NCBI GenBank assembly: GCA_903908715.1
Contig: CAIVSY010000016.1
Coordinates: forward strand, 83,850 to 147,849
DNA length: 64,000 bases
Source of the DNA: an uncultured bacterium
Lineage (GTDB): Bacteria > Verrucomicrobiota > Kiritimatiellia > CAIKKV01 > CAITUY01
Direction: 5' to 3'
Numbering within the stretch: the stretch's first letter is position 1; the number at the start of each line of letters is the position of its first letter. Made by a program: the position numbers and the translations under genes. This document shows positions 1 to 64,000 of the stretch, piece by piece. The notes beneath the pieces were generated by a model. It searched no databases and was not told where the DNA came from. It saw only the letters and a program-made list of their open reading frames with translations.

Positions 1-1
1 G

Positions 2-874
2 AATGACATTGTCACGTACTTGAAGGCCCATCCGGAAATCAAGGACGTGATTATTTCCGGCGGCGATCCGCTGACCATGGCCACATCCCTCTTGGAACGC
101 ATCCTCATGGCCGTGCGGTCAGTGCCAAGCGTCGAAATCATCCGGCTGGGGACCCGCGTCCCCGTGGTGCTGCCGCAGCGGATTACGAATGAGCTAACGC
201 AAATGCTGGCAAAGTATCATCCGGTCTGGGTTAATACCCATTTTAATCATCCCAATGAGGTTACGCCTGAATCACAAGCGGCGTGCGCACGGCTGGCCAA
301 CGCGGGGATACCCCTTGGCAACCAAAGCGTCCTGCTGAAGGGGGTTAATGACTCTCCGCAAGTCATGGAAGAACTCTGCAGGGCTCTGGTGAGGTCGCGA
401 GTGCGGCCGTACTACCTCTTTCAATGCGACCTGGTTCGTGGCGTGGAGCATCTGAGGACGCCCCTGAGCCGAGGAATCGAGATCATGGAGTATCTGCGTG
501 GCCGATTGAGCGGGTTGGCAATCCCCACCTTCGTTGTGGATACACCCCATGGGGGTGGGAAGATTCCTATTCTCCCCAATTACATTGTCTCAATGAGTCC
601 CAGTCATACCGTGCTGCGAAATTACGAGGGTATGATTGTGAATTATCCTGAACCCGTCGTGCGGGAAACGCATGGTCGAGCCAACAATTGCGGCAAGAGC
701 CATACTCCGGGGGTTTGGGAATTATCGGCCGGTCATTCATCCGTCATAGCCCCATCGGGTGCTGCGCGGCAGAAGCGAAGAGCAGGCAGGAAAAACCATC
801 GTGCTGAAGATGTTGCTACGCATCCCGAGTTCAGTAGCCTGCTTCAGTCCATCCTCTCGGAATCGGGAGGCTGA
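2..874 (+). CDS. kamA: KamA-family lysine 2,3-aminomutase-like radical SAM protein (5' truncated by window edge)
   Basis: Frame 2 is open from base 2. Motifs YLKAHPEIKDVIISGGDPLTM, RLGTRVPVVLPQRI, WVNTHFNHPNE and VVDTPHGGGKIPILPNY are characteristic of KamA/AblA/EpmB proteins. The C-terminal tail is divergent. Confidence 0.9.
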   Translation, partial: NDIVTYLKAHPEIKDVIISGGDPLTMATSLLERILMAVRSVPSVEIIRLGTRVPVVLPQRITNELTQMLAKYHPVWVNTHFNHPNEVTPESQAACARLANAGIPLGNQSVLLKGVNDSPQVMEELCRALVRSRVRPYYLFQCDLVRGVEHLRTPLSRGIEIMEYLRGRLSGLAIPTFVVDTPHGGGKIPILPNYIVSMSPSHTVLRNYEGMIVNYPEPVVRETHGRANNCGKSHTPGVWELSAGHSSVIAPSGAARQKRRAGRKNHRAEDVATHPEFSSLLQSILSESGG

Positions 875-924
875 GGGTTGGAATTGCAGCTTGCGTTCTT
901 CCCCTTTTCACACTCGGCAAGGAA

Positions 925-1923
925 TTGATCGTGAAAACCAGAATCGGAATGACATACGATTTGCGCAGCGATTATCTCGCCTTGGGATATAAGGAGGAAG
1001 AAGTGGCAGAGTTCGATGCGGATATCACCATCGACTCGCTGGAGGCAGCCATCCATGACTTGGGATACACTCCCGTTCGGATTGGAAACGCCCGGAAATT
1101 GTGTGCAAGGCTATGTGTCGGAGACAGATGGGATATGGTATTCAATATTGCCGAGGGTATGGGGGACCGGAATCGCGAAGCCCAGGTACCAAGTCTATTG
1201 GATATTTTCAAGATCCCATACACTTTTTCCGATCCATTGGTCTGCGCGGTGACCCTCGATAAGGCGGTCGCGAAGCGAATCCTCCAGTCCGCAGGCATCC
1301 GTACACCTCGGTTTCAGGTTGTTCAGACAGCAGCAGACTGCAGCCAGGTCGATTTGGGTTACCCGCTTTTTGCGAAGCCCATAGCTGAAGGCACCGGTAA
1401 AGGGATAGATAAGGACTCGAAAGTTGATTCCGTGGAGCAACTTCAGGCGATCTGTGCGGCGTTGCTGGCAAGACATCAGCAGCCTGTGCTTGTTGAGGAA
1501 TATCTTCCTGGCCGTGAGTTCACGGTTGGAGTTCTTGGATCCGGCCGTACGGCTCGCGTGTTGGGCACAATGGAGGTTGCGATTCGCCCTAATGCAGAGA
1601 CCTCCATTTATTCATACGAAGTCAAGGAAAAGTGTGATGAGTTTGTGGACTATAGTCGACCTGCACGCACACCCGAAATATTGGCGGTTGAACAACTTGC
1701 ATTGGCTGCATATAAGGCATTGGAAGTCCGTGATGCCGGGCGTGTGGATATCAGAATGGATCGAGATGGCGCTGCAGCCTTCATGGAAGTTAATCCGTTG
1801 CCAGGCTTGAATCCTGGTCACTCCGATCTGCCGATGATTGCGACTCAGGAGGGAATGTCATACAAGGAACTGATCGGCTCTGTTTTGGAGAGCGCATTCC
1901 GCAGGGCTGCTGGCGCCAAATGA
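925..1923 (+). CDS. ATP-grasp protein, D-alanine-D-alanine ligase-like
   Basis: Ddl-like motifs: VFNIAEG, KPIAEGTGKGI, VEEYLPGREFTVGVLG, DIRMDRDGAAAFMEVNPLPGLNPGHSDLP. Start is TTG 925 or ATG 949. Its stop overlaps the next ATG (ATGA). Confidence 0.85.
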   Translation: MIVKTRIGMTYDLRSDYLALGYKEEEVAEFDADITIDSLEAAIHDLGYTPVRIGNARKLCARLCVGDRWDMVFNIAEGMGDRNREAQVPSLLDIFKIPYTFSDPLVCAVTLDKAVAKRILQSAGIRTPRFQVVQTAADCSQVDLGYPLFAKPIAEGTGKGIDKDSKVDSVEQLQAICAALLARHQQPVLVEEYLPGREFTVGVLGSGRTARVLGTMEVAIRPNAETSIYSYEVKEKCDEFVDYSRPARTPEILAVEQLALAAYKALEVRDAGRVDIRMDRDGAAAFMEVNPLPGLNPGHSDLPMIATQEGMSYKELIGSVLESAFRRAAGAK

Positions 1924-3473
1924 AGGACCGGCATCCATCGGTATTGGTCTTACATCATGCCGTTGCTGCCAGCAATAGCTCCTCTACTGCTGCCAGTGAT
2001 GCTGGCGTTATGGATGAAGTGCAGTCGGTTGTCGCAGCACTGCAGCAGCTTGGAATGCCACACCGGATTGCTTCTGTCGCCCGCCTGCAGGATCTCCCCC
2101 CCCTCTTGCAGGCGGCTAGCGAGCCTATTGTTTTTAACCTTGTCGAAAATTTCCCGGACGGCAGGACGGATCATGCAATGCAGGTGCCCACCCTTTGTGA
2201 GGCATTCGGGAAAGTGTGCACGGGTAATGATAGTTCATCACAGACACTGTGCCTGAATAAGTGGAGGACGAAAGGCGTTTTACGCGCGGCAGGTCTGCCT
2301 GTCCCAGAGGGTATAGTGGTCTTGCCGGGAACTTGCCTGACCTATGCCTTGCTCCCACCCAAGCCGTGGATTGTGAAACCCCTTTCGGCAGACGCCAGCG
2401 AAGGCATTCATGCGGGATCCGTTGTATCAGAAGACTTGCGCGCTCTCAACCGTGCCATTGCCAAGGTTCATAAGTCCTTTCATCAACCTGCGCTGGTGGA
2501 ATCATTTTTTGGCTGTCGAGAGTTGAATGTGGCCATCCTTCAGAAGGGCGGACGACTCAAGGCTCTCCCTGTGTCGGAAATCGAGTTCAGAAATTATTCA
2601 GGAAATCGCCCGAAGGTTGTTGACTATAAGGCGAAATGGGCCCCTGAATCATTTGAATATCGCAACACCGTACGCGTTGTGCCCGCATCCATTTCCCCTG
2701 CTCTCTCTCGCCGTATTGTCCGCAGTGCGCTCAAGGCGTGGCATGCATTGGGGTGTCGCGATTATGCGCGCATTGATTTCCGACTGGATGATGGTGGAGA
2801 TTTTGTGATTTTGGAAGCCAATCCAAACCCTGACATCGCTCCCGAAAGCGGATTTGCCGCATCCCTGACTGCGGCCGGACTCGAGTTCCGCCAATTTGTT
2901 AGATGCGTTGTGCATAACGCCATGAGCCGCTTGCCCGCCCATGATCGATCCTGCAGGCGTTCTCTTTGTTCACTTTCATCCAGAAAGGAAGGCGTTTCTA
3001 TTCGAAGAACAGAATCCTGCGATCGTGATTCCATTCTTGGCTTTATGCGAGATACCGGGTTCTTCCATCCTGGTGAAATCGATGTCGCCAGGGAGGTTCT
3101 TGATGATGCTATTAAAGGCGGTGCATCCGGCCATTACCAATCCTTTTGTCTTTGTGAAGGGGTTATCCCGGTGGGATGGATCTGCTTTGGACCAACGCCG
3201 TGTACCGTCGGGACGTATGATATTTATTGGATTGGCGTCTGCCCGAAGCATCAGGGGATGGGGTATGGGCGGGCATTACTGGAATATTCAGAAAGAATTA
3301 TGCGCAAAAGTAAGGGGCGTATGGCCATTATAGAGACTTCCGGCCGTGCAGGTTATGACGCGACGAGAGGTTTTTACCTGGCTAACGGTTATCGTGAAAT
3401 TGCGCGCGTCCCTGATTTCTATGCTATGGATGACGCTAGGGTGATCTACACGAAGCCGCTTGTTTTTTCTTGA
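1920..3473 (+). CDS. Fusion protein: ATP-grasp (D-Ala-D-Ala ligase-like) domain + C-terminal GNAT acetyltransferase
   Basis: N-terminal part has KPLSADASEGIHAGSVV, VESFFGCRELNVAIL and DYARIDFRLDDGGDFVILEANPNPDI (ATP-grasp). C-terminal part (about 2995-3470) has WIGVCPKHQGMGYGRALLEYSERI and ATRGFYLANGYREIARVPDFY (GNAT acetyl-CoA motif A/B). Confidence 0.85.
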   Translation: MKDRHPSVLVLHHAVAASNSSSTAASDAGVMDEVQSVVAALQQLGMPHRIASVARLQDLPPLLQAASEPIVFNLVENFPDGRTDHAMQVPTLCEAFGKVCTGNDSSSQTLCLNKWRTKGVLRAAGLPVPEGIVVLPGTCLTYALLPPKPWIVKPLSADASEGIHAGSVVSEDLRALNRAIAKVHKSFHQPALVESFFGCRELNVAILQKGGRLKALPVSEIEFRNYSGNRPKVVDYKAKWAPESFEYRNTVRVVPASISPALSRRIVRSALKAWHALGCRDYARIDFRLDDGGDFVILEANPNPDIAPESGFAASLTAAGLEFRQFVRCVVHNAMSRLPAHDRSCRRSLCSLSSRKEGVSIRRTESCDRDSILGFMRDTGFFHPGEIDVAREVLDDAIKGGASGHYQSFCLCEGVIPVGWICFGPTPCTVGTYDIYWIGVCPKHQGMGYGRALLEYSERIMRKSKGRMAIIETSGRAGYDATRGFYLANGYREIARVPDFYAMDDARVIYTKPLVFS

Positions 3474-3554
3474 GTTTCAGGCGTTCGGCGTGATAACAAT
3501 TTCACCCACTCAGTACCAGGTAAGGACTGTACCAAACAGGAGGCACGACGGCTC

Positions 3555-4388
3555 ATGGGTTGGTTTATCAAAAAACAGCAGCCGGTCGCCAAGCCGGAGC
3601 CTAGGGAGGACATATGGATCCAATGTCCATCCTGTAAGGCGCATATTTTCAAGGATGAGTGGGAGAAAGATCTCAAGGTTTGCAAGGAATGCAATTACCA
3701 CGAACGCCTCACATGGAAAGAACGGGTTGATATCCTTCTGGATCCCAAGTCGTTCAAGGAGATTGCATCCCGGATCTCCTTTAACGATCCGTTGAAATTC
3801 TCGGATGCCAAGGGAAGCTATGCTTCCAAGGCTGCCGAGAACCGAGGAAAGACAGGGCTCAATGAATCCATCGTTACTGGCACCGGAAAACTGCACGGCG
3901 TAAGGGTGACAGTTGCCGTAATGGACTTTCGTTTCCTGGGGGGCAGCCTGGCAAGCGGTACGGGCGAGAAGTTCCTGCAGGCCGGGATGTTTGCATTGAA
4001 GCATAAACAGCCTTTCATAGTATTCTCCGCGTCCGGTGGAGCCCGGATGCATGAAGGCATTATCTCCTTGATGCAAATGCCCAAGACTTGTGCTGTCCTG
4101 GCCCGCTTGCGGGAGGCTAAGGTTCCGTATATCTCGGTCATGACTGACCCCACGACAGGCGGTGTCTCGGCAAGTTATGCCATGGTTGGAGACATCCACA
4201 TCGCCGAACCGCGCGCATTGATCGGTTTTGCCGGTAGACGCGTCATTGAGGAGACCATTAAGCAGAAATTGCCCGACAGTTTTCAAACGGCGGAGTACCT
4301 GCTTGCTCATGGTTTTGTGGACATCATTGTCGCCCGCAAGGACATGAAAGACACCCTCCATCGACTGATGAAATATTGTTCGCGCTGA
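3555..4388 (+). CDS. accD: Acetyl-CoA carboxylase carboxyltransferase subunit beta
   Basis: N-terminal Cys4 zinc ribbon (WIQCPSCKAHIFKDEWEKDLKVCKECNYHERL) followed by crotonase-fold motifs FSASGGARMHEGIISLMQM and DPTTGGVSASYAMVGDI. Confidence 0.97.
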   Translation: MGWFIKKQQPVAKPEPREDIWIQCPSCKAHIFKDEWEKDLKVCKECNYHERLTWKERVDILLDPKSFKEIASRISFNDPLKFSDAKGSYASKAAENRGKTGLNESIVTGTGKLHGVRVTVAVMDFRFLGGSLASGTGEKFLQAGMFALKHKQPFIVFSASGGARMHEGIISLMQMPKTCAVLARLREAKVPYISVMTDPTTGGVSASYAMVGDIHIAEPRALIGFAGRRVIEETIKQKLPDSFQTAEYLLAHGFVDIIVARKDMKDTLHRLMKYCSR

Positions 4389-4434
4389 CCCTTGCCTGCA
4401 GACGAGAATCACTGATCGCCGGAAGGAACGATCT

Positions 4435-5382
4435 ATGACAAACTTGGATTTTGAAAAACCCGTGAGTGATATCGAATCCCGGATTGCCGATCTTAAGCAA
4501 ATGCACCCTTCACCGTCTTCTGAAATAGAGGCGGAGATACGTAAACTGAAGGAGGATCAGATTGCGAACCTGAAAAGGATATACGCGGATCTGACACCGT
4601 GGCAGACCGTTCAGGTGGCACGTCATCCGGATCGACCGCTGATCCGGGATTTTATTGCGGGTGTTTGTTCTGAGTTTATCGAGTTGCACGGGGATCGCCT
4701 TTTTGGAGATGACCAAGGGATGATTGGCGGGTTTGCCACCATAGGAAAACATCGCGTTGTCCTGATCGGACACCAAAAGGGCAGGACACTTGAGGAGAAG
4801 ATCAAGTGCAACTTCGGACAAGCCTGTCCCGAAGGTTACAGAAAAGCATTACGTCTTATGAAGCTGGCGGAGAAGTATCACCTCCCCGTCGTATCCCTTA
4901 TTGACACACCCGGCGCATTCCCGGGAGCGGACGCAGAAGAGAGGGGGCAGGCGGAAGCCATCGCCCGGAATCTGATGGAAATGGCAGCGTTGCACACTCC
5001 GATCGTCGTGATTATAACCGGCGAAGGCGGAAGCGGCGGAGCGATTGGCATAGGTGTCGGGGATACAATTCTCATGCTGAGTCACGCGGTTTACTCTGTA
5101 ATATCCCCGGAAGGGTGTGCTTCCATTCTCTGGCGTGACGGAACCAAGGCTGCGGAGGCCGCCAATGCGCTCAAGATAACGGCGAAATCCCTTCTGTCAT
5201 TGAAAGTCATCGACGAAATTATTCCAGAGCCGGTTGGCGGAGCTCATCGCGATTACCCATCCACAATGAAAGTGGTTGGAAAGTCGATCGAGAGGCATTT
5301 GGACAAACTCAGTCACACATCAACTCACAAGATTGTGAAGCGGCGTTTTGAGAAATTCGCCGCCATGGGGCGATTCAAGTAA
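4435..5382 (+). CDS. accA: Acetyl-CoA carboxylase carboxyltransferase subunit alpha
   Basis: QVARHPDRPLIRDFI, ELHGDRLFGDD, IDTPGAFPGADAEERGQAEAIARNL, GEGGSGGAIGIGVGD, SVISPEGCASILWRD are AccA hallmarks. Confidence 0.97.
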   Translation: MTNLDFEKPVSDIESRIADLKQMHPSPSSEIEAEIRKLKEDQIANLKRIYADLTPWQTVQVARHPDRPLIRDFIAGVCSEFIELHGDRLFGDDQGMIGGFATIGKHRVVLIGHQKGRTLEEKIKCNFGQACPEGYRKALRLMKLAEKYHLPVVSLIDTPGAFPGADAEERGQAEAIARNLMEMAALHTPIVVIITGEGGSGGAIGIGVGDTILMLSHAVYSVISPEGCASILWRDGTKAAEAANALKITAKSLLSLKVIDEIIPEPVGGAHRDYPSTMKVVGKSIERHLDKLSHTSTHKIVKRRFEKFAAMGRFK

Positions 5383-5402
5383 TTTTAAAGAAAGGACCGA
5401 GC

Positions 5403-7373
5403 ATGGCCAGGAAGAAAGGCACCCAAAAGGAAGCTACGACCACAACAACCAATCGGATTCCCCTTCGCATTACCGATACGACTCTGCGGGATGCGCATCA
5501 ATCGTTGTGGGCTACGCGAATGCGTACCGATGACATCGTGAAGATCCTCGATATCATTGACAATGTTGGCTACTACTCACTCGAAGTATGGGGGGGGGCC
5601 ACTTTTGATGTTTGTCTGCGATTCCTGAGGGAAGACCCATGGGAAAGGCTGCGGATCATAAAGAGTCATGCTCGCAAGACGCCGTTACAGATGTTGTTGC
5701 GCGGTCAGAACATTCTGGGTTACCGTAATTATGCTGACGATATTCTGGAACGATTCATCACCCTCGCCTGTGAGAACGGAATCGACATCTTTCGTATTTT
5801 CGACGCCCTGAATGACACACGGAATCTTGAGAAGGCGATTAAATTCGTCAAGAAATGCGGAGGCCACGCCCAGGGCACAATCAGCTATACCGTCAGCCCT
5901 GTACACACGGTTGATGCCTATGTGGACATCGCAAAGGAGCAGATTGCCATGGGAATTGACTCCCTTTGCATCAAGGACATGGCAGGAATACTGTCTCCCA
6001 TCTCTGCAGAGCGGCTCGTGTCGGCATTGATCCGCGAGACCAAGATTCCCATACAGGTCCATTCTCACATGACAAGCGGAATGGCGTCTGCAAGCTATGT
6101 GGAAGCGGTTCGAGCCGGTGCAGGCGCTATTGATTGCGCGATTTCCCCGATGTCGGGCTTTTCGTCTCAACCTCCCGTTGAGACCATGCTGGCCATCTTT
6201 GATGAGACAAGCTATCACGCGAATCTGGACAAGGACGCTTTGAGGGAAGTCTGCAAGTACTTCACCGAACTAGCTCCAAAGCGACAGTTGGCCCATCACA
6301 AGTCCGAGAACATCATCGATCCGGAAGTGCTGTTGCACCATATTCCCGGCGGCATGATCTCTAATCTGCGCAGCCAACTGGCACAGCAGAATGCGCTCGA
6401 TAAGATTGACCAAGTGTTCGATGAGTTGCCCCGCGTTCGCAAAGATCTTGGCTATCCCCCATTGGTGACGCCGACCAGTCAAATTATCGGCATCCAGGCC
6501 GTTATGAACGTTCTGGCAGGCGAACGGTATGAACTGGTCTCCAAGGAAGTTAAGGATTATGTAAAGGGGCTGTATGGCCGGTCGCCATCCGTAATCAACC
6601 CCGAAGTGCGCGAAAAAATCCTTGGCGATGAGGCGCCGATTACCTGCCGTCCCGCAGACTTGCTCGCACCCATGCTTCCGACCGCTACCGATGGAGTAGA
6701 TCCCAAGTTCATCAAGAAGGAAGAGGATATAATCTCGTATTGCCTCTTCCCGGAAGTTGCCTTGGAATTCTTCAAATGGCGCGCTGCACCTCCAGACCAA
6801 AGGGCGCCAGTGCCTGCAGACCTCGAACTCAAGAAGCAGGAAGAAGAGGAAACGAAGCATCCGACCGCACCGCGTGCTTTTCTGGCACCATCGGACTACC
6901 AGTCTATTGAGCACTTGCTGGGGAAAGTCAGGGACCTGAACTTTTCACAGATCACGATTCAGCATTCCGGTGGGTCAGTCAGTATCAACGCGCATGGTAT
7001 TACGGCCACCCCACATGGCAGTGCGGTGACTGCCCAGCCTTTAGCTCCAGCACCGGCAGTCGTAGCTTCCTCATCGGCGGCTCCCTCCCCTACCCCTGCG
7101 CCCGCCGCCACCCCCCAAGAGTCCGCAGAATCAGGGCCCGCCATCGAAGCACCGCTCAACGGGACGTTCTATCGTTCATCAGCCCCCGGTAAACCCCCTC
7201 TAGTCGAGGAAGGCCAAGAAGTGAAGGCCGGTACTACTGTTTGCATTGTGGAGGCAATGAAGTTGTTTAATGAGATCAAGGCACCTTGCAATTGCCGTAT
7301 TGGCAAGGCCATGGTCGAACATGGAAAACCCGTAAAGAAGGGCTCTGCCCTGTTCACGTATACAAAGCTTTAG
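5403..7373 (+). CDS. Oxaloacetate decarboxylase alpha / pyruvate carboxylase B-type carboxyltransferase with C-terminal AccB-like (BCCP) region
   Basis: RITDTTLRDAHQSLWATRMRTDDI, EVWGGATFDVCLRFLREDPWERL, QVHSHMTSGMASASYVEAVRAG (HMGL-like/PYC_OADA carboxyltransferase). C-terminus: LNFSQITIQHSGGSVSI, an Ala/Pro linker, then GTFYRSSAPG...CIVEAMKLFNEI biotin-attachment domain resembling AccB. Confidence 0.93.
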   Translation: MARKKGTQKEATTTTTNRIPLRITDTTLRDAHQSLWATRMRTDDIVKILDIIDNVGYYSLEVWGGATFDVCLRFLREDPWERLRIIKSHARKTPLQMLLRGQNILGYRNYADDILERFITLACENGIDIFRIFDALNDTRNLEKAIKFVKKCGGHAQGTISYTVSPVHTVDAYVDIAKEQIAMGIDSLCIKDMAGILSPISAERLVSALIRETKIPIQVHSHMTSGMASASYVEAVRAGAGAIDCAISPMSGFSSQPPVETMLAIFDETSYHANLDKDALREVCKYFTELAPKRQLAHHKSENIIDPEVLLHHIPGGMISNLRSQLAQQNALDKIDQVFDELPRVRKDLGYPPLVTPTSQIIGIQAVMNVLAGERYELVSKEVKDYVKGLYGRSPSVINPEVREKILGDEAPITCRPADLLAPMLPTATDGVDPKFIKKEEDIISYCLFPEVALEFFKWRAAPPDQRAPVPADLELKKQEEEETKHPTAPRAFLAPSDYQSIEHLLGKVRDLNFSQITIQHSGGSVSINAHGITATPHGSAVTAQPLAPAPAVVASSSAAPSPTPAPAATPQESAESGPAIEAPLNGTFYRSSAPGKPPLVEEGQEVKAGTTVCIVEAMKLFNEIKAPCNCRIGKAMVEHGKPVKKGSALFTYTKL

Positions 7374-7394
7374 AATCAGGCTGTTGCCTGTGGA

Positions 7395-7850
7395 ATGCCG
7401 ATGAATGATGCCTCTGTGACCATAGGTGCCGACGGCGTTGACGTTGGCCAGATTGTTGAGGAAATACGCAAAACTGTTGCGGATAAAATGCAATCCGGTG
7501 CCTATGCCGGAGCGCAACTGGCTCGTGCAGAAAGGTATAATCTCGTTAACCTCAAGAAGCATGAGAACTTTTTCGATGTTTACATGGAAAGCCTTCGCGA
7601 GGCAGTATCTGTCGATATTAATGATTTCGAGATTCGAGAACGACGTGGTTGTGCAGCATTGGTCCTGATTCCATTGAAGAAGGTTATCTGGCAGTTACTG
7701 AAGTTCTACACCTATCGCATGTGGTCACAACAGAATCAGGTTAACGGCCTCCTTCTCTCTGCAATCGAGGAAGTCGACAGGAAGTACAGGGTGCAACTTC
7801 GAACTCTGGAGGATCGTTTAGCCAAGCTCGAATCGAGAGTGGGGACCTGA
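7395..7850 (+). CDS. Hypothetical protein, 151 aa, stop/start overlap with the downstream glycosyltransferase
   Basis: ORF in operon orientation; C-terminal coiled-coil-like segment (YRVQLRTLEDRLAKLESRV); stop overlaps the ATG of the next gene (TGATG). Confidence 0.7.
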   Translation: MPMNDASVTIGADGVDVGQIVEEIRKTVADKMQSGAYAGAQLARAERYNLVNLKKHENFFDVYMESLREAVSVDINDFEIRERRGCAALVLIPLKKVIWQLLKFYTYRMWSQQNQVNGLLLSAIEEVDRKYRVQLRTLEDRLAKLESRVGT

Positions 7851-9028
7851 TGGGGACAAAGCGGCGAATCGCCTTTGTTGCTCCTCGTTTTCTGCTTGGC
7901 AAATCGGTTGGCGGGGCAGAAACGCTTCTGCGCCGCCTGGCTGAACATCTGGCTACCCATGATTATGATGTCGATTTTCTGACCACATGCGCCCAGGATC
8001 ATTTCACATGGGCCAACGCAATTGAACCGGGCACAAGACGCGTGGGCCCCCTTAATGTGTATTTTTTCCCTGTCGATGAAGACCGGAATAAAGATTCGTT
8101 CCTTGCCATTCAAGACCGCATATGCCATGGAGCCGTGATTTCCCGCGAAGAGGAATTGGAGTGGCACCGGAACAACATAAATAGCAAACCGCTTTATGAC
8201 TACTTGCGAAAAGCCGGGAAGGATTACCACCGCATTATCATGGGTCCTTACCTTTTCGGGTTAATCTATTCCGCATGCCTGATTCAGCCCGATCGCACAT
8301 GGCTCCTCCCATGTCTTCATGATGAACCCTTCGCCCGTCTCACCACGATTCGGGAAATGTTTCACACTGTTGCGGGATGTCTCTTCAACGCTCTTCCTGA
8401 AAGAGATCTGGCAGTCCGCCTTTATGACATTACGGACAAGCCTGCACACATTGTGGGTTTGGGAATAGACGATTTCACTGCCGATGCAAAGGCATTCCGG
8501 TGCCTGCATAAGATCGAATCGCCCTTTCTGATTTACTCCGGCCGGAGGGAACCTCTAAAGGGGACTCCACTGCTGCTTGACTACGTGAACGCTTTCCGTC
8601 AGCGGACCCAGATAGACCTTCGGCTTGTGTTGACTGGCACCGGACCGATCGATCCTCCTCCCTCCCTTGCGCCGTATGTGCTTGACCTTGGATTTGTAAC
8701 GGAAACAGAAAAGCACAACGCCATGGCTGCAGCCTTGGCTTTTTGCCATCCCTCCGTAAATGAAAGCCTGAGCATCGTGCTGCTTGAAGCCTGGTTAGCC
8801 GGAACTCCAGCACTAGTGCATGCCGGCGGTGAAGTCATGCCCTATCATTGCCGGCTTGCGAATGGCGGTTTCTGGTTTCGCAATTATCCGGAATTTGAGG
8901 AATTCACAATGTTGCTCATTGCACAACCGGATATGCGCCGCAATCTCGGCGTCAATGGACGTCAATACGTCTTGCGCAACTATAACTGGGAAACTATTGG
9001 GCAACGCCTTTGCGTGGCCTTGACGTAG
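7850..9028 (+). CDS. Glycosyltransferase family 4 (GT-B fold)
   Basis: IAFVAPRFLLGKSVGGAETLLRRLAEHLATHDYDVDFLTT, FLIYSGRREPLKGTPLLLDYV, FCHPSVNESLSIVLLEAWLAGTPALVHAGGEV. Confidence 0.88.
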   Translation: MGTKRRIAFVAPRFLLGKSVGGAETLLRRLAEHLATHDYDVDFLTTCAQDHFTWANAIEPGTRRVGPLNVYFFPVDEDRNKDSFLAIQDRICHGAVISREEELEWHRNNINSKPLYDYLRKAGKDYHRIIMGPYLFGLIYSACLIQPDRTWLLPCLHDEPFARLTTIREMFHTVAGCLFNALPERDLAVRLYDITDKPAHIVGLGIDDFTADAKAFRCLHKIESPFLIYSGRREPLKGTPLLLDYVNAFRQRTQIDLRLVLTGTGPIDPPPSLAPYVLDLGFVTETEKHNAMAAALAFCHPSVNESLSIVLLEAWLAGTPALVHAGGEVMPYHCRLANGGFWFRNYPEFEEFTMLLIAQPDMRRNLGVNGRQYVLRNYNWETIGQRLCVALT

Positions 9029-9038
9029 GGCCCTTTCG

Positions 9039-9473
9039 TTAGCCTTTTCGGGCTGCTTCCGCTGCACTGGCAAGTACATCATTGAGTCGCGCAAGCGAAC
9101 GATGAATGGCGTCCACTTCTTTGGATATGACATCCATTCTCAAGGCGTTCTCGGATCGAAGCTTTTCCAAACCCTCTCTCCGGGCCATCAAGTCCTTTAC
9201 CTCTGCCTCCAACTCCAGAATACGACTTTGGGAAGCACGGAGAATTTCCCTCATGTGTATCATGCGGATTTCCTTCTCCTGCTCGGTGCTGTCGATGTCG
9301 GACAAATCCATTCCCTCGGGAATCGGCACCTGGATCTTATTGGAACAATCAGGACAAGTGATGGTCAGCCCTGCACCACGACAGTCAATCGCAAGGCTTT
9401 TTTCACAGTAAGGACAATTGAAAACAATGTCAGAATCCCTGATTTCGTTAGGATCTGCCGTTTCTTTGCTCAT
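9039..9473 (-). CDS. Zinc-ribbon + coiled-coil protein of unknown function
   Basis: From the internal ATG: MSKETADPNEIRDSDIVFNCPYCEKSLAIDCRGAGLTITCPDCSNKIQVP (CxxC...CxxC) followed by a long heptad-like region. Divergent from cutA. Confidence 0.7.
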   Translation of the reverse strand: MSKETADPNEIRDSDIVFNCPYCEKSLAIDCRGAGLTITCPDCSNKIQVPIPEGMDLSDIDSTEQEKEIRMIHMREILRASQSRILELEAEVKDLMARREGLEKLRSENALRMDVISKEVDAIHRSLARLNDVLASAAEAARKG

Positions 9474-9590
9474 AATATGTCCCTCCACCCATTTTTTATA
9501 CCAGATATAACGCCTTTCCACTATAACAATTTGAAAGCTGCCTACCGTGCAAACTTGCACCCTGACTCGTAAAACGGTACCTTTTATCTC

Positions 9591-10007
9591 GTGAGAAGGA
9601 CGCCTCATATAATCGTTTTAACAACCTATCCGACAAAGGCAGCAGCAACTTCATTTGCCAGGGAAATGATTGAAGAGCGGCTGGCAGCTTGTGTCCAATT
9701 GTGGCCCGTGAAAAGTATTTATTCGTGGAAAGGAGGGGTGGAGTCGAGCCATGAGTTTGCCTTGCAATTCAAAACGGTCGCCGGCCTGGCCACGACGCTC
9801 TGTACGAAAATACGGAGCCAGCACCCTTATGAGATCCCCGAAATACTCATATTGACGGTTTCCGGCGGTTTACCCGATTACCTCCACTGGGTGGCCAGTT
9901 CTACAAGGAATGTTGCTAGACGCATTCCAAAGGCCCGAGCAATTCGGGTCAAACGTGGTCGGAAACGTCGTAACCATCAGAGAAAACACCGAGATGTTGA
10001 GACCTGA
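9591..10007 (+). CDS. cutA: Divalent-cation tolerance protein CutA
   Basis: IIVLTTYPTKAAATSFAREMIEERLAACVQLWPVKSIYSWKGGVESSHEFALQFKT and HPYEIPEILILTVSGGLPDYLHWV are CutA1 hallmarks. Confidence 0.93.
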   Translation: MRRTPHIIVLTTYPTKAAATSFAREMIEERLAACVQLWPVKSIYSWKGGVESSHEFALQFKTVAGLATTLCTKIRSQHPYEIPEILILTVSGGLPDYLHWVASSTRNVARRIPKARAIRVKRGRKRRNHQRKHRDVET

Positions 10008-11760
10008 TATGCAACGCTCCGTTGGAATTGTTGAGACACGGATAGCCGTTATTCCTCTTGCGCCGCAAGGTTTTCTCCTTGAAAACGGGGGGACGCTTAA
10101 ACAACTGCAAGTGGCATATGAGGGTTATGGAACATTGTCAGCCGACAAGAGGAATGTCATTTTCATTTGTCATGCCTTGAGCGGTGATTCCCACGTGGCG
10201 GGCTACCACACGCTCGAGGATAAACATCCCGGATGGTGGGACGACATGGTCGGACCCGGAAAGGGAATCGACACAAATCGCTACTATGTCATTTGTGCCA
10301 ACATTCTCGGCGGCTGCAAAGGAACCACAGGTCCTGGGTCCAATGATCCGTCAACCGGCACGCCTTACGGTTCCCGATTCCCCGCAATCACGATACGAGA
10401 CATCGTGCGTGTGCATCATATGCTCTTGAATCATCTTGGTATTCAGCATCTTCATGCGGTGGTGGGAGGTTCGTTTGGCGGAATGCAGGTCTTGGAATGG
10501 AGTATCCTATTCCCGGACTTTGTTGATCATTGCATTTGTATCGCTTCTGCCGCTTCACTTTCCGCCCAAGCCCTTGCCTTTGATGTTGTCGGGCGCGAAG
10601 TCATAACCAGTGATCCGGACTGGGCAGGTGGAGATTACTATGGCACCGGTAAATTGCCGAGCGATGGACTGGCCGCCGCACGCATGATCGGCCATATTAC
10701 CTATCTTTCCCCGGAAATAATGAATGCCAAGTTTGGGCGCCGTAAGCGTTCCCTGCAAGCACCAGAAGGATTCCAAACCCTTTTTGAAGTGGAAAGCTAT
10801 TTGCAATACCAGGGCGAGAAGTTTGTTGAGCGCTTTGATTCAAATTCCTATTTGCATATTACACATGCAATGGACGCTTACGACTTGGCTGAACAGTATG
10901 GGGATCTTCCATCCGCGTTCCGTGATGTAAGGGCTCGGTTTCTTGTTGTCGCCCTGAGTTCTGACTGGCTGTTCCCGCCTGAACAGTCTCTAGAAATTGC
11001 GAACGCGCTGACAAGAGCTGGCAAGCGAGTTTCCTATTGCCTCATCAAGGCTCCTACGGGACACGACGCTTTCCTCGTCGATATAGGACACCTTTCGCGC
11101 ACCATTCGTTCCTTCTTGTGCCCCAGTAATGAGGCCGCAGGTTCCCCTTGCCCTGATGTTGGCAGGCCGGCTGATTATGATCACATTTCCGCCATGCTCC
11201 GTCCTGCCTCCCGAGTACTTGATCTGGGATGCGGAGATGGCACATTGTTGTCGTTGTTGCTGGCATGCCAACAAACGACGGGCCGAGGGGTTGATATTAA
11301 TCTCGATAATCTGATCAGCGCGCTGGACAAGGGGCTCGACGTGTTTCATGCCGATATAGACGAGGATCTGTCCATCATTCCTGACAACGCCTATGATTAT
11401 GTGGTCCTGAGCCAGACCCTTCAGGTTGTAAGAAAGCCTCGTGAAGTCCTCCATGAAATCCTTCGCATAGCCAGAGAAGGTATCGTGAGCTTCCCTAATT
11501 TCGGTTGTTGGATGAATCGACTTAAGTTTGGTTTTTCCGGACGTATGCCGAAATCCAGGGAATTGCCCTTCGAGTGGTATGACACGCCGAATATTCATCT
11601 TGCCACACTGGAGGATTTTATTCGCCTCTGCCAGTCTGATGGCATCCAGACTGCCCGAGTCATCCCGATCGCTGACAGTTTCATCGGAAAAGTGTTTATC
11701 CGTTTTGGTCTGTGGAACCTTGGTGCAGAACGAGTGCTTGTCCGAATTGCCAGACAATAA
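9994..11760 (+). CDS. metXW: Homoserine O-acetyltransferase fused to MetW-like methyltransferase domain
   Basis: N-terminal MetX: LKQLQVAYEGYGTLSADKRNVIFICHALSGDSHVAG, GGCKGTTGPGS, AVVGGSFGGMQVLEW, GHDAFLVD. C-terminal MetW: VLDLGCGDGTLLSLLL, FPNFGCWMNRLKFGFSGRMP, LPFEWYDTPNIHLATLEDF. Start 9994 or 10009. Confidence 0.93.
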   Translation: MLRPDMQRSVGIVETRIAVIPLAPQGFLLENGGTLKQLQVAYEGYGTLSADKRNVIFICHALSGDSHVAGYHTLEDKHPGWWDDMVGPGKGIDTNRYYVICANILGGCKGTTGPGSNDPSTGTPYGSRFPAITIRDIVRVHHMLLNHLGIQHLHAVVGGSFGGMQVLEWSILFPDFVDHCICIASAASLSAQALAFDVVGREVITSDPDWAGGDYYGTGKLPSDGLAAARMIGHITYLSPEIMNAKFGRRKRSLQAPEGFQTLFEVESYLQYQGEKFVERFDSNSYLHITHAMDAYDLAEQYGDLPSAFRDVRARFLVVALSSDWLFPPEQSLEIANALTRAGKRVSYCLIKAPTGHDAFLVDIGHLSRTIRSFLCPSNEAAGSPCPDVGRPADYDHISAMLRPASRVLDLGCGDGTLLSLLLACQQTTGRGVDINLDNLISALDKGLDVFHADIDEDLSIIPDNAYDYVVLSQTLQVVRKPREVLHEILRIAREGIVSFPNFGCWMNRLKFGFSGRMPKSRELPFEWYDTPNIHLATLEDFIRLCQSDGIQTARVIPIADSFIGKVFIRFGLWNLGAERVLVRIARQ

Positions 11761-11772
11761 GGGCGTGGAGCC

Positions 11773-12711
11773 ATGAAACCCGATATCATACCTGCTGCAG
11801 AAGAACCTGATGTTTTGCGTGTGCGAGTCGCCTCCAGGCTGAGTGCTTGCGAGTCCTGCGCCATGACTACGAATTCGGGACAGGGATTGCAACTGGCGGG
11901 ACGCAAGGCAATCTATCAGATTCTGGATGAACTATTGGCAATTCTTTTCCCAGGATGCCATGGCATTGATGCTGTCATGCCCGGGAATCTGAATGACTTT
12001 ATCTTGCAAAAACTAGAGGTCATAGAGAACCAGTTGCGAACGCATATTGAGAAGGCCTTCCGATATCAATGCGTTTTCGAGAAATGCAAGGATTGCGGGA
12101 AATGCCCCGAGAACGCAGTCTTAGCGGTTCGCAAGCTTCTCGAGGAATTACCACAAATCAAACGAACGCTCGAAGCCGATATAACGGCCGCCTATGAAGG
12201 AGACCCTGCAGCACGATCAGTGATGGAGGTCGTGATGAGCTATCCGGGATTACAAGCAATAGCCGTGCATCGCATTGCACATGTTCTGTATGCTGCTGGA
12301 GCGCCCCTCATTCCGCGCATCATGTCCGAATACGCACATTCAGAGACCGGTATTGATATCCATCCAGGCGCCACCATCGGACCAGGCTTTTTTATTGATC
12401 ACGGAACCGGTGTTGTAATTGGCGAAACCAGCGTTATCGGTCGCAATGTGAAGCTTTATCAAGGAGTGACGCTGGGGGCGCTGAGTTTCCCGAAAGACAA
12501 AGACGGCAATCCGATCAAGGGAATCAAGCGGCATCCGGACGTTGAAGATAATGTGACCATCTACGCAGGCGCAACAATCCTGGGCGGCGACACAACCATT
12601 GGTGAAGGATCCGAAATCGGAGGGAATGTCTGGCTTACTCACTCCGTGCCCCCGAATTCAAAAGTATACAACCAACAACCAAAGCCTCTTATTACAAAAA
12701 AGCATCAATGA
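11773..12711 (+). CDS. cysE: Serine O-acetyltransferase (CysE/EpsC type)
   Basis: VMSYPGLQAIAVHRIAHVLYAAGAPLIPRIMSEYAHSETGIDIHPGATIGPGFFIDHGTGVVIGETSVIGRNVKLYQGVTLGALSF: left-handed beta-helix serine acetyltransferase. Confidence 0.95.
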   Translation: MKPDIIPAAEEPDVLRVRVASRLSACESCAMTTNSGQGLQLAGRKAIYQILDELLAILFPGCHGIDAVMPGNLNDFILQKLEVIENQLRTHIEKAFRYQCVFEKCKDCGKCPENAVLAVRKLLEELPQIKRTLEADITAAYEGDPAARSVMEVVMSYPGLQAIAVHRIAHVLYAAGAPLIPRIMSEYAHSETGIDIHPGATIGPGFFIDHGTGVVIGETSVIGRNVKLYQGVTLGALSFPKDKDGNPIKGIKRHPDVEDNVTIYAGATILGGDTTIGEGSEIGGNVWLTHSVPPNSKVYNQQPKPLITKKHQ

Positions 12712-12775
12712 TCGCCTGCGCAGGTGACTTGAAGCCCATTCACCGCTCACATAACGTAGCTGAAAGAAAACATTT

Positions 12776-15700
12776 ATGACTGATACAGCCTTGCATGTCT
12801 TTCAAGGAGGAACAGCTCTTTCGCAGTTTCGTCTTTCGGCCCTGAAGCATGGAATTCACGCCATTGCCCCGCATCTGCAGATTGGCGATGTTGCGGTCCA
12901 CGAAGTCTTTATGGTCGAAACCACTCGGCAGTTCCCGGAGCGGCAGTGGCAGGCTGTCGCCTCCTTGTTGGACACGAAGGAGCGCATGAAGCCTGTATGC
13001 AGGGAGGGTTTCTTTGTTACACCCCGCAAGGGTACCCTTTCCCCGTGGTCATCAAAAGCCACAGATATATTCCACAACTGCGGGTTATCAGGCGTGACGC
13101 GCGTTGAGCGCGGCTTGTTTTTCATGCTTCGCTCGATTCAGGGATACAGCATTACCTTCGAAAACCTGTCTTGCACTTTCGCAATCCTGCACGATCGCAT
13201 GACGGAGGGAATCTATCAGGATGTTAGCGATATTTTCCTACATCGTCCTCCAGCACCAATGACGACCGTAGACATACTCCATGGCGGTATTGCGGCTCTC
13301 TCGCAGGCCAATGTTCGGCTTGGATTGGCTTTGTCGGATGAGGAGGTTGAATATCTTTATTCTGCCTACACGAGACTGCAGAGGAATCCGTCAGACGTTG
13401 AAATTGTCATGTTCGGCCAGGTTAATTCTGAGCACTGCCGTCACAAGATCTTTCGCGCAGACTGGATTATTGACGGTAAACGTCAGCCCCATTCCCTCTT
13501 CGACATGATCCGTAATACACATCGCTGCCATCCACAAGGCACTCTTCTGGCATACGAGGACAATTCGGCGGTAATGGAAGGATTTCCCGGGAAATGGTTC
13601 GAGCCCAACGTTACTGGTAATCACATATATGGGTTCACTACTGAAGAGGTTGATATCCTCATGAAGGTTGAGACCCATAATCATCCCACTGCAATATCGC
13701 CGTACCCGGGCGCAGCGACAGGAGTTGGCGGCGAAATCCGCGATGAGGGTGCAACGGGCATCGGAGGAAGGACGAAAGCTGGGTTGTCTGCCTTCCTGGT
13801 TTCCAATTTACGGATACCTGATTTCATTATGCCATGGGAGGGCAAGGAAGAACCATTCCCTGAGCGTCTAGCCACTCCTCTTGAAATCATGACCCTCGGT
13901 CCTCTCGGCGGAGCAAGATTCGGTAACGAGTTTGGCCGACCGCAGCTCACGGGGGTGTTTCGTACTCTGGAGATGAATTACCAGGGGCTTAAACGCGGCT
14001 ATCATAAGCCGATCATGGTTGCCGGCGGCATGGGGAACATCAAGCGAAAGCATGTGCACAAGAAGGAAATCCCGCCGGGCTCCCTTATCGTCCAACTGGG
14101 CGGACCGGCACTCAGGATTGGGCTGGGCGGAGGAGCCGCATCTTCTATGGCTAGCGGCAGTAATGCGGAGAATCTGGATTTTGATTCTGTTCAGCGAGAT
14201 AATGCTGAAATTCAGCGCCGTTGTCAGGAAGTGCTGAATGCCTGCATTTCCAGGGACGACGGGAATCCCATCCTCAGTATCCATGACATCGGCGCAGGAG
14301 GACTTTCAAACGGATGTCCTGAACTTGTCTCTCGCACAGGGGGAAGATTCCAGTTGCGTAGCATTCCTAACGAAGAATCCTCTATGAGCCCTATGGAGAT
14401 CTGGTGTTGCGAGGCGCAGGAGCGGTATGTCCTTGCTATACCCCCGGAAAGCCTCGAAACCTTCATGGCGATTTGTCATCGGGAACGATGCCCAGCCCAT
14501 GTGATTGGAACCGCCTCGGGTGATGGACGACTTGTGCTTCGCGATGATCATTTCGGAAACGACCCCATCGATGTCGACATCGACGTGATTCTCGGGAATC
14601 CGCCCAAAATGCTGCGCGATGTGGTGCGTCGGCCAGAATCTCACGCGCCGCTTGATCTTGCCAATATCGACCTTTATGAGGCGACCCGACGTGTCTTGCG
14701 TCTGCCCGCCGTCGCAGCCAAGACATTTCTTGTCACAATTGCCGATCGCTCGGTTACCGGCATGGTTGCTCGGGATCAGATGGTTGGCCCTTATCAGGTG
14801 CCGATCGCTGATCATGCTATAACTGTATCCTCTTATGATGCATATCGTGGCGAATCAATGGCAATGGGCGAACGCACACCCTTAGCGATGGTCTCAGCAC
14901 CCGCTTCCGGCCGTATGGCGATTGCTGAAGCCATAACCAATCTTGCCTCCGCACCTATTGGAAAGCTGGGGAATATCAAACTTTCCGCCAACTGGATGTG
15001 TGCATGTGGAGAACCAGGGGAAGACGCCGCCTTGTATGAAACTGTCCAATCGGTTGGCATGGAATTATGCCCGGCATTAGGCATTTCCATTCCTGTGGGA
15101 AAAGATTCTTTGTCAATGCGTACCACCTGGCGTACGCCGGAGGGGACTTCTTGTCGACAACTCGCGCCATTAAGCCTGATCGTTAGCGCCTTCGCTCCAG
15201 TCTTTGATATTCGGCTCGCTGTGACGCCGGATATGAAACCCGAGCCCGACTCTGTGCTAATCTTGATTGACCTGGGACGCGGGAAGAACCGAATGGGAGC
15301 TTCAGCCCTGGCTCAGGTATATAACCAGGTTGGAGAGTCCACTCCTGATTTGGATTCGCACCAGGACCTTGTCCATTTCTTTGATGCCGTGCAGCAATTG
15401 TTGAATCATAAGCTTGTTCTTTCGTATCACGACAGGTCCGATGGCGGATTGTTTGTCACACTCGCGGAAATGGCTTTCGGAGGCCGTCAGGGCATGGCGG
15501 TTCACTTGGATGATTTGGGCGATGACCCCATCTCTATTCTCTTCAGCGAGGAAGTAGGTGCAGTCATTCAAGTCAGAGACCGCGACATTGCACGTGTCAA
15601 TGATGTCTTTAATCGCCATGAACTGGGCGGTCTTGTCTGGGTCATTGGCAGCCCTTCTGCCGATAAATGTTTAACAATCAAACTGGACGGTCAGAGAATC

Positions 15701-16663
15701 TTCTCAGAGTCACTGGCCACACTGCATACATGCTGGACGGAACTGACGTGCGAGATGCAATCCCGCCGTGACAACGCAGATTGCGTGCGCCAGGAATATG
15801 CCATCATAAAGGATCCGGACAGTCCCGGGATGTCGTTCCAGCTGAAATATGATCCTGAACATCTGTTCCAGGTTGGCGGCAGGAGGCCTCGCGTGGCTGT
15901 TCTGCGCGAACAAGGCATCAACGGTCATGTCGAAATGGCCGCAGCTTTTGACGCAGCCGGATTTGAAAGCGTAGATGTACATATGACCGACTTGCTGGCA
16001 GGCCGATCAGGCTTATCTGATTATGCAGGCCTCGTCGCATGCGGTGGCTTTTCTTATGGCGATGTACTGGGAGCCGGTGCGGGCTGGGCCCGCTCCATTC
16101 TCTTCAATGACCGTCTTCGCGAGATGTTCACAACCTTTTTTATTCGCCCGGAAACATTCACGCTTGGTGTATGTAATGGCTGCCAAATGGTTTCGTTGCT
16201 AAAGGATATCATTCCTGGGGCGGCTTTGTGGCCGCGCTTTACGCGTAACCGTGTGGAACAGTTTGAAGCCCGTTATGTAACTGTCGAGATCCTCCCCTCC
16301 CCGTCTATCCTCCTCGGTGGTATGGAAGGATCCAGGATACCTATACCCGTGGCGCATGGCGAAGGCTTCGCGAATTTTGCATTGTCGGATTCAATGCAAG
16401 CGATCACAGGAAATCAGCAGGCTTGCCTGCGTTATGTTGACAACACTGGTGAACCCACGGAAATCTATCCCTTGAATCCGAACGGCTCGCCTGGCGGCTT
16501 GACGGGGTTTACCTCGGAAGACGGACGCGTTACCATAATGATGCCTCATCCCGAGCGGGCATTTCGCAGTTGCCAGCTGTCCTGGAGACCAGACAACCTG
16601 TTTAAGGGTGAACCGGGCCCATGGTTGCGTATGTTTCAAAACGCCAGAAGGTTTACCGCATGA
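12776..16663 (+). CDS. purL: Phosphoribosylformylglycinamidine synthase, large single-chain form
   Basis: 1295 aa; GQVNSEHCRHKIFRADW, KVETHNHPTAISPYPGAATGVGGEIRDEGATG, SIHDIGAGGLSNGCPELV, and a C-terminal glutamine amidotransferase (GFSYGDVLGAGAGWARSIL, GVCNGCQM, PHPERAFR). Confidence 0.97.
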   Translation: MTDTALHVFQGGTALSQFRLSALKHGIHAIAPHLQIGDVAVHEVFMVETTRQFPERQWQAVASLLDTKERMKPVCREGFFVTPRKGTLSPWSSKATDIFHNCGLSGVTRVERGLFFMLRSIQGYSITFENLSCTFAILHDRMTEGIYQDVSDIFLHRPPAPMTTVDILHGGIAALSQANVRLGLALSDEEVEYLYSAYTRLQRNPSDVEIVMFGQVNSEHCRHKIFRADWIIDGKRQPHSLFDMIRNTHRCHPQGTLLAYEDNSAVMEGFPGKWFEPNVTGNHIYGFTTEEVDILMKVETHNHPTAISPYPGAATGVGGEIRDEGATGIGGRTKAGLSAFLVSNLRIPDFIMPWEGKEEPFPERLATPLEIMTLGPLGGARFGNEFGRPQLTGVFRTLEMNYQGLKRGYHKPIMVAGGMGNIKRKHVHKKEIPPGSLIVQLGGPALRIGLGGGAASSMASGSNAENLDFDSVQRDNAEIQRRCQEVLNACISRDDGNPILSIHDIGAGGLSNGCPELVSRTGGRFQLRSIPNEESSMSPMEIWCCEAQERYVLAIPPESLETFMAICHRERCPAHVIGTASGDGRLVLRDDHFGNDPIDVDIDVILGNPPKMLRDVVRRPESHAPLDLANIDLYEATRRVLRLPAVAAKTFLVTIADRSVTGMVARDQMVGPYQVPIADHAITVSSYDAYRGESMAMGERTPLAMVSAPASGRMAIAEAITNLASAPIGKLGNIKLSANWMCACGEPGEDAALYETVQSVGMELCPALGISIPVGKDSLSMRTTWRTPEGTSCRQLAPLSLIVSAFAPVFDIRLAVTPDMKPEPDSVLILIDLGRGKNRMGASALAQVYNQVGESTPDLDSHQDLVHFFDAVQQLLNHKLVLSYHDRSDGGLFVTLAEMAFGGRQGMAVHLDDLGDDPISILFSEEVGAVIQVRDRDIARVNDVFNRHELGGLVWVIGSPSADKCLTIKLDGQRIFSESLATLHTCWTELTCEMQSRRDNADCVRQEYAIIKDPDSPGMSFQLKYDPEHLFQVGGRRPRVAVLREQGINGHVEMAAAFDAAGFESVDVHMTDLLAGRSGLSDYAGLVACGGFSYGDVLGAGAGWARSILFNDRLREMFTTFFIRPETFTLGVCNGCQMVSLLKDIIPGAALWPRFTRNRVEQFEARYVTVEILPSPSILLGGMEGSRIPIPVAHGEGFANFALSDSMQAITGNQQACLRYVDNTGEPTEIYPLNPNGSPGGLTGFTSEDGRVTIMMPHPERAFRSCQLSWRPDNLFKGEPGPWLRMFQNARRFTA

Positions 16664-16698
16664 ACGATCAGAATCAAACTGCTGAAGGGGTTCAATAA
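16660..16698 (+). other. Possible 12-codon micro-ORF (MNDQNQTAEGVQ) bridging purL and the ferritin-like ORF
   Basis: ATG 16660 overlaps the purL TGA stop (ATGA). The ORF stops with TAA at 16696-16698, sharing its last A with the next ATG at 16698 (TAATG). Confidence 0.4.
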
Positions 16699-16913
16699 TG
16701 AAGACGTCACCACCCAGCGTTGATGAGATACTTAAACTGGCACTAAGCAAGGAGCAGGCTGCACGAGACTTCTATTCCAAAATGGCAAGCAACTGCACAG
16801 TCGACTTTGTCAGAAGATTACTGCAGAAGCTGTTAAACGAGGAGGAAAAGCACATCGTGCTGATCCGCTCAATACAATCTCGCCTGAACAGCGGGCGTCT
16901 GTCAGATCAATAA
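16698..16913 (+). CDS. Small (71 aa) ferritin-like two-helix protein, possible half-ferritin
   Basis: DEILKLALSKEQAARDFYSKMASN and LLQKLLNEEEKHIVLIRSI resemble one ExxA..FY / EExxH helix pair of rubrerythrin/ferritin-like proteins; Shine-Dalgarno-like gaagggg upstream. Confidence 0.6.
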   Translation: MKTSPPSVDEILKLALSKEQAARDFYSKMASNCTVDFVRRLLQKLLNEEEKHIVLIRSIQSRLNSGRLSDQ

Positions 16914-16931
16914 TACCTGCCGCATCTGCAG

Positions 16932-17162
16932 TCAAGAAGGCTGGCTACTATATGGGCATCCACCACTTGAACACGAAGCACACGCAGACGAAGGCTCGTG
17001 CAATGGTGCAGAGTTGCCTCCCGACGCAACGCTGAAGGCTGACAGAGATTTCTGCAGCTTTCCGCCGCACTTTGTACACTTGGCAGGAATATCATCCTTG
17101 CGCCGGATTAGCACTTCCATGCGTTGTGCACATGCTGTGCACTGATATTCATAGATCGGCAT
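16932..17162 (-). CDS. FmdB-family zinc ribbon protein
   Basis: MPIYEYQCTACAQRMEVLIRRKDDIPAKCTKCGGKLQKSLSAFSV: FmdB regulatory/zinc-ribbon signature. Confidence 0.88.
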   Translation of the reverse strand: MPIYEYQCTACAQRMEVLIRRKDDIPAKCTKCGGKLQKSLSAFSVASGGNSAPLHEPSSACASCSSGGCPYSSQPS

Positions 17163-17191
17163 TAGGTAATCCCAAAAACTTAAGAAGAAAC

Positions 17192-17220
17192 AGGCCGCAG
17201 TTGCTTTACAACTGCGGCCT
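17192..17220 (-). terminator. Intrinsic terminator downstream of the HU gene
   Basis: Perfect 12-bp inverted repeat aggccgcagttg / caactgcggcct, 5-nt loop (cttta), followed on the minus strand by a U-rich stretch (gtttcttcttaagttttt). Confidence 0.85.
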
Positions 17221-17244
17221 TACGCGGAATACGCAACGGATCAA

Positions 17245-17526
17245 TTACCCAAGGATTGCATCCTTGCAGGCCTTCGCAACGCGGAACTTAACCACGCGCT
17301 TAGCGGGGATCTTGATCGTTTCGCCCGTCGCGGGGTTACGCCCCATGCGCGCCTTGCGATTCACTAACACCAACTTACCCAAACCCGGAACCGTAAAGCC
17401 ATTTTTCGCGCCTTTGTAGGCCATGCTCACCAACGCTTCAATCGCCGCCGCAGCCTGCTTCTTCGCAATACCCGCTGCATCCGCCACTCCCGCCACAATC
17501 TGACTCTTCGTCATAGCCTTCGCCAT
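17245..17526 (-). CDS. hup: HU-family DNA-binding protein
   Basis: MTKSQIVAGVADAAGIAKKQAAAAIEALVSMAYKGAKNGFTVPGLGKLVLVNRKARMGRNPATGETIKIPAKRVVKFRVAK: canonical HU. Confidence 0.95.
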   Translation of the reverse strand: MAKAMTKSQIVAGVADAAGIAKKQAAAAIEALVSMAYKGAKNGFTVPGLGKLVLVNRKARMGRNPATGETIKIPAKRVVKFRVAKACKDAILG

Positions 17527-17679
17527 ACAGCAACTCCTTTTGGTGGTGTTCGGGTCAGATCACCATGATCAGACCATCTGCGGGTATTTATACGCTTCAT
17601 GCATGTGGGATGCAACAACCAACTTGCATTTTTTTCAATGTTTACAGGGGTGAAACACAGGCAACAGTAATGCCTTCAT

Positions 17680-20154
17680 TCATCCGACTTCCCGAATCAT
17701 ATCCCACGGGTCAAAACCCGACAACTTATCGCTGCCTCTTAATTTTCGCCAGACGGAAGCGACAACCTGTGCTGTATACGCACGCCAGACAAAGTCGGCT
17801 CTCGCTGTGTGCAGTCCGCTCGCCCGCAAGGCAGGGATTCTGGACGCAATACAAAATGGTAACTGGTTCAACACAACAGTCCGGCAACCCCTATGGATCA
17901 CTTGCACCTTCTCGCCCCTCGAGCCGAGAAGTAATTCGCTGCTCTTGTGGCCGCATGCCGGCGTACATCGCACACCCATCACAGACTGCGGGCATGTCTC
18001 GGAAATGAACAGCGGTGGATCTGAATACACCGGCAAGACAAGATGCCTGCCGTAACGACACAGCAAGGACGTCGCATTCTGCATGACATTTTCCGGTGAC
18101 AAAGTCACCCATTCAATGCCATTTGCAAAAAGTTCATTTATGGCGGAGCGATTCATCACGAAATACGGCCAATCTGCGGCAATGCGGACCATCCCGGATA
18201 ACCCGGCGCTATTGCCCGCCTCATTCAACATGTGAAAAGAGCCAGCGCAAGACACCTCCCAGCTCATGAATCCTAGAGAAAGCAAGCGCGCCACCTGGCG
18301 CATCAGTTCATCTCGCTCCCACGTGCGCGTAATCACAGGAGTGGATAACCTTACCAGAATAGCAGGGTGAACTGACCGGAATTGAGTCAGTCTGTGTTCT
18401 AAATCCTCTGCGGGGGCCAGCCCGACTGATACAACAACCTCCCCCACTCCCTCCCAGTCATTGACTTCAAAGGCATCCAGATATTCCATGCGGTCTACCT
18501 TGATCATCCAGCTCAAGGCGGCGCCGTTTGTCTCGGATGAAGGCGCAGATTCACGCTCCCGGCATTTCTGAATACTGGACAAGCGGTACGCGGCAAGAGC
18601 GTCATCCAGTTCTTCGGTCAGTCGCCGCCGGAGCCGATTTACAATTGAAACTGGGATGAAATAGCGACCATCATTTTCGATCGTCAGTTTGCCGGCTACA
18701 TATTCCGTATTACCCAAGCGGTCAAATGCTTCGCGAATGGCCGAATCAGCCTGACTTGCGTCACGAGCAGTTTCCCACTGACCCTTTTCAGTAAGTGATG
18801 CTACAACACCTTTTTCATTGCGTGAAACCGCAACCATTTCAATCGCATCACGGCTGATCCTCACCTGTATATCGACGGCTCGACGTGGTCGATGGGTGCT
18901 TGGGCGTGGGCGGGTGAAACGAAAGCGCTGCTTTACGGCTTGGGAGGATGAACAGAAGACGTCACTTCCCGATGGAATATCCGGATGGATAACCGGAAGC
19001 ATAACGAGTATTTGGTCTTGCGGGGCTGCTTCGTACGAATGCAGCCATTGGCCGGTTTTGCCTAAGGTCAGAATATGTTCAACTGCAAAACCGAATGGTT
19101 TGGTGTCGCCAGTGATTTCGAGCTGCAGCCCATCGTGCCGCTCGATCCGCCGATCTGTTCGGAACTTAAGCCAATCCCTGCCTTTCAGATGAATCACGGA
19201 CAATGTCCGGCCAATACGGGTACCACGGTGGCCAACAAACTGTTGGTCCACAACCTTATCACCCCTCCGAGATTTCCAATACAGGGATGTCCATGGTCGA
19301 CTGAAAACCGTCCTCATATCGTCCGCTTCGCCGGAACGCTCCAGTTGCGGGAAAGGTATTCCGTCCAGTAGTCGTCGATACATTGCCACCGTTGAAGCGA
19401 CATACAATGGGGATTTCTTTCGTCCTTCGATCTTGAGGCTGGCGACGCCGGATCCCTGCAGCTCCGAAATCAACTCTGGAATAGCTAGATCCTTCATGGA
19501 GAACCACATGCCCGATCCCGATCCGGTATTCGAGGAAAATATACCCCGGCAGGGATAAGCGCACCGGCCGCGATTGCCGCTTCTACCGCGTAGCAGTGCT
19601 GAATACAAACAGAGCCCACTGTATGAGTAGCAGAGCGCCCCATGAATGAAAACCTCGATTTGAATCGGAGATCGGGCGACAATCGTGCGAACCTCCTCAA
19701 AGGTCAACTCGCGAGCCAATGTAACACGAGAAAAGCCCTGATCCGCGGCCGCCATAACTCCGTCTAGGTTGTGGATCGCCATCTGCGTGCTTGCATGCAG
19801 TCGTAGGCGGGGGAAATTCCGTTTCACTATCCGCGCGACCCCGAGATCTTGGACAATCAGCGCATCCGTGGCGCATTCCTCGATTCGGAAGAGGAGATCA
19901 ATGACATCATCAACTTCACTGTCAAGCACCAGAGTATTCAGTGCAACATAAACGGATCGCCGAGGTACAAGAGAATGCGCATAAGAAACGATCGCTCCAA
20001 GTTCACGCAATGTGAAATTGCCGGCTTCTGCCCGTGCGGAAAAACGATGCAGTCCCAAGTAGATCGCGTTCGCTCCGTACTGCAACGCAGCATAACCAGC
20101 ATCCGGTTCGCCAGCGGGCGCCAACAACTCAACGACGTTCACTCCATGCTCCAT
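17680..20154 (-). CDS. Peptidase U32 family protein (YhbU/RlhA-like)
   Basis: VELLAPAGEPDAGYAALQYGANAIYLGLHRFSARAEAGNF, FIHGALCYSYSGLCLYSALLRGRSGNRGRCAYPCR, LKIEGRKKSPLYVA: U32 signature. Confidence 0.93.
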   Translation of the reverse strand: MEHGVNVVELLAPAGEPDAGYAALQYGANAIYLGLHRFSARAEAGNFTLRELGAIVSYAHSLVPRRSVYVALNTLVLDSEVDDVIDLLFRIEECATDALIVQDLGVARIVKRNFPRLRLHASTQMAIHNLDGVMAAADQGFSRVTLARELTFEEVRTIVARSPIQIEVFIHGALCYSYSGLCLYSALLRGRSGNRGRCAYPCRGIFSSNTGSGSGMWFSMKDLAIPELISELQGSGVASLKIEGRKKSPLYVASTVAMYRRLLDGIPFPQLERSGEADDMRTVFSRPWTSLYWKSRRGDKVVDQQFVGHRGTRIGRTLSVIHLKGRDWLKFRTDRRIERHDGLQLEITGDTKPFGFAVEHILTLGKTGQWLHSYEAAPQDQILVMLPVIHPDIPSGSDVFCSSSQAVKQRFRFTRPRPSTHRPRRAVDIQVRISRDAIEMVAVSRNEKGVVASLTEKGQWETARDASQADSAIREAFDRLGNTEYVAGKLTIENDGRYFIPVSIVNRLRRRLTEELDDALAAYRLSSIQKCRERESAPSSETNGAALSWMIKVDRMEYLDAFEVNDWEGVGEVVVSVGLAPAEDLEHRLTQFRSVHPAILVRLSTPVITRTWERDELMRQVARLLSLGFMSWEVSCAGSFHMLNEAGNSAGLSGMVRIAADWPYFVMNRSAINELFANGIEWVTLSPENVMQNATSLLCRYGRHLVLPVYSDPPLFISETCPQSVMGVRCTPACGHKSSELLLGSRGEKVQVIHRGCRTVVLNQLPFCIASRIPALRASGLHTARADFVWRAYTAQVVASVWRKLRGSDKLSGFDPWDMIREVG

Positions 20155-20166
20155 ACGGGGGGGGGC

Positions 20167-21138
20167 TTACCACCACCCCTTGCGTTTCATTACAAGATAA
20201 AGCATGGCTGTCATTGCCGCCGTAATGGCCCAGATCCATGTCCATGCATAGTTATCCTCCGGACCCGGCCAATGCGTAACGTTCATGCCATAATAGCTTG
20301 TGACAACCAACACCGGCATAAACAAGGTCGCCATTACCGATAATGCCTTGATTACGTGATTTACCTGCATTTGCTGCAAGTTCAAATGCACCTGCAGAAC
20401 GTTGGTCAATGAATCGCGCGCATTCTCTGCCATTGTACTGATCTTGACGAGCTGATCCAAGAGGTCGCGATAATATGGCAACATGTGAGAACGTACTATC
20501 TTGAATTCACCATGCGACATTCTGGCCATTGTTTCGCGTTGCGGCCAGACGATTTGCCGCAGCCGCTGCACCTCGGTCTTGATCTGAAGAACATTCTTCA
20601 AAATGCTTTGGGATGGATCCACAAGCACATTCTTTTCCAATTCGGCGATTTCCAGACTCAGATCTTCCAGCGCGGGCGCATACCCTTCAAGCAGGAAATC
20701 CAGCAGCGTATACGTCAGGCGATCCGGCGCTCGGGCAACTGTAGGCGCATTCTTTATCACACGGTCCACCGTTGCATTCACGCAGCGCAACCGCTCCCGA
20801 TGAAACGTAACGAGGAAGTTCCTGCCAATGAAAAGATCCAGTTCTGCCGTCTTGAATTCACCCTCATGGTAAGTTACCGCATGTATTACCATGAAGACAT
20901 GGTCCTCATATTCCTCCACCTTTGAACGGTCGCTGGGAGTAAGACAATCCTCGATGGCTAATGGATGAAAATGAAAAACTCCATCCAGGACTTCCTTGGC
21001 TTCCTCATCCGTGCATTCACCCACATCCACCCAAAATTGGACTCCTTCGTCTTGCAGCACCACCTTGAGCAGGTCCAGGGAGATGTCCTGGCTGATGAGT
21101 TTCCCTTGGGTTTGATTGAACACAAAAGAACGAATCAT
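20167..21138 (-). CDS. corA: CorA-type magnesium/cobalt transporter
   Basis: C-terminal two TM segments with VTSYYGMNVTHWPGPE (GMN motif); FHFHPLAIEDCL and YEDHVFMVIHAV upstream. Confidence 0.94.
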   Translation of the reverse strand: MIRSFVFNQTQGKLISQDISLDLLKVVLQDEGVQFWVDVGECTDEEAKEVLDGVFHFHPLAIEDCLTPSDRSKVEEYEDHVFMVIHAVTYHEGEFKTAELDLFIGRNFLVTFHRERLRCVNATVDRVIKNAPTVARAPDRLTYTLLDFLLEGYAPALEDLSLEIAELEKNVLVDPSQSILKNVLQIKTEVQRLRQIVWPQRETMARMSHGEFKIVRSHMLPYYRDLLDQLVKISTMAENARDSLTNVLQVHLNLQQMQVNHVIKALSVMATLFMPVLVVTSYYGMNVTHWPGPEDNYAWTWIWAITAAMTAMLYLVMKRKGWW

Positions 21139-21146
21139 ACGACTCC

Positions 21147-21812
21147 TTAATTCTCGCCTCGGACTCGCGTGTCTTCAGTACGGCTGCTGCACTCCAGTCG
21201 CGCGCCCGTAATTTTTGCCCTCTTTTGCTGTCGGCGGGTAAAAAAATCGAGTTGGGGATCGCGAAGCAGATCATAATTCTTCAGGATCCGGATCACCTGT
21301 AGTAAATCCGACTTATCATAGTTCAAATTTACCCTGACCATTCTAACCAGTTCAGATAACATCGTTCGAAAAGAGAGAACGCCATCGATTCCACGCTCAC
21401 GCAATGCGCTCAATGTCTTGTCCCTCAGTTCGCCTGATGCGGGCAGTTCCGGCACACAAAGGACGGCTACGATATCCTCCGAACCGAGATATTCAACCGC
21501 CGCTTTTCGTGCGCTTTGCCCTGCAAACTTCAGGATTTCAGGGGTCTGTTCAAGGGTTGTCGCATAGATTCGATCTGTATGCCACCCCCTTACCCCAACA
21601 ACCGCCCGGGACACCACCCCAAGGTCCTCCGTTGTCCATATCATATGAGAAGGCGCCGATTGTGTACATGACGTCGGTCGATGTATAAGCAAGTCCAGTT
21701 CCTCAACGGCTCTTTTGTGTCGCACAGAGGAAAGGTACTTGCAGGGCTGAGAAGTCAAAAAGCCCAACTGCTCAAAATACTCACGAACAATCCACTCATT
21801 TACAGCAGACAT
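21147..21812 (-). CDS. Hypothetical protein, possibly restriction-endonuclease-like fold
   Basis: Internal ATG gives MSAVNEWIVREYFEQLGFLTSQPCKYLSSVRHKRAVEELDLLIHRP..., compact operon position with aroB. The E-E-x-D-L-L-I segment loosely resembles PD-(D/E)xK proteins; weak. Confidence 0.6.
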   Translation of the reverse strand: MSAVNEWIVREYFEQLGFLTSQPCKYLSSVRHKRAVEELDLLIHRPTSCTQSAPSHMIWTTEDLGVVSRAVVGVRGWHTDRIYATTLEQTPEILKFAGQSARKAAVEYLGSEDIVAVLCVPELPASGELRDKTLSALRERGIDGVLSFRTMLSELVRMVRVNLNYDKSDLLQVIRILKNYDLLRDPQLDFFTRRQQKRAKITGARLECSSRTEDTRVRGEN

Positions 21813-22884
21813 GCCAACTCTCCGCAAGTAATTCATCTGGCACATCGCAGCCCGTAAGCGCAGCCCCAAGCTTTTCAACGAGGACAAAACGCGGCCGCCT
21901 TCTGAATGTCTTCTTGTCGGTCTGCATTACCTTCCAGACGGAGTCCCAAGCCAGTTCCCGTTCATTGCCAAACACAACAGGAAGCCCAACTCTTTCAAGC
22001 AAATTCACAATTCGGTCCGCATCGGAATTCGGCAAACCCTTGACTCGAGCGGAGAGACAAGCCGAAAAACGCATCCCGATTGAAACCGCCTCCCCATGCA
22101 GCCAGCGGCCGTAACCATCAATCTTTTCCATCGCATGCCCAAGAGTATGGCCGAAATTTAGAATAGCTCTGGGGCCGATCTCACGCTCATCCATTGCAAC
22201 AACCTCTGCCTTGATTTCACAGCAACGGGCGACGATGCGTTCCAGCAAAGCAGGATCCCGGGTCAATATCGCATCGGCATGTTGCTCCAGCAGTGCAAAA
22301 AATTCCGCGTCCCAGATTATGCCGTACTTGATAACTTCAGCCAGACCGGAGACATATTCCCGCTGCGGCAATGTCTGCAAAAGTCGAAGATCCACGTCAA
22401 CCTCAACAGGCTGATGAAATGCCCCAACAAGATTCTTCCCCTGCTCAAGGTTAACCCCCGTCTTGCCGCCAACCGAACTATCTACCATGGCCAGCAAGGT
22501 TGTCGGAATTTGCAGGAGCCGAATGCCTCTTTGATAGGTTGCGGCAACATAGCCGGCAAGATCTCCGATCATCCCGCCGCCCAACGCAACGACAACGTGA
22601 CTTCGCTCAATGCCATTCAAGGCAGCCTGCTGATACAAGCGTTGCGCGGTCTCCAGCGACTTGGAGTTCTCTCCAGCAGGGACAACTGCTTTGACACAAT
22701 CTAATCCAGAGTCTTTCAATTTGCGGCGCAAGGCTTCGCCATGCAACTGCTCTACGTTGGCGTCCGTGACCACGAGAGCCCTATTCCCTTGTCTATCTAA
22801 TACGGATTTTGCAAGAGGAATGTCCATCCCAATATGGATCGGATAAGAGCGGTCCCCTAAGTTAACCTGTACTGTTGTGGGCAT
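21796..22884 (-). CDS. aroB: 3-dehydroquinate synthase
   Basis: VVALGGGMIGDLAGYVAATYQRGIRLLQIPTTLLAMVDSSVGGKTGVNLEQGKNLVGAFHQP, LNFGHTLGHAMEKIDGYGRWLHGEAVSIGM. Confidence 0.97.
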   Translation of the reverse strand: MPTTVQVNLGDRSYPIHIGMDIPLAKSVLDRQGNRALVVTDANVEQLHGEALRRKLKDSGLDCVKAVVPAGENSKSLETAQRLYQQAALNGIERSHVVVALGGGMIGDLAGYVAATYQRGIRLLQIPTTLLAMVDSSVGGKTGVNLEQGKNLVGAFHQPVEVDVDLRLLQTLPQREYVSGLAEVIKYGIIWDAEFFALLEQHADAILTRDPALLERIVARCCEIKAEVVAMDEREIGPRAILNFGHTLGHAMEKIDGYGRWLHGEAVSIGMRFSACLSARVKGLPNSDADRIVNLLERVGLPVVFGNERELAWDSVWKVMQTDKKTFRRRPRFVLVEKLGAALTGCDVPDELLAESWHVCCK

Positions 22885-22937
22885 TGCACATCCCTGATTG
22901 GGTGAAACACTAACATGCTGGATTGATTACAGCAAGT

Positions 22938-23225
22938 CTACCGGAATCGAATTTCAAACAGCGAGTATCCCCGCCATGTATCAGCTTCTGCAGTAACCAC
23001 TTGAACCTTCGCGCCCGCCGGGCCTGTTTTGCAGAGTTCAAGAAATGAGTCGACGTCTGGGTTCTCCCCTTCTATTTGAATAGAAACGGTTCCATCCTCG
23101 TCATTCTTGAAGAAACCAGTTAAGCCAAGGGAAGATGCTGTCTTCCAGCACCACCACCTGAACCCAACTCCTTGCACGTTCCCCGCGATACGAATGTTAA
23201 GGTGTTTCATCTGCTGCGGCGTCAC
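22938..23225 (-). CDS. acyP: Acylphosphatase
   Basis: LNIRIAGNVQGVGFRWWCWKTASSLGLTGFFKNDEDGTVSIQIEGE: acylphosphatase signature (GxVQGVGFR). Confidence 0.93.
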   Translation of the reverse strand: MTPQQMKHLNIRIAGNVQGVGFRWWCWKTASSLGLTGFFKNDEDGTVSIQIEGENPDVDSFLELCKTGPAGAKVQVVTAEADTWRGYSLFEIRFR

Positions 23226-23677
23226 AATGAAGGGTCAAGTCCGTATGCATCACAATTCGGGGCACCAGCTAGAGAATCCAAGTAGCCTTGCAATATAACC
23301 TGGGCTGCAAGTTTGTCGCGAACCTCCTTGCGCCTGGAACGCGAAACGTCTGCATCAATAAGCATCCGTTCCACTAAACCGGTGCTTAACCGTTCGTCCC
23401 AGGTGATCACTTCATGAATCCCGCCGGCGCGCAGAAGATCGACAAACCGCTCAACCTGATGAGCCATCGACCCCTTCGTTCCATCCATATTCAATGGCAG
23501 GCCCACCACGACACGGATAGCTTTCCTCTCGTCGGCGACCTTTCGTGCTATTCGCACCGCATCCTGAACGGAAGCGACGTCCTTTGTGCACAGTGGCAGT
23601 GATAACACTCCCAATTCGTCACTTATCGCAAAACCCACGCGGCGGGTTCCGTAATCAACCCCTAGGATTCGAGGCAT
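23222..23677 (-). CDS. ruvX: Putative pre-16S rRNA nuclease / Holliday junction resolvase YqgF
   Basis: MPRILGVDYGTRRVGFAISDELGVLSLPL, VVGLPLNMDGTKGSMAHQVERFVDLL, WDERLSTGLVERMLIDADVSRSRRKEVRDKLAAQVILQGYLD; 4-nt overlap with acyP. Confidence 0.94.
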   Translation of the reverse strand: MPRILGVDYGTRRVGFAISDELGVLSLPLCTKDVASVQDAVRIARKVADERKAIRVVVGLPLNMDGTKGSMAHQVERFVDLLRAGGIHEVITWDERLSTGLVERMLIDADVSRSRRKEVRDKLAAQVILQGYLDSLAGAPNCDAYGLDPSL

Positions 23678-23869
23678 CAAGGCTCCAGAAAGGGCGTTCG
23701 GCAAGAGATGATTCCATGATGTTTACAAAAAGAGCGCATCAATAGTTGAATTGTGTCGGATTTGGTAAGTTACTATTAGCTAAATCTGCCCAGACTGGCA
23801 AGCAGAAAGCGTCTGGAGAGGAGGCCCTAAGCAAATATCCTGCATCGAATCCTTCCGTACAGTATCCTG

Positions 23870-24811
23870 TCAGCCAACCATGATTTCATCCAGTCGAAGT
23901 TGTGGGCCCATTTCCCGGACATCGGTTGGTGTTTTCTGCGTCCATCGACGGAACTGCTTGCAGAAATATGCGCATCCGTTAAACCCCGTTTCCATAGCCA
24001 CTTGCTTAACGGGCAGATCCGTTGATGCCATTAACTCCAGCGCACGGCGTATCCGATACATCTGGATATATCGGGTTGGAGTCGTGCCCATCTCATGATG
24101 GAAAAGGCGCGTGAACTGATAGCGCGAATATCCGGACTTTCGCGCAAGTTCCTGTACTGTAAGCCTGGGGTTCCGGTAACCCCGATCAATCAATTCCAGA
24201 GCATATCCGACAGGTCTTGTAACACTTTGAGCAGGTCTCTGCTTTAGCCGGAACAACTCCATCAGGAATCGGTGCCCTATAATCGCCACCTCAAACTCGT
24301 CGGGCGCCTTCCCGTTCAACACACTGCGATGCAAACATCGAATGGTGTCAATGGCCGCACTGTCACGTGGGATTTCCCATGTATATCCATTGAGCTTGAC
24401 CAATTCCCTTACGAGGTCACACGCCATGTCGCCATCCAGAATCACATAACAGAACTCCCATTCCTGTCCAGGCGCCAGCCAATATCTTGTCGGAGAAGGT
24501 AGCGGAGTGAGAAATGCATGCCCTGGGCCGAGGTGCGTAACTTTGCGGCTTGGCTTTGACTGGAAGTATCCGGATCCAGAAAGGGTATATTGGAAAACAC
24601 ATCCTCCTTTGCGTTCCTGATTGTCAAAATCGTAATCACGTTGCCCATTTTCAAGGACGAAACCCACCGCACGGACATCGCAACGATGCTTTAGGATACT
24701 TCTCAGTCCGCTGAATCCAGCCTCCCGGAAAGGTAGATCAGATGGTTGCCGCACAGATGTTATATTAGATGACACAAAACAACAATCAGTGCGGTTTGCT
24801 TCCGTTTTCAT
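23870..24811 (-). CDS. AraC-family transcriptional regulator
   Basis: C-terminal double HTH: LTVQELARKSGYSRYQFTRLFHHEMGTTPTRYIQMYRIRRALELMASTDLPVKQVAMETGFNGCAYFCKQFRRWTQKTPTDVR; cupin-like N-terminus. Confidence 0.93.
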   Translation of the reverse strand: MKTEANRTDCCFVSSNITSVRQPSDLPFREAGFSGLRSILKHRCDVRAVGFVLENGQRDYDFDNQERKGGCVFQYTLSGSGYFQSKPSRKVTHLGPGHAFLTPLPSPTRYWLAPGQEWEFCYVILDGDMACDLVRELVKLNGYTWEIPRDSAAIDTIRCLHRSVLNGKAPDEFEVAIIGHRFLMELFRLKQRPAQSVTRPVGYALELIDRGYRNPRLTVQELARKSGYSRYQFTRLFHHEMGTTPTRYIQMYRIRRALELMASTDLPVKQVAMETGFNGCAYFCKQFRRWTQKTPTDVREMGPQLRLDEIMVG

Positions 24812-24823
24812 ACTCTATATGAT

Positions 24824-24840
24824 ATGCAAATTTGTTGCAT
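24824..24840. promoter_or_regulatory. Palindromic candidate operator in the AraC / GH4 divergent promoter
   Basis: atgcaa-atttg-ttgcat: perfect 6-bp arms around a 5-nt spacer, AT-rich, between divergently transcribed regulator and GH4 genes. Confidence 0.4.
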
Positions 24841-24903
24841 TTGAAAGTTGTATCGGAACCTTTTTCGGAGTAAAGGAATAACAAGCCCAGCAGGAGAAAA
24901 TCT

Positions 24904-26478
24904 ATGCCAGTGAAGATTGCAGTCATCGGAGCCGGAAGCATCGGGTTTACCCGTGGAATCATGCGCGACATTCTTTGTGTGCCAGAACTGTCCGATTCCA
25001 TTTTTGCGTTTCATGACATAAGCACGCGGAATCTTGACATGATCACCCAGCTTGCAGCGCGGGATATACGATCCAACAAGGTTCCGGCCAAGCTGATTTC
25101 CACCACAAGCCGCAGAAAGGCTCTGGATGGCGCCGACTTTGTCCTTAACACCACCCGGATCGGCGGCTTGGATGCATTCAAGATGGACGTGGATATCCCA
25201 TTGAAGTATGGAGTGGACCAATGCGTCGGTGATACTCTTTGCATCGGTGGAATCATGTATGGGCAGAGGAACGTTCCCCAGATTATGGCATTCTGCCGGG
25301 ATATCAAGGCTGTTGCCTCGCCGTCGTGCCTATTCCTGAACTATGCCAACCCTAACGCTATGAATACCTGGGCTGCGATTCACTATGGCGGCGTTCAAAC
25401 GCTTGGACTATGCCATGGGGTTCAAGGAGGCCATTGGCAGATTACGGAAGTCATCAAGCTGCTGGTTAATGAAAACAAGAAGCCCGGCTCGAAGGGGTAC
25501 AAAGAGATATCTCCCCGCGATGTGGATATTATCTGCGCCGGCATTAATCACCAGACGTGGTACATTCAAGTGCGATACAATGGCGAAGACTGGACCCGGA
25601 GTCTGCTGGAAGGCTTTGAAAAGCATCCTGAGTTCAGCAAGACGGAAAAGGTCCGCATCGATATCATGAAACGCTTTGGATACTATACGACGGAATCCAA
25701 TGGCCACGTTTCCGAGTATGTTGCCTGGTATCGGAAACGGCCGGCAGAACTTCAACAGTGGATTGACCTTAGCTGCTGGATTAATGGAGAAACGGGTGGT
25801 TATCTCCGCGTGTGCACCGAGGGAAGGAACTGGTTTGAAACAGACTTCCCTAACTGGATGAAGGCCAAGTCGCCCAAGTTTGATGCAGCCAGCCGCGGAC
25901 ATGAACATGCCAGTTATATTATTGAGGCCCTGAAGACAGGCCGGACATATCGTGGACATTTCAATCTGGTCAACAATGGCTGCATTACAAACCTACCGAA
26001 TGATTGCATCGTCGAAGTTCCTGCTTATGTCGACCGCAACGGGATCAGCGTCCCGAAAGTTGGCGATCTTCCTGCGGGCTGTGCGGCAATTTGCAATGCT
26101 TCCATAAGCGTACAGAGGCTCGCAGTGCAGGCAGCTATCGATGGCGATGTGAATCTGCTCAAGCAATCGGCGCTGATGGATCCTCTTACCGCAGCCGTGT
26201 GTACGCCGCCTGAAATCTCGCAAATGGTTGATGAAATGCTTATTGCCCAGGCGCGGTGGTTACCCCAGTACGCGAAGGCGCTGCCTGCAGCAAAGAAGCG
26301 TTTCGCCGCCGAGCCCCGCCTTGGAACCCATGTCACGGAAGGCGCTGCCCGTATACGCACACGGTCCGTGGATGAGATGAAGCAGAACGCTGCAGAAGCC
26401 CGAAAGAATGCAGCGGCTAGCGACAAAGCAATGGACGCGAGGAAAAAGGCTGCGGCTAAAGCTGCAGCTAAGAAATAG
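24904..26478 (+). CDS. Glycoside hydrolase family 4 (NAD/Mn-dependent alpha-glycosidase/galacturonidase-like) with Ala/Lys-rich C-terminal tail
   Basis: VKIAVIGAGSIGFTRGIMRDILCVPEL, LNTTRIGGLDAFKMDVDIPLKYGVDQCVGDTLCIGGIMYGQRNVPQI, NYANPNAMNTWA, GLCHGVQG: GH4. Confidence 0.94.
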   Translation: MPVKIAVIGAGSIGFTRGIMRDILCVPELSDSIFAFHDISTRNLDMITQLAARDIRSNKVPAKLISTTSRRKALDGADFVLNTTRIGGLDAFKMDVDIPLKYGVDQCVGDTLCIGGIMYGQRNVPQIMAFCRDIKAVASPSCLFLNYANPNAMNTWAAIHYGGVQTLGLCHGVQGGHWQITEVIKLLVNENKKPGSKGYKEISPRDVDIICAGINHQTWYIQVRYNGEDWTRSLLEGFEKHPEFSKTEKVRIDIMKRFGYYTTESNGHVSEYVAWYRKRPAELQQWIDLSCWINGETGGYLRVCTEGRNWFETDFPNWMKAKSPKFDAASRGHEHASYIIEALKTGRTYRGHFNLVNNGCITNLPNDCIVEVPAYVDRNGISVPKVGDLPAGCAAICNASISVQRLAVQAAIDGDVNLLKQSALMDPLTAAVCTPPEISQMVDEMLIAQARWLPQYAKALPAAKKRFAAEPRLGTHVTEGAARIRTRSVDEMKQNAAEARKNAAASDKAMDARKKAAAKAAAKK

Positions 26479-26651
26479 AAAAAGAATTCTCGTGTCAGTC
26501 CCAGTGCGATCACGTTGTGGCGGTTCGCCGGCGGTGCATATGTGGTATGCTTCCGTGTGCGTCGGCGTGCCGGAGGCGCAAGCACGATCTTTGTTTGCGA
26601 CTTAGATCGGGTGGGTTCACAGTATCTTTCCGAAACCGGAAACGGCAAGCT

Positions 26652-27449
26652 TCACCCCTGGAGGTCAGCGCTCCATGGATGCCGATTCAACCTGTGCATC
26701 ACGATCAGTCCATCGAGCGTCAGATGAGGCAGGACATCCACCTGCTCTCTGAGCCCTTGCACTGCCATGCGGGAATACCCCCCTGTTGCGCATACAGAGA
26801 CTTGGGTGTTGTCCATTTCGTCTATCACTTCTTGCAGGATCTCCCGGACCATTCCGCGATAACCTACAATCGCGCCAATGCGCATGGCTTCTCTTGTGTT
26901 TCGTCCGATAGACCGGCTTGGCCTTGCTAGTTCGATGTGCGGTAGTAAAGCCGTTCGCTCGCACAGATAATCAGTCATCAGTGGCAGGCCGGGGGCAATC
27001 ACTCCACCCACATACCGTGCATCACCTGTGATTACATCAAATGTCAAAGCCGTTCCGAAATCGGCCACCACTACCGCTCCTCCGTAGCGTTCCCATGCCG
27101 CGACAGCATTCGCAAGCCGGTCCGCCCCGATTGTCGCTGGCCGCGGGTAATCTACCGCGACATTCATCCGGATCCGGTGCGTCACCAGCAAGGGCTCCCG
27201 GCCGGTCAACCGGCCAAGTACGTGTAGCCACCCTGGGTCCAGCCGCGGCACGACGCTGCAGAGTACGCTGTCCTCAATCTCAGCAGACTGTATAAAACGA
27301 CGGAGAACCCATTCGAGACGCTTGAGGTCACCTCCATCCAGCGACGGCATACGCCCGGTTCGCATAAGCCGTCCCGACCGCGCTACCCCGAAGGTGGTGC
27401 TGGTGTTCCCGATGTCCACAACAAGCAGATTAGGGTTTCTGCTCTTCAT
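26652..27449 (-). CDS. coaX: Type III pantothenate kinase
   Basis: NLLVVDIGNTSTTFGVARSGRL, TIGADRLANAVAAWERYGGAVVVADFGTALTFDVI, YVGGVIAPGLPLMTDYL, VCATGGYSRM. Confidence 0.95.
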   Translation of the reverse strand: MKSRNPNLLVVDIGNTSTTFGVARSGRLMRTGRMPSLDGGDLKRLEWVLRRFIQSAEIEDSVLCSVVPRLDPGWLHVLGRLTGREPLLVTHRIRMNVAVDYPRPATIGADRLANAVAAWERYGGAVVVADFGTALTFDVITGDARYVGGVIAPGLPLMTDYLCERTALLPHIELARPSRSIGRNTREAMRIGAIVGYRGMVREILQEVIDEMDNTQVSVCATGGYSRMAVQGLREQVDVLPHLTLDGLIVMHRLNRHPWSADLQG

Positions 27450-28300
27450 AGGAGTTCCAGGGAAAGATCCGCCGCCGGCGCGGAATGAGTTAGTCCGCCA
27501 ATAGAGATGGCATCCACTCCGGTAGCGGCGATGTCTGCCACCGTTGTCAGAGTGACACCGCCTGACGCCTCGAGTTTGCAACGCTTGGCGCATAGTTCCA
27601 CGCAGCGGCGCATCTGGTCGGTCTTCATATTATCCAGCATGATCCATTCGGGCCCACCGCGGACAGCATCCAGGAGTTCCTCCTCCGACTCAACCTCGAC
27701 CTCGACCGGCATACCGGGGAACTTCTCCCGCGCCACCTGCACTGCACCACATAGATCGCGAATTCCTGCCTCCTGCCAGAATCGGCGGTGATTATCCTTG
27801 ATCAGAACCATGTCGAACAATCCCATCCGGTGATTGGTTCCACCACCACACCTGACGGCATACTTCTCCAGGCTCCGAAGGGTCGGAGTTGTCTTCCTCG
27901 TGTCCAGAATCAGTACGCCGTAAGGAGCCACCTTATCCACGAACTGCCGCGTCAGGCTGGCAATGCCCGTCAGTCTTTGCATGAAGTTGAGTGCTGTTCG
28001 CTCCGCGCTCAGAATTTGTGCAACACTTCCTTCAATTTCCAGAAGCATTGTGTGCGCGGCCACCTGGGTTCCATCTTCTACAAGAAATCGGCACTGCAAG
28101 TCCGGGTCAACCTTGTGAAAAACCGCCTGAGCGATCGGCAAACCTGCCGCCACACACTCATCTCGCGTCACAATTATGGCCCGCCCCTTCCGCCCGGCAG
28201 GTATCACGGCTTGAGTGGTAATGTCCCCACGCCCGATATCCTCTTCCAGGGCACGACGGATAAGATCGTCCACTTCCGGGACTATTAGAATACTCTTCAT
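27446..28300 (-). CDS. nadC: Nicotinate-nucleotide diphosphorylase (carboxylating)
   Basis: LEEDIGRGDITTQAVIP, SAERTALNFMQRLTGIASLTRQFVD, LDTRKTTPTLRSLEKYAVRCGGGTNHRMGLFDMVLIKDNH, LEASGGV. Confidence 0.96.
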   Translation of the reverse strand: MKSILIVPEVDDLIRRALEEDIGRGDITTQAVIPAGRKGRAIIVTRDECVAAGLPIAQAVFHKVDPDLQCRFLVEDGTQVAAHTMLLEIEGSVAQILSAERTALNFMQRLTGIASLTRQFVDKVAPYGVLILDTRKTTPTLRSLEKYAVRCGGGTNHRMGLFDMVLIKDNHRRFWQEAGIRDLCGAVQVAREKFPGMPVEVEVESEEELLDAVRGGPEWIMLDNMKTDQMRRCVELCAKRCKLEASGGVTLTTVADIAATGVDAISIGGLTHSAPAADLSLELL

Positions 28301-29505
28301 GCCTCTTTACCGCGGCTATCCTCTATGCGCCATTCAGAAGGCATAACACACACGCCATCAACACGCTTTTCCGAATCCACGCCGAGCGCGAAAGCATTAT
28401 CAAGCCGGTGATAGTTTGTCCGGTGGTCGGCGGAGTGAGCAGAAAATGAAAAGAAATAGTTTCCTGCTGCCAAATCCAGCCGGGGCAAGCGCAGAACCAC
28501 TGACCCTGAGCGTGCCAATGAGCCAACATCAACACCAGCAATCTGTGTGTTACTGCCATGTACCAGCCGTCCGGTCTCGTCCGAAATACCAAACCCAAAT
28601 ACGGATGGGCCTACTGCCGTGTGGACTTCGTAGCGGATTCGGATATTCACGGAACCACCACTAGCAACAGATCGCGTCACATTCCCGTTGTCGTCAAAGA
28701 AATCTGCCCCTTTCAACACGACTTCACGAGTTCCCCACTCCCTTCGCAAATCCCCCCCGGACTGACCGCGCGAGAAAGATTCGTATTGCCCGATAATGTC
28801 ACTGGGGGCACCATGTCCTTTCATCTGGCCGTGATCCAGGAAGAGTATGGAGTCGCTTACGGACTGAATGGCATGAAGGTCGTGCGAGATAATCAGCATA
28901 GTCTTCCCCATCGCCCTGAATGACGCCATCTTTTTCAGGCACTTTCTCTGGAATGCTGCATCCCCTACAGCCAGGACCTCATCCACAAGCAGGATATCAG
29001 GATCCACCTCGACCGCTACGGCAAAACCGAGGCGAACATACATCCCGGAGGAGTAATGTTTCACTGGCTCATCAAGGAATGGTCCGATATCCGCGAACTC
29101 AACGATGGAATCCAAGCGCTGTTTCATTTTTCGCCGGGATAGCCCCATAATTGCACCAGCGAGAAAAATATTCTCCCGGCCTGTGAGATCCGGATGGAAA
29201 CCCGCTCCAAGTTCCAGCAGGGAGGATATCGAGCCCTGAGTCTGAATAATTCCGGTTGTTGGCGTCATCGTTCCTGCCAGCAAAGCAAGCAGCGTGCTCT
29301 TTCCCGCGCCGTTCGCACCGATAATTCCCAGCGTACGGCCTGCCTCAACCTCGAAATGGATGTCTTGCAGTGCCCACAGCTCACCACCCGTTCGCCCCCC
29401 ATGGCGCAATAAGTCCATTATCATCGACTTAATCGTTTTGGTGGCCGAGTGCCGCAATCGGAAGCGCTTACTGACCCCGGAGACTTTGATGGCTACGCTG
29501 GACAC
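28297..29505 (-). CDS. wzt: Polysaccharide/O-antigen ABC exporter, ATP-binding protein with C-terminal Wzt-like carbohydrate-binding domain
   Basis: GIIGANGAGKSTLLALLAGTMTPTTG, HYSSGMYVRLGFAVAVEVDPDILLVDEVLAVGDAAFQRKC; C-terminal beta-rich domain (GFGISDETGRLVHGSNTQIAG). Confidence 0.93.
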   Translation of the reverse strand: MSSVAIKVSGVSKRFRLRHSATKTIKSMIMDLLRHGGRTGGELWALQDIHFEVEAGRTLGIIGANGAGKSTLLALLAGTMTPTTGIIQTQGSISSLLELGAGFHPDLTGRENIFLAGAIMGLSRRKMKQRLDSIVEFADIGPFLDEPVKHYSSGMYVRLGFAVAVEVDPDILLVDEVLAVGDAAFQRKCLKKMASFRAMGKTMLIISHDLHAIQSVSDSILFLDHGQMKGHGAPSDIIGQYESFSRGQSGGDLRREWGTREVVLKGADFFDDNGNVTRSVASGGSVNIRIRYEVHTAVGPSVFGFGISDETGRLVHGSNTQIAGVDVGSLARSGSVVLRLPRLDLAAGNYFFSFSAHSADHRTNYHRLDNAFALGVDSEKRVDGVCVMPSEWRIEDSRGKEA

Positions 29506-29514
29506 GATTATACC

Positions 29515-30321
29515 TTATAATTCATCGGCGAAGCTTCGTTGCAGTTTCTGGAACACCACGACGCCCGCTGCGAGCATGAGCCATGATACGGCCAGTGAGG
29601 GGATCCACAAATTCGCTTGCGGCATGGCTTCACCCATCAGTGCGTTCCGATAAAGCGCCAACAATCCCGTCATTGGGTTCAGGTAAAACAACTGGTGCAG
29701 ACGTGGGTCGCTAAATGTCTGCAGAACCATGACAGGACTGTAAATCACCGGAGTTACGAAGAACCACGCCATCATCAGCACGCCAATAACGTGTTGAACA
29801 TCGCGGAAGAAGACATTTGCAGCCGAAAGCAAGAGGCTAAGGCCGATGCAAAGCGCCATTTGACTTACAATCGCGACGCAAAGCCAGAGGGGCATTCCGA
29901 ACGAAACGTTGGTAAACACCAAATAGATACCGACTATGATCAGTGAAAGCAGAAGATTGACCAGATTAGCGAGCACAATAGAAAGGGGTAACAGGACACG
30001 GGGAAACGCTGCCTTCTGGATTAAATTCGCATTGCCTACGATGGCATTTGTTGAATCCCCAAGTGTCATCGCCAGGTATTGCCACACGAATATGCCGGTG
30101 ACCAGTAGTGGCATCGAAATAGAAAACCGCATGATCCCCAGAAAAAGAGCGTAAATTCCGATCAGTAACAGGGGCCCCAACAACGTCCACAGAAAACCCA
30201 GCACCGATTCCTTGTAACGGATCTTAATGTTCCGTGCTACCAGCATCGCAAGGAGTTCACGATGACAGATCACATCTTTGACTATCGTTACCATGCTGGA
30301 TGCAAGAGTAGGGTTTTCCAA
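29515..30321 (-). CDS. wzm: Polysaccharide/O-antigen ABC exporter, permease (ABC-2 type)
   Basis: LLAMLVARNIKIRYKESVLGFLWTLLGPLLLIGIYALFL with six predicted TM segments and NPMTGLLALYRNALMG; adjacent to wzt. Confidence 0.93.
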   Translation of the reverse strand: MENPTLASSMVTIVKDVICHRELLAMLVARNIKIRYKESVLGFLWTLLGPLLLIGIYALFLGIMRFSISMPLLVTGIFVWQYLAMTLGDSTNAIVGNANLIQKAAFPRVLLPLSIVLANLVNLLLSLIIVGIYLVFTNVSFGMPLWLCVAIVSQMALCIGLSLLLSAANVFFRDVQHVIGVLMMAWFFVTPVIYSPVMVLQTFSDPRLHQLFYLNPMTGLLALYRNALMGEAMPQANLWIPSLAVSWLMLAAGVVVFQKLQRSFADEL

Positions 30322-30428
30322 TCAAGATTGTCGAACGGAATCTTCAATGCAATCAGGCTTCGCCACAGAGCCCCTCACTTTCAGAATCCAGGGGCCCAGA
30401 CATAGGTGATGGAATATATAACGTTGAC

Positions 30429-31424
30429 TCATATAGGTTCTGCGGGGACTTTAATCCGAAGAGCATGACGCACAACCCGCACATCAAAGAAGCATTCATC
30501 GGCGCGTTCCTCCCCATCAATCTGGGCCGGCTGTGGCCGGCCTAGACGGATCTGGATGCATCGCCCTTGGGTGTGCCTGGCGCGGTTGTCAAGGTCTTGG
30601 GATAATTCGCGGATACGATCAGGATTGTGACGAATAGCCAGCAGATATCGCGCGAGATAGTTCGTTGGGTCGGTAAAAAGAACCACATCAAGCAATCCAT
30701 CATCAGCATAGGCATTTGTGCAGAAATCAAAGTCACCCGCATAAATGCGCGTGTTATTGATAACAAGATTGATCAAGGGGCCTGCATACCATAGGTCTCC
30801 ATCCACGATCACCTCAGCCTCAACCGTCGCGTGAAGGATGAAGCGAGAACCCCAAGAGAAGGTGTAAAGCCATCGTCCCCGAGCCAAGTATCGCATCAGG
30901 GGAATGTTCTCAATCCTGCGCTTCCCTGCATTACGAGTTCTCAGTACGCTCGAATCCAATCCGATCGTCAGGGCGTCCGCAAAATAGCATCCATTGATCA
31001 ATCCCAAATCCAGCGAATAGTCCGCGCCATGCAGAATCGCTGACACCGCACGTCTTAAATCCCGCGCGGAAATCTCATCACGAATTCGAATGCCTAGTGA
31101 TTTCGCGATGTCATTCCCTGTGCCGAGAGGCACAAAGGCGTAGGGCGGCAAAATTGCCTCAGGATAGGATTCGCGGAAAGCCATGAGCCCATTAATTACA
31201 CCCGAATGGGTTCCATCACCCCCTATGCCGGCGATCGCACAGAAGCTGTCTGGTGTGCCTGAGGAAAGATAGGCACAAACCTGATCAGGAATGGGTATAC
31301 CATCATGAACGACAAGGAGTTCCTGCTTGGCTCCCTGTTTGTCAAGCAATGCCGAAACGGCATTCCACCGTTGGCTCGCCAAGCCGCCGGCTGCATTTGG
31401 ATTCAGCACGCACAATACTCGCAT
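30429..31424 (-). CDS. Diacylglycerol kinase family lipid kinase
   Basis: MRVLCVLNPNAAGGLASQRW, CAIAGIGGDGTHSGVINGLM, AFVPLGTGNDIAKSLGI: DAGK catalytic motifs. Confidence 0.92.
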   Translation of the reverse strand: MRVLCVLNPNAAGGLASQRWNAVSALLDKQGAKQELLVVHDGIPIPDQVCAYLSSGTPDSFCAIAGIGGDGTHSGVINGLMAFRESYPEAILPPYAFVPLGTGNDIAKSLGIRIRDEISARDLRRAVSAILHGADYSLDLGLINGCYFADALTIGLDSSVLRTRNAGKRRIENIPLMRYLARGRWLYTFSWGSRFILHATVEAEVIVDGDLWYAGPLINLVINNTRIYAGDFDFCTNAYADDGLLDVVLFTDPTNYLARYLLAIRHNPDRIRELSQDLDNRARHTQGRCIQIRLGRPQPAQIDGEERADECFFDVRVVRHALRIKVPAEPI

Positions 31425-31431
31425 AAACCAT

Positions 31432-31495
31432 TGCGGCCACAATCTCCGCTCCGTGTGGCATAACCGCATCCCACTTCGGAGCGCATTGTGGCCGC
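31432..31495. repeat. Long imperfect palindrome, REP/BIME-like
   Basis: Left arm tgcggccacaatctccgctccgtgtgg (31432-31458), right arm ccacttcggagcgcattgtggccgca (ending 31495). The reverse complement of the right arm matches the left over the first 12 nt and again over cgctccg and gtgg. Confidence 0.6.
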
Positions 31496-31541
31496 ATCCT
31501 TGCCGTCGTGCGCCCTTCACACCGGGCGCGAACCTGCCAGA

Positions 31542-31730
31542 TTACTTACTTTTAAGTTTCGCTGGCTCCTTGAGCAACTGGCGAACTTGCGCGGCGTTGA
31601 GTTTCTGGACCTTCGCAGGCTCGACACCGAGCGCGATTAGACGTTTACGCTGTACTTTTTCACGACGCTTCTTGTCGCCAGCCTTCTTGACTGGCCGCTT
31701 CATCCGGACATTAATTCCTTTTCCAGCCAT
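31542..31730 (-). CDS. Small basic protein, 62 aa, downstream of rplT
   Basis: MAGKGINVRMKRPVKKAGDKKRREKVQRKRLIALGVEPAKVQKLNAAQVRQLLKEPAKLKSK; co-directional with rpmI-rplT, strongly basic. Confidence 0.65.
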   Translation of the reverse strand: MAGKGINVRMKRPVKKAGDKKRREKVQRKRLIALGVEPAKVQKLNAAQVRQLLKEPAKLKSK

Positions 31731-31769
31731 AACCGAACCTTCCTTGCTTCGAGATTGCGAGAAATACGT

Positions 31770-32126
31770 TTACGCCATGCTCTTTTGAGCCAAGGCCAGG
31801 ATCTGGTTGAAACCCTCCGGATCGTGAAAGGCAATTTCAGACAGCATTTTGCGATTCAACGCAACCCCTGCCTTCTTCAACCCCTCCATAAAACGGCTAT
31901 AACTCATTCCTTGCTCACGGCATGCGGCTGATACCCGTACAGTCCACAACCGGCGAAACTCCCCTTTTCGCTCCTTACGGTGCACATATGCCAGACGCAT
32001 GGCCCGGTCCACGGCTTCCGTTGCCTGACGGAACAGCTTACTTCTTGATCCGCGAAAACCGCTTGCTCTCTTGAGCCGTGTTGTTCGTCGTTTGCGGGAT
32101 GCGGGTGCGTTTGTTGCTCTAGGCAT
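31770..32126 (-). CDS. rplT: 50S ribosomal protein L20
   Basis: ASGFRGSRSKLFRQATEAVDRAMRLAYVHRKERKGEFRRLWTVRVSAACREQGMSYSRFMEGLKKAGVALNRKMLSEIAFHDPEGF. Confidence 0.97.
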   Translation of the reverse strand: MPRATNAPASRKRRTTRLKRASGFRGSRSKLFRQATEAVDRAMRLAYVHRKERKGEFRRLWTVRVSAACREQGMSYSRFMEGLKKAGVALNRKMLSEIAFHDPEGFNQILALAQKSMA

Positions 32127-32147
32127 CGTCTATTCCTTTCCGGTAAT

Positions 32148-32336
32148 TCAGATCATTTCCCTGATGCGGCCATGGTCAGCCGCATGACCAATTTTGCTAC
32201 GCCGCAGATTGCGCTTCCGTTTGCGGCTCTTGGAACTCAACAGATGGCCTTTCCCGGGACGGGCGAACTTAACCTTGCCAGTCGCCGTCAGCTTTACCCG
32301 CTTGGCCGTCATCTTCTTTGTCTTTTTCTTCGGCAT
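32148..32336 (-). CDS. rpmI: 50S ribosomal protein L35
   Basis: MPKKKTKKMTAKRVKLTATGKVKFARPGKGHLLSSKSRKRKRNLRRSKIGHAADHGRIREMI. Confidence 0.95.
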   Translation of the reverse strand: MPKKKTKKMTAKRVKLTATGKVKFARPGKGHLLSSKSRKRKRNLRRSKIGHAADHGRIREMI

Positions 32337-32460
32337 CTCCTACCTTCCTTCCTCGGTCCTCAAAAAGAATAGCGCAGCAATGTATCCGATGCACTCGATC
32401 AAGTCCAGTACTTTCCGCCATATTTTCCTGTTTTCCTAAACGAATTTCCCTGGAGCAGGC

Positions 32461-33525
32461 TCAGGTCGCCGGGCGAAACTCCAATTGAATAGCGGCAATG
32501 TCCTTTTTCGCCCGTATCGCCGCAAGCACCACATCAGGGTCAAATTGTTGCCCGGACATTGCTTCGAGTTCGATGAATGCTTCATTCAAGCTGACCGGCT
32601 GTCGATACGGACGGCTGGATGTCATCGCATCGATCGCGTCTGCCACGGATACAATCCGTGCAAAACGCGGGATATTCTCGCCGATTAACTGATGGGGATA
32701 CCCTTTGCCATTCCACCATTCGTGATGATACAAGGCAATTTCCGACGCTGTTTTCACGAGCGAAACATTGGACCCTTGCAGGATTCGCTCTCCGATGACT
32801 GTGTGCTGTTGCATGACCGCCGTCTCCTGCGGCGTCAACTTGCCCGGCTTCTTCAGCACATCGTCCGGGACTCCAATCTTGCCGACATCATGCATCGTGG
32901 AGGCAAGCCGGATAAGGCGGCAATCCTCCTTTGAAAGGTCCATTGCCACAGCAATCACTTGTGCATACCGGCTTACTCTTTCGACGTGTGCTCCTGTACT
33001 GTCATCGCGAAACTCGGCAGCCAGCGCCAGCCGCCGCACAATCTCCAGTGCGGCGGCTGCCGATTCGTCGAGCGCCAATCGCAACGCAGCAGTTTGCCGG
33101 GAAACCTCCGCCTCAAGAACTGATCGTTCATTCTCCAAACGATCCCGGTAAGCCTTAGAGTTCAAAGCCATGCGCACCCGCGCCAGCAGTTCGGCCATGC
33201 AAATCGGTTTGCTCAAGAGATCATCGGCTCCTGCCTCCAGCGCACGTGTCTTTTCCCTTGTAACATCCCGCCCTGTAATCATGATAATGGCTGCCTGCCG
33301 GGAAGCAGGATCTGCTCGCAATTGACTTGCCACCTCATATCCATCAATGCCTGGCATGATTAGATCCAGCAGAATAAGATCAGGACTGCATTCCTTGGCC
33401 TTGCGCAGGGCATCTTCGCCGCTTTCCGCCGAATGGACGTCGTAGGATTGCAACCGCAGCATATCGGTCAACATCTGACGCGTCATCGAATCATCATCGA
33501 CAATTAAAACGGTTTGCGCATTCAC
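32461..33525 (-). CDS. Response regulator with HD-GYP phosphodiesterase domain
   Basis: REC: TVLIVDDDSMTRQMLTDMLRL, LILLDLIMPGIDGYEV. HD-GYP-like: MHDVGKIGVPDDVLKKPGKLTPQETAVMQQHTVIGERIL, ALYHHEWWNGKGYPHQL. GTG start at 33525 is consistent with upstream gene spacing. Confidence 0.9.
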   Translation of the reverse strand: MNAQTVLIVDDDSMTRQMLTDMLRLQSYDVHSAESGEDALRKAKECSPDLILLDLIMPGIDGYEVASQLRADPASRQAAIIMITGRDVTREKTRALEAGADDLLSKPICMAELLARVRMALNSKAYRDRLENERSVLEAEVSRQTAALRLALDESAAAALEIVRRLALAAEFRDDSTGAHVERVSRYAQVIAVAMDLSKEDCRLIRLASTMHDVGKIGVPDDVLKKPGKLTPQETAVMQQHTVIGERILQGSNVSLVKTASEIALYHHEWWNGKGYPHQLIGENIPRFARIVSVADAIDAMTSSRPYRQPVSLNEAFIELEAMSGQQFDPDVVLAAIRAKKDIAAIQLEFRPAT

Positions 33526-33544
33526 TTTTCTTCCCGTCTCGGCG

Positions 33545-35752
33545 CTAGGCCGGCTGCCCTTTGGCCCACTCCAGAATTGATAGCGGCAATCCATCCACCT
33601 TTAGAATCAGTGCCTCCATATCACCCTGCTCACCAGGAACAAACAGATTATCGCCCGACTTGCGTCCCGCCAAGGCCTTCCCCAGTTTGCTGCTGCAAGA
33701 TATAATCCCCATAGAAGGCTCTTGATCCCACTCTCCCAGAATATAGAACCAATGATCGCTTCCATCCTGATAGCGAAGGCAGACACTTGTTCCCATACCA
33801 GCTTTGTCGGCCATACTACCCGAAAAATCGGTTCCTCGCACCTGATTGAGATCCTGCTCCCATTCCGCTCGTCGGCGGAGAAGAATGCCCTGCTGTTCCT
33901 TCGCCGTCTTATATTCGAAGTTCTCACGGAGATCCCCATAACTGCGCGCGATCCCGATGTCCCGACTATTCTTCGGGATATCCTCGTTCACGAGCTTCTC
34001 CAGTTGTTTCTGGCGATTCTTATAGGATCGCCATGATGTAAGCCCCCCCTGGATAACAGCTGACTCCTCCCGGCTCTCCTCCAGCAAACGGGCAAGGTGT
34101 GGATGGGAAATGCAAATCCGCCCAATCATCGCCTGCGTATCCAACGGAATCCGCCCCATTGAGGTCTTGAGCATGCGAATAATGCTGGTTTGCTGAACCT
34201 CATTCATGCTTTCGACTGCCGCCTCCAGCCACTTGCGCTGCTGTACCAGTTCACCCAACTGGTTTGCAGCCTTGAGTCGCTCCCCCGTGTAGGTCCGTTC
34301 GAAGAGCGGCAAGACATGAAACATCAGGTCGCCGGCTGTGCCTATTCCCCACAAATCAAGCTTTTCCGGGTGGCGTGCCAACCACAAAACCATCTCAACG
34401 CCAGCCTGGCGACGCGCCAGTTCCTCGCGGAACACCCCGGCGATCGCTCCCTCCACGCCCCTCTCGATCAGGAAATCAAGAAACACATTCAGTGTTGCCA
34501 TTGGTGCACGGGGCAAGAGCTTCAAGATGGCATCCTGTGTCCGCTTCTCGTCTTGTCCAGCCGCAGCTTCCACAAACGCCGAGAGCTTCTTGGCTGGTAA
34601 GTCAACGGTTGCAGCCAGCAAGGTGTCCGGCAGCAGCAACCCCTCCAACTGAGATTGCCATGGGATCCACTCCTCCGGAAGATTCCACTGTCGCGCCGAC
34701 AGAACGACTTTCACCCGCAATGAAACGTCAGTGTCACCAAAGCCTTTTAAGAGGAATTGCAGTCGGTCTGCAACCACGTGCCGCCCGGCGTCGTCTGCCT
34801 CTGTCGGCCCCATAGCTGCCTGCAATTCTTCGATTCGGCTCAGGATGGCGTCAATCGTTCGCTCTTTCGCCAGAAGTTCAAACCAGCGAGCGTCGTAATT
34901 GATTTCGCGGTCAAGCAGCTGAATCGGATCACTCCGCTTGACTGGAATCACAACGAGCGGGTCATTCTTAAGTGTCTTCCGTGCAGCCTCCCAGAATGTC
35001 TTCCATTCTCCCGGCGTCAATATTCCGTCGGTCAGGATCTCCTGCAAGCGCGAGACCGGCATCGCACCATGACTGCGCAAGGCAATTCGAACAACCTCCG
35101 CCGGTTGTTGTTCAGCCAGGGACTTCAAGCCTGCCGGATCCAAAAAGTGCCGCGCCTGGAGATGGTCATCACTGACGAACTGGATGGCTTCTGCAGCATA
35201 AGCCATGGACATCTCGTGACCGCGCTTGCGAACGAAATCAATGGTAACCCTTTCGTAGAAAGGGTCAATCGAACGCACCCTCCCTATGCCCCACGTCCTG
35301 TCCAACCCCAACACACCTTCTTGCAGTTTCAGCAGCGTGTCCAACCGGCGAAAGCATTCTTGCATCGGGATAGTCTTGGCAAAACCCGCATGCCCAACGA
35401 ACTTCTTCCGGAGAGGATCGTTACGAAACGCCCAGTGAATGCGCTTTTCCACATGGCGCCGAAATGCCGGATCAGTTTCACGCGCGGCTGCACGATTCCG
35501 TACCGCCCGGACCATGGCATCACCCAGATCACGCTCCTCAAGTGAATCTTCCAGCAGTTCAGCCCAACTGTCGGCCTGAGCCGTCATTCCCGCCCTGCGG
35601 AGTTCGTCCAAAGCCCCAAGCATATCATCCAGCGGGATTGTTTCAGCAGACAAGCCCGCGAGAAACCACTCTTCAAACTGATCCTCACCCATCTGCGCCG
35701 TGATCCCTGATGCTTCCATGCTTCGCCCTTCTGTCTTCATGTTTTTTATCAT
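33545..35752 (-). CDS. greA: Large GreA-type transcription elongation factor with helical N-terminal extension
   Basis: C-terminus: DIGIARSYGDLRENFEYKTAKEQQGILLRRRAEWEQDL followed by a FKBP-like domain (ISCSSKLGKALAGRKSGDNL) matches GreA coiled coil and C-domain; about 550 aa of helical N-terminal sequence. The ATG at about 35718 (MEASGITAQMG) may be the true start. Confidence 0.82.
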   Translation of the reverse strand: MIKNMKTEGRSMEASGITAQMGEDQFEEWFLAGLSAETIPLDDMLGALDELRRAGMTAQADSWAELLEDSLEERDLGDAMVRAVRNRAAARETDPAFRRHVEKRIHWAFRNDPLRKKFVGHAGFAKTIPMQECFRRLDTLLKLQEGVLGLDRTWGIGRVRSIDPFYERVTIDFVRKRGHEMSMAYAAEAIQFVSDDHLQARHFLDPAGLKSLAEQQPAEVVRIALRSHGAMPVSRLQEILTDGILTPGEWKTFWEAARKTLKNDPLVVIPVKRSDPIQLLDREINYDARWFELLAKERTIDAILSRIEELQAAMGPTEADDAGRHVVADRLQFLLKGFGDTDVSLRVKVVLSARQWNLPEEWIPWQSQLEGLLLPDTLLAATVDLPAKKLSAFVEAAAGQDEKRTQDAILKLLPRAPMATLNVFLDFLIERGVEGAIAGVFREELARRQAGVEMVLWLARHPEKLDLWGIGTAGDLMFHVLPLFERTYTGERLKAANQLGELVQQRKWLEAAVESMNEVQQTSIIRMLKTSMGRIPLDTQAMIGRICISHPHLARLLEESREESAVIQGGLTSWRSYKNRQKQLEKLVNEDIPKNSRDIGIARSYGDLRENFEYKTAKEQQGILLRRRAEWEQDLNQVRGTDFSGSMADKAGMGTSVCLRYQDGSDHWFYILGEWDQEPSMGIISCSSKLGKALAGRKSGDNLFVPGEQGDMEALILKVDGLPLSILEWAKGQPA

Positions 35753-36146
35753 ATATCATAAGCTGGCGCACAGAACAAGCGCATGATCCTTTTGAAAGCA
35801 TCCCTACGCTTGAGCCCGAATGTCTTCGCAGAAGACTGGTCTACTAAAGCTTGGTACTGACTGAAAGGAATTCGGCTCATGAAGCCTCTGAATTATTTTA
35901 CAGGGAGAATCTGACGTTGAGCAACATCGCACAAATTCCCAAAGTCTCTAATATTCATTTCTCTCGAAATCGGAGGGGAACCATAGAGCAGAAAGCCTGC
36001 GCTAATGGGCCGGGGAGCTGGACCGTCCCTTCATCCACCTGTCCTGCTCCAATCGAGACTCGGCCGTCCCGAGCCATCCCTCTCGGTTGCCCACTCTACC
36101 GCCCCCCCCCGCACGATGCCGCAGTGCCTCCCCCCTTGGGGCAGCC

Positions 36147-39092
36147 TTACCCCTTGCGTTTCCAGCCCACTCCGACGGTGGCGATGCCATGAGGCGGGAC
36201 AATCACGGTCACAACCCGCCCGTTGACGTTGGCCGTCCCCTTCTCCACTTCGCGCTCCAGAAGGTCCAGTTCAACCGCCGACTCCGGTTCGGGCATCAGT
36301 CCGCCTCCCGAGAAATCCAACTTGGCGATCACGCGCTCGCCGATTGGATTGAACACCCGTACCACCAGGCGTCGGCCATCCTCCGCCTGCTTGACGCCGC
36401 ATAGCACTGCTGTCGACGGCGTTAGCCTCAAGAACCGCCCTGAAAGCGGACGGTTCCCTTCATGAACATCCGTCCCCATCACCCGTAAAGCCTGATTAAA
36501 CGCCTGCCCGTCCGCAATGGCGGACTCCACAGGCAAGTCGCCGCGGAAGGGACGGATCGCCAGATGGATCTCATGTTGTCCGATTTCCGGCAGGATGTCC
36601 GGATCGTAACTACCCCGGATCAGCGTCAACCGGAGTGTGCTGCCCTGGAGGGAATGCCCGTACTTGCAGTCATTGAGCAGCAGGCATCCGGCCTGCGCAT
36701 CGCCAGCCGTTCCCGTAACCTGCGCCCACTGCAGGGCAGGCACTTCCTCCCGCTGGTTCAGGTCCCGGTCGAGGGCGCCAAACGGAATCTCATAGCGGCC
36801 CCGCGCATCCTTGAGGGCCAGCGGCAGGACAAAACTCAGAGCGGGCACACCCGTCTGCGGCGTGCCGCGCTGGAACCAGGTTCCGGCAATCCGGATATAC
36901 AATTTCGGATCGCCGCGCCGGATTTCGTACGTCACCGTGAACTCGGATTCATAGATGGCAAGATCGGCCTCCAGCGTGGCCCGGTACGGGCCGTTCAATC
37001 CCCGCCGCAACGCCTTCAGGCGCGGATACTCCGGCGGTGTGCCGGGGTGCTGGATCAGCCAGGCGGTCATGCCATGCGGTCGTTCCACCTCGTATTCCAG
37101 CACGGGCGCGGACGGCATCGGCTGGATCAGGTCCACGCCGGCAACCTTGTCCAGCAACCGCCGGACCCCCCCAGTGGCCGGATCGATCTCGACGCGCAGG
37201 AACTCGTTCTCTAGGCCCTCCGCACCACGCTCTACCATGGAGTAGCCGCAATGGTGTACCGGACCGTTCAAAACGACCGGCTGATCCACCGGTCCGGCAT
37301 TGTCCGCGGCTCCTGAAACCTCTTCGATCACCGTATATACCGCATAGCCAAGGCCCGCAACGCTGACTGGGAACGCCACCGTGGCATAGTCATGGCCCCA
37401 GTACCCGCCCCCGCCAGTCACCTGGGCCGGCGCCACCGTGCCGTCCGGACCCTGTACCCGGTACCGGCGGTTCCGCATAGGGGTCGTGCCAGCCGGACCG
37501 TTGTCCCATACGTGCGCATCCACCACTTCATGGCGGTCTCCCGCACCAGGGTTGAACAGTACGATCGGACGGCTTCCGTGCCCCGCACTTCGTTCCGCGC
37601 GGGACAGACCTCCGTCGGCCGTACCAAGTCCCACCCCCGCGCCAAGACCGCTCCGTAGACGGGACGCCGGAGTCTTCAGTTGTTCCCCGCCCGCCAAGCC
37701 AGAAGTATCCAGAGAGGCCGCTAGTGCTTGCAGGGCAGCCCCTTCCGCCTGGGCCGTGATCGCCATCGTCTGCTGATAGATTCCGTGGCTGTATGTGCGC
37801 GTCTCCATCACGCCGGAACCTGGAAGGATATCGTGAAAGTGATTAAATAATATATGGCGCCATCCTTCTTCGAAGGCCGCCGATGGATATGTTCCCAATC
37901 CCGCGGCTGATACCAGGGCCGACGCCGTCTCCGCCACCACCAGCCGGTTCTCGCCGTAGCGGTTGGCTTTCTTGATCAGGGTCTGGGTTGTATAACATCC
38001 CGTAAACTCGAAGTTCAATTCGCCACGATGCACAGGCAGTTTTGCACCCTTTACCGAAACAAGATCGAACCAGAAACGGGTGGTCGAGAAGCGAACGGAC
38101 GGAAAAATGGGCCATGTATTCATGTCCATGGCCCGCTCCAGATCACGCCTTGTTGGGCCCCCGCCGTGATCGCCGACACCGTACACAAACATGAAGTCTT
38201 TAAGGCCTGTTTCCCGTGTGTACGCCAGGAGATCCTGGATCCATCCGGGACAAATTGAACCGCTGTATGCATGGCGCGAGTTGGACTCGTTACGGATAAG
38301 GACCCGTGAACCATCTGGACCCTCCCACCAGAAAAGCCATGGTTTTGGCGTCAGAAGTGTGCCAGGACGGTACATGTACAGGTATCGGATGCCGGCACGG
38401 CTCAGGTATGTTGGCACCGTTGCGGGATGCCCGAACGTATCCGGGGCCCAATCGATAGGGACATCTTCAGGAGTCAACCGGAACAGTTTCTGCATATACC
38501 GCCGGGAATACAGGACATGACGACAAAGGCTCTCCGGTCCAGCCAGGTTCTTGTCCCCCTCGACCCAATGGCTGGCGGTGACCTCCCATCGTCCTTCCTT
38601 AACACGACATGCAACACGCTTCAGAAGGTCAGGGCGGTGTTTTTCCAGTATCTCATAGATGGAGCATTGACTCTGAGAGTAGCAGAACCCAGGATACTCC
38701 TCCATGAGGCGAAGAACGGTGGAAACTGTATCCACTGTCACTGCCACGGTCTCCGGCCACGACCACATCCAGTTCATATCAATATGGCCATGTCCAACGG
38801 CATGGATTGTATAGGACTTCGCAAGCTGTCCCAGCGGTCCAAGACACTGCTCTGCCATCTTTACTGCATCCCTCATCACGGTGTAATCACCGGTTTCTGC
38901 AGCCGCCTGCACCTGCGCGGCGGCTTGCTGGATCAAGGGTTGCCATGTTCCCGCCTTATCCGGATGCAAGAGGCACAACTCCCTTGCCCATCCTAGTTGC
39001 GCCTCAATGCGTTCAACTTCGTGCTGGAACCGTGCCGAAACCAATGCAACTGCTGACTGTATGCCTGACATTCCCGTTCTCCTGTTTGTCAT
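36147..39092 (-). CDS. Glycoside hydrolase family 38 alpha-mannosidase
   Basis: YTIHAVGHGHIDMNWMWSWPETVAVTVDTVSTVLRLMEEYPGFCYSQSQ, WVEGDKNLAGPESLCRHVLYSRRYMQK, PIDWAPDTFGHPATVPTYLSRAGIRYLYMYRPG: GH38. Start chosen at the in-frame ATG about 39092. Confidence 0.93.
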   Translation of the reverse strand: MTNRRTGMSGIQSAVALVSARFQHEVERIEAQLGWARELCLLHPDKAGTWQPLIQQAAAQVQAAAETGDYTVMRDAVKMAEQCLGPLGQLAKSYTIHAVGHGHIDMNWMWSWPETVAVTVDTVSTVLRLMEEYPGFCYSQSQCSIYEILEKHRPDLLKRVACRVKEGRWEVTASHWVEGDKNLAGPESLCRHVLYSRRYMQKLFRLTPEDVPIDWAPDTFGHPATVPTYLSRAGIRYLYMYRPGTLLTPKPWLFWWEGPDGSRVLIRNESNSRHAYSGSICPGWIQDLLAYTRETGLKDFMFVYGVGDHGGGPTRRDLERAMDMNTWPIFPSVRFSTTRFWFDLVSVKGAKLPVHRGELNFEFTGCYTTQTLIKKANRYGENRLVVAETASALVSAAGLGTYPSAAFEEGWRHILFNHFHDILPGSGVMETRTYSHGIYQQTMAITAQAEGAALQALAASLDTSGLAGGEQLKTPASRLRSGLGAGVGLGTADGGLSRAERSAGHGSRPIVLFNPGAGDRHEVVDAHVWDNGPAGTTPMRNRRYRVQGPDGTVAPAQVTGGGGYWGHDYATVAFPVSVAGLGYAVYTVIEEVSGAADNAGPVDQPVVLNGPVHHCGYSMVERGAEGLENEFLRVEIDPATGGVRRLLDKVAGVDLIQPMPSAPVLEYEVERPHGMTAWLIQHPGTPPEYPRLKALRRGLNGPYRATLEADLAIYESEFTVTYEIRRGDPKLYIRIAGTWFQRGTPQTGVPALSFVLPLALKDARGRYEIPFGALDRDLNQREEVPALQWAQVTGTAGDAQAGCLLLNDCKYGHSLQGSTLRLTLIRGSYDPDILPEIGQHEIHLAIRPFRGDLPVESAIADGQAFNQALRVMGTDVHEGNRPLSGRFLRLTPSTAVLCGVKQAEDGRRLVVRVFNPIGERVIAKLDFSGGGLMPEPESAVELDLLEREVEKGTANVNGRVVTVIVPPHGIATVGVGWKRKG

Positions 39093-39285
39093 CGGGGGCG
39101 GAGTCTGAAGGTATTCTCCGCTGTCCAAACTGTCGGATTGGCAACCCCTTCCATCTGATCAGGATCCTTACCGAATTCTATGCCTGCCTGACAAATGTTT
39201 TCACTCGCATTCGGCACAACAGCATGATTGAATTCGAACCATTGGGAACTAAAATTAAGATCGTGCAAGAACAGAAGGAGAGCAT

Positions 39286-40173
39286 ATGAAGATGTCATTC
39301 TGGATACTCGCCGTAACCGCAGCGACAATCACCGCTCACGCTTTGGCAGGGCTTGAAATTACAACAAAAACCATTACGGAAGGGGATCCGTCGGCCCGCG
39401 GAAAGGGGCAAACACATAGCATTGTCACCAAGATGACGGCCTCGGGCGAGAAAGCCCGGATTGATTTCGTGGAAGGCAAGACTCCTGCAGCATCCGAGGG
39501 TGGGTACCTGCTGACCCGAGACGCGGGGAAAACCTTTTTTATGGTATCTCCAAAGGACAAGACCTACATGAAATGGGATACCGAAGCCATGATGGGCATG
39601 GCCGGAGCTATGGGCGGCATGATGAAGATGCAGATCACGGACCCGAAAATGGAGAAGATGCTCGACGAAGCCGGCCCCGTAATGCTCGGCTATCCGACCC
39701 AGCATTACAAGTTCCGAACTTCATACCAAATGTCGATGTCGATTATGGGATTCAAGAACCAGATGTCTGTTGTCAAGGAGGATGAAACCTGGGCGACCAC
39801 AAAAATGGACGTAACCGCCTTTAGTGCATGGATGAACAAGTCACCCAAGACCCAGAATGCCGAACTGGATAAGCTGATTGCCATGGAAAAGGGAAAAATG
39901 AGCGGCTTGCCCCTGAAAACCATTTCGGTGCAGACCACAACAGACAACCAGGGCAAATCAACCGTGAACCGTTCCAGCACAGAGGTTACAAGCATCCGGA
40001 ATGTGAGCGACGTCCAGGTTGATATCCCATCCGACTACCAGGAGGTTGATCTGCTTCAAGCCGCCAACGAAGCACAGGATGCCGAAGAATCGAATTCTGC
40101 CCCGTCTGGAAAATCCATGCCGAACATCAACTTTGGCAACATAATGAAGAAAGCAATGGAGTCAGCTGAATAG
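39286..40173 (+). CDS. Secreted protein, DUF4412-like
   Basis: Signal peptide MKMSFWILAVTAATITAHALAG; then ITTKTITEGDPSARGKGQTHSIVTKMTASGEKARIDF... with Met-rich MMGMAGAMGGMMKM. Confidence 0.75.
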   Translation: MKMSFWILAVTAATITAHALAGLEITTKTITEGDPSARGKGQTHSIVTKMTASGEKARIDFVEGKTPAASEGGYLLTRDAGKTFFMVSPKDKTYMKWDTEAMMGMAGAMGGMMKMQITDPKMEKMLDEAGPVMLGYPTQHYKFRTSYQMSMSIMGFKNQMSVVKEDETWATTKMDVTAFSAWMNKSPKTQNAELDKLIAMEKGKMSGLPLKTISVQTTTDNQGKSTVNRSSTEVTSIRNVSDVQVDIPSDYQEVDLLQAANEAQDAEESNSAPSGKSMPNINFGNIMKKAMESAE

Positions 40174-40205
40174 CCGGCTTGTACACATCCTCCATTCCTT
40201 TGCCT

Positions 40206-40230
40206 GGGTTCATCGCTTGTGCATGAACCC
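40206..40230. terminator. Possible bidirectional terminator between convergent genes
   Basis: Perfect 8-bp inverted repeat gggttcat / atgaaccc with 9-nt loop between the convergent 39286(+) and 40268(-) genes; no strong T-run. Confidence 0.35.
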
Positions 40231-40267
40231 CTTGAAAACTTCGAGTTGCTGCTGCAGAACTTGCCGC

Positions 40268-40489
40268 TTATTTCAGCCTGCGGGCTATCTGGGCGAGATC
40301 GTCCGCGCTCAATCCCTGAGCAAAACCGGGGTCGACCTCTGCAATGGCCTTCTGGATATCGGACGCCTTGCCGGAAGCTGAACGGACCTCCATCACCTCG
40401 CCCGGCATCAGGTCCACTTTACTGCCATCTTCCTTTACAAGGGAACAAATCCCTGTCTCCGGACATAACTGCACATTAAGCTTGCTCAT
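40268..40489 (-). CDS. Hypothetical protein, 73 aa
   Basis: MSKLNVQLCPETGICSLVKEDGSKVDLMPGEVMEVRSASGKASDIQKAIAEVDPGFAQGLSADDLAQIARRLK; plausible composition and spacing. Confidence 0.6.
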   Translation of the reverse strand: MSKLNVQLCPETGICSLVKEDGSKVDLMPGEVMEVRSASGKASDIQKAIAEVDPGFAQGLSADDLAQIARRLK

Positions 40490-40561
40490 ATTGACTCCCT
40501 TGTTTTCACCGCATTTCCAACTTTATGAACCAGTATCACAAGTCTACATGCAACACCATTT

Positions 40562-41086
40562 TCAACCGTAAACAATCGGCGCATAAACCGGATATCCAGC
40601 AAGTTTCTGTCGCCCCCCCAGAAAGGCTAGTTCAATGAGAAAATCAATCTCCGCAACGGAGCCGCCCGCCCGTTCAATCAATCTGGCTGATGCCAGTGCG
40701 GTCCCTCCCGTTGCCAGCAAGTCGTCCATCAGGAGCACCTTGTCCCCAAGGCTGAAGGCATCCGTGTGAACAGAAAGCGTGGCCGAACCATATTCCAGGT
40801 CGTAACTCTCCTCATGGCATGAATAGGGCAACTTCCCTTTCTTCCGAATCGGCACTAGTCCGGCCTTGAGTCTATAAGCGATGGCAGAACCAAAAAGGAA
40901 TCCCCGTGCATCGATGGCTGCTACCCTGGTGATCCCTTTGCCCTTATGCCGCCTTACAAAGATATCGACTGCAGCTTTGAATAATTTCGGATCTCTCAAG
41001 ACCGGTGTAATATCCTTGAACAGAATCCCGGCCTTCGGAAAGTCGGGCACATCGCGAACCGCCGTCTTCAATACACGCACACTCAT
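40562..41086 (-). CDS. apt: Adenine phosphoribosyltransferase
   Basis: VRDVPDFPKAGILFKDITPVLRDPKLF, AAIDARGFLFGSAIAYRL, VPIRKKGKLPY, VLLMDDLLATGGTALASARLIERAGG. Confidence 0.97.
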   Translation of the reverse strand: MSVRVLKTAVRDVPDFPKAGILFKDITPVLRDPKLFKAAVDIFVRRHKGKGITRVAAIDARGFLFGSAIAYRLKAGLVPIRKKGKLPYSCHEESYDLEYGSATLSVHTDAFSLGDKVLLMDDLLATGGTALASARLIERAGGSVAEIDFLIELAFLGGRQKLAGYPVYAPIVYG

Positions 41087-41153
41087 CCCTGGCTCCTCCT
41101 GATGATTACCCCTTGCCGACCACTCTGATGGGCGACCATAAACACTTGTTGAT

Positions 41154-41930
41154 TCATTCAACGATCATTGTATGCGGCAAGGACTTGCGCACCCTTGCCA
41201 TTTCTTCCCGTGGAAGCATGTTCCCGTTTAACGCAAGAACTTTCAACCCGTCGAGATTCCCGATTGCGGCGGGAAGGTGGGTCAACCGGTTATGAGCCAG
41301 ACTGAGCGACTCCAACCCACGCAAATCGCAGATTGAGTCGGGGAGCGATGAAATACGATTCCGGTCCAACGAAAGAGACTTTAGAGCCACCAGCCCTGAC
41401 ATGGTGGCCGGCAGATCCCGCAGCAGGTTGTCGTCAGCGTTCAACAGCTCCAATTTGGATAGAAGTCCAAGAGATCCCGGCAATTCTATCAAATGGTTTC
41501 TACCAACACTGAGAACCCGCAAATTCCTGAGCGATCCGACTTCATCCGGCAAAGAACATATCTGGTTGTCATTCAGCGACAAGATTTCCAAGACTGTGCT
41601 TCTGCAGAGAGAATCCGGCATGCTCAACAACGCGCACCCCTCCAAACTCAACCTTCGAAGTTGGCGAAGCGAAAGTATATCCTCGCCAATTGCAATCCCC
41701 GCATTCTTGTCGAGGCAAAGCTCCTGCAACCCCTGAACTTCCAAGACGGCCTGAGGTAACGCTCCAAGGCGTTGTCCACTTAAGTTCAACTCGGTTAAAC
41801 CATCCTGGTAACGTATCCGCTGGGCCGGTGTCCCCCGTGGTGGCATGACGGGTGCGGGGGATATTATGCACCCGGAACTTGTCACAACCACAACACCTAC
41901 GATTAACCCCTCCGCTAAGAACCGTTTCAT
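41154..41930 (-). CDS. Leucine-rich-repeat lipoprotein
   Basis: Lipobox VVVTSSGC after a hydrophobic signal, followed by about 8 LRRs (e.g. LRNLRVLSVGRNHLIELPGSLG, LRGLESLSLAHNRLTHLPAAIG). Confidence 0.85.
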   Translation of the reverse strand: MKRFLAEGLIVGVVVVTSSGCIISPAPVMPPRGTPAQRIRYQDGLTELNLSGQRLGALPQAVLEVQGLQELCLDKNAGIAIGEDILSLRQLRRLSLEGCALLSMPDSLCRSTVLEILSLNDNQICSLPDEVGSLRNLRVLSVGRNHLIELPGSLGLLSKLELLNADDNLLRDLPATMSGLVALKSLSLDRNRISSLPDSICDLRGLESLSLAHNRLTHLPAAIGNLDGLKVLALNGNMLPREEMARVRKSLPHTMIVE

Positions 41931-41960
41931 GATACACCCTTCTCCTTGATCTGGCTGTTA

Positions 41961-43604
41961 TTATGCATGCCCCGGCGCATCCCGTATCACTGTGTCATGC
42001 CGCCAATGTGTGTCATCCCGGTCCGGATGGTCCAAGGTATAGTGCAGACCGCGGCTCTCCTTTCGCCTCTGGGCAGAACGGATGATCAGTTCAGCCACAT
42101 CGGCGATGTTGCGTAATTCAAGAATATCAGGCGTCACCAGGTAATCGAGGTAATACTGCCGGATTTCCTGGCGAAGATTATGAATCCGACGCGCCGCACG
42201 TTCCAACCGTTTGTCGGACCGCACAATACCTACGTAATCCCACATGCAAGTGCGGACTTCATTCCAATTATGTTCCATCACAATGCTTTCGTCGCTTGGC
42301 ACAGCTGCACCGTACTCCCAAATCGGGATTGCGATTGTCCGCGTGTCGAATAAGGGCTCTTTGGCGAGATGGTCGGCCATGCTGGCTGCGCAGACAAGAG
42401 CCTCCAGCAGGGAATTGCTTGCCAGCCGGTTGGCGCCGTGAAGTCCAGTGCAAGCCACCTCCCCACAGGCGTATAACCCTGGCAACGCGGTTCGCCCATC
42501 CACAGAGGCTTCTACCCCACCGCAGAAATAGTGCGCGGCTGGAACGACAGGGATCAGGTCGCGCGCCATATCAATCCCCAGGGATAGACAGCGGGCATAG
42601 ATGTTGGGGAACCGGTCAATCAGGAACTCTGCCGATCGATGTCGGATATCCAGATACATGCACGCCGCGCCACTGAGTTTCATTTCATGGTCAATGGCCC
42701 GGGCTACAATATCTCTCGGCGCCAGCGCGTCACGAGAATCATAACGGTCCATAAAAGACTTGCCTGTGCTGTCGACAAGCTTGGCACCTTCGCCGCGCAC
42801 CGCTTCACTAATGAGAAAGGACTTGGCTTTCGGATGATAGAGTATGGTTGGATGGAACTGAATGAACTCCATATTCTTGATTGGCAGTCCCGCCCGCCAC
42901 GCCATTGCGACGCCATCTCCGGTTGCAATGTCGGGGTTACTTGTATAAAGGTACACCTTGCCGCCGCCGCCCGTTGCTAGAATGGTCGCCGCCGAACGCA
43001 CAGCAAAGATTTCACCGCTGTTTTCGTCCAACGCATAGGCCCCTACACACCGGTTCCCGTCTGTTCCTCCAGCAGACTCACCGCGGCATGAGGCGCGATG
43101 ATCCAGCCAGCCTGTCGTGATCAGGTCAATGACCATGCAATGATCCAGGATGCGGATATTGCCACTGGCGTGTGCTTGCGCCAGCAAGACCTTTTCCACT
43201 GCCTGACCCGTGATATCCCCTGCGTGCAGGACGCGTCGCTGGGAATGTCCCCCCTCCCGGCCCAAGTCATATGTTCGCCCCTCATTCCCTTCTCGCCCAG
43301 AGAAATGAAGTCCGAAACGCTCCAGTTCCGTGATGCGATCCGGACCGTTGCGAACAATCTCCCTGACTACCGCGGCATCACACAAGCCTGCTCCGGCATC
43401 AAGGGTGTCATTCACGTGTTGCTCAAAACTGTCGTCTGACGCCATCACGCAGGCAATACCGCCTTGCGCGTAGTTTGTATTGCTTTCTGCCCTGTCCTTT
43501 TTGGTAAGCACAAGCACCGTTCCACGGCTGGAAAGATGCAAAGCCGACATTAGGCCAGCAATTCCGGAACCGAGTATCAGGAAATCTGAATCCAAGGTCT
43601 TCAT
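41961..43604 (-). CDS. nadB: L-aspartate oxidase
   Basis: MKTLDSDFLILGSGIAGLMSALHLSSRGTVLVLTKKDRAESNTNYAQGGIACVM, GREGGHSQRRVLHAGDITGQAV, ATGGGGKVYLYTSNPDIATGDGVAMAWRAG, VPAAHYFCGGVEASVDGRT. Confidence 0.95.
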   Translation of the reverse strand: MKTLDSDFLILGSGIAGLMSALHLSSRGTVLVLTKKDRAESNTNYAQGGIACVMASDDSFEQHVNDTLDAGAGLCDAAVVREIVRNGPDRITELERFGLHFSGREGNEGRTYDLGREGGHSQRRVLHAGDITGQAVEKVLLAQAHASGNIRILDHCMVIDLITTGWLDHRASCRGESAGGTDGNRCVGAYALDENSGEIFAVRSAATILATGGGGKVYLYTSNPDIATGDGVAMAWRAGLPIKNMEFIQFHPTILYHPKAKSFLISEAVRGEGAKLVDSTGKSFMDRYDSRDALAPRDIVARAIDHEMKLSGAACMYLDIRHRSAEFLIDRFPNIYARCLSLGIDMARDLIPVVPAAHYFCGGVEASVDGRTALPGLYACGEVACTGLHGANRLASNSLLEALVCAASMADHLAKEPLFDTRTIAIPIWEYGAAVPSDESIVMEHNWNEVRTCMWDYVGIVRSDKRLERAARRIHNLRQEIRQYYLDYLVTPDILELRNIADVAELIIRSAQRRKESRGLHYTLDHPDRDDTHWRHDTVIRDAPGHA

Positions 43605-43749
43605 GATCAACAGAAGAATACTGCACTCGCCCAAATCCTGTCCAGTCCTCGTCGTTTCATTGATCCAAGAGGCCAAAGAGCGCTCGCTTGAGAAGCAGTC
43701 GCTTGAATGACCTTGCAACAAGGGTAACATTTTCATATAAGCAGAAAAT

Positions 43750-44529
43750 ATGTTCAAGACACTCTCCATTTTCATGTGTTGGATGTCCCTGATTGTTGCG
43801 CGTATGGCTTTTGCAGAAGGCGTCATTGATTTGCACCCGGACACCCCTGTTGCTGAAAGTCCACTTACAGATGATATTCCAGAGTTGCCTGCAGACATCC
43901 GGACACGAAATGATGTATTTGGCTCGGTCAGCCCACTTCGGCTTGGTTCACAAGAGGAGGATGAGAAGATTTTTGCCGCAATTCGTTGGCCTTGCATCCT
44001 GAAAGCTATTTCATGGGCTAAGTCCGCAGCATCACTTCCGCAACCAGGACGTGCTGAAATACTTATACCAAAACTTAAGGCCATATTTTCCAGCGAGGGC
44101 GTCCCGGCAGAATTGGTGTGGATTGCCGAAGTTGAGTCCAAGTTTGACCCGGAGGCCATCAGCCAGTCCGGCGCCCGCGGACTTTTCCAGTTCATGCCGG
44201 CCACAGCCGAGGAGTTCGGACTGATCAATGCTGAGGGTGACCAGCGCACAAAGCCGGAACTTTCCGCACGTGCTGCCGCTCGGTATCTTTCGAGACTCTA
44301 CGCACGGTTCAAGGACTGGCCGCTTGCTCTGGCGGCTTACAACGCCGGCGAGGGTCGCGTAGGACGCCTTCTCAAGAAGCATCAGGCAGACTCTTTCGCT
44401 GAAATTGCAACTTATCTGCCTGCGGAAACCCAAGTCTACATTCCCAAGATCATGTCAACCTTGGCCCGCCGGGAAAACACGCGTTTAAGCGCGTTGCCTT
44501 CGCCAAATCTCAGTCCCACATTGAATTGA
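43750..44529 (+). CDS. Lytic transglycosylase (SLT domain), secreted
   Basis: Signal peptide; EGVPAELVWIAEVESKFDPEAISQSGARGLFQFMPATAEEFGL, RYLSRLYARFKDWPLALAAYNAGEGRV. Confidence 0.9.
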   Translation: MFKTLSIFMCWMSLIVARMAFAEGVIDLHPDTPVAESPLTDDIPELPADIRTRNDVFGSVSPLRLGSQEEDEKIFAAIRWPCILKAISWAKSAASLPQPGRAEILIPKLKAIFSSEGVPAELVWIAEVESKFDPEAISQSGARGLFQFMPATAEEFGLINAEGDQRTKPELSARAAARYLSRLYARFKDWPLALAAYNAGEGRVGRLLKKHQADSFAEIATYLPAETQVYIPKIMSTLARRENTRLSALPSPNLSPTLN

Positions 44530-46558
44530 TCTCTCGTCTTACCCGGCCTACGATGTCACCCGCGTACCCTTCTTCGTCTTCTGCCGGATAACCGTTGACC
44601 CCGCTGGAAACTAAAGTGCAGGTGGAGCGAACATCGTCTGTGAGAAATCGGGACAACTGCGCGTAGGCATGCCGGTCTCCAAAACTGGACCGGCGCTGGT
44701 AGTACCGCAAAGGCCACGTTATGTACAAGAAGTTCTTGGCGCGTGTCATTGCCACATAGGCAAGCCGCCGCTCCTCCTCGATCTCCTTATCACTCCCTGT
44801 CGACATATCCGATGGCAGCCACCCGTCCGCAGCGTGGATCAGATAGACAACATCCCATTCACAGCCCTTGGCCGAGTGAATAGTGGAAAGCACCAGCCAA
44901 TCCTCGTCCTTCAATGGGGCTGCAGCAAGATCGCTCGTTGAATTCGGCGGATCCAGCGTCAGATCGGTCAGGAACTGCCGCCGGGACCGGTATTTCCCTG
45001 CAATCTGCTCAATATGTTCAATGTCCCGTTTGCGCTGCACAGCGTTATCGTACCTTGCCGCCAGAATATCATCATAAAAACCGCGAATGCGCTGCACTTG
45101 CCCGGAAGGGTTGCCTTCCCCAAGGTTGATGAGATCATCCATGAGCCCTGCCAACCCCTTCATCCCCTCCCGTCCGGCTGCCGGCGCGTCAAATGACCGG
45201 ATGACCCGCGCATCACGCGCTTTGGAGACATGGGCGATCACACGGGCTGCCGTGGCGGGTCCAATGCCATCAATGAGCTGCAGAATGCGGAACCAGGCGA
45301 TCTCATCGAGTGGATTTTCCGCCACTCTCAGGATACTGACCATATCCTTCACGTGTGATGCCTCAAGGAACCGCAGGCCGCCATATTTGTGATAAGGAAG
45401 GTTCCGCCGCGTCAACTCGATTTCAAGCGAATCGGAGAGATGGCCAACGCGGAAAAGCACGGCTTGCTTTTGCAGGGGAATGCCTTGTTCATAATGCTCG
45501 AGGATCTTGTCGACGACGAATCGATCCTGGGCTGACTCATCCCGGCAGGTCACCAGCAATGGCTTGTCCCCGCCCTTCCGTATCGACCATAGGTCCTTGG
45601 TATACCGCTCGCGCGCGTGGGAAATAAGCGCGTTCGTTGTTTCCAGAATCGGCTCCACCGACCGGTAGTTCTGCTCCAGCGTTACCACGGTCGTCCCTGA
45701 GAACTGCTTTGGAAAATCGAGAATGTTCCGCACGTTGGCGGCCCGGAAGCTGTAAATGCTCTGGGCGTCGTCACCCACCACCATGAGATTCGGGTTATAC
45801 TTCCGCATGCCGCGCAGGATGTCTGCCTGCACGGTGTTCGTGTCCTGATACTCGTCCACCAGCACATGGTCGAAGCGCCCGCACAGTTCCCGTGCCATGG
45901 TGTCATCGGTCAGCAACTGCCTCCAGTAAAAGAGCAAATCATCGTAGTCCAGCACGCCTCGCTGCTGCTTCCGGATTACGTATTGCGTAAAGAGCTGCTT
46001 GAGTTGTTCCTTCCATTCCAGGCACCAGGGATAGAACTGTCGCAGGACGCTCTCGAGCGGCTCGTTGCCGTTTAAACAACGGGAGTAGACGGCCAGGCAG
46101 GTTCCTTTACGGGGAAACCGCTTTTCCCCCTTGGCCAGATTTAGCTCGTGTCGGACCACGTTCATAAGGTCCGCTGCATCTGCCTCGTCCATGACGGTAA
46201 AATCGGGCGACAGACCTGCTTCTTTTGAGTAAATGCGGAGGATGCGGTTCGCAATGGCATGGAAGGTTCCACCCCAGATACGGGAGGTGACCACGGGCCC
46301 CTGATCGCAGATGGCAGCCGCGCGACGCACCATCTCCTCCGCTGCACGACGGGTAAACGTCATCAGCAGAATCCGTTCCGGCGCAATATGCTGCGAACCA
46401 ATGAGGTAGGCAACCCTGTAGGCGAGAGTCTTCGTCTTCCCGCTGCCCGCCCCGGCTACTACCAGCAGCGGGCCGTCGCCATGGGTAACGGCCGACTTCT
46501 GTTGCGGATTCAGTTCTTCCAACCAACCGAAGTCATGTGTTCTGGAGTCACGACTCAT
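44510..46558 (-). CDS. uvrD: UvrD/Rep/PcrA-family ATP-dependent DNA helicase
   Basis: LNPQQKSAVTHGDGPLLVVAGAGSGKTKTLAYRVAYLI, HVLVDEYQDTNTVQADILRGM, VVGDDAQSIYSFRAA, LEQNYRSVEPIL, STIHSAKGCEWDVVYLI, EEERRLAYVAMTRAK. Confidence 0.95.
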   Translation of the reverse strand: MSRDSRTHDFGWLEELNPQQKSAVTHGDGPLLVVAGAGSGKTKTLAYRVAYLIGSQHIAPERILLMTFTRRAAEEMVRRAAAICDQGPVVTSRIWGGTFHAIANRILRIYSKEAGLSPDFTVMDEADAADLMNVVRHELNLAKGEKRFPRKGTCLAVYSRCLNGNEPLESVLRQFYPWCLEWKEQLKQLFTQYVIRKQQRGVLDYDDLLFYWRQLLTDDTMARELCGRFDHVLVDEYQDTNTVQADILRGMRKYNPNLMVVGDDAQSIYSFRAANVRNILDFPKQFSGTTVVTLEQNYRSVEPILETTNALISHARERYTKDLWSIRKGGDKPLLVTCRDESAQDRFVVDKILEHYEQGIPLQKQAVLFRVGHLSDSLEIELTRRNLPYHKYGGLRFLEASHVKDMVSILRVAENPLDEIAWFRILQLIDGIGPATAARVIAHVSKARDARVIRSFDAPAAGREGMKGLAGLMDDLINLGEGNPSGQVQRIRGFYDDILAARYDNAVQRKRDIEHIEQIAGKYRSRRQFLTDLTLDPPNSTSDLAAAPLKDEDWLVLSTIHSAKGCEWDVVYLIHAADGWLPSDMSTGSDKEIEEERRLAYVAMTRAKNFLYITWPLRYYQRRSSFGDRHAYAQLSRFLTDDVRSTCTLVSSGVNGYPAEDEEGYAGDIVGRVRREINSMWD

Positions 46559-46581
46559 GGCGTCAAGGCGCAGGAAAAGGC

Positions 46582-46658
46582 TGGTGGGCGATACAGGACT
46601 CGAACCTGTGACCCCTACCATGTCAAGGTAGTGCTCTAACCAACTGAGCTAATCGCCC
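46582..46658 (-). tRNA. tRNA-Val(GAC)
   Basis: Reverse complement GGGCGATTAGCTCAGTTGGTTAGAGCACTACCTTGACATGGTAGGGGTCACAGGTTCGAGTCCTGTATCGCCCACCA folds as a cloverleaf; anticodon loop TTGACAT; CCA encoded. Confidence 0.95.
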
Positions 46659-46715
46659 GAACCAAAGCGTGACAATATAGGTCCCGGCCGAATCCCTGTC
46701 AATCATTTCAACAAC

Positions 46716-47375
46716 CTAGCGTTTTTCCACCCGCCCATCCGCATAAACCACCTGCCCTCGCCCAGGGCTGTGCCACCGCGCAACTTCATTGGTTCCAAAG
46801 GCGCCATCATAGGGGCTTGCAGTGACATTGGCATCATCCCCGAACAGAACAAGACTGGAGACAGAGTACCCGATAACAAGACGGTTTGCATTTGTGCTCA
46901 TGGAGTAACTGCGCATGGCGTCTGTTTGCCCGCAAACTTTCGGCACGGCAAATGTTGGACAAAGATAAACATCCGGATGCGTTGCATAGGCCCACAGCGT
47001 CCCGTTTGTAATGGTTGAGTAGCCCTGTGATCCGCGCCAACTGTAGTTGCCATTCGCAGGACGTGCCCCCCCTCGAGGGCCGTCCAACGGACCGGAAACA
47101 TCATACCAGGCCACCCAGCCATGCTGGTGCCACCACTGGTCACTCGCATCAGGCTCCCACGAACTGTACGCTCTCGGCATATGTCCATCATCCCCGGCAT
47201 AATTGAGTACCGCAACCTGCAACTGCCGCAAATTAGAGCCACACCGGGCTGCACGTCCGTATTCCTTTGCCCTATTCAAGGCCGGTATGAGGATTGCAGC
47301 CAGAATCAGCATGATCGCCATCACAACCAACATTTCCACAAGCGTAAACGCCCTCTGTTTCCATTGACTTTTCAT
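46716..47375 (-). CDS. Prepilin-type N-terminal cleavage/methylation domain protein (pseudopilin-like)
   Basis: QRAFTLVEMLVVMAIMLILAAILIPALNRAKEYGRAARCGSNLRQL plus C-terminal WHSPGRGQVVYADGRVEKR (H-Xn-DG motif). Confidence 0.9.
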   Translation of the reverse strand: MKSQWKQRAFTLVEMLVVMAIMLILAAILIPALNRAKEYGRAARCGSNLRQLQVAVLNYAGDDGHMPRAYSSWEPDASDQWWHQHGWVAWYDVSGPLDGPRGGARPANGNYSWRGSQGYSTITNGTLWAYATHPDVYLCPTFAVPKVCGQTDAMRSYSMSTNANRLVIGYSVSSLVLFGDDANVTASPYDGAFGTNEVARWHSPGRGQVVYADGRVEKR

Positions 47376-47666
47376 TCATAGTCCTCCCACCACCGGTACT
47401 CTACCCTCTCAACCGTCTGGGCTCAAACATTTTGACAAGTTCTTTGCATAGAATTCTGCAAATGGCCTTGTTCGATAGGTCCAATCGACGATATACTACT
47501 TCCATAGAAAACCGATGACGCAACCGCCAGGTTTGAGTATTCTACAGCAACTTATTTTCGGTTTGACGAAAGGATGAATTCGATGCGCGTTGACAGATAC
47601 ATACGGGTGGCGCTCGACATTGAACCTGATGGCAAGCATTCCCGCCAACCGGCAACGAATGGCAGG

Positions 47667-50600
47667 ATGATGAAAATCATAGCTGGATGTTTACTGCTTC
47701 TCTCGTTGAACATGCCTAGCATTAGTCATGCTGCCGTAACGACAGAGAACTTTGATGCCAACTGGGACCCCATGCCGCAAACCACGTACACCAACGGAAC
47801 CAATTTCGCTTCCGGATGGATCTCTTGGAACATAAGAATTTATGATGGGCAGGGGTTTGAATCACCATCCAATGCGGCCGTGGCCCGTCCATCGACAGGC
47901 GGATGGACGGAATCACCAAGCCTGTCAAACGGAGCCGGTGTGGTTTCCTTCTACGTTAAGGGCCCTTCCACCGGTTCAGGAACTGGCGTAGTCGAGATCT
48001 GCACGGATGAGGTGAATTGGCGGACCAATGGAACGCTTCATGCCGTTAGCGGAACCTCCTGGCAACTTCAGACTAACGTAATCAATACCAACGTCATCAC
48101 AAAGGTGCGTATCCGTCGCATCGCCGGCACTTGGTATTGGGATAGCATAAGTATTTCGGGGCCGCCTCCGGCGATTACGATCAGCAATCTTACAGCGTCA
48201 CCTTCATCGCCCGCGGATCTCGATCCGGTCTGGATCAGTGCCAATGTCAGCATAGCCGGAATCAATGATGAGCTGTATGCCACGAATTTCTGGCGCGAAT
48301 GGCCCAATACATCCTGGAATGCCATTGCCATGACAAACAACGGAGCAGGACGCTTCTTCGCCAGCAACACGGTCCCCGGCAAGGCGATCGGCGCGGTGGT
48401 GGAATACTATGTGTCAGCAACATGCGTCTCGGACGGAACTCCGTACACAACAAATACCCCGGTTCAATCGTTTGTCGTCCGCCCGCAATCCGGGTACACG
48501 AATCTCTCAGTAACCGGGGATATCAATACCAACCTTTGGATTGGCCAGAATTACGCATGGCAGCGGGCTGTGGCGCTATCCAATGCCGTAAACAACCAAT
48601 TCAGGTATCAGGGGGTTAGCAATGGCATAACGACCCTTTGGGGTGACAGTAATCAGACAGCCACCAATATGCCCGCATATGGGACTGCAGAAGCCAATGC
48701 AACCAATATCCTCTTGTCCCGCACAAATACCGGAACCTTTGTGTGGAACTTCAATGATGTTACGCGAGGTTATTCCGTAATTCCCTGCGACTATCTGAAC
48801 TTCGACTCATGGACTTCGACCACCTTCAATAGTTACGGCAACTATACCAACGGAAGTTGGATTGTTTATGGCGGAGCCACATCCAATGATTCAGCACGAA
48901 TTCTTTCCGGTCGTTCCCTGATGCTAAACGGGCAACAAGGTGGGGCGTCCAGCACATACCTGCTTTCGCCCCCCCTTTCAAACGGCATAGGACAGATATC
49001 CTTCTGGTACCGCAGTTGGGCGACCAATGCTTCTCCATCCGCCAGGCTTGATATTCAAGTAGCAACGTCGCCGACATCCGCAACATGGATAACCGTTGCT
49101 ACTGTCACTAACATAATCAGCACAAACTACCTATACTATACGGTTGGAAGATCAGACCGTGAAAATCAATATGTTCGATTTCTGAACAACGCTAACAGCA
49201 CTAGTTCCCGCCTTTGCCTTGATGAAGTCATCATTGCGCAACCCGGCGCCGGGGTTGTTCCTTCTGGCATCACCAATACCCCATTAAATCCCAGCATCAT
49301 TGATACTGTCGATATTTCCGGAACGCTGACCCCCATGTCGGATGCCTTGGTTACAAATGTTGTTCTTTGGTATCGAATGGGTAGTGACGGGAATTTTGAC
49401 CAAGTCTCCATGAGTACCACAAACGGCTTATTCTGGAAGAATGACACTCCGATACCACGTGCAGGCACAGGAATCGTGCAATATGTTATTCAATGCTTTT
49501 ATTCAGGGTTCCAAAGCGAATCATCCAGTCCCCAATGGATCCCTTCCGCCGGGACAAACAACCCTGCCTACTATACTGTGGCAGATGCCTCGTCTGAGCG
49601 AAGCGAGAACTTTGATGCGAACTGGTTCCCAATGCCGCAGAGCACATACACAAACGGAACCAATACCGCAACTGGATGGAACTCGTGGAATGTTAGGCTC
49701 TATGATGGACAGACATATGAATCCCCCTCCAACGCTGCCGTTGCCCGTCCCAGTACAGGCGGCTGGACGCAGTCGCCCGTGCTGAGTAACGGAGTCGGAA
49801 CATTAAGCTTTTATGTCAAAGGCCCTGCGGTTGGATCTGGAACCGGCGTCGTGGAAGTATCCAGTGATGACATCAACTGGAGCACGAGTGGTTCGCCGCA
49901 TGCTGTAAGCGGATCAAGCTGGCAGTATCAAACCAACAGCATTTACACGAACGCGCACATAAAGGTGCGATTGCGCCGGGTTGCGGGAACATGGTATTGG
50001 GACAGCATACAGGCCCCCTACCCGCCTGCCGACGTGTTGATCACCAATGTCTACACTCATCCGGCCTACCCATCGGAAGCAGACGATGTTACCGTAACTT
50101 GTGATCTATTCTCCGTAAACCCCTTATTTGAAGCATGGGCCTTGACCCCGACCTTGTACTACCGGCGACAAGGGACAACTTCTTTCACCGCGATTCCCAT
50201 GACCAGGGTTTCGGGAACCTTATACTCCACCTCCCCCTATTCTGTTCCCGCGTTTCGCCGGGACACGGTAATTGAGTATTACATCCGGTGCGACTTCAAG
50301 GGGTATTATGGCTCAGACTTGGACAACCATAGCCCCAGGCTATTCCCCGCTGAAGGTTCAGCCGGTCCATCCACCTACACGGTAAGGCAATTTGCCTCTT
50401 CATACAGCAATGTTGCGGCAATTGTGAATGGAACGTTGAGCGAAGGCCGACTGCTTGAGAACGGCATATGGCAGAAGATTGTAACGATTCCGGACGATAC
50501 GAACATCCTGACGTTTGCCTTCAGCGGTTTCGGATACGGTGCTGGTTCAGGATATTCGACTAATGCCGTTGTCTGGGGAAATGCAAGTAACTGGCAGTCC

Positions 50601-53450
50601 GGTCTCCCCCTGTCCGACTATTCGGCCACCGGACAAACGGAGTTCGCTATCAGCGGCCTTTTCCCGAAAGGCCAGGAAATCCTGCTGCGATTCGACGAGT
50701 ACTCCGGCTTGTATCTTGTGACTCCATGCGTTTTCCAGGATTTCAATAGTGTGGCAAACTCTTCCCTTTATATCTTGAAGTTGATCGGATCCAGCACAAG
50801 CGCTCCGCCGTCCACCTTGTCATTCACGTCCGTCCCTACGAACACAGCCCGGATCCGCAGGGAAACATTCGATAATATCCGTTGGGGCGACTACACCGGC
50901 GGGTATGTTGAAGGCGGCATCGGAGGCGATGACTTTTTTGTTTTGTACGGAGCTAAGATCAACACGTCCGTAGGCTCGGCTGTTGAACCTGATCCCGCGC
51001 GTACAAGGGGAACCCGATGGGTTGCACAGATTGTGGACGAGGGGAATCCTGCATTCCGCGGTCTGGAATATGTGATTTACAGCTATCGCGCAATCAACAC
51101 ATCAAGCAATATCCCAAAGTTGGGCGTCTATTTCTTCCCCACCAACGCCCCCTATAGCTCAGATTATTACGAACTGACGCAGACGAACAAATGGCTGACG
51201 CTCACAAATAATATCAGCGTTACGAACATGTCGTTTGTCTCTGTGACAAATGTCCTCCAAACCAACTTCGCCAACAATATAATTTGGTCGCAGGATCAGG
51301 GCACAAACCAGATTGCCATCGATACCATCGAGTTGAAGGAGTGGTATTCCCAGTCCATTACAAACGCGGGCTGGACCGTAACCCACGCGTGGATAGAAAA
51401 CGGTCCAGTTGGCCGGGTCTGCCGACTTGAGCCAAGGCGTGCATCGCCCCCTGTCAACACGAACCAGTATATTGTTTCCCCGCTTCTGACAAACGGGATC
51501 TACACATGCAGCATCGATTTCTCGGCCGGAGCCAACGGCAGTGCCAGTTTTGATTTGGATGTCGCCTATGAGACACCAGACTCCTGGACAAATGTCGCGC
51601 AGGTTGTGACAAATGTGACGAATCCGGGATCCAATTACATCAACACGCTTTTCACGTTCCTGATCCCACCCACCAATGCCTATATGCGCCTCGTCAACAA
51701 GACAGCCGCACCAGGTTCGCTATTGATCAAACAGATAACGGTTGAACCTAATGTTCAGGGCGAAACCTGGAAAATGAACAATATCGCCATTGATGAGTTG
51801 GATCCAGTCCGGCGGTATGAACTGCGATCCGGCTTCCTGAACAGCAATCGCACTTCCAACATCGGCGCACCTACGCCCAACACGAATATATTTGCGTACG
51901 TACGTACGCCGCCTCTGCAAAACGGAATTGGCGAGATCAGTTTCTGGTATCGCAATTGGGCGATTCGTAATCCGGTGCCTCCGGCCAAGATTGTCGTTCA
52001 GACTTGCTTGACGGACAGCACAAACATTCTTGATTGGACGACTGTCGCCACGATCACAAACGTCGTAAATACCAATGACTACCTCTACTTTCGGACCAGC
52101 GTGTACGACACCAACAGCCAATACGTGCGCATATACAATGATGACCTGACGGTTACAGGCCCCGGCCGCATCTGCATTGACGACATTCTGATCACAGCCC
52201 CCCTGGCATCACGCCTGTCCATGAGTAACCTTGTTTGCTCCCCCGTAATCCCACTGTACTCAAACTCCGTGGATATCCTGGTGGATGTGTATCATCTTTT
52301 CCTGACACCTTCGAACCTCAACTTCCTCGCTCTTTATGGAACCGCAACAAACTATGACGGTCTTGCCACCGCACCGCTTACCAGTATTACTATGAGTTGC
52401 ATTGCAAGCAACCTATCAACGCCCGGCAAGTGGTATCGATTCAAGACAAGCACTCCGATTCCGACAAACTCCATTGATACATTTGTAAGGTATTCTGTCC
52501 GCGCCACCTATGAAGGCGAACACACGGAGATAACCAGCCCACAAACAAACAGCCAGTTTGGTGTTTATCCATACTGGTATGACCCGATGAATACGGTATA
52601 CGGCACGAATCAGGCTTACTATGTCGTCTACTCCTGCCCTACCGGTGCTGTTTGGTTCAACGAGATTAATTATGTTGATGACAGTTATGACCTTGGGTCA
52701 TGGACAAACGAGTACGTTGAGGTTTGCGGTCCATCCGGTATCTCTCTAAAGGACTGGTCTGTGCAGATTCTGTCGGATTATGCCTCTGGAGGAACCGTTT
52801 CCGTTTATCGCATCACGAACAACTTCGTGCTTCCAGCTGACACAAACGGTCATGGCTTCTGGGTTCTTGGAGACGCAGTCGTCCGGAATGTGGATACCCC
52901 GTTCACGCACTTGTACACGAATTACATGGATTCCCTAAGCACTAACCAGCAACTTCCAATCGCCGGAGGATTTGTCCTCTTAAGGAAGACCGGAGCATAC
53001 GAAGATCGCGTCACCTATGGGCAGCTTGTGGATGAATGGGCTGGATTTGTGCATGCAGGCGATTGTGACACCTATTACGGCCAATTGGCCATGTATGGAG
53101 CCGGCGCTTCAAGAGCCGACTTCGAATGGGCCTCCGAGGTCATGCACTATTCGCCAGGGACAGTCAATACGAACCAGGCAATTACCGGCGAGAACACCGC
53201 TCAAAACGCCACACCTACAATCATTATATTCGCATTCCGCATCGATACGAACGTCTGGATAAATTGCAGCACAACCAATAACTGGTTCCCAGTTCCATGG
53301 TATTCCACGAACCTGCTGCTGACGAACGCATGGACCAATGTCCCTGTCTTCGCGCGAAGCATTGCAACCACCAATTGCACGATCAATTTCGCCAGGCCAA
53401 CCAACAGCACGCCGCACTTCTACAAGGTCGTTGCAACAAACAGCCCGTGA
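47667..53450 (+). CDS. Very large secreted protein with internal repeats and C-terminal lamin-tail-like (LTD) domain
   Basis: Signal peptide MMKIIAGCLLLLSLNMPSISHAA; two near-identical about 140-aa repeats beginning ENFDANW; C-terminal GAVWFNEINYVDDSYDLGSWTNEYVEVCGPSGISLKDWSVQIL resembles LTD. Confidence 0.88.
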   Translation: MMKIIAGCLLLLSLNMPSISHAAVTTENFDANWDPMPQTTYTNGTNFASGWISWNIRIYDGQGFESPSNAAVARPSTGGWTESPSLSNGAGVVSFYVKGPSTGSGTGVVEICTDEVNWRTNGTLHAVSGTSWQLQTNVINTNVITKVRIRRIAGTWYWDSISISGPPPAITISNLTASPSSPADLDPVWISANVSIAGINDELYATNFWREWPNTSWNAIAMTNNGAGRFFASNTVPGKAIGAVVEYYVSATCVSDGTPYTTNTPVQSFVVRPQSGYTNLSVTGDINTNLWIGQNYAWQRAVALSNAVNNQFRYQGVSNGITTLWGDSNQTATNMPAYGTAEANATNILLSRTNTGTFVWNFNDVTRGYSVIPCDYLNFDSWTSTTFNSYGNYTNGSWIVYGGATSNDSARILSGRSLMLNGQQGGASSTYLLSPPLSNGIGQISFWYRSWATNASPSARLDIQVATSPTSATWITVATVTNIISTNYLYYTVGRSDRENQYVRFLNNANSTSSRLCLDEVIIAQPGAGVVPSGITNTPLNPSIIDTVDISGTLTPMSDALVTNVVLWYRMGSDGNFDQVSMSTTNGLFWKNDTPIPRAGTGIVQYVIQCFYSGFQSESSSPQWIPSAGTNNPAYYTVADASSERSENFDANWFPMPQSTYTNGTNTATGWNSWNVRLYDGQTYESPSNAAVARPSTGGWTQSPVLSNGVGTLSFYVKGPAVGSGTGVVEVSSDDINWSTSGSPHAVSGSSWQYQTNSIYTNAHIKVRLRRVAGTWYWDSIQAPYPPADVLITNVYTHPAYPSEADDVTVTCDLFSVNPLFEAWALTPTLYYRRQGTTSFTAIPMTRVSGTLYSTSPYSVPAFRRDTVIEYYIRCDFKGYYGSDLDNHSPRLFPAEGSAGPSTYTVRQFASSYSNVAAIVNGTLSEGRLLENGIWQKIVTIPDDTNILTFAFSGFGYGAGSGYSTNAVVWGNASNWQSGLPLSDYSATGQTEFAISGLFPKGQEILLRFDEYSGLYLVTPCVFQDFNSVANSSLYILKLIGSSTSAPPSTLSFTSVPTNTARIRRETFDNIRWGDYTGGYVEGGIGGDDFFVLYGAKINTSVGSAVEPDPARTRGTRWVAQIVDEGNPAFRGLEYVIYSYRAINTSSNIPKLGVYFFPTNAPYSSDYYELTQTNKWLTLTNNISVTNMSFVSVTNVLQTNFANNIIWSQDQGTNQIAIDTIELKEWYSQSITNAGWTVTHAWIENGPVGRVCRLEPRRASPPVNTNQYIVSPLLTNGIYTCSIDFSAGANGSASFDLDVAYETPDSWTNVAQVVTNVTNPGSNYINTLFTFLIPPTNAYMRLVNKTAAPGSLLIKQITVEPNVQGETWKMNNIAIDELDPVRRYELRSGFLNSNRTSNIGAPTPNTNIFAYVRTPPLQNGIGEISFWYRNWAIRNPVPPAKIVVQTCLTDSTNILDWTTVATITNVVNTNDYLYFRTSVYDTNSQYVRIYNDDLTVTGPGRICIDDILITAPLASRLSMSNLVCSPVIPLYSNSVDILVDVYHLFLTPSNLNFLALYGTATNYDGLATAPLTSITMSCIASNLSTPGKWYRFKTSTPIPTNSIDTFVRYSVRATYEGEHTEITSPQTNSQFGVYPYWYDPMNTVYGTNQAYYVVYSCPTGAVWFNEINYVDDSYDLGSWTNEYVEVCGPSGISLKDWSVQILSDYASGGTVSVYRITNNFVLPADTNGHGFWVLGDAVVRNVDTPFTHLYTNYMDSLSTNQQLPIAGGFVLLRKTGAYEDRVTYGQLVDEWAGFVHAGDCDTYYGQLAMYGAGASRADFEWASEVMHYSPGTVNTNQAITGENTAQNATPTIIIFAFRIDTNVWINCSTTNNWFPVPWYSTNLLLTNAWTNVPVFARSIATTNCTINFARPTNSTPHFYKVVATNSP

Positions 53451-53554
53451 TGAGAATGCGACAGGATTTCACGGGCGCCAGGGCAATTCCTCGGCGGACT
53501 TTCGAGGTCGCTTAGGGTGGACCGCATTGACCGGCAAAAGATTGCGATGCTGTC

Positions 53555-53965
53555 CTAATCGAAGATACAGTCAACACCTGTACACTGTGAACTCTCACCT
53601 GTGTACTGATGGAACTCGATCTTGACTCCACTCGGATCCGCGGTCCAAGCTTGCCAGCTCTTGTCAGCGCCAAGCGCTTTCTCGGTTACGGCAATCCCCT
53701 GCTCTTTTAGACGGCGGCAAACAGCATCAAGGTTGCTAACCTCAAAGCATAAATGCTGCAGGCTTTGGTTCTCAAAGTATTGCGCGTCGGCATGTTCGAA
53801 GATTTCCACATAACGGGTCTGTGCAACTTGAAGATAGAAACCGACGACTTTCCCGCCGCGCACAAAATTAAACATCTTGCGGAATCCGAGTCCATCGCAG
53901 TAAAACCGCTCCGCGTCGCCAAGGTTCTTCGCCAGCAGGCAAACATGCGCTATATCTTTGATCAT
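53555..53965 (-). CDS. VOC-family protein (glyoxalase/bleomycin resistance fold)
   Basis: MIKDIAHVCLLAKNLGDAERFYCDGLGFRKMFNF, YVEIFEHADA, LQHLCFEVSNLDAVCRRLKEQGI, WTADPSGVKIEFHQY. Confidence 0.92.
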   Translation of the reverse strand: MIKDIAHVCLLAKNLGDAERFYCDGLGFRKMFNFVRGGKVVGFYLQVAQTRYVEIFEHADAQYFENQSLQHLCFEVSNLDAVCRRLKEQGIAVTEKALGADKSWQAWTADPSGVKIEFHQYTGESSQCTGVDCIFD

Positions 53966-54021
53966 CTAGCTCTTTCCTTTCAAATTGAACGTATCACGCC
54001 TGTCCCTTTTTCAGTGAAGGA

Positions 54022-55050
54022 TCAGACGAATACAGGCGGAGGGGATTCCCCGAACCGCCTGCTAAGTTGAAGGACGTCTTCTAACTCAACAACCCCCTCC
54101 GACGCTCCCGGTTTTGATAAACTTGCCGCCGCACAACAAGTTCCAAGGCTTGCGGCATCCTCAATCGACCAGCCTTCGTGCAAACCGTAAAGCATACCCG
54201 CACAGAAAGCGTCACCGGCCCCAGTTGCCCCCGCGATATAGCCATCCGGCAGTTTGAGTGAACCCCGAGAGTACCTCCTTCTTGCCTGGTCGCGCATGTA
54301 CACACCCTCGGGCATGTGGACAGCAATTAACTGCATGCCTCCATCAGCGCACAATATCTCAACCGCGTCAATCAGCGCTTGCCCATCCAATTTGCCGTTA
54401 CCCATGCGCACATTGACGCCCGCAGCCCTTGCCGTCTCAATTTCATTTAAAATAAGGTAATCAACATACTTCAACGAGGGCGGAACTAGTGTCCGGAATC
54501 TGTCGCTTTCCTCACTAACCACATCCACGCTTGTTAGAATTCCTGCGCTTCGCACAGCGGCGAGCAATCGAGCCGCCACCGTGCCATATGTCGCATCCGC
54601 TTGATCCATTGCATCCAACAATAACAGGTAACCAAGGTGGAAGATTTTACAAGTAAGCCTGCTAACCTCAACATCCTCTGGCTTAAAAAGTGCATTTGCC
54701 CCACGGTGATGATAGAATACGCGGTCACCACTCCCGATTTCGCTCATTACATCAGTGAAGGATGTGGGGGCATTGGGCGTCATCCGAATGCCGCTGACAT
54801 CCACGCCCATCGTCCGGAATACAGAGAGCAGATAATGCCCGTCCGCATCATTGCCAACAACGCCCAGGCCAGATAAGGGAAACTTTGCCCCAAGGCGGGC
54901 GAGGTCATTCAGAACGTTTGCTGGAGCGCCTCCGGGACATAACTCCTGCCCCTGGATATTTCCAAGCATGCCGCGCCCCGGGAGTCGATCGACACGCTTA
55001 ATCCTGTCAACAATCCAATTTCCAGCCGCGGCAATGCCCTGTCTGTTCAT
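54022..55050 (-). CDS. PfkB-family carbohydrate kinase
   Basis: CPGGAPANVLNDLARLGAKFPLSGLGVVGNDADG, YLILNEIETARAAGV, GYIAGATGAGDAFCAGMLYGLHEGW. Confidence 0.92.
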   Translation of the reverse strand: MNRQGIAAAGNWIVDRIKRVDRLPGRGMLGNIQGQELCPGGAPANVLNDLARLGAKFPLSGLGVVGNDADGHYLLSVFRTMGVDVSGIRMTPNAPTSFTDVMSEIGSGDRVFYHHRGANALFKPEDVEVSRLTCKIFHLGYLLLLDAMDQADATYGTVAARLLAAVRSAGILTSVDVVSEESDRFRTLVPPSLKYVDYLILNEIETARAAGVNVRMGNGKLDGQALIDAVEILCADGGMQLIAVHMPEGVYMRDQARRRYSRGSLKLPDGYIAGATGAGDAFCAGMLYGLHEGWSIEDAASLGTCCAAASLSKPGASEGVVELEDVLQLSRRFGESPPPVFV

Positions 55051-55079
55051 GCAGTCCCCTTCCCGGTCAGTCACCGTGG

Positions 55080-55628
55080 TTAGTCGCTGACCAGTTTGAC
55101 AACCGCGCTCTCATCTTCCTCAATCTTACTGAAACGGCCCACACGGCTGTCATCAAAATAGTTGTCAGCCGAATCATCATTTGCCGTTGAAACTTCGCCA
55201 ACTATGGCATATTCGGATTCAGCCCAGAACGCATGACGAACATCTCGGACCAACGTTATCCGTTCCCCTGCACTCAATATGAGCGGCTGACCTGCGGGTA
55301 CATCCATGGCCTCACCGTTAATTTGCAGGCGGACAGCAGGACTCGCCGATTGCAACTGGACGGCAAGCCTTCCCCATCGGCAAATGATGTCCTCTTTCTT
55401 GTTTTTGTGACAGTGGCAAGGCGTCTCTTGCTTACGCTTTACAAACATGACTTTTTCGCAGTACTCGGGCTGCTCAGCAAGATTAACCAGAACGAGTCCG
55501 TACCGCGCGAAATTTCCCAACCCGAAATCTGTTACGTCCCACCTTGGCTTTGGAGGTAAAATCCAGCCATGCTTGAGGAATGCATCTCGAGCTTCAATCA
55601 CTGCTGCATTAATTTCAGATCGTTTCAT
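55080..55628 (-). CDS. D-lyxose/D-mannose isomerase-like protein (cupin fold)
   Basis: MKRSEINAAVIEARDAFLKHGWILPPKPRWDVTDFGLGNF, ETPCHCHKNKKEDIICRWGRLAVQL, GEVSTANDDSADNYFDD: D-lyxose isomerase-like. Confidence 0.8.
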   Translation of the reverse strand: MKRSEINAAVIEARDAFLKHGWILPPKPRWDVTDFGLGNFARYGLVLVNLAEQPEYCEKVMFVKRKQETPCHCHKNKKEDIICRWGRLAVQLQSASPAVRLQINGEAMDVPAGQPLILSAGERITLVRDVRHAFWAESEYAIVGEVSTANDDSADNYFDDSRVGRFSKIEEDESAVVKLVSD

Positions 55629-55776
55629 AGGGACCCTTCGTTAATGTCCAAAATAAATCACTGAACAACGGAAGTCCACATCACAAGTGATGGATTTGAT
55701 TCAAGGGCGGACAGAATTGGTTCCTGCGTCGTAACGCAGCCTTAAACGCAAACACCCGGAAACCGCATGGCCAAGA

Positions 55777-55853
55777 TGGTCGGGGCGGGGGGATTTGAAC
55801 CCCCGACCTTTTGGTCCCGAACCAAACGCGCTACCAGTCTGCGCTACACCCCG
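55777..55853 (-). tRNA. tRNA-Pro(CGG)
   Basis: Reverse complement CGGGGTGTAGCGCAGACTGGTAGCGCGTTTGGTTCGGGACCAAAAGGTCGGGGGTTCAAATCCCCCCGCCCCGACCA; anticodon loop TTCGGGA; CCA encoded. Confidence 0.95.
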
Positions 55854-55956
55854 CCTTGTGCCACATCCTGAACTCACCTACACCGATTCCACGGGAAGAA
55901 ACCGTTTGCTTTTCACGAAAAAAGATGTCGCAGAATATCAGCATCACATCCCGTCG

Positions 55957-56667
55957 TCAAGTTTGTGCATAAGGAAAACGGCGATGCTTTCTACGATAGT
56001 TTCGCAACATGCGGAAGAACCGAATTGTGTCTCTCACAGGGTGAATCTTGCTCTTCTCCGTGCCATAGATCGTTTTCACTGCCACGCTGCCGATCTTAAT
56101 CCCACGCCGACTAAGGTCCATCAGAATCTCGGATTCCGCTGCAAAACCGCTGGCAGAAAGCGGTACGCTTGAAACGACGTTCACTCTATATAAACGGTAA
56201 CCGCACTGCGTGTCCGGGACCCATTGCCCTATCTCACGGCTGATCAGCCAACTCATGAAACGGTTGGTCAGCCAACGGACCCATGGCATGGAGTTTGTAT
56301 CCCCCATGCGGTTACCCACAAGAACATCTTCTTGCTTTCCCATGTACGCACTCACAAAGGCCGGTATATCCTCGGGTGAATGCTGACCATCGCCATCCAT
56401 GGTAATGACATACTCAAAACCTCGCTCTTTCGCCGCCCGGATGCCGGTTTCAAGTGCCACTCCCTTGCCTCGATTCTCCTCATGCCGGATTACAGTCGCG
56501 CCTGCTTCCAGAGACTCGACAGACGTTCCGTCCGTTGAGCCGTCGTCGACAACAATGACATCCGTAATTCTAGCAAGCACATCTTGCACAACCGCGCCAA
56601 TTCGTCCGGCTTCCTGATAAGCCGGGATCAGCACACATCCATGATGTGCAGGATTATTGCCCATCAC
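55957..56667 (-). CDS. Glycosyltransferase family 2 (dolichyl-phosphate mannosyltransferase-like)
   Basis: GCVLIPAYQEAGRIGAVVQDVLARITDVIVVDDGSTDGTS, GKGVALETGIRAAKERGFEYVITMDGDGQHSPEDIPAFV, DTQCGYRLYRV. Confidence 0.93.
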   Translation of the reverse strand: MMGNNPAHHGCVLIPAYQEAGRIGAVVQDVLARITDVIVVDDGSTDGTSVESLEAGATVIRHEENRGKGVALETGIRAAKERGFEYVITMDGDGQHSPEDIPAFVSAYMGKQEDVLVGNRMGDTNSMPWVRWLTNRFMSWLISREIGQWVPDTQCGYRLYRVNVVSSVPLSASGFAAESEILMDLSRRGIKIGSVAVKTIYGTEKSKIHPVRDTIRFFRMLRNYRRKHRRFPYAQT

Positions 56668-57584
56668 TGAGAATCCTTTAGATCTGCGGCATTAGTGCTA
56701 CTGCCCGAAAACGAATGTCCATAGCTGCGGCCGTCCCAGACTTTCTCAAACATGAACCACTGCGATGGATCTCCACAGATTCCCTTCTCGAGAACCTCTG
56801 CAATCCTTTTCCGAACATTCGCCTCTGTCATCTCTGATTCCGGGTCAATAGGAGGATACATCTGGAGCACAAACGTGTCATCCGGCCGTCGGAGCATGAA
56901 ACCGGCCACGACGGGCGCGCCGGTTTTGATAGACATCCATGCGGGTCCTCGTGGCAGGCAGGCCTCGGCTCCACAGAAAGGTACGAAATCATTGCGCAAC
57001 GAATAGTCACGATCTGCCAGCAACGCCACCAGTTCGTTGTTCCGCAATGCCCTGATCAGGCTGCCGACAGCATTTCCAAGCGATATGATCTTCATTCCCC
57101 TTTCGCGCCGGTGCCGCTGAAAGAACTCGTTGAGTTTCGCGGATGGTTGGCGCAACGCTACAGCACTTATCGGATACCCCATACCTGCGAGAACAGCGCC
57201 TCCAAGCTCCCAGTTGCCCAGATGCCCTGTAACCAGTACAACGCCCTTACCTTTGGCTAGGCCTTGATCTACATAATCAAGGTTTTGTATGTCAACCAGT
57301 CGCCGAATATCCTGCTCGCTCAGCCTGGAGAATCTGAAGAAATCAACCAGATATTTACCGAAATTCTGGAAGGCTCTTCGCGTAGCCAGGGAAAGTGCAC
57401 GCTCGCTTACCGACTGGTTCTTGAACAAGAACACTTGACGCAGGTTGGCTGTCACAGCATTTCTTCCGCGCCGATCCAGGAAGAAATAGGCATCCGCTAT
57501 GCGCAGGCTGAGCCAATAAGCAAAATGACGTGGAGGCGTCTTACTCAGCCATTTAGCGAGCTTGTATGCCAGATAGCGCAACAC
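56664..57584 (-). CDS. Lysophospholipid acyltransferase family (LpxL/HtrB-like)
   Basis: VVLVTGHLGNWELGGAVLAGMGYPISAVALRQPSAKLNEFFQRHRRERGMKII, LVALLADRDYSLRNDFVPFCGAEACLPRGPAWMSIKTGAPVVAGFMLR; 4-nt overlap with GT2. Confidence 0.9.
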   Translation of the reverse strand: MLRYLAYKLAKWLSKTPPRHFAYWLSLRIADAYFFLDRRGRNAVTANLRQVFLFKNQSVSERALSLATRRAFQNFGKYLVDFFRFSRLSEQDIRRLVDIQNLDYVDQGLAKGKGVVLVTGHLGNWELGGAVLAGMGYPISAVALRQPSAKLNEFFQRHRRERGMKIISLGNAVGSLIRALRNNELVALLADRDYSLRNDFVPFCGAEACLPRGPAWMSIKTGAPVVAGFMLRRPDDTFVLQMYPPIDPESEMTEANVRKRIAEVLEKGICGDPSQWFMFEKVWDGRSYGHSFSGSSTNAADLKDSQ

Positions 57585-57692
57585 AACATCGTCCTTTTTG
57601 CAAATTGTGGGGGAGTCATATCAAACGACGAGCCGGTAATAAAGAGGAAAGAAAGGGCAAAACCGATGCCGGAACCGAAATAATGCCGGCCG

Positions 57693-58718
57693 TCAGGCCG
57701 TCCCCGACGCTTCCGCTGAAGCCCACTGTTCTCCGGCATGGTAACTGGACCTGACAAGGGGGGCGGATGCCACCCCCCGGAAGCCCATCTCGAGAGCCCA
57801 CTTCGCATACTTATCGAATTGGCATGGAAGTACAAAACGACTCACGGGAATATGAGCAATGGATGGAGCAAGGTACTGTCCGATTGTGACAAGTTCACAT
57901 CCGGCATGACGTAAATCCTGCAATGTGCAACGAATCTCCTCATCCGTTTCTCCTAAACCAACCATGATCCCCGATTTTACTCGCAAATGCCTGTTCGCCT
58001 CTAAAGTGTCTTTGGCAGGCGGTTCGCAACCAATGCTCGGGCAGGCTTCAGAAGGACGCATCTCGTCCCGCAAGCAGCCCGTAGTCTTAGTATCCTGGGA
58101 GGCGCGCCAATCCGTTTTATCACGAAAGTCCGCTGCAAATCTCAACACATTGAGGGAACGATCATAGTCTGCAGCCGGCCGGATCAGTTTCTGAATACGC
58201 CGCACCGTTTCAAGGTTATGGTTGAAAACGTCAGGTGCTTCATTCAACACGCAAAGCAGACTGCTTTCGGCTCCCTTGAAATCCGGGGTCAGCACCTCGA
58301 CACGCGATTGAGGCAGACGAGCATGAATCGCCCGAATGGTATGAGCAAACACCCATGCACCCCCATCCGGCAAGTCGTCCCGTGTAACACTTGTTATAAC
58401 AACATGCCTAAGCTGAAGTCTTGATGCTGCTTGGGCTACACGCTCAGGCTCATCCATATCCAGCGGCAAAGGCACACCCTTGTGAACGGCGCAAAAACGG
58501 CATTGCCGGGTACACACATTGCCGAGAATCATGAACGTGGCAGTTCCATTACGAAAACACTCGCTCTCGTTTGGACATTGGGCTCCAGTGCAAACTGTAT
58601 TAAGGCCACACTCCGCGAGTACATCGTGAACTCTCTCTGCAGTACCCCTGCCCAGACGAATCCGGATCCACGGCGGCAAGCGCCCAAGACTTTTTTTCTG
58701 CTCCTGTTGCATCGTCAA
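57693..58718 (-). CDS. lipA: Lipoyl synthase with internal insertion
   Basis: VCTGAQCPNESECFRNGTATFMILGNVCTRQCRFCAVHKG, VITSVTRDDLPDGGAWVFAHTIRAI, PDVFNHNLETVRR, VKSGIMVGLGETDEEI, VRSSYHAGEQ. Confidence 0.95.
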   Translation of the reverse strand: MTMQQEQKKSLGRLPPWIRIRLGRGTAERVHDVLAECGLNTVCTGAQCPNESECFRNGTATFMILGNVCTRQCRFCAVHKGVPLPLDMDEPERVAQAASRLQLRHVVITSVTRDDLPDGGAWVFAHTIRAIHARLPQSRVEVLTPDFKGAESSLLCVLNEAPDVFNHNLETVRRIQKLIRPAADYDRSLNVLRFAADFRDKTDWRASQDTKTTGCLRDEMRPSEACPSIGCEPPAKDTLEANRHLRVKSGIMVGLGETDEEIRCTLQDLRHAGCELVTIGQYLAPSIAHIPVSRFVLPCQFDKYAKWALEMGFRGVASAPLVRSSYHAGEQWASAEASGTA

Positions 58719-58736
58719 TCTGGTATAATCGTAGAT

Positions 58737-59936
58737 GTGCGAGATTTTGACAAATTACCGCTTGGCGAGCCATCTCATTCTTCTTCTGACAATAGACATG
58801 ACCTCGACCCGCGCTATTCACAACCCACTCGCCGTCAGTTTGTTGTGGGAGCCGCTTGTGCCCTGCTTGGCTGTGCTTGCAAGCGGTCGGAAGCGTCCCT
58901 TGTGCAGGCGAACGCCTCTCTGCTACATCCATCCAAGGAGGCGTTGTTTTATACAAAGAATCATGACCATTCCATCGTTTGTGAGCTTTGCCCTCGCAAT
59001 TGCAAGGTCCCGCATGGCGGGCACGGCTATTGCCGTGTCCGCGTCAATCGTAACGGTCGTTACTTTTCCATTGTTTATAACCGCCCTTGCGCAATACATC
59101 TCGATCCGATCGAAAAGAAGCCCCTGTTCCATGTATATCCCGGCACAAAAGCCTACTCCCTCGGAACAGTCGGATGCAATCTGCACTGTAAATTCTGCCA
59201 GAACTGGGATATCGCGCAAGCCAACCCGGAAGAGATACCCGTCCCCCTGAAATCCCCCGAGGCGATTGCCGAAGCCGCATTCCGGCAAGATGCCCGACTT
59301 CTCGCCTTCACATACAATGAACCCACCGTGTTCTATGAATACATGATCGACTGCGCAAAGGCTGCCGCGCAGCGGGGTATCGAGAGTGTCGTTATCTCCA
59401 ACGGATACATGAATGATGCCCCCATGAAGCATCTATTGCCGAATGTCAAAGCGGTTAAAATCGACCTCAAATCGTTCTCGCCATCCTTTTACCGCGATAT
59501 CTGCGATGGGAATCGTGATCCAGTCCTGAAAACACTTAAGACCATAGCTGATGCCGGGACTTGGCTGGAAATTGTTTGCCTGTTAATCCCTTCCCTGAAT
59601 GACAAGGACGACGAGATTCAGAGGCTCGCAGCATGGGTACTCAAGGAACTGGGCCCCAATGTCCCAATCCACTTCACCCGGTATCAACCCCTTTATCAAC
59701 TTCGCAACCTGCCGCCCACTCCAGCTGAGACCTTGAACCGTGCACGACAGCTGGCAATAAAGGCAGGCTGCCGGTTTGTCTACACAGGGAATGTGCCGGG
59801 ACTTCCGGGCGAAGACACGCCCTGTTACTCGTGCGGAAAGCTCCTGATACGTCGCTACGGCTATCTGATTCGGGAAAACCTGATCCGCGACAATCGTTGT
59901 CCTGCCTGCCATACGATCGTTCCAGGCATCTGGTGA
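58737..59936 (+). CDS. amrS: AmmeMemoRadiSam-type radical SAM enzyme (AmrS-like) with N-terminal Tat/lipobox-like signal
   Basis: YSLGTVGCNLHCKFCQNWDIAQANPEEIPVP, LLAFTYNEPTVFYEYMIDCAKAAAQRGIESVVISNGYMNDAPMKHLL, LVIPSLND-like LLIPSLNDKDDEI, FTRYQPLYQL. N-terminus TRRQFVVGAACALLGCACK. Start codon uncertain (GTG 58737 proposed). Confidence 0.88.
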   Translation: MRDFDKLPLGEPSHSSSDNRHDLDPRYSQPTRRQFVVGAACALLGCACKRSEASLVQANASLLHPSKEALFYTKNHDHSIVCELCPRNCKVPHGGHGYCRVRVNRNGRYFSIVYNRPCAIHLDPIEKKPLFHVYPGTKAYSLGTVGCNLHCKFCQNWDIAQANPEEIPVPLKSPEAIAEAAFRQDARLLAFTYNEPTVFYEYMIDCAKAAAQRGIESVVISNGYMNDAPMKHLLPNVKAVKIDLKSFSPSFYRDICDGNRDPVLKTLKTIADAGTWLEIVCLLIPSLNDKDDEIQRLAAWVLKELGPNVPIHFTRYQPLYQLRNLPPTPAETLNRARQLAIKAGCRFVYTGNVPGLPGEDTPCYSCGKLLIRRYGYLIRENLIRDNRCPACHTIVPGIW

Positions 59937-60029
59937 GCGGCTGAAAGACGAACCGAATCCTTGTAATACAAAGCCATTATCTGACATAATGACCGGCGTA
60001 TTTATAAATCATTTCGAAAGGGCATATGC

Positions 60030-60251
60030 ATGGAAGAGAAAATCAGGCAGAAACTTGAGGAACTTCGGGGATTCCTTCAGGCCGATGGGGGCGACATGGA
60101 TGTCGTAAGCATCGATGGAGCCAACGTGCGCTTAAAACTGAAGGGAGCTTGCGGCGGTTGCCCTCACGCAACGATGACAATCAAACAGGGCATTGAGCGT
60201 ATCCTTCGCGAGCAGGTCGACGACAAGATCGTTGTTGAACAGGTGCGCTAA
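60030..60251 (+). CDS. NifU-like (NFU C-terminal domain) iron-sulfur protein
   Basis: FLQADGGDMDVVSIDGANVRLKLKGACGGCPHATMTIKQGIERILREQV: NFU CxxC domain. Confidence 0.93.
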   Translation: MEEKIRQKLEELRGFLQADGGDMDVVSIDGANVRLKLKGACGGCPHATMTIKQGIERILREQVDDKIVVEQVR

Positions 60252-60261
60252 GCAAGTGCGG

Positions 60262-61224
60262 ATGCTTGCGTCTTCGGCACAATTCATGGCGATATGCCGG
60301 CTGACAACAAAGGATTTGTTGCGCCAGCCTATTTGCTTGCTTGTGACACTTTCTGCAGTCATCTTGATTGTTTTTCTGCCGCAGGTTTTTGCTTATCAGC
60401 TTGGACAGCAGGAGAATCTGGCGCGGGATTCCGCCCTGGCAACCCAACTGCTTTTCGGGATCATTCTTACAGGCTATGCGGCCGCATCCACACTGCACAC
60501 AGAATCAACGGCGGGAACCCTTTTGACCCTTTTCAGCCGCCCGGTAAGCCGCGCAACATTGTTTCTAGGAAAGCTTTGCGGCGTGGCAACTGTTATGCTC
60601 ATCTTTGTATGGGCATCATCAAGCGCTGCTCTAGTGTCCAGTTGCCTCACACCCAGACACTTTGAAAGCCATACGTCCGGATTGATTGCCGCGTCCCTTG
60701 TGTTCCCTTTCGTTCTTGGGATTTCCGCGTTTCTAAACTATAAGCATGAACGGTCCTTCCCTGCCGCCTGTCAGATCCTTCTGCCGATCGGCATGAGCCT
60801 TGCCGCACTTTTCGTAGGCTCTCGCTCTGCGGATGGCGAACTGGTTGGTTTTGCCTCCGAATTGGATTGGCGGCTTCTTGCAGCCGGTTTCATGGGCGCA
60901 ATGGTCCTGTTGTTGCTGTCCTGCCTTGCACTTGGCCTTGCCGCAAGACTCCGGCCCGCACCGGCCACCGCTCTGCTGGCTGTTGTCTTCACCGCCGGTT
61001 TGCTTTCCGACTACCTTGAAACTCTTTGTCTACCCTGGCCAGTTATGCGGCTGGCCGTCCGTTCCTTTTTGCCTGACATCCAGTCATTCTGGCTGGCTGA
61101 TCGGCTTTCTGATCCGGGCATCTTCAATCCGGGAGTGATCTGGCGCTCTATATTTTATGTGATTGCATATTCCACTGGAGTTTCCTGCGTAGGCATCCTG
61201 CTTTTCCGCCGACGGGAATTCTAG
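60262..61224 (+). CDS. ABC-2-like permease protein without adjacent ATPase
   Basis: Six-TM-like hydrophobic profile; LHTESTAGTLLTLFSRPVSRATLFLGKLCGV resembles ABC-2/NosY-type permeases. Confidence 0.75.
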   Translation: MLASSAQFMAICRLTTKDLLRQPICLLVTLSAVILIVFLPQVFAYQLGQQENLARDSALATQLLFGIILTGYAAASTLHTESTAGTLLTLFSRPVSRATLFLGKLCGVATVMLIFVWASSSAALVSSCLTPRHFESHTSGLIAASLVFPFVLGISAFLNYKHERSFPAACQILLPIGMSLAALFVGSRSADGELVGFASELDWRLLAAGFMGAMVLLLLSCLALGLAARLRPAPATALLAVVFTAGLLSDYLETLCLPWPVMRLAVRSFLPDIQSFWLADRLSDPGIFNPGVIWRSIFYVIAYSTGVSCVGILLFRRREF

Positions 61225-61386
61225 CCAGGGTGCCGGCAAAGTCCTGTCGCAAGGGATTTCATAGTCAAACAGGATGATTCCAAGTCTGCAAATGAACCGC
61301 TGGTGAACATGGCTCGCTCTTTCAGAACCATGCATAAATGGGTCTGAAGCCGTACGCTAGCAACCGCTACCGGCTGCACGCTGCCA

Positions 61387-62871
61387 CTATTTTGCAAGGA
61401 TGGCGAGGAATCGGTCTCGGTATGCCGCCTCCCAATCATCACAGGCCTTAGGATGGAAGCGCTCCACTGGTGAAGATTGCACCGCAACCTGTGCCGCCTG
61501 TTCCCATCCCTCGATTTCACCTGCGCTGCGCAACTGCCCGAGCAGATTCCCCATTGCTGTCGCCTCACTCGAACCGCATACGATCTCAAGCCCGGTCGCG
61601 TCGCTTGTCATCTGGTTCAGAATCCGATTATTCACTCCTCCGCCGATGATATTCAGGCTTTCTGGCTGTATACCTGTCAGGCGCGACAAGTTTAGCACTG
61701 TATGCTTGTACTTCAGGGCAAGGCTTTCGCTTATGCACCGCATGTATTCTCCTTGTGTAACGGGGGCCCTCTGCCCCGTGGCGGCACAAAGAGCTGCAAT
61801 GGCTTCAACCATGTTGCCCCGATGGAACAGGCTCTCGTGATCGGGATCGATCAGCGCGCCGAATGGACGTGTGGCTTTCATCTCAGCATCCAGATATTCA
61901 AAATCGACTCGTGCCCCGGCCGCTTTCCATATGCGTCTGCATTCATTGACAAGCCACATTCCCATGATGTTCCGCAGGACCCGGTAACGGCCATCCGCGG
62001 CACGCTCATTGGTCAGTTTTTGTTCCATGGCCTCCCGGACTGCAACTGGATGATCTGAGACAATACCCAAAAGCGACCAGGTGCCGGAGGAAAGAAAGAG
62101 AGGACTCTTTTCACTTGTTGGCAGCGCCAGCACAGCCGATGCCGTATCATGGGTGCCTGTTGCATTCACAGGCACCTTCTCGATCCATCCAAGCTCTTCC
62201 CGAATTCCCGGGAGTAAAACGCCCCTCTGATCGGGGATCTTGTACACAGTCGGGAAAATATGGCCGGGCAGTCCAAGTCGACCGATCACGTCCCACGCCC
62301 ACGTTTCCCCGTTCAACTGAAGCAATTGAGTGGTCGAAGCGTTCGAGAGTTCACACCCAATACTACCCGTCAAAAGGTAGTTTAGCGTGTCGGGCATCAG
62401 CAGCAACGTCCTTGCATTATCCAGAATCCACGGCTCACGCACTTGTACACCCAGCAAGTGGTACAGCGTGTTGAACGGCTGAGACGCAATGCCTGTCTTA
62501 CCATACAACTCGAATTGTGGAATTCGAGAGAAACAAAGAAAGTCCATCGCCAGGCTTCGCGAATCCCGGTAACACACCGGCGCTTGAAGAATTTCCCCCC
62601 GCCGGTCTAACAACGAAAAATCCACGCCCCACGTATCGAAACCAATGGAGTCTGGCGGAATTCCGTATTGTTTCCTGAACTCGCTCAAGCCGTTCAGGAC
62701 ATTCTGAAGCAGGCCGAAAATATTCCAGAAATAGTGTGATGGCGTCCGCGCTGGGATATTATCGAACCGGCAAACATCCCTGAGTTTCAACGCCCTTCCA
62801 TCAAATTCGCCAGCAATGCCACGGCCGCTTGAAGCCCCCAGATCATACGCCAAGAGGATTTTCTTTTTCAT
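61387..62871 (-). CDS. rhaB: Rhamnulokinase (FGGY family)
   Basis: LLAYDLGASSGRGIAGEFDGRALKLRDVCRFDN, IGFDTWGVDFSLLDRRGEIL, TGHDTASAVLALP-like ATGTHDTASAVLALP, LFLSSGTWSLLGI, NIIGGGVNNRILNQMTSDATGLEIVCGSSEATAMGNLLGQL. Confidence 0.95.
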   Translation of the reverse strand: MKKKILLAYDLGASSGRGIAGEFDGRALKLRDVCRFDNIPARTPSHYFWNIFGLLQNVLNGLSEFRKQYGIPPDSIGFDTWGVDFSLLDRRGEILQAPVCYRDSRSLAMDFLCFSRIPQFELYGKTGIASQPFNTLYHLLGVQVREPWILDNARTLLLMPDTLNYLLTGSIGCELSNASTTQLLQLNGETWAWDVIGRLGLPGHIFPTVYKIPDQRGVLLPGIREELGWIEKVPVNATGTHDTASAVLALPTSEKSPLFLSSGTWSLLGIVSDHPVAVREAMEQKLTNERAADGRYRVLRNIMGMWLVNECRRIWKAAGARVDFEYLDAEMKATRPFGALIDPDHESLFHRGNMVEAIAALCAATGQRAPVTQGEYMRCISESLALKYKHTVLNLSRLTGIQPESLNIIGGGVNNRILNQMTSDATGLEIVCGSSEATAMGNLLGQLRSAGEIEGWEQAAQVAVQSSPVERFHPKACDDWEAAYRDRFLAILAK

Positions 62872-63033
62872 GAATGGCTCCTTCCAAAACCTGATCCCCA
62901 TTTTTTTGGCGGCAGATCCTTTTATTCTTCTAATGATTCATGGCGCGCCTGTGAATTTGTATCAATCAGTGCGCCACCCGTCAATGAATCCGCCGACAGG
63001 CAAATCCAGAATAGCAAGGCAGGTCTATGGCAC

Positions 63034-63083
63034 TGGTGGAGCGGAAGAGATTCGAACTCTCGACCCCCACGTTGCGAACGTGG
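63034..63083 (-). pseudogene. 3' fragment of tRNA-Ala(CGC); probable attachment-site remnant
   Basis: Reverse complement CCACGTTCGCAACGTGGGGGTCGAGAGTTCGAATCTCTTCCGCTCCACCA: complete anticodon arm (loop TTCGCAA), variable region, T-arm, 3' acceptor CCGCTCC, A73 and CCA. No D-arm or 5' acceptor strand follows beyond 63083. Confidence 0.85.
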
Positions 63084-63218
63084 TTGGAATCTCGATATGG
63101 CCTTGTTTATTGGTTTTTTCAGATTTGGTTGTGTTAAAAGTTGTGTTTTTCCGATTGCAGATGCCCAGCCGTTTCCAGTATGATTCATGGCGTACCAACA
63201 AGAACATTGGAGGCCATT

Positions 63219-64000
63219 ATGGGACTGGAAATGCGGCGTGGTCAAGACGGAAACCTGAAATCGAAATGGTGGTATGGATCGTACATGGCGAACGGGAAAC
63301 GACACGTGACCCGCCTGGGCGTGAAAATCACCGGACGGAATATCCCCCACTCCCTGAAGGAAACCGGAGATGTGGCGTTCGAGCAGTCTCGGGGCGCGGC
63401 TAAGCTGGCTCTGGAGAAGGTGGTCGCCGCGGCCATGACACGGAAAGCCGCGTCGGCACAACTGGAACAACTGTACGAGATCCGGACCGGGGAAAAGGTC
63501 GGGAAGATTCCCCTGGATAACATGGCCGACGCATGGAAGAAGGCGCCCCATCCCAGGGAACGGTCTAAACGGTATGAAGAGCAGTCCCTGACGACCATCA
63601 AGGCGTTTGCGGCGTTCGTGAAGGAGAACTTCCCCGCTGCGGCCAGTATGGACCGGGTGAACCGGCGCATGGCGGAAGCCTGGATGGCGTCGCTTGCCGG
63701 CGACAAGGTCTGCCCCGCCACCTACAACGATAAGCTGGTGCTGCTGCGGTCGGTATTCAAGTTGCTGCGCCATGACGCCGGGATGGCCTGGAACCCGTTC
63801 GAGAGCATTCCGACAAAGACACGGCAAACCACACACCGGAAGCCTTTTACGGCCGCTGAACTCACAGCCATCATTGAAAAGGCCGATCCGCTGGTGCGGC
63901 CTGTCATCATCACCGGCATCTTCACCGCCATGCGCCGGGGTGATTGCTGCCTGTTGAAGTGGTCGGATGTGGACCTGAAACAAGGCTATGTGGTGGTGAA
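63219..64000 (+). CDS. int: Tyrosine recombinase/phage-type integrase (3' truncated by window edge)
   Basis: Open frame from ATG 63219 to the window end: MGLEMRRGQDGNLKSKWWYGSYMANGKRHVTRLGV...RKPFTAAELTAIIEKADPLVRPVIITGIFTAMRRGDCCLLKWSDVDLKQGYVVV; the T-A-M-R-R-G-D-...-L-K-W-S-D-V-D segment matches the first catalytic Arg region of tyrosine integrases. Confidence 0.9.
   Translation, partial: MGLEMRRGQDGNLKSKWWYGSYMANGKRHVTRLGVKITGRNIPHSLKETGDVAFEQSRGAAKLALEKVVAAAMTRKAASAQLEQLYEIRTGEKVGKIPLDNMADAWKKAPHPRERSKRYEEQSLTTIKAFAAFVKENFPAAASMDRVNRRMAEAWMASLAGDKVCPATYNDKLVLLRSVFKLLRHDAGMAWNPFESIPTKTRQTTHRKPFTAAELTAIIEKADPLVRPVIITGIFTAMRRGDCCLLKWSDVDLKQGYVVV

Follow-up and report, generated by a model that had tools for sequence, protein, structure and literature searches.

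Integration at the anticodon of tRNA genes is well represented in Islander, where 2083 anticodon-centred sites and 3760 cases with a 3' fragment are recorded among 3919 islands (PMC4383910). The class A tDNA islands and prophages described there combine a split tRNA gene, a displaced 3' fragment, an internal tyrosine integrase and a crossover of the anticodon-loop class. In this work we analyzed a stretch of 64,000 nucleotides, hereafter the window, that corresponds to bases 83850-147849 of contig C16 and whose base 64000 is the last base of that contig. The window ends with an ordinary tDNA island boundary of the anticodon-loop kind, whose signature is exactly the one given in Islander (PMC4383910). 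It is like the class A islands in all the features just named; unlike them, the copy in the window is mapped at one end alone, without an island length or a restored tRNA gene. The source bin is a draft genome of 118 contigs and 3.05 Mb, 91% complete and with a reported contamination of 1.54%.

The features that define the boundary, in coordinates of the window, are the following.

61387..62901, minus strand: rhamnulokinase-like FGGY kinase, with a score below the curated NCBIfam cut-off for rhamnulokinase; it is the nearest chromosomal gene outside the element.

63034..63084, minus strand: displaced 3' part of tRNA-Ala(CGC), bases 26-76 including the encoded CCA, identical at 51/51 positions to the intact gene of the relative G002.

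63067..63083, minus strand: anticodon stem-loop CCACG-TTCGCAA-CGTGG, the putative symmetric core site.

63128..63147, minus strand: tandem repeat AACACAACTTTTAACACAAC with a period of 12, a probable arm-type site of the integrase; 0.02 of shuffles do as well.

63209..63213, plus strand: GGAGG, judged from the sequence to be the likely ribosome-binding site of the integrase.

63219..64000, plus strand: N-terminal 260 residues of a tyrosine integrase, with 64% identity to the full-length integrase of the relative G005.

Elsewhere in the window, the family models match the lipoyl synthase ORF (57693-58718) in two separate stretches, which suggests a mid-protein insertion of several tens of residues.

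The tRNA fragment (ACCACGTTCGCAACGTGGGGGTCGAGAGTTCGAATCTCTTCCGCTCCACCA) gave a 100% match to bases 26-76 of the tRNA-Ala(CGC) of the family (E = 1.9e-20), using as query a tRNA-Ala(CGC) sequence identical to the intact gene of G002; with this value chance is excluded. Its anticodon loop, TTCGCAA, includes the anticodon CGC, and U70 and A73, to which the initial annotation had drawn attention, are both there. The same annotation had described a 3' half of 50 nt at 63034-63083; the fragment is present, with a length of 51 nt and its end at 63084, one base longer than claimed. ARAGORN and Rfam made no tRNA call at this place and found in the window only a tRNA-Val and a tRNA-Pro; therefore, the fragment is not an intact tRNA gene. 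We read it as the chromosomal half of attR. Base 26 is where identity with the tRNA sets in, for the window as well as for G005, and the sequence upstream of this base differs between them. The attachment site is of the anticodon-loop (class A) kind, the element being identical to the tRNA from within the anticodon arm onwards, and the 7-nt loop (63072-63078) is the probable crossover segment.

The integrase ORF reads rightwards beside the fragment, as had been noticed from the outset; it starts at the ATG at 63219, downstream of the GGAGG, and runs for 260 codons up to the contig end; the second part of the catalytic domain is thereby cut off, so that among the catalytic residues only the region of the first Arg (TAMRRGD) is included. 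This partial protein alone did not match any Pfam family. Its homologue in G005, a protein of 477 residues, matches PF00589 and the PHROG 1 integrase, and its sequence carries FHSLR, SGH and LKNYF. When the genome collection was searched with the integrase, G005 was the sole match, and the sole match among the phage records was an Akkermansia phage integrase (27% identical); in IMG/VR, neither the integrase alignment nor an exact 29-mer found a match. The continuation of the gene was not found in the bin with PF00589 or with the G005 integrase. The integrase ends present at the ends of contigs C33 and C41 were considered as the continuation and rejected, since they are of a different, integron-like type. 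These two stretches (C33:63862-64403, L009, and C41:153815-153966, L008) were named by eye as the C-terminus of an integron-like integrase, and both are joined at the same point to an ORF that resembles a four-helix bundle; in C33, a stretch similar to an integrase N-terminus lies on the other side of this ORF (both also named by eye). An insertion, the decay of a gene or an error of assembly could each explain these joins.

The connection between the fragment and the integrase was analyzed by an attL/attR/empty-site comparison of G005 and a congener, G008, two genomes of the window's own family. In G008 the tRNA-Ala(CGC) gene is unsplit, with the upstream flank ...GGAGTGCTCCTTTTTCAT and the downstream flank TCCTTCGCTCGGCGCTACGCTTGAG. 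In G005, contig C347 carries an intact tRNA-Ala(CGC) whose upstream flank is nearly the same as that of G008 and which is followed by other DNA, and contig C138 carries, in this order, the integrase, the 3' part of the tRNA and the downstream flank seen in G008. The empty site is present in G008, and each flank of its tRNA gene corresponds to one of the outer flanks of the G005 element. The distance from the T-arm of the fragment to the start of the integrase is 158 nt both in the window and in G005. The G005 element (C347 plus C138; record CAJBSZ010000138.1) also has the same tRNA and the same boundary base as the window, and a nearly identical arm repeat. Its cargo includes an RHS-repeat protein, a protein with a laminin-G domain and a weak phospholipase-A2-like match; the cargo of the window's element may differ.

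A search with the G005 integrase against 17 genomes of the order and 287 of the class revealed many homologues. Numerous of them have, as the window does, a 3' tRNA fragment immediately upstream of the integrase on the other strand, which belongs to tRNA-Pro, Gly, Arg, Val, Met or others; other homologues have at this place an intact tRNA in the opposite orientation. At two loci, L065 (G013:C5) and L205 (G026:C61), the tRNA at the integrase side is intact, has the orientation seen in the window and is not accompanied by a fragment, as though it were the 5' half that the element had restored. Three complete elements were delimited in tRNA-Pro genes.

G003, 9.4 kb, tRNA-Pro(TGG): direct repeat identical at 45/45 positions.

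G016, 6.5 kb, tRNA-Pro(GGG): direct repeat identical at 50/50 positions.

G003, about 6.7 kb, tRNA-Pro(CGG): shorter repeat of 38 nt.

The polarity of these elements is that of the window, with the integrase at the fragment end and the intact tRNA at the far end; an intact tRNA at the far end together with a direct repeat is found in G005, G003 and G016. One of the G003 elements carries a D5-type primase and the other AbiEi/AbiEii together with a caspase-domain protein, whereas the G016 element encodes the integrase, an excisionase-like HTH protein, a DnaB-like helicase and a protein similar to the small subunit of terminases. This gene set gives the G016 element what we take to be a likeness to PICI-like phage satellites; the likeness lies in the genes of that relative, and the window shows nothing beyond the integrase. 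The varied cargo of the relatives suggests small replicating or satellite-like elements, and it does not identify the element of the window.

Tandem repeats with a 12-bp period are present at both ends of four elements (the one of G005, where either end has the same repeat, two of G003 and one of G016). In the window 71 nt separate the repeat from the start of the integrase, and in many relatives a repeat is located 65-76 nt from the corresponding start; with up to 2 mismatches, a second copy was not found in the bin. Some of these repeats are individually weak, and in two cases 10-13% of the shuffles are as good; the argument for arm sites is therefore based on their shared position and their presence at both ends, not on the scores of individual repeats. 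The 12-bp-spaced repeats would presumably bind the integrase.

From the comparison of attL, attR and empty site in the relatives and the layout common to the integrase family, the proposal of an integrase-linked element boundary at tRNA-Ala(CGC) was upheld. With a probability of roughly 0.9, we read the end of the window as an attR junction, formed when a tyrosine integrase inserted an integrative element into tRNA-Ala(CGC) and split the gene. The integrase would recombine the attP of the element with the symmetric anticodon stem-loop of the tRNA-Ala(CGC) gene, leaving the original 3' half of the tRNA on the chromosomal side (63034-63084), and the element would supply its own 3' half, so that a whole tRNA is expected to be restored at the far end. 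In this model the integrase gene adjoins the fragment and points towards the interior of the element, and the paired 12-bp-spaced repeats near its start are the probable arm sites. From this anatomy we infer that crossover takes place within the 7-nt loop, that the repeats serve as arm sites and that the window's copy is mobile. Counting against the attR reading, the far end of the element and the C-terminus of the integrase are absent from the bin.

Two other explanations were weighed. The fragment could be the remnant of a decayed tRNA that lies beside the integrase by coincidence, and in agreement with this the bin has no matching intact tRNA with an element-type flank; however, the fragment is undecayed at 51/51 positions, its distance from the integrase equals that of G005, and many relatives of the integrase have a tRNA, either intact or as a 3' fragment, about as far away. 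For the nearest relative, the G005/G008 comparison contradicts a coincidence, and we regard this explanation as very improbable. It is somewhat less improbable, and still improbable, that binning or assembly produced a chimera in which C16 and contig C82, which carries the only intact tRNA-Ala(CGC) of the bin, come from different organisms, the fragment and the intact tRNA being unrelated. The division of the bin into 118 contigs and the three differences between the two 3' halves would be accounted for in this way, yet the tetranucleotide agreement between C16 and C82 is about 0.90-0.94, both are closer to the other contigs of the bin than to most relatives, and the reported contamination is 1.54%. 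Both contigs fit the bin in composition, and the tetranucleotide profiles show nothing more than this.

The attR reading calls for the far end of the element, where the initial annotation had expected an intact tRNA-Ala(CGC) with a matching 3' half. In this genome the assembly offers no convincing candidate for it: the 3' half of the C82 copy differs from the window fragment at 3/51 positions, two of which form a compensated T-stem pair, and the gene is not accompanied by arm repeats. It could be proposed that C82 is nevertheless the far end, that is, a restored tRNA-Ala(CGC) whose 3' half was donated by the element and whose tail is element DNA. C82 ends 161 nt past its tRNA, its composition is like that of C16, and the 3' version typical of the family is that of the window fragment and not that of C82, as expected if C82 had received a foreign 3' half. 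Against this, the 161-nt tail has no 12-bp-spaced repeat, which the four compared elements have 104-145 nt past the tRNA, and it contains a palindrome and the CTCTCGGACATTAA motif, which also follows other ordinary tRNAs of the family. The gene order of the C16 and C82 flanks shares no neighbours with the tRNA-Ala(CGC) loci of the relatives; synteny cannot decide on C82 for this reason, and the contig was judged instead by where the arm repeats lie and how they are spaced. On balance C82 as the far end is doubtful; its tRNA-Ala(CGC) looks like an unoccupied chromosomal gene with a chromosomal-type flank, and we judge that the true far end is missing from the assembly. If the C82 gene is unoccupied, the genome would have had two tRNA-Ala(CGC) genes, which counts against the attR reading; the other genomes of the order have at most one intact copy each.

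With the attR reading, one boundary of a mobile element is fixed to the base and tied to an integrase family. In this family the attachment site has its core in the anticodon arm and a pair of 12-bp-spaced repeats at 65-76 bp from the start of the gene, an anatomy by which further elements of the group can be mapped; the boundary itself reveals no new mechanism or cargo. C16 holds no element DNA past the partial integrase, and the cargo of this element, which the initial annotation had placed to the right, is missing from the assembly. Tentatively, the element of the window may be one of a group of little-described small replicating or satellite-like elements of a single bacterial class, with a shared integrase family that would act in either orientation on the near-palindromic anticodon arm of numerous tRNA genes; the integrase would consequently border the displaced fragment in some of these elements and the intact tRNA in others.

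We also considered whether the palindrome in C82 and its CTCTCGG motif were the end of an insertion sequence; this was rejected because ordinary, varied ORFs follow the motif and no transposase was recognised by eye. A motif, CTCTCGGACATTAACGGGGGCACC, closely follows intact tRNA genes on their downstream side, and several of its copies have CCTAGGCACACATCACTCTAA after them. Its sites in this genome (G000) are C82:48637 and 48672 (L022), C59:19047, C31:5315 and C111:126700; in a search with a 14-mer and one mismatch, 5/5 matches in this genome follow a tRNA on the same strand. A 22-mer search detected it in 7 of 97 related genomes, every one of them a member of the same family, and copies are present in G001, G002, G003, G005, G007 and G008, the one in G001 lacking a nearby tRNA. 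The motif may form a small hairpin.
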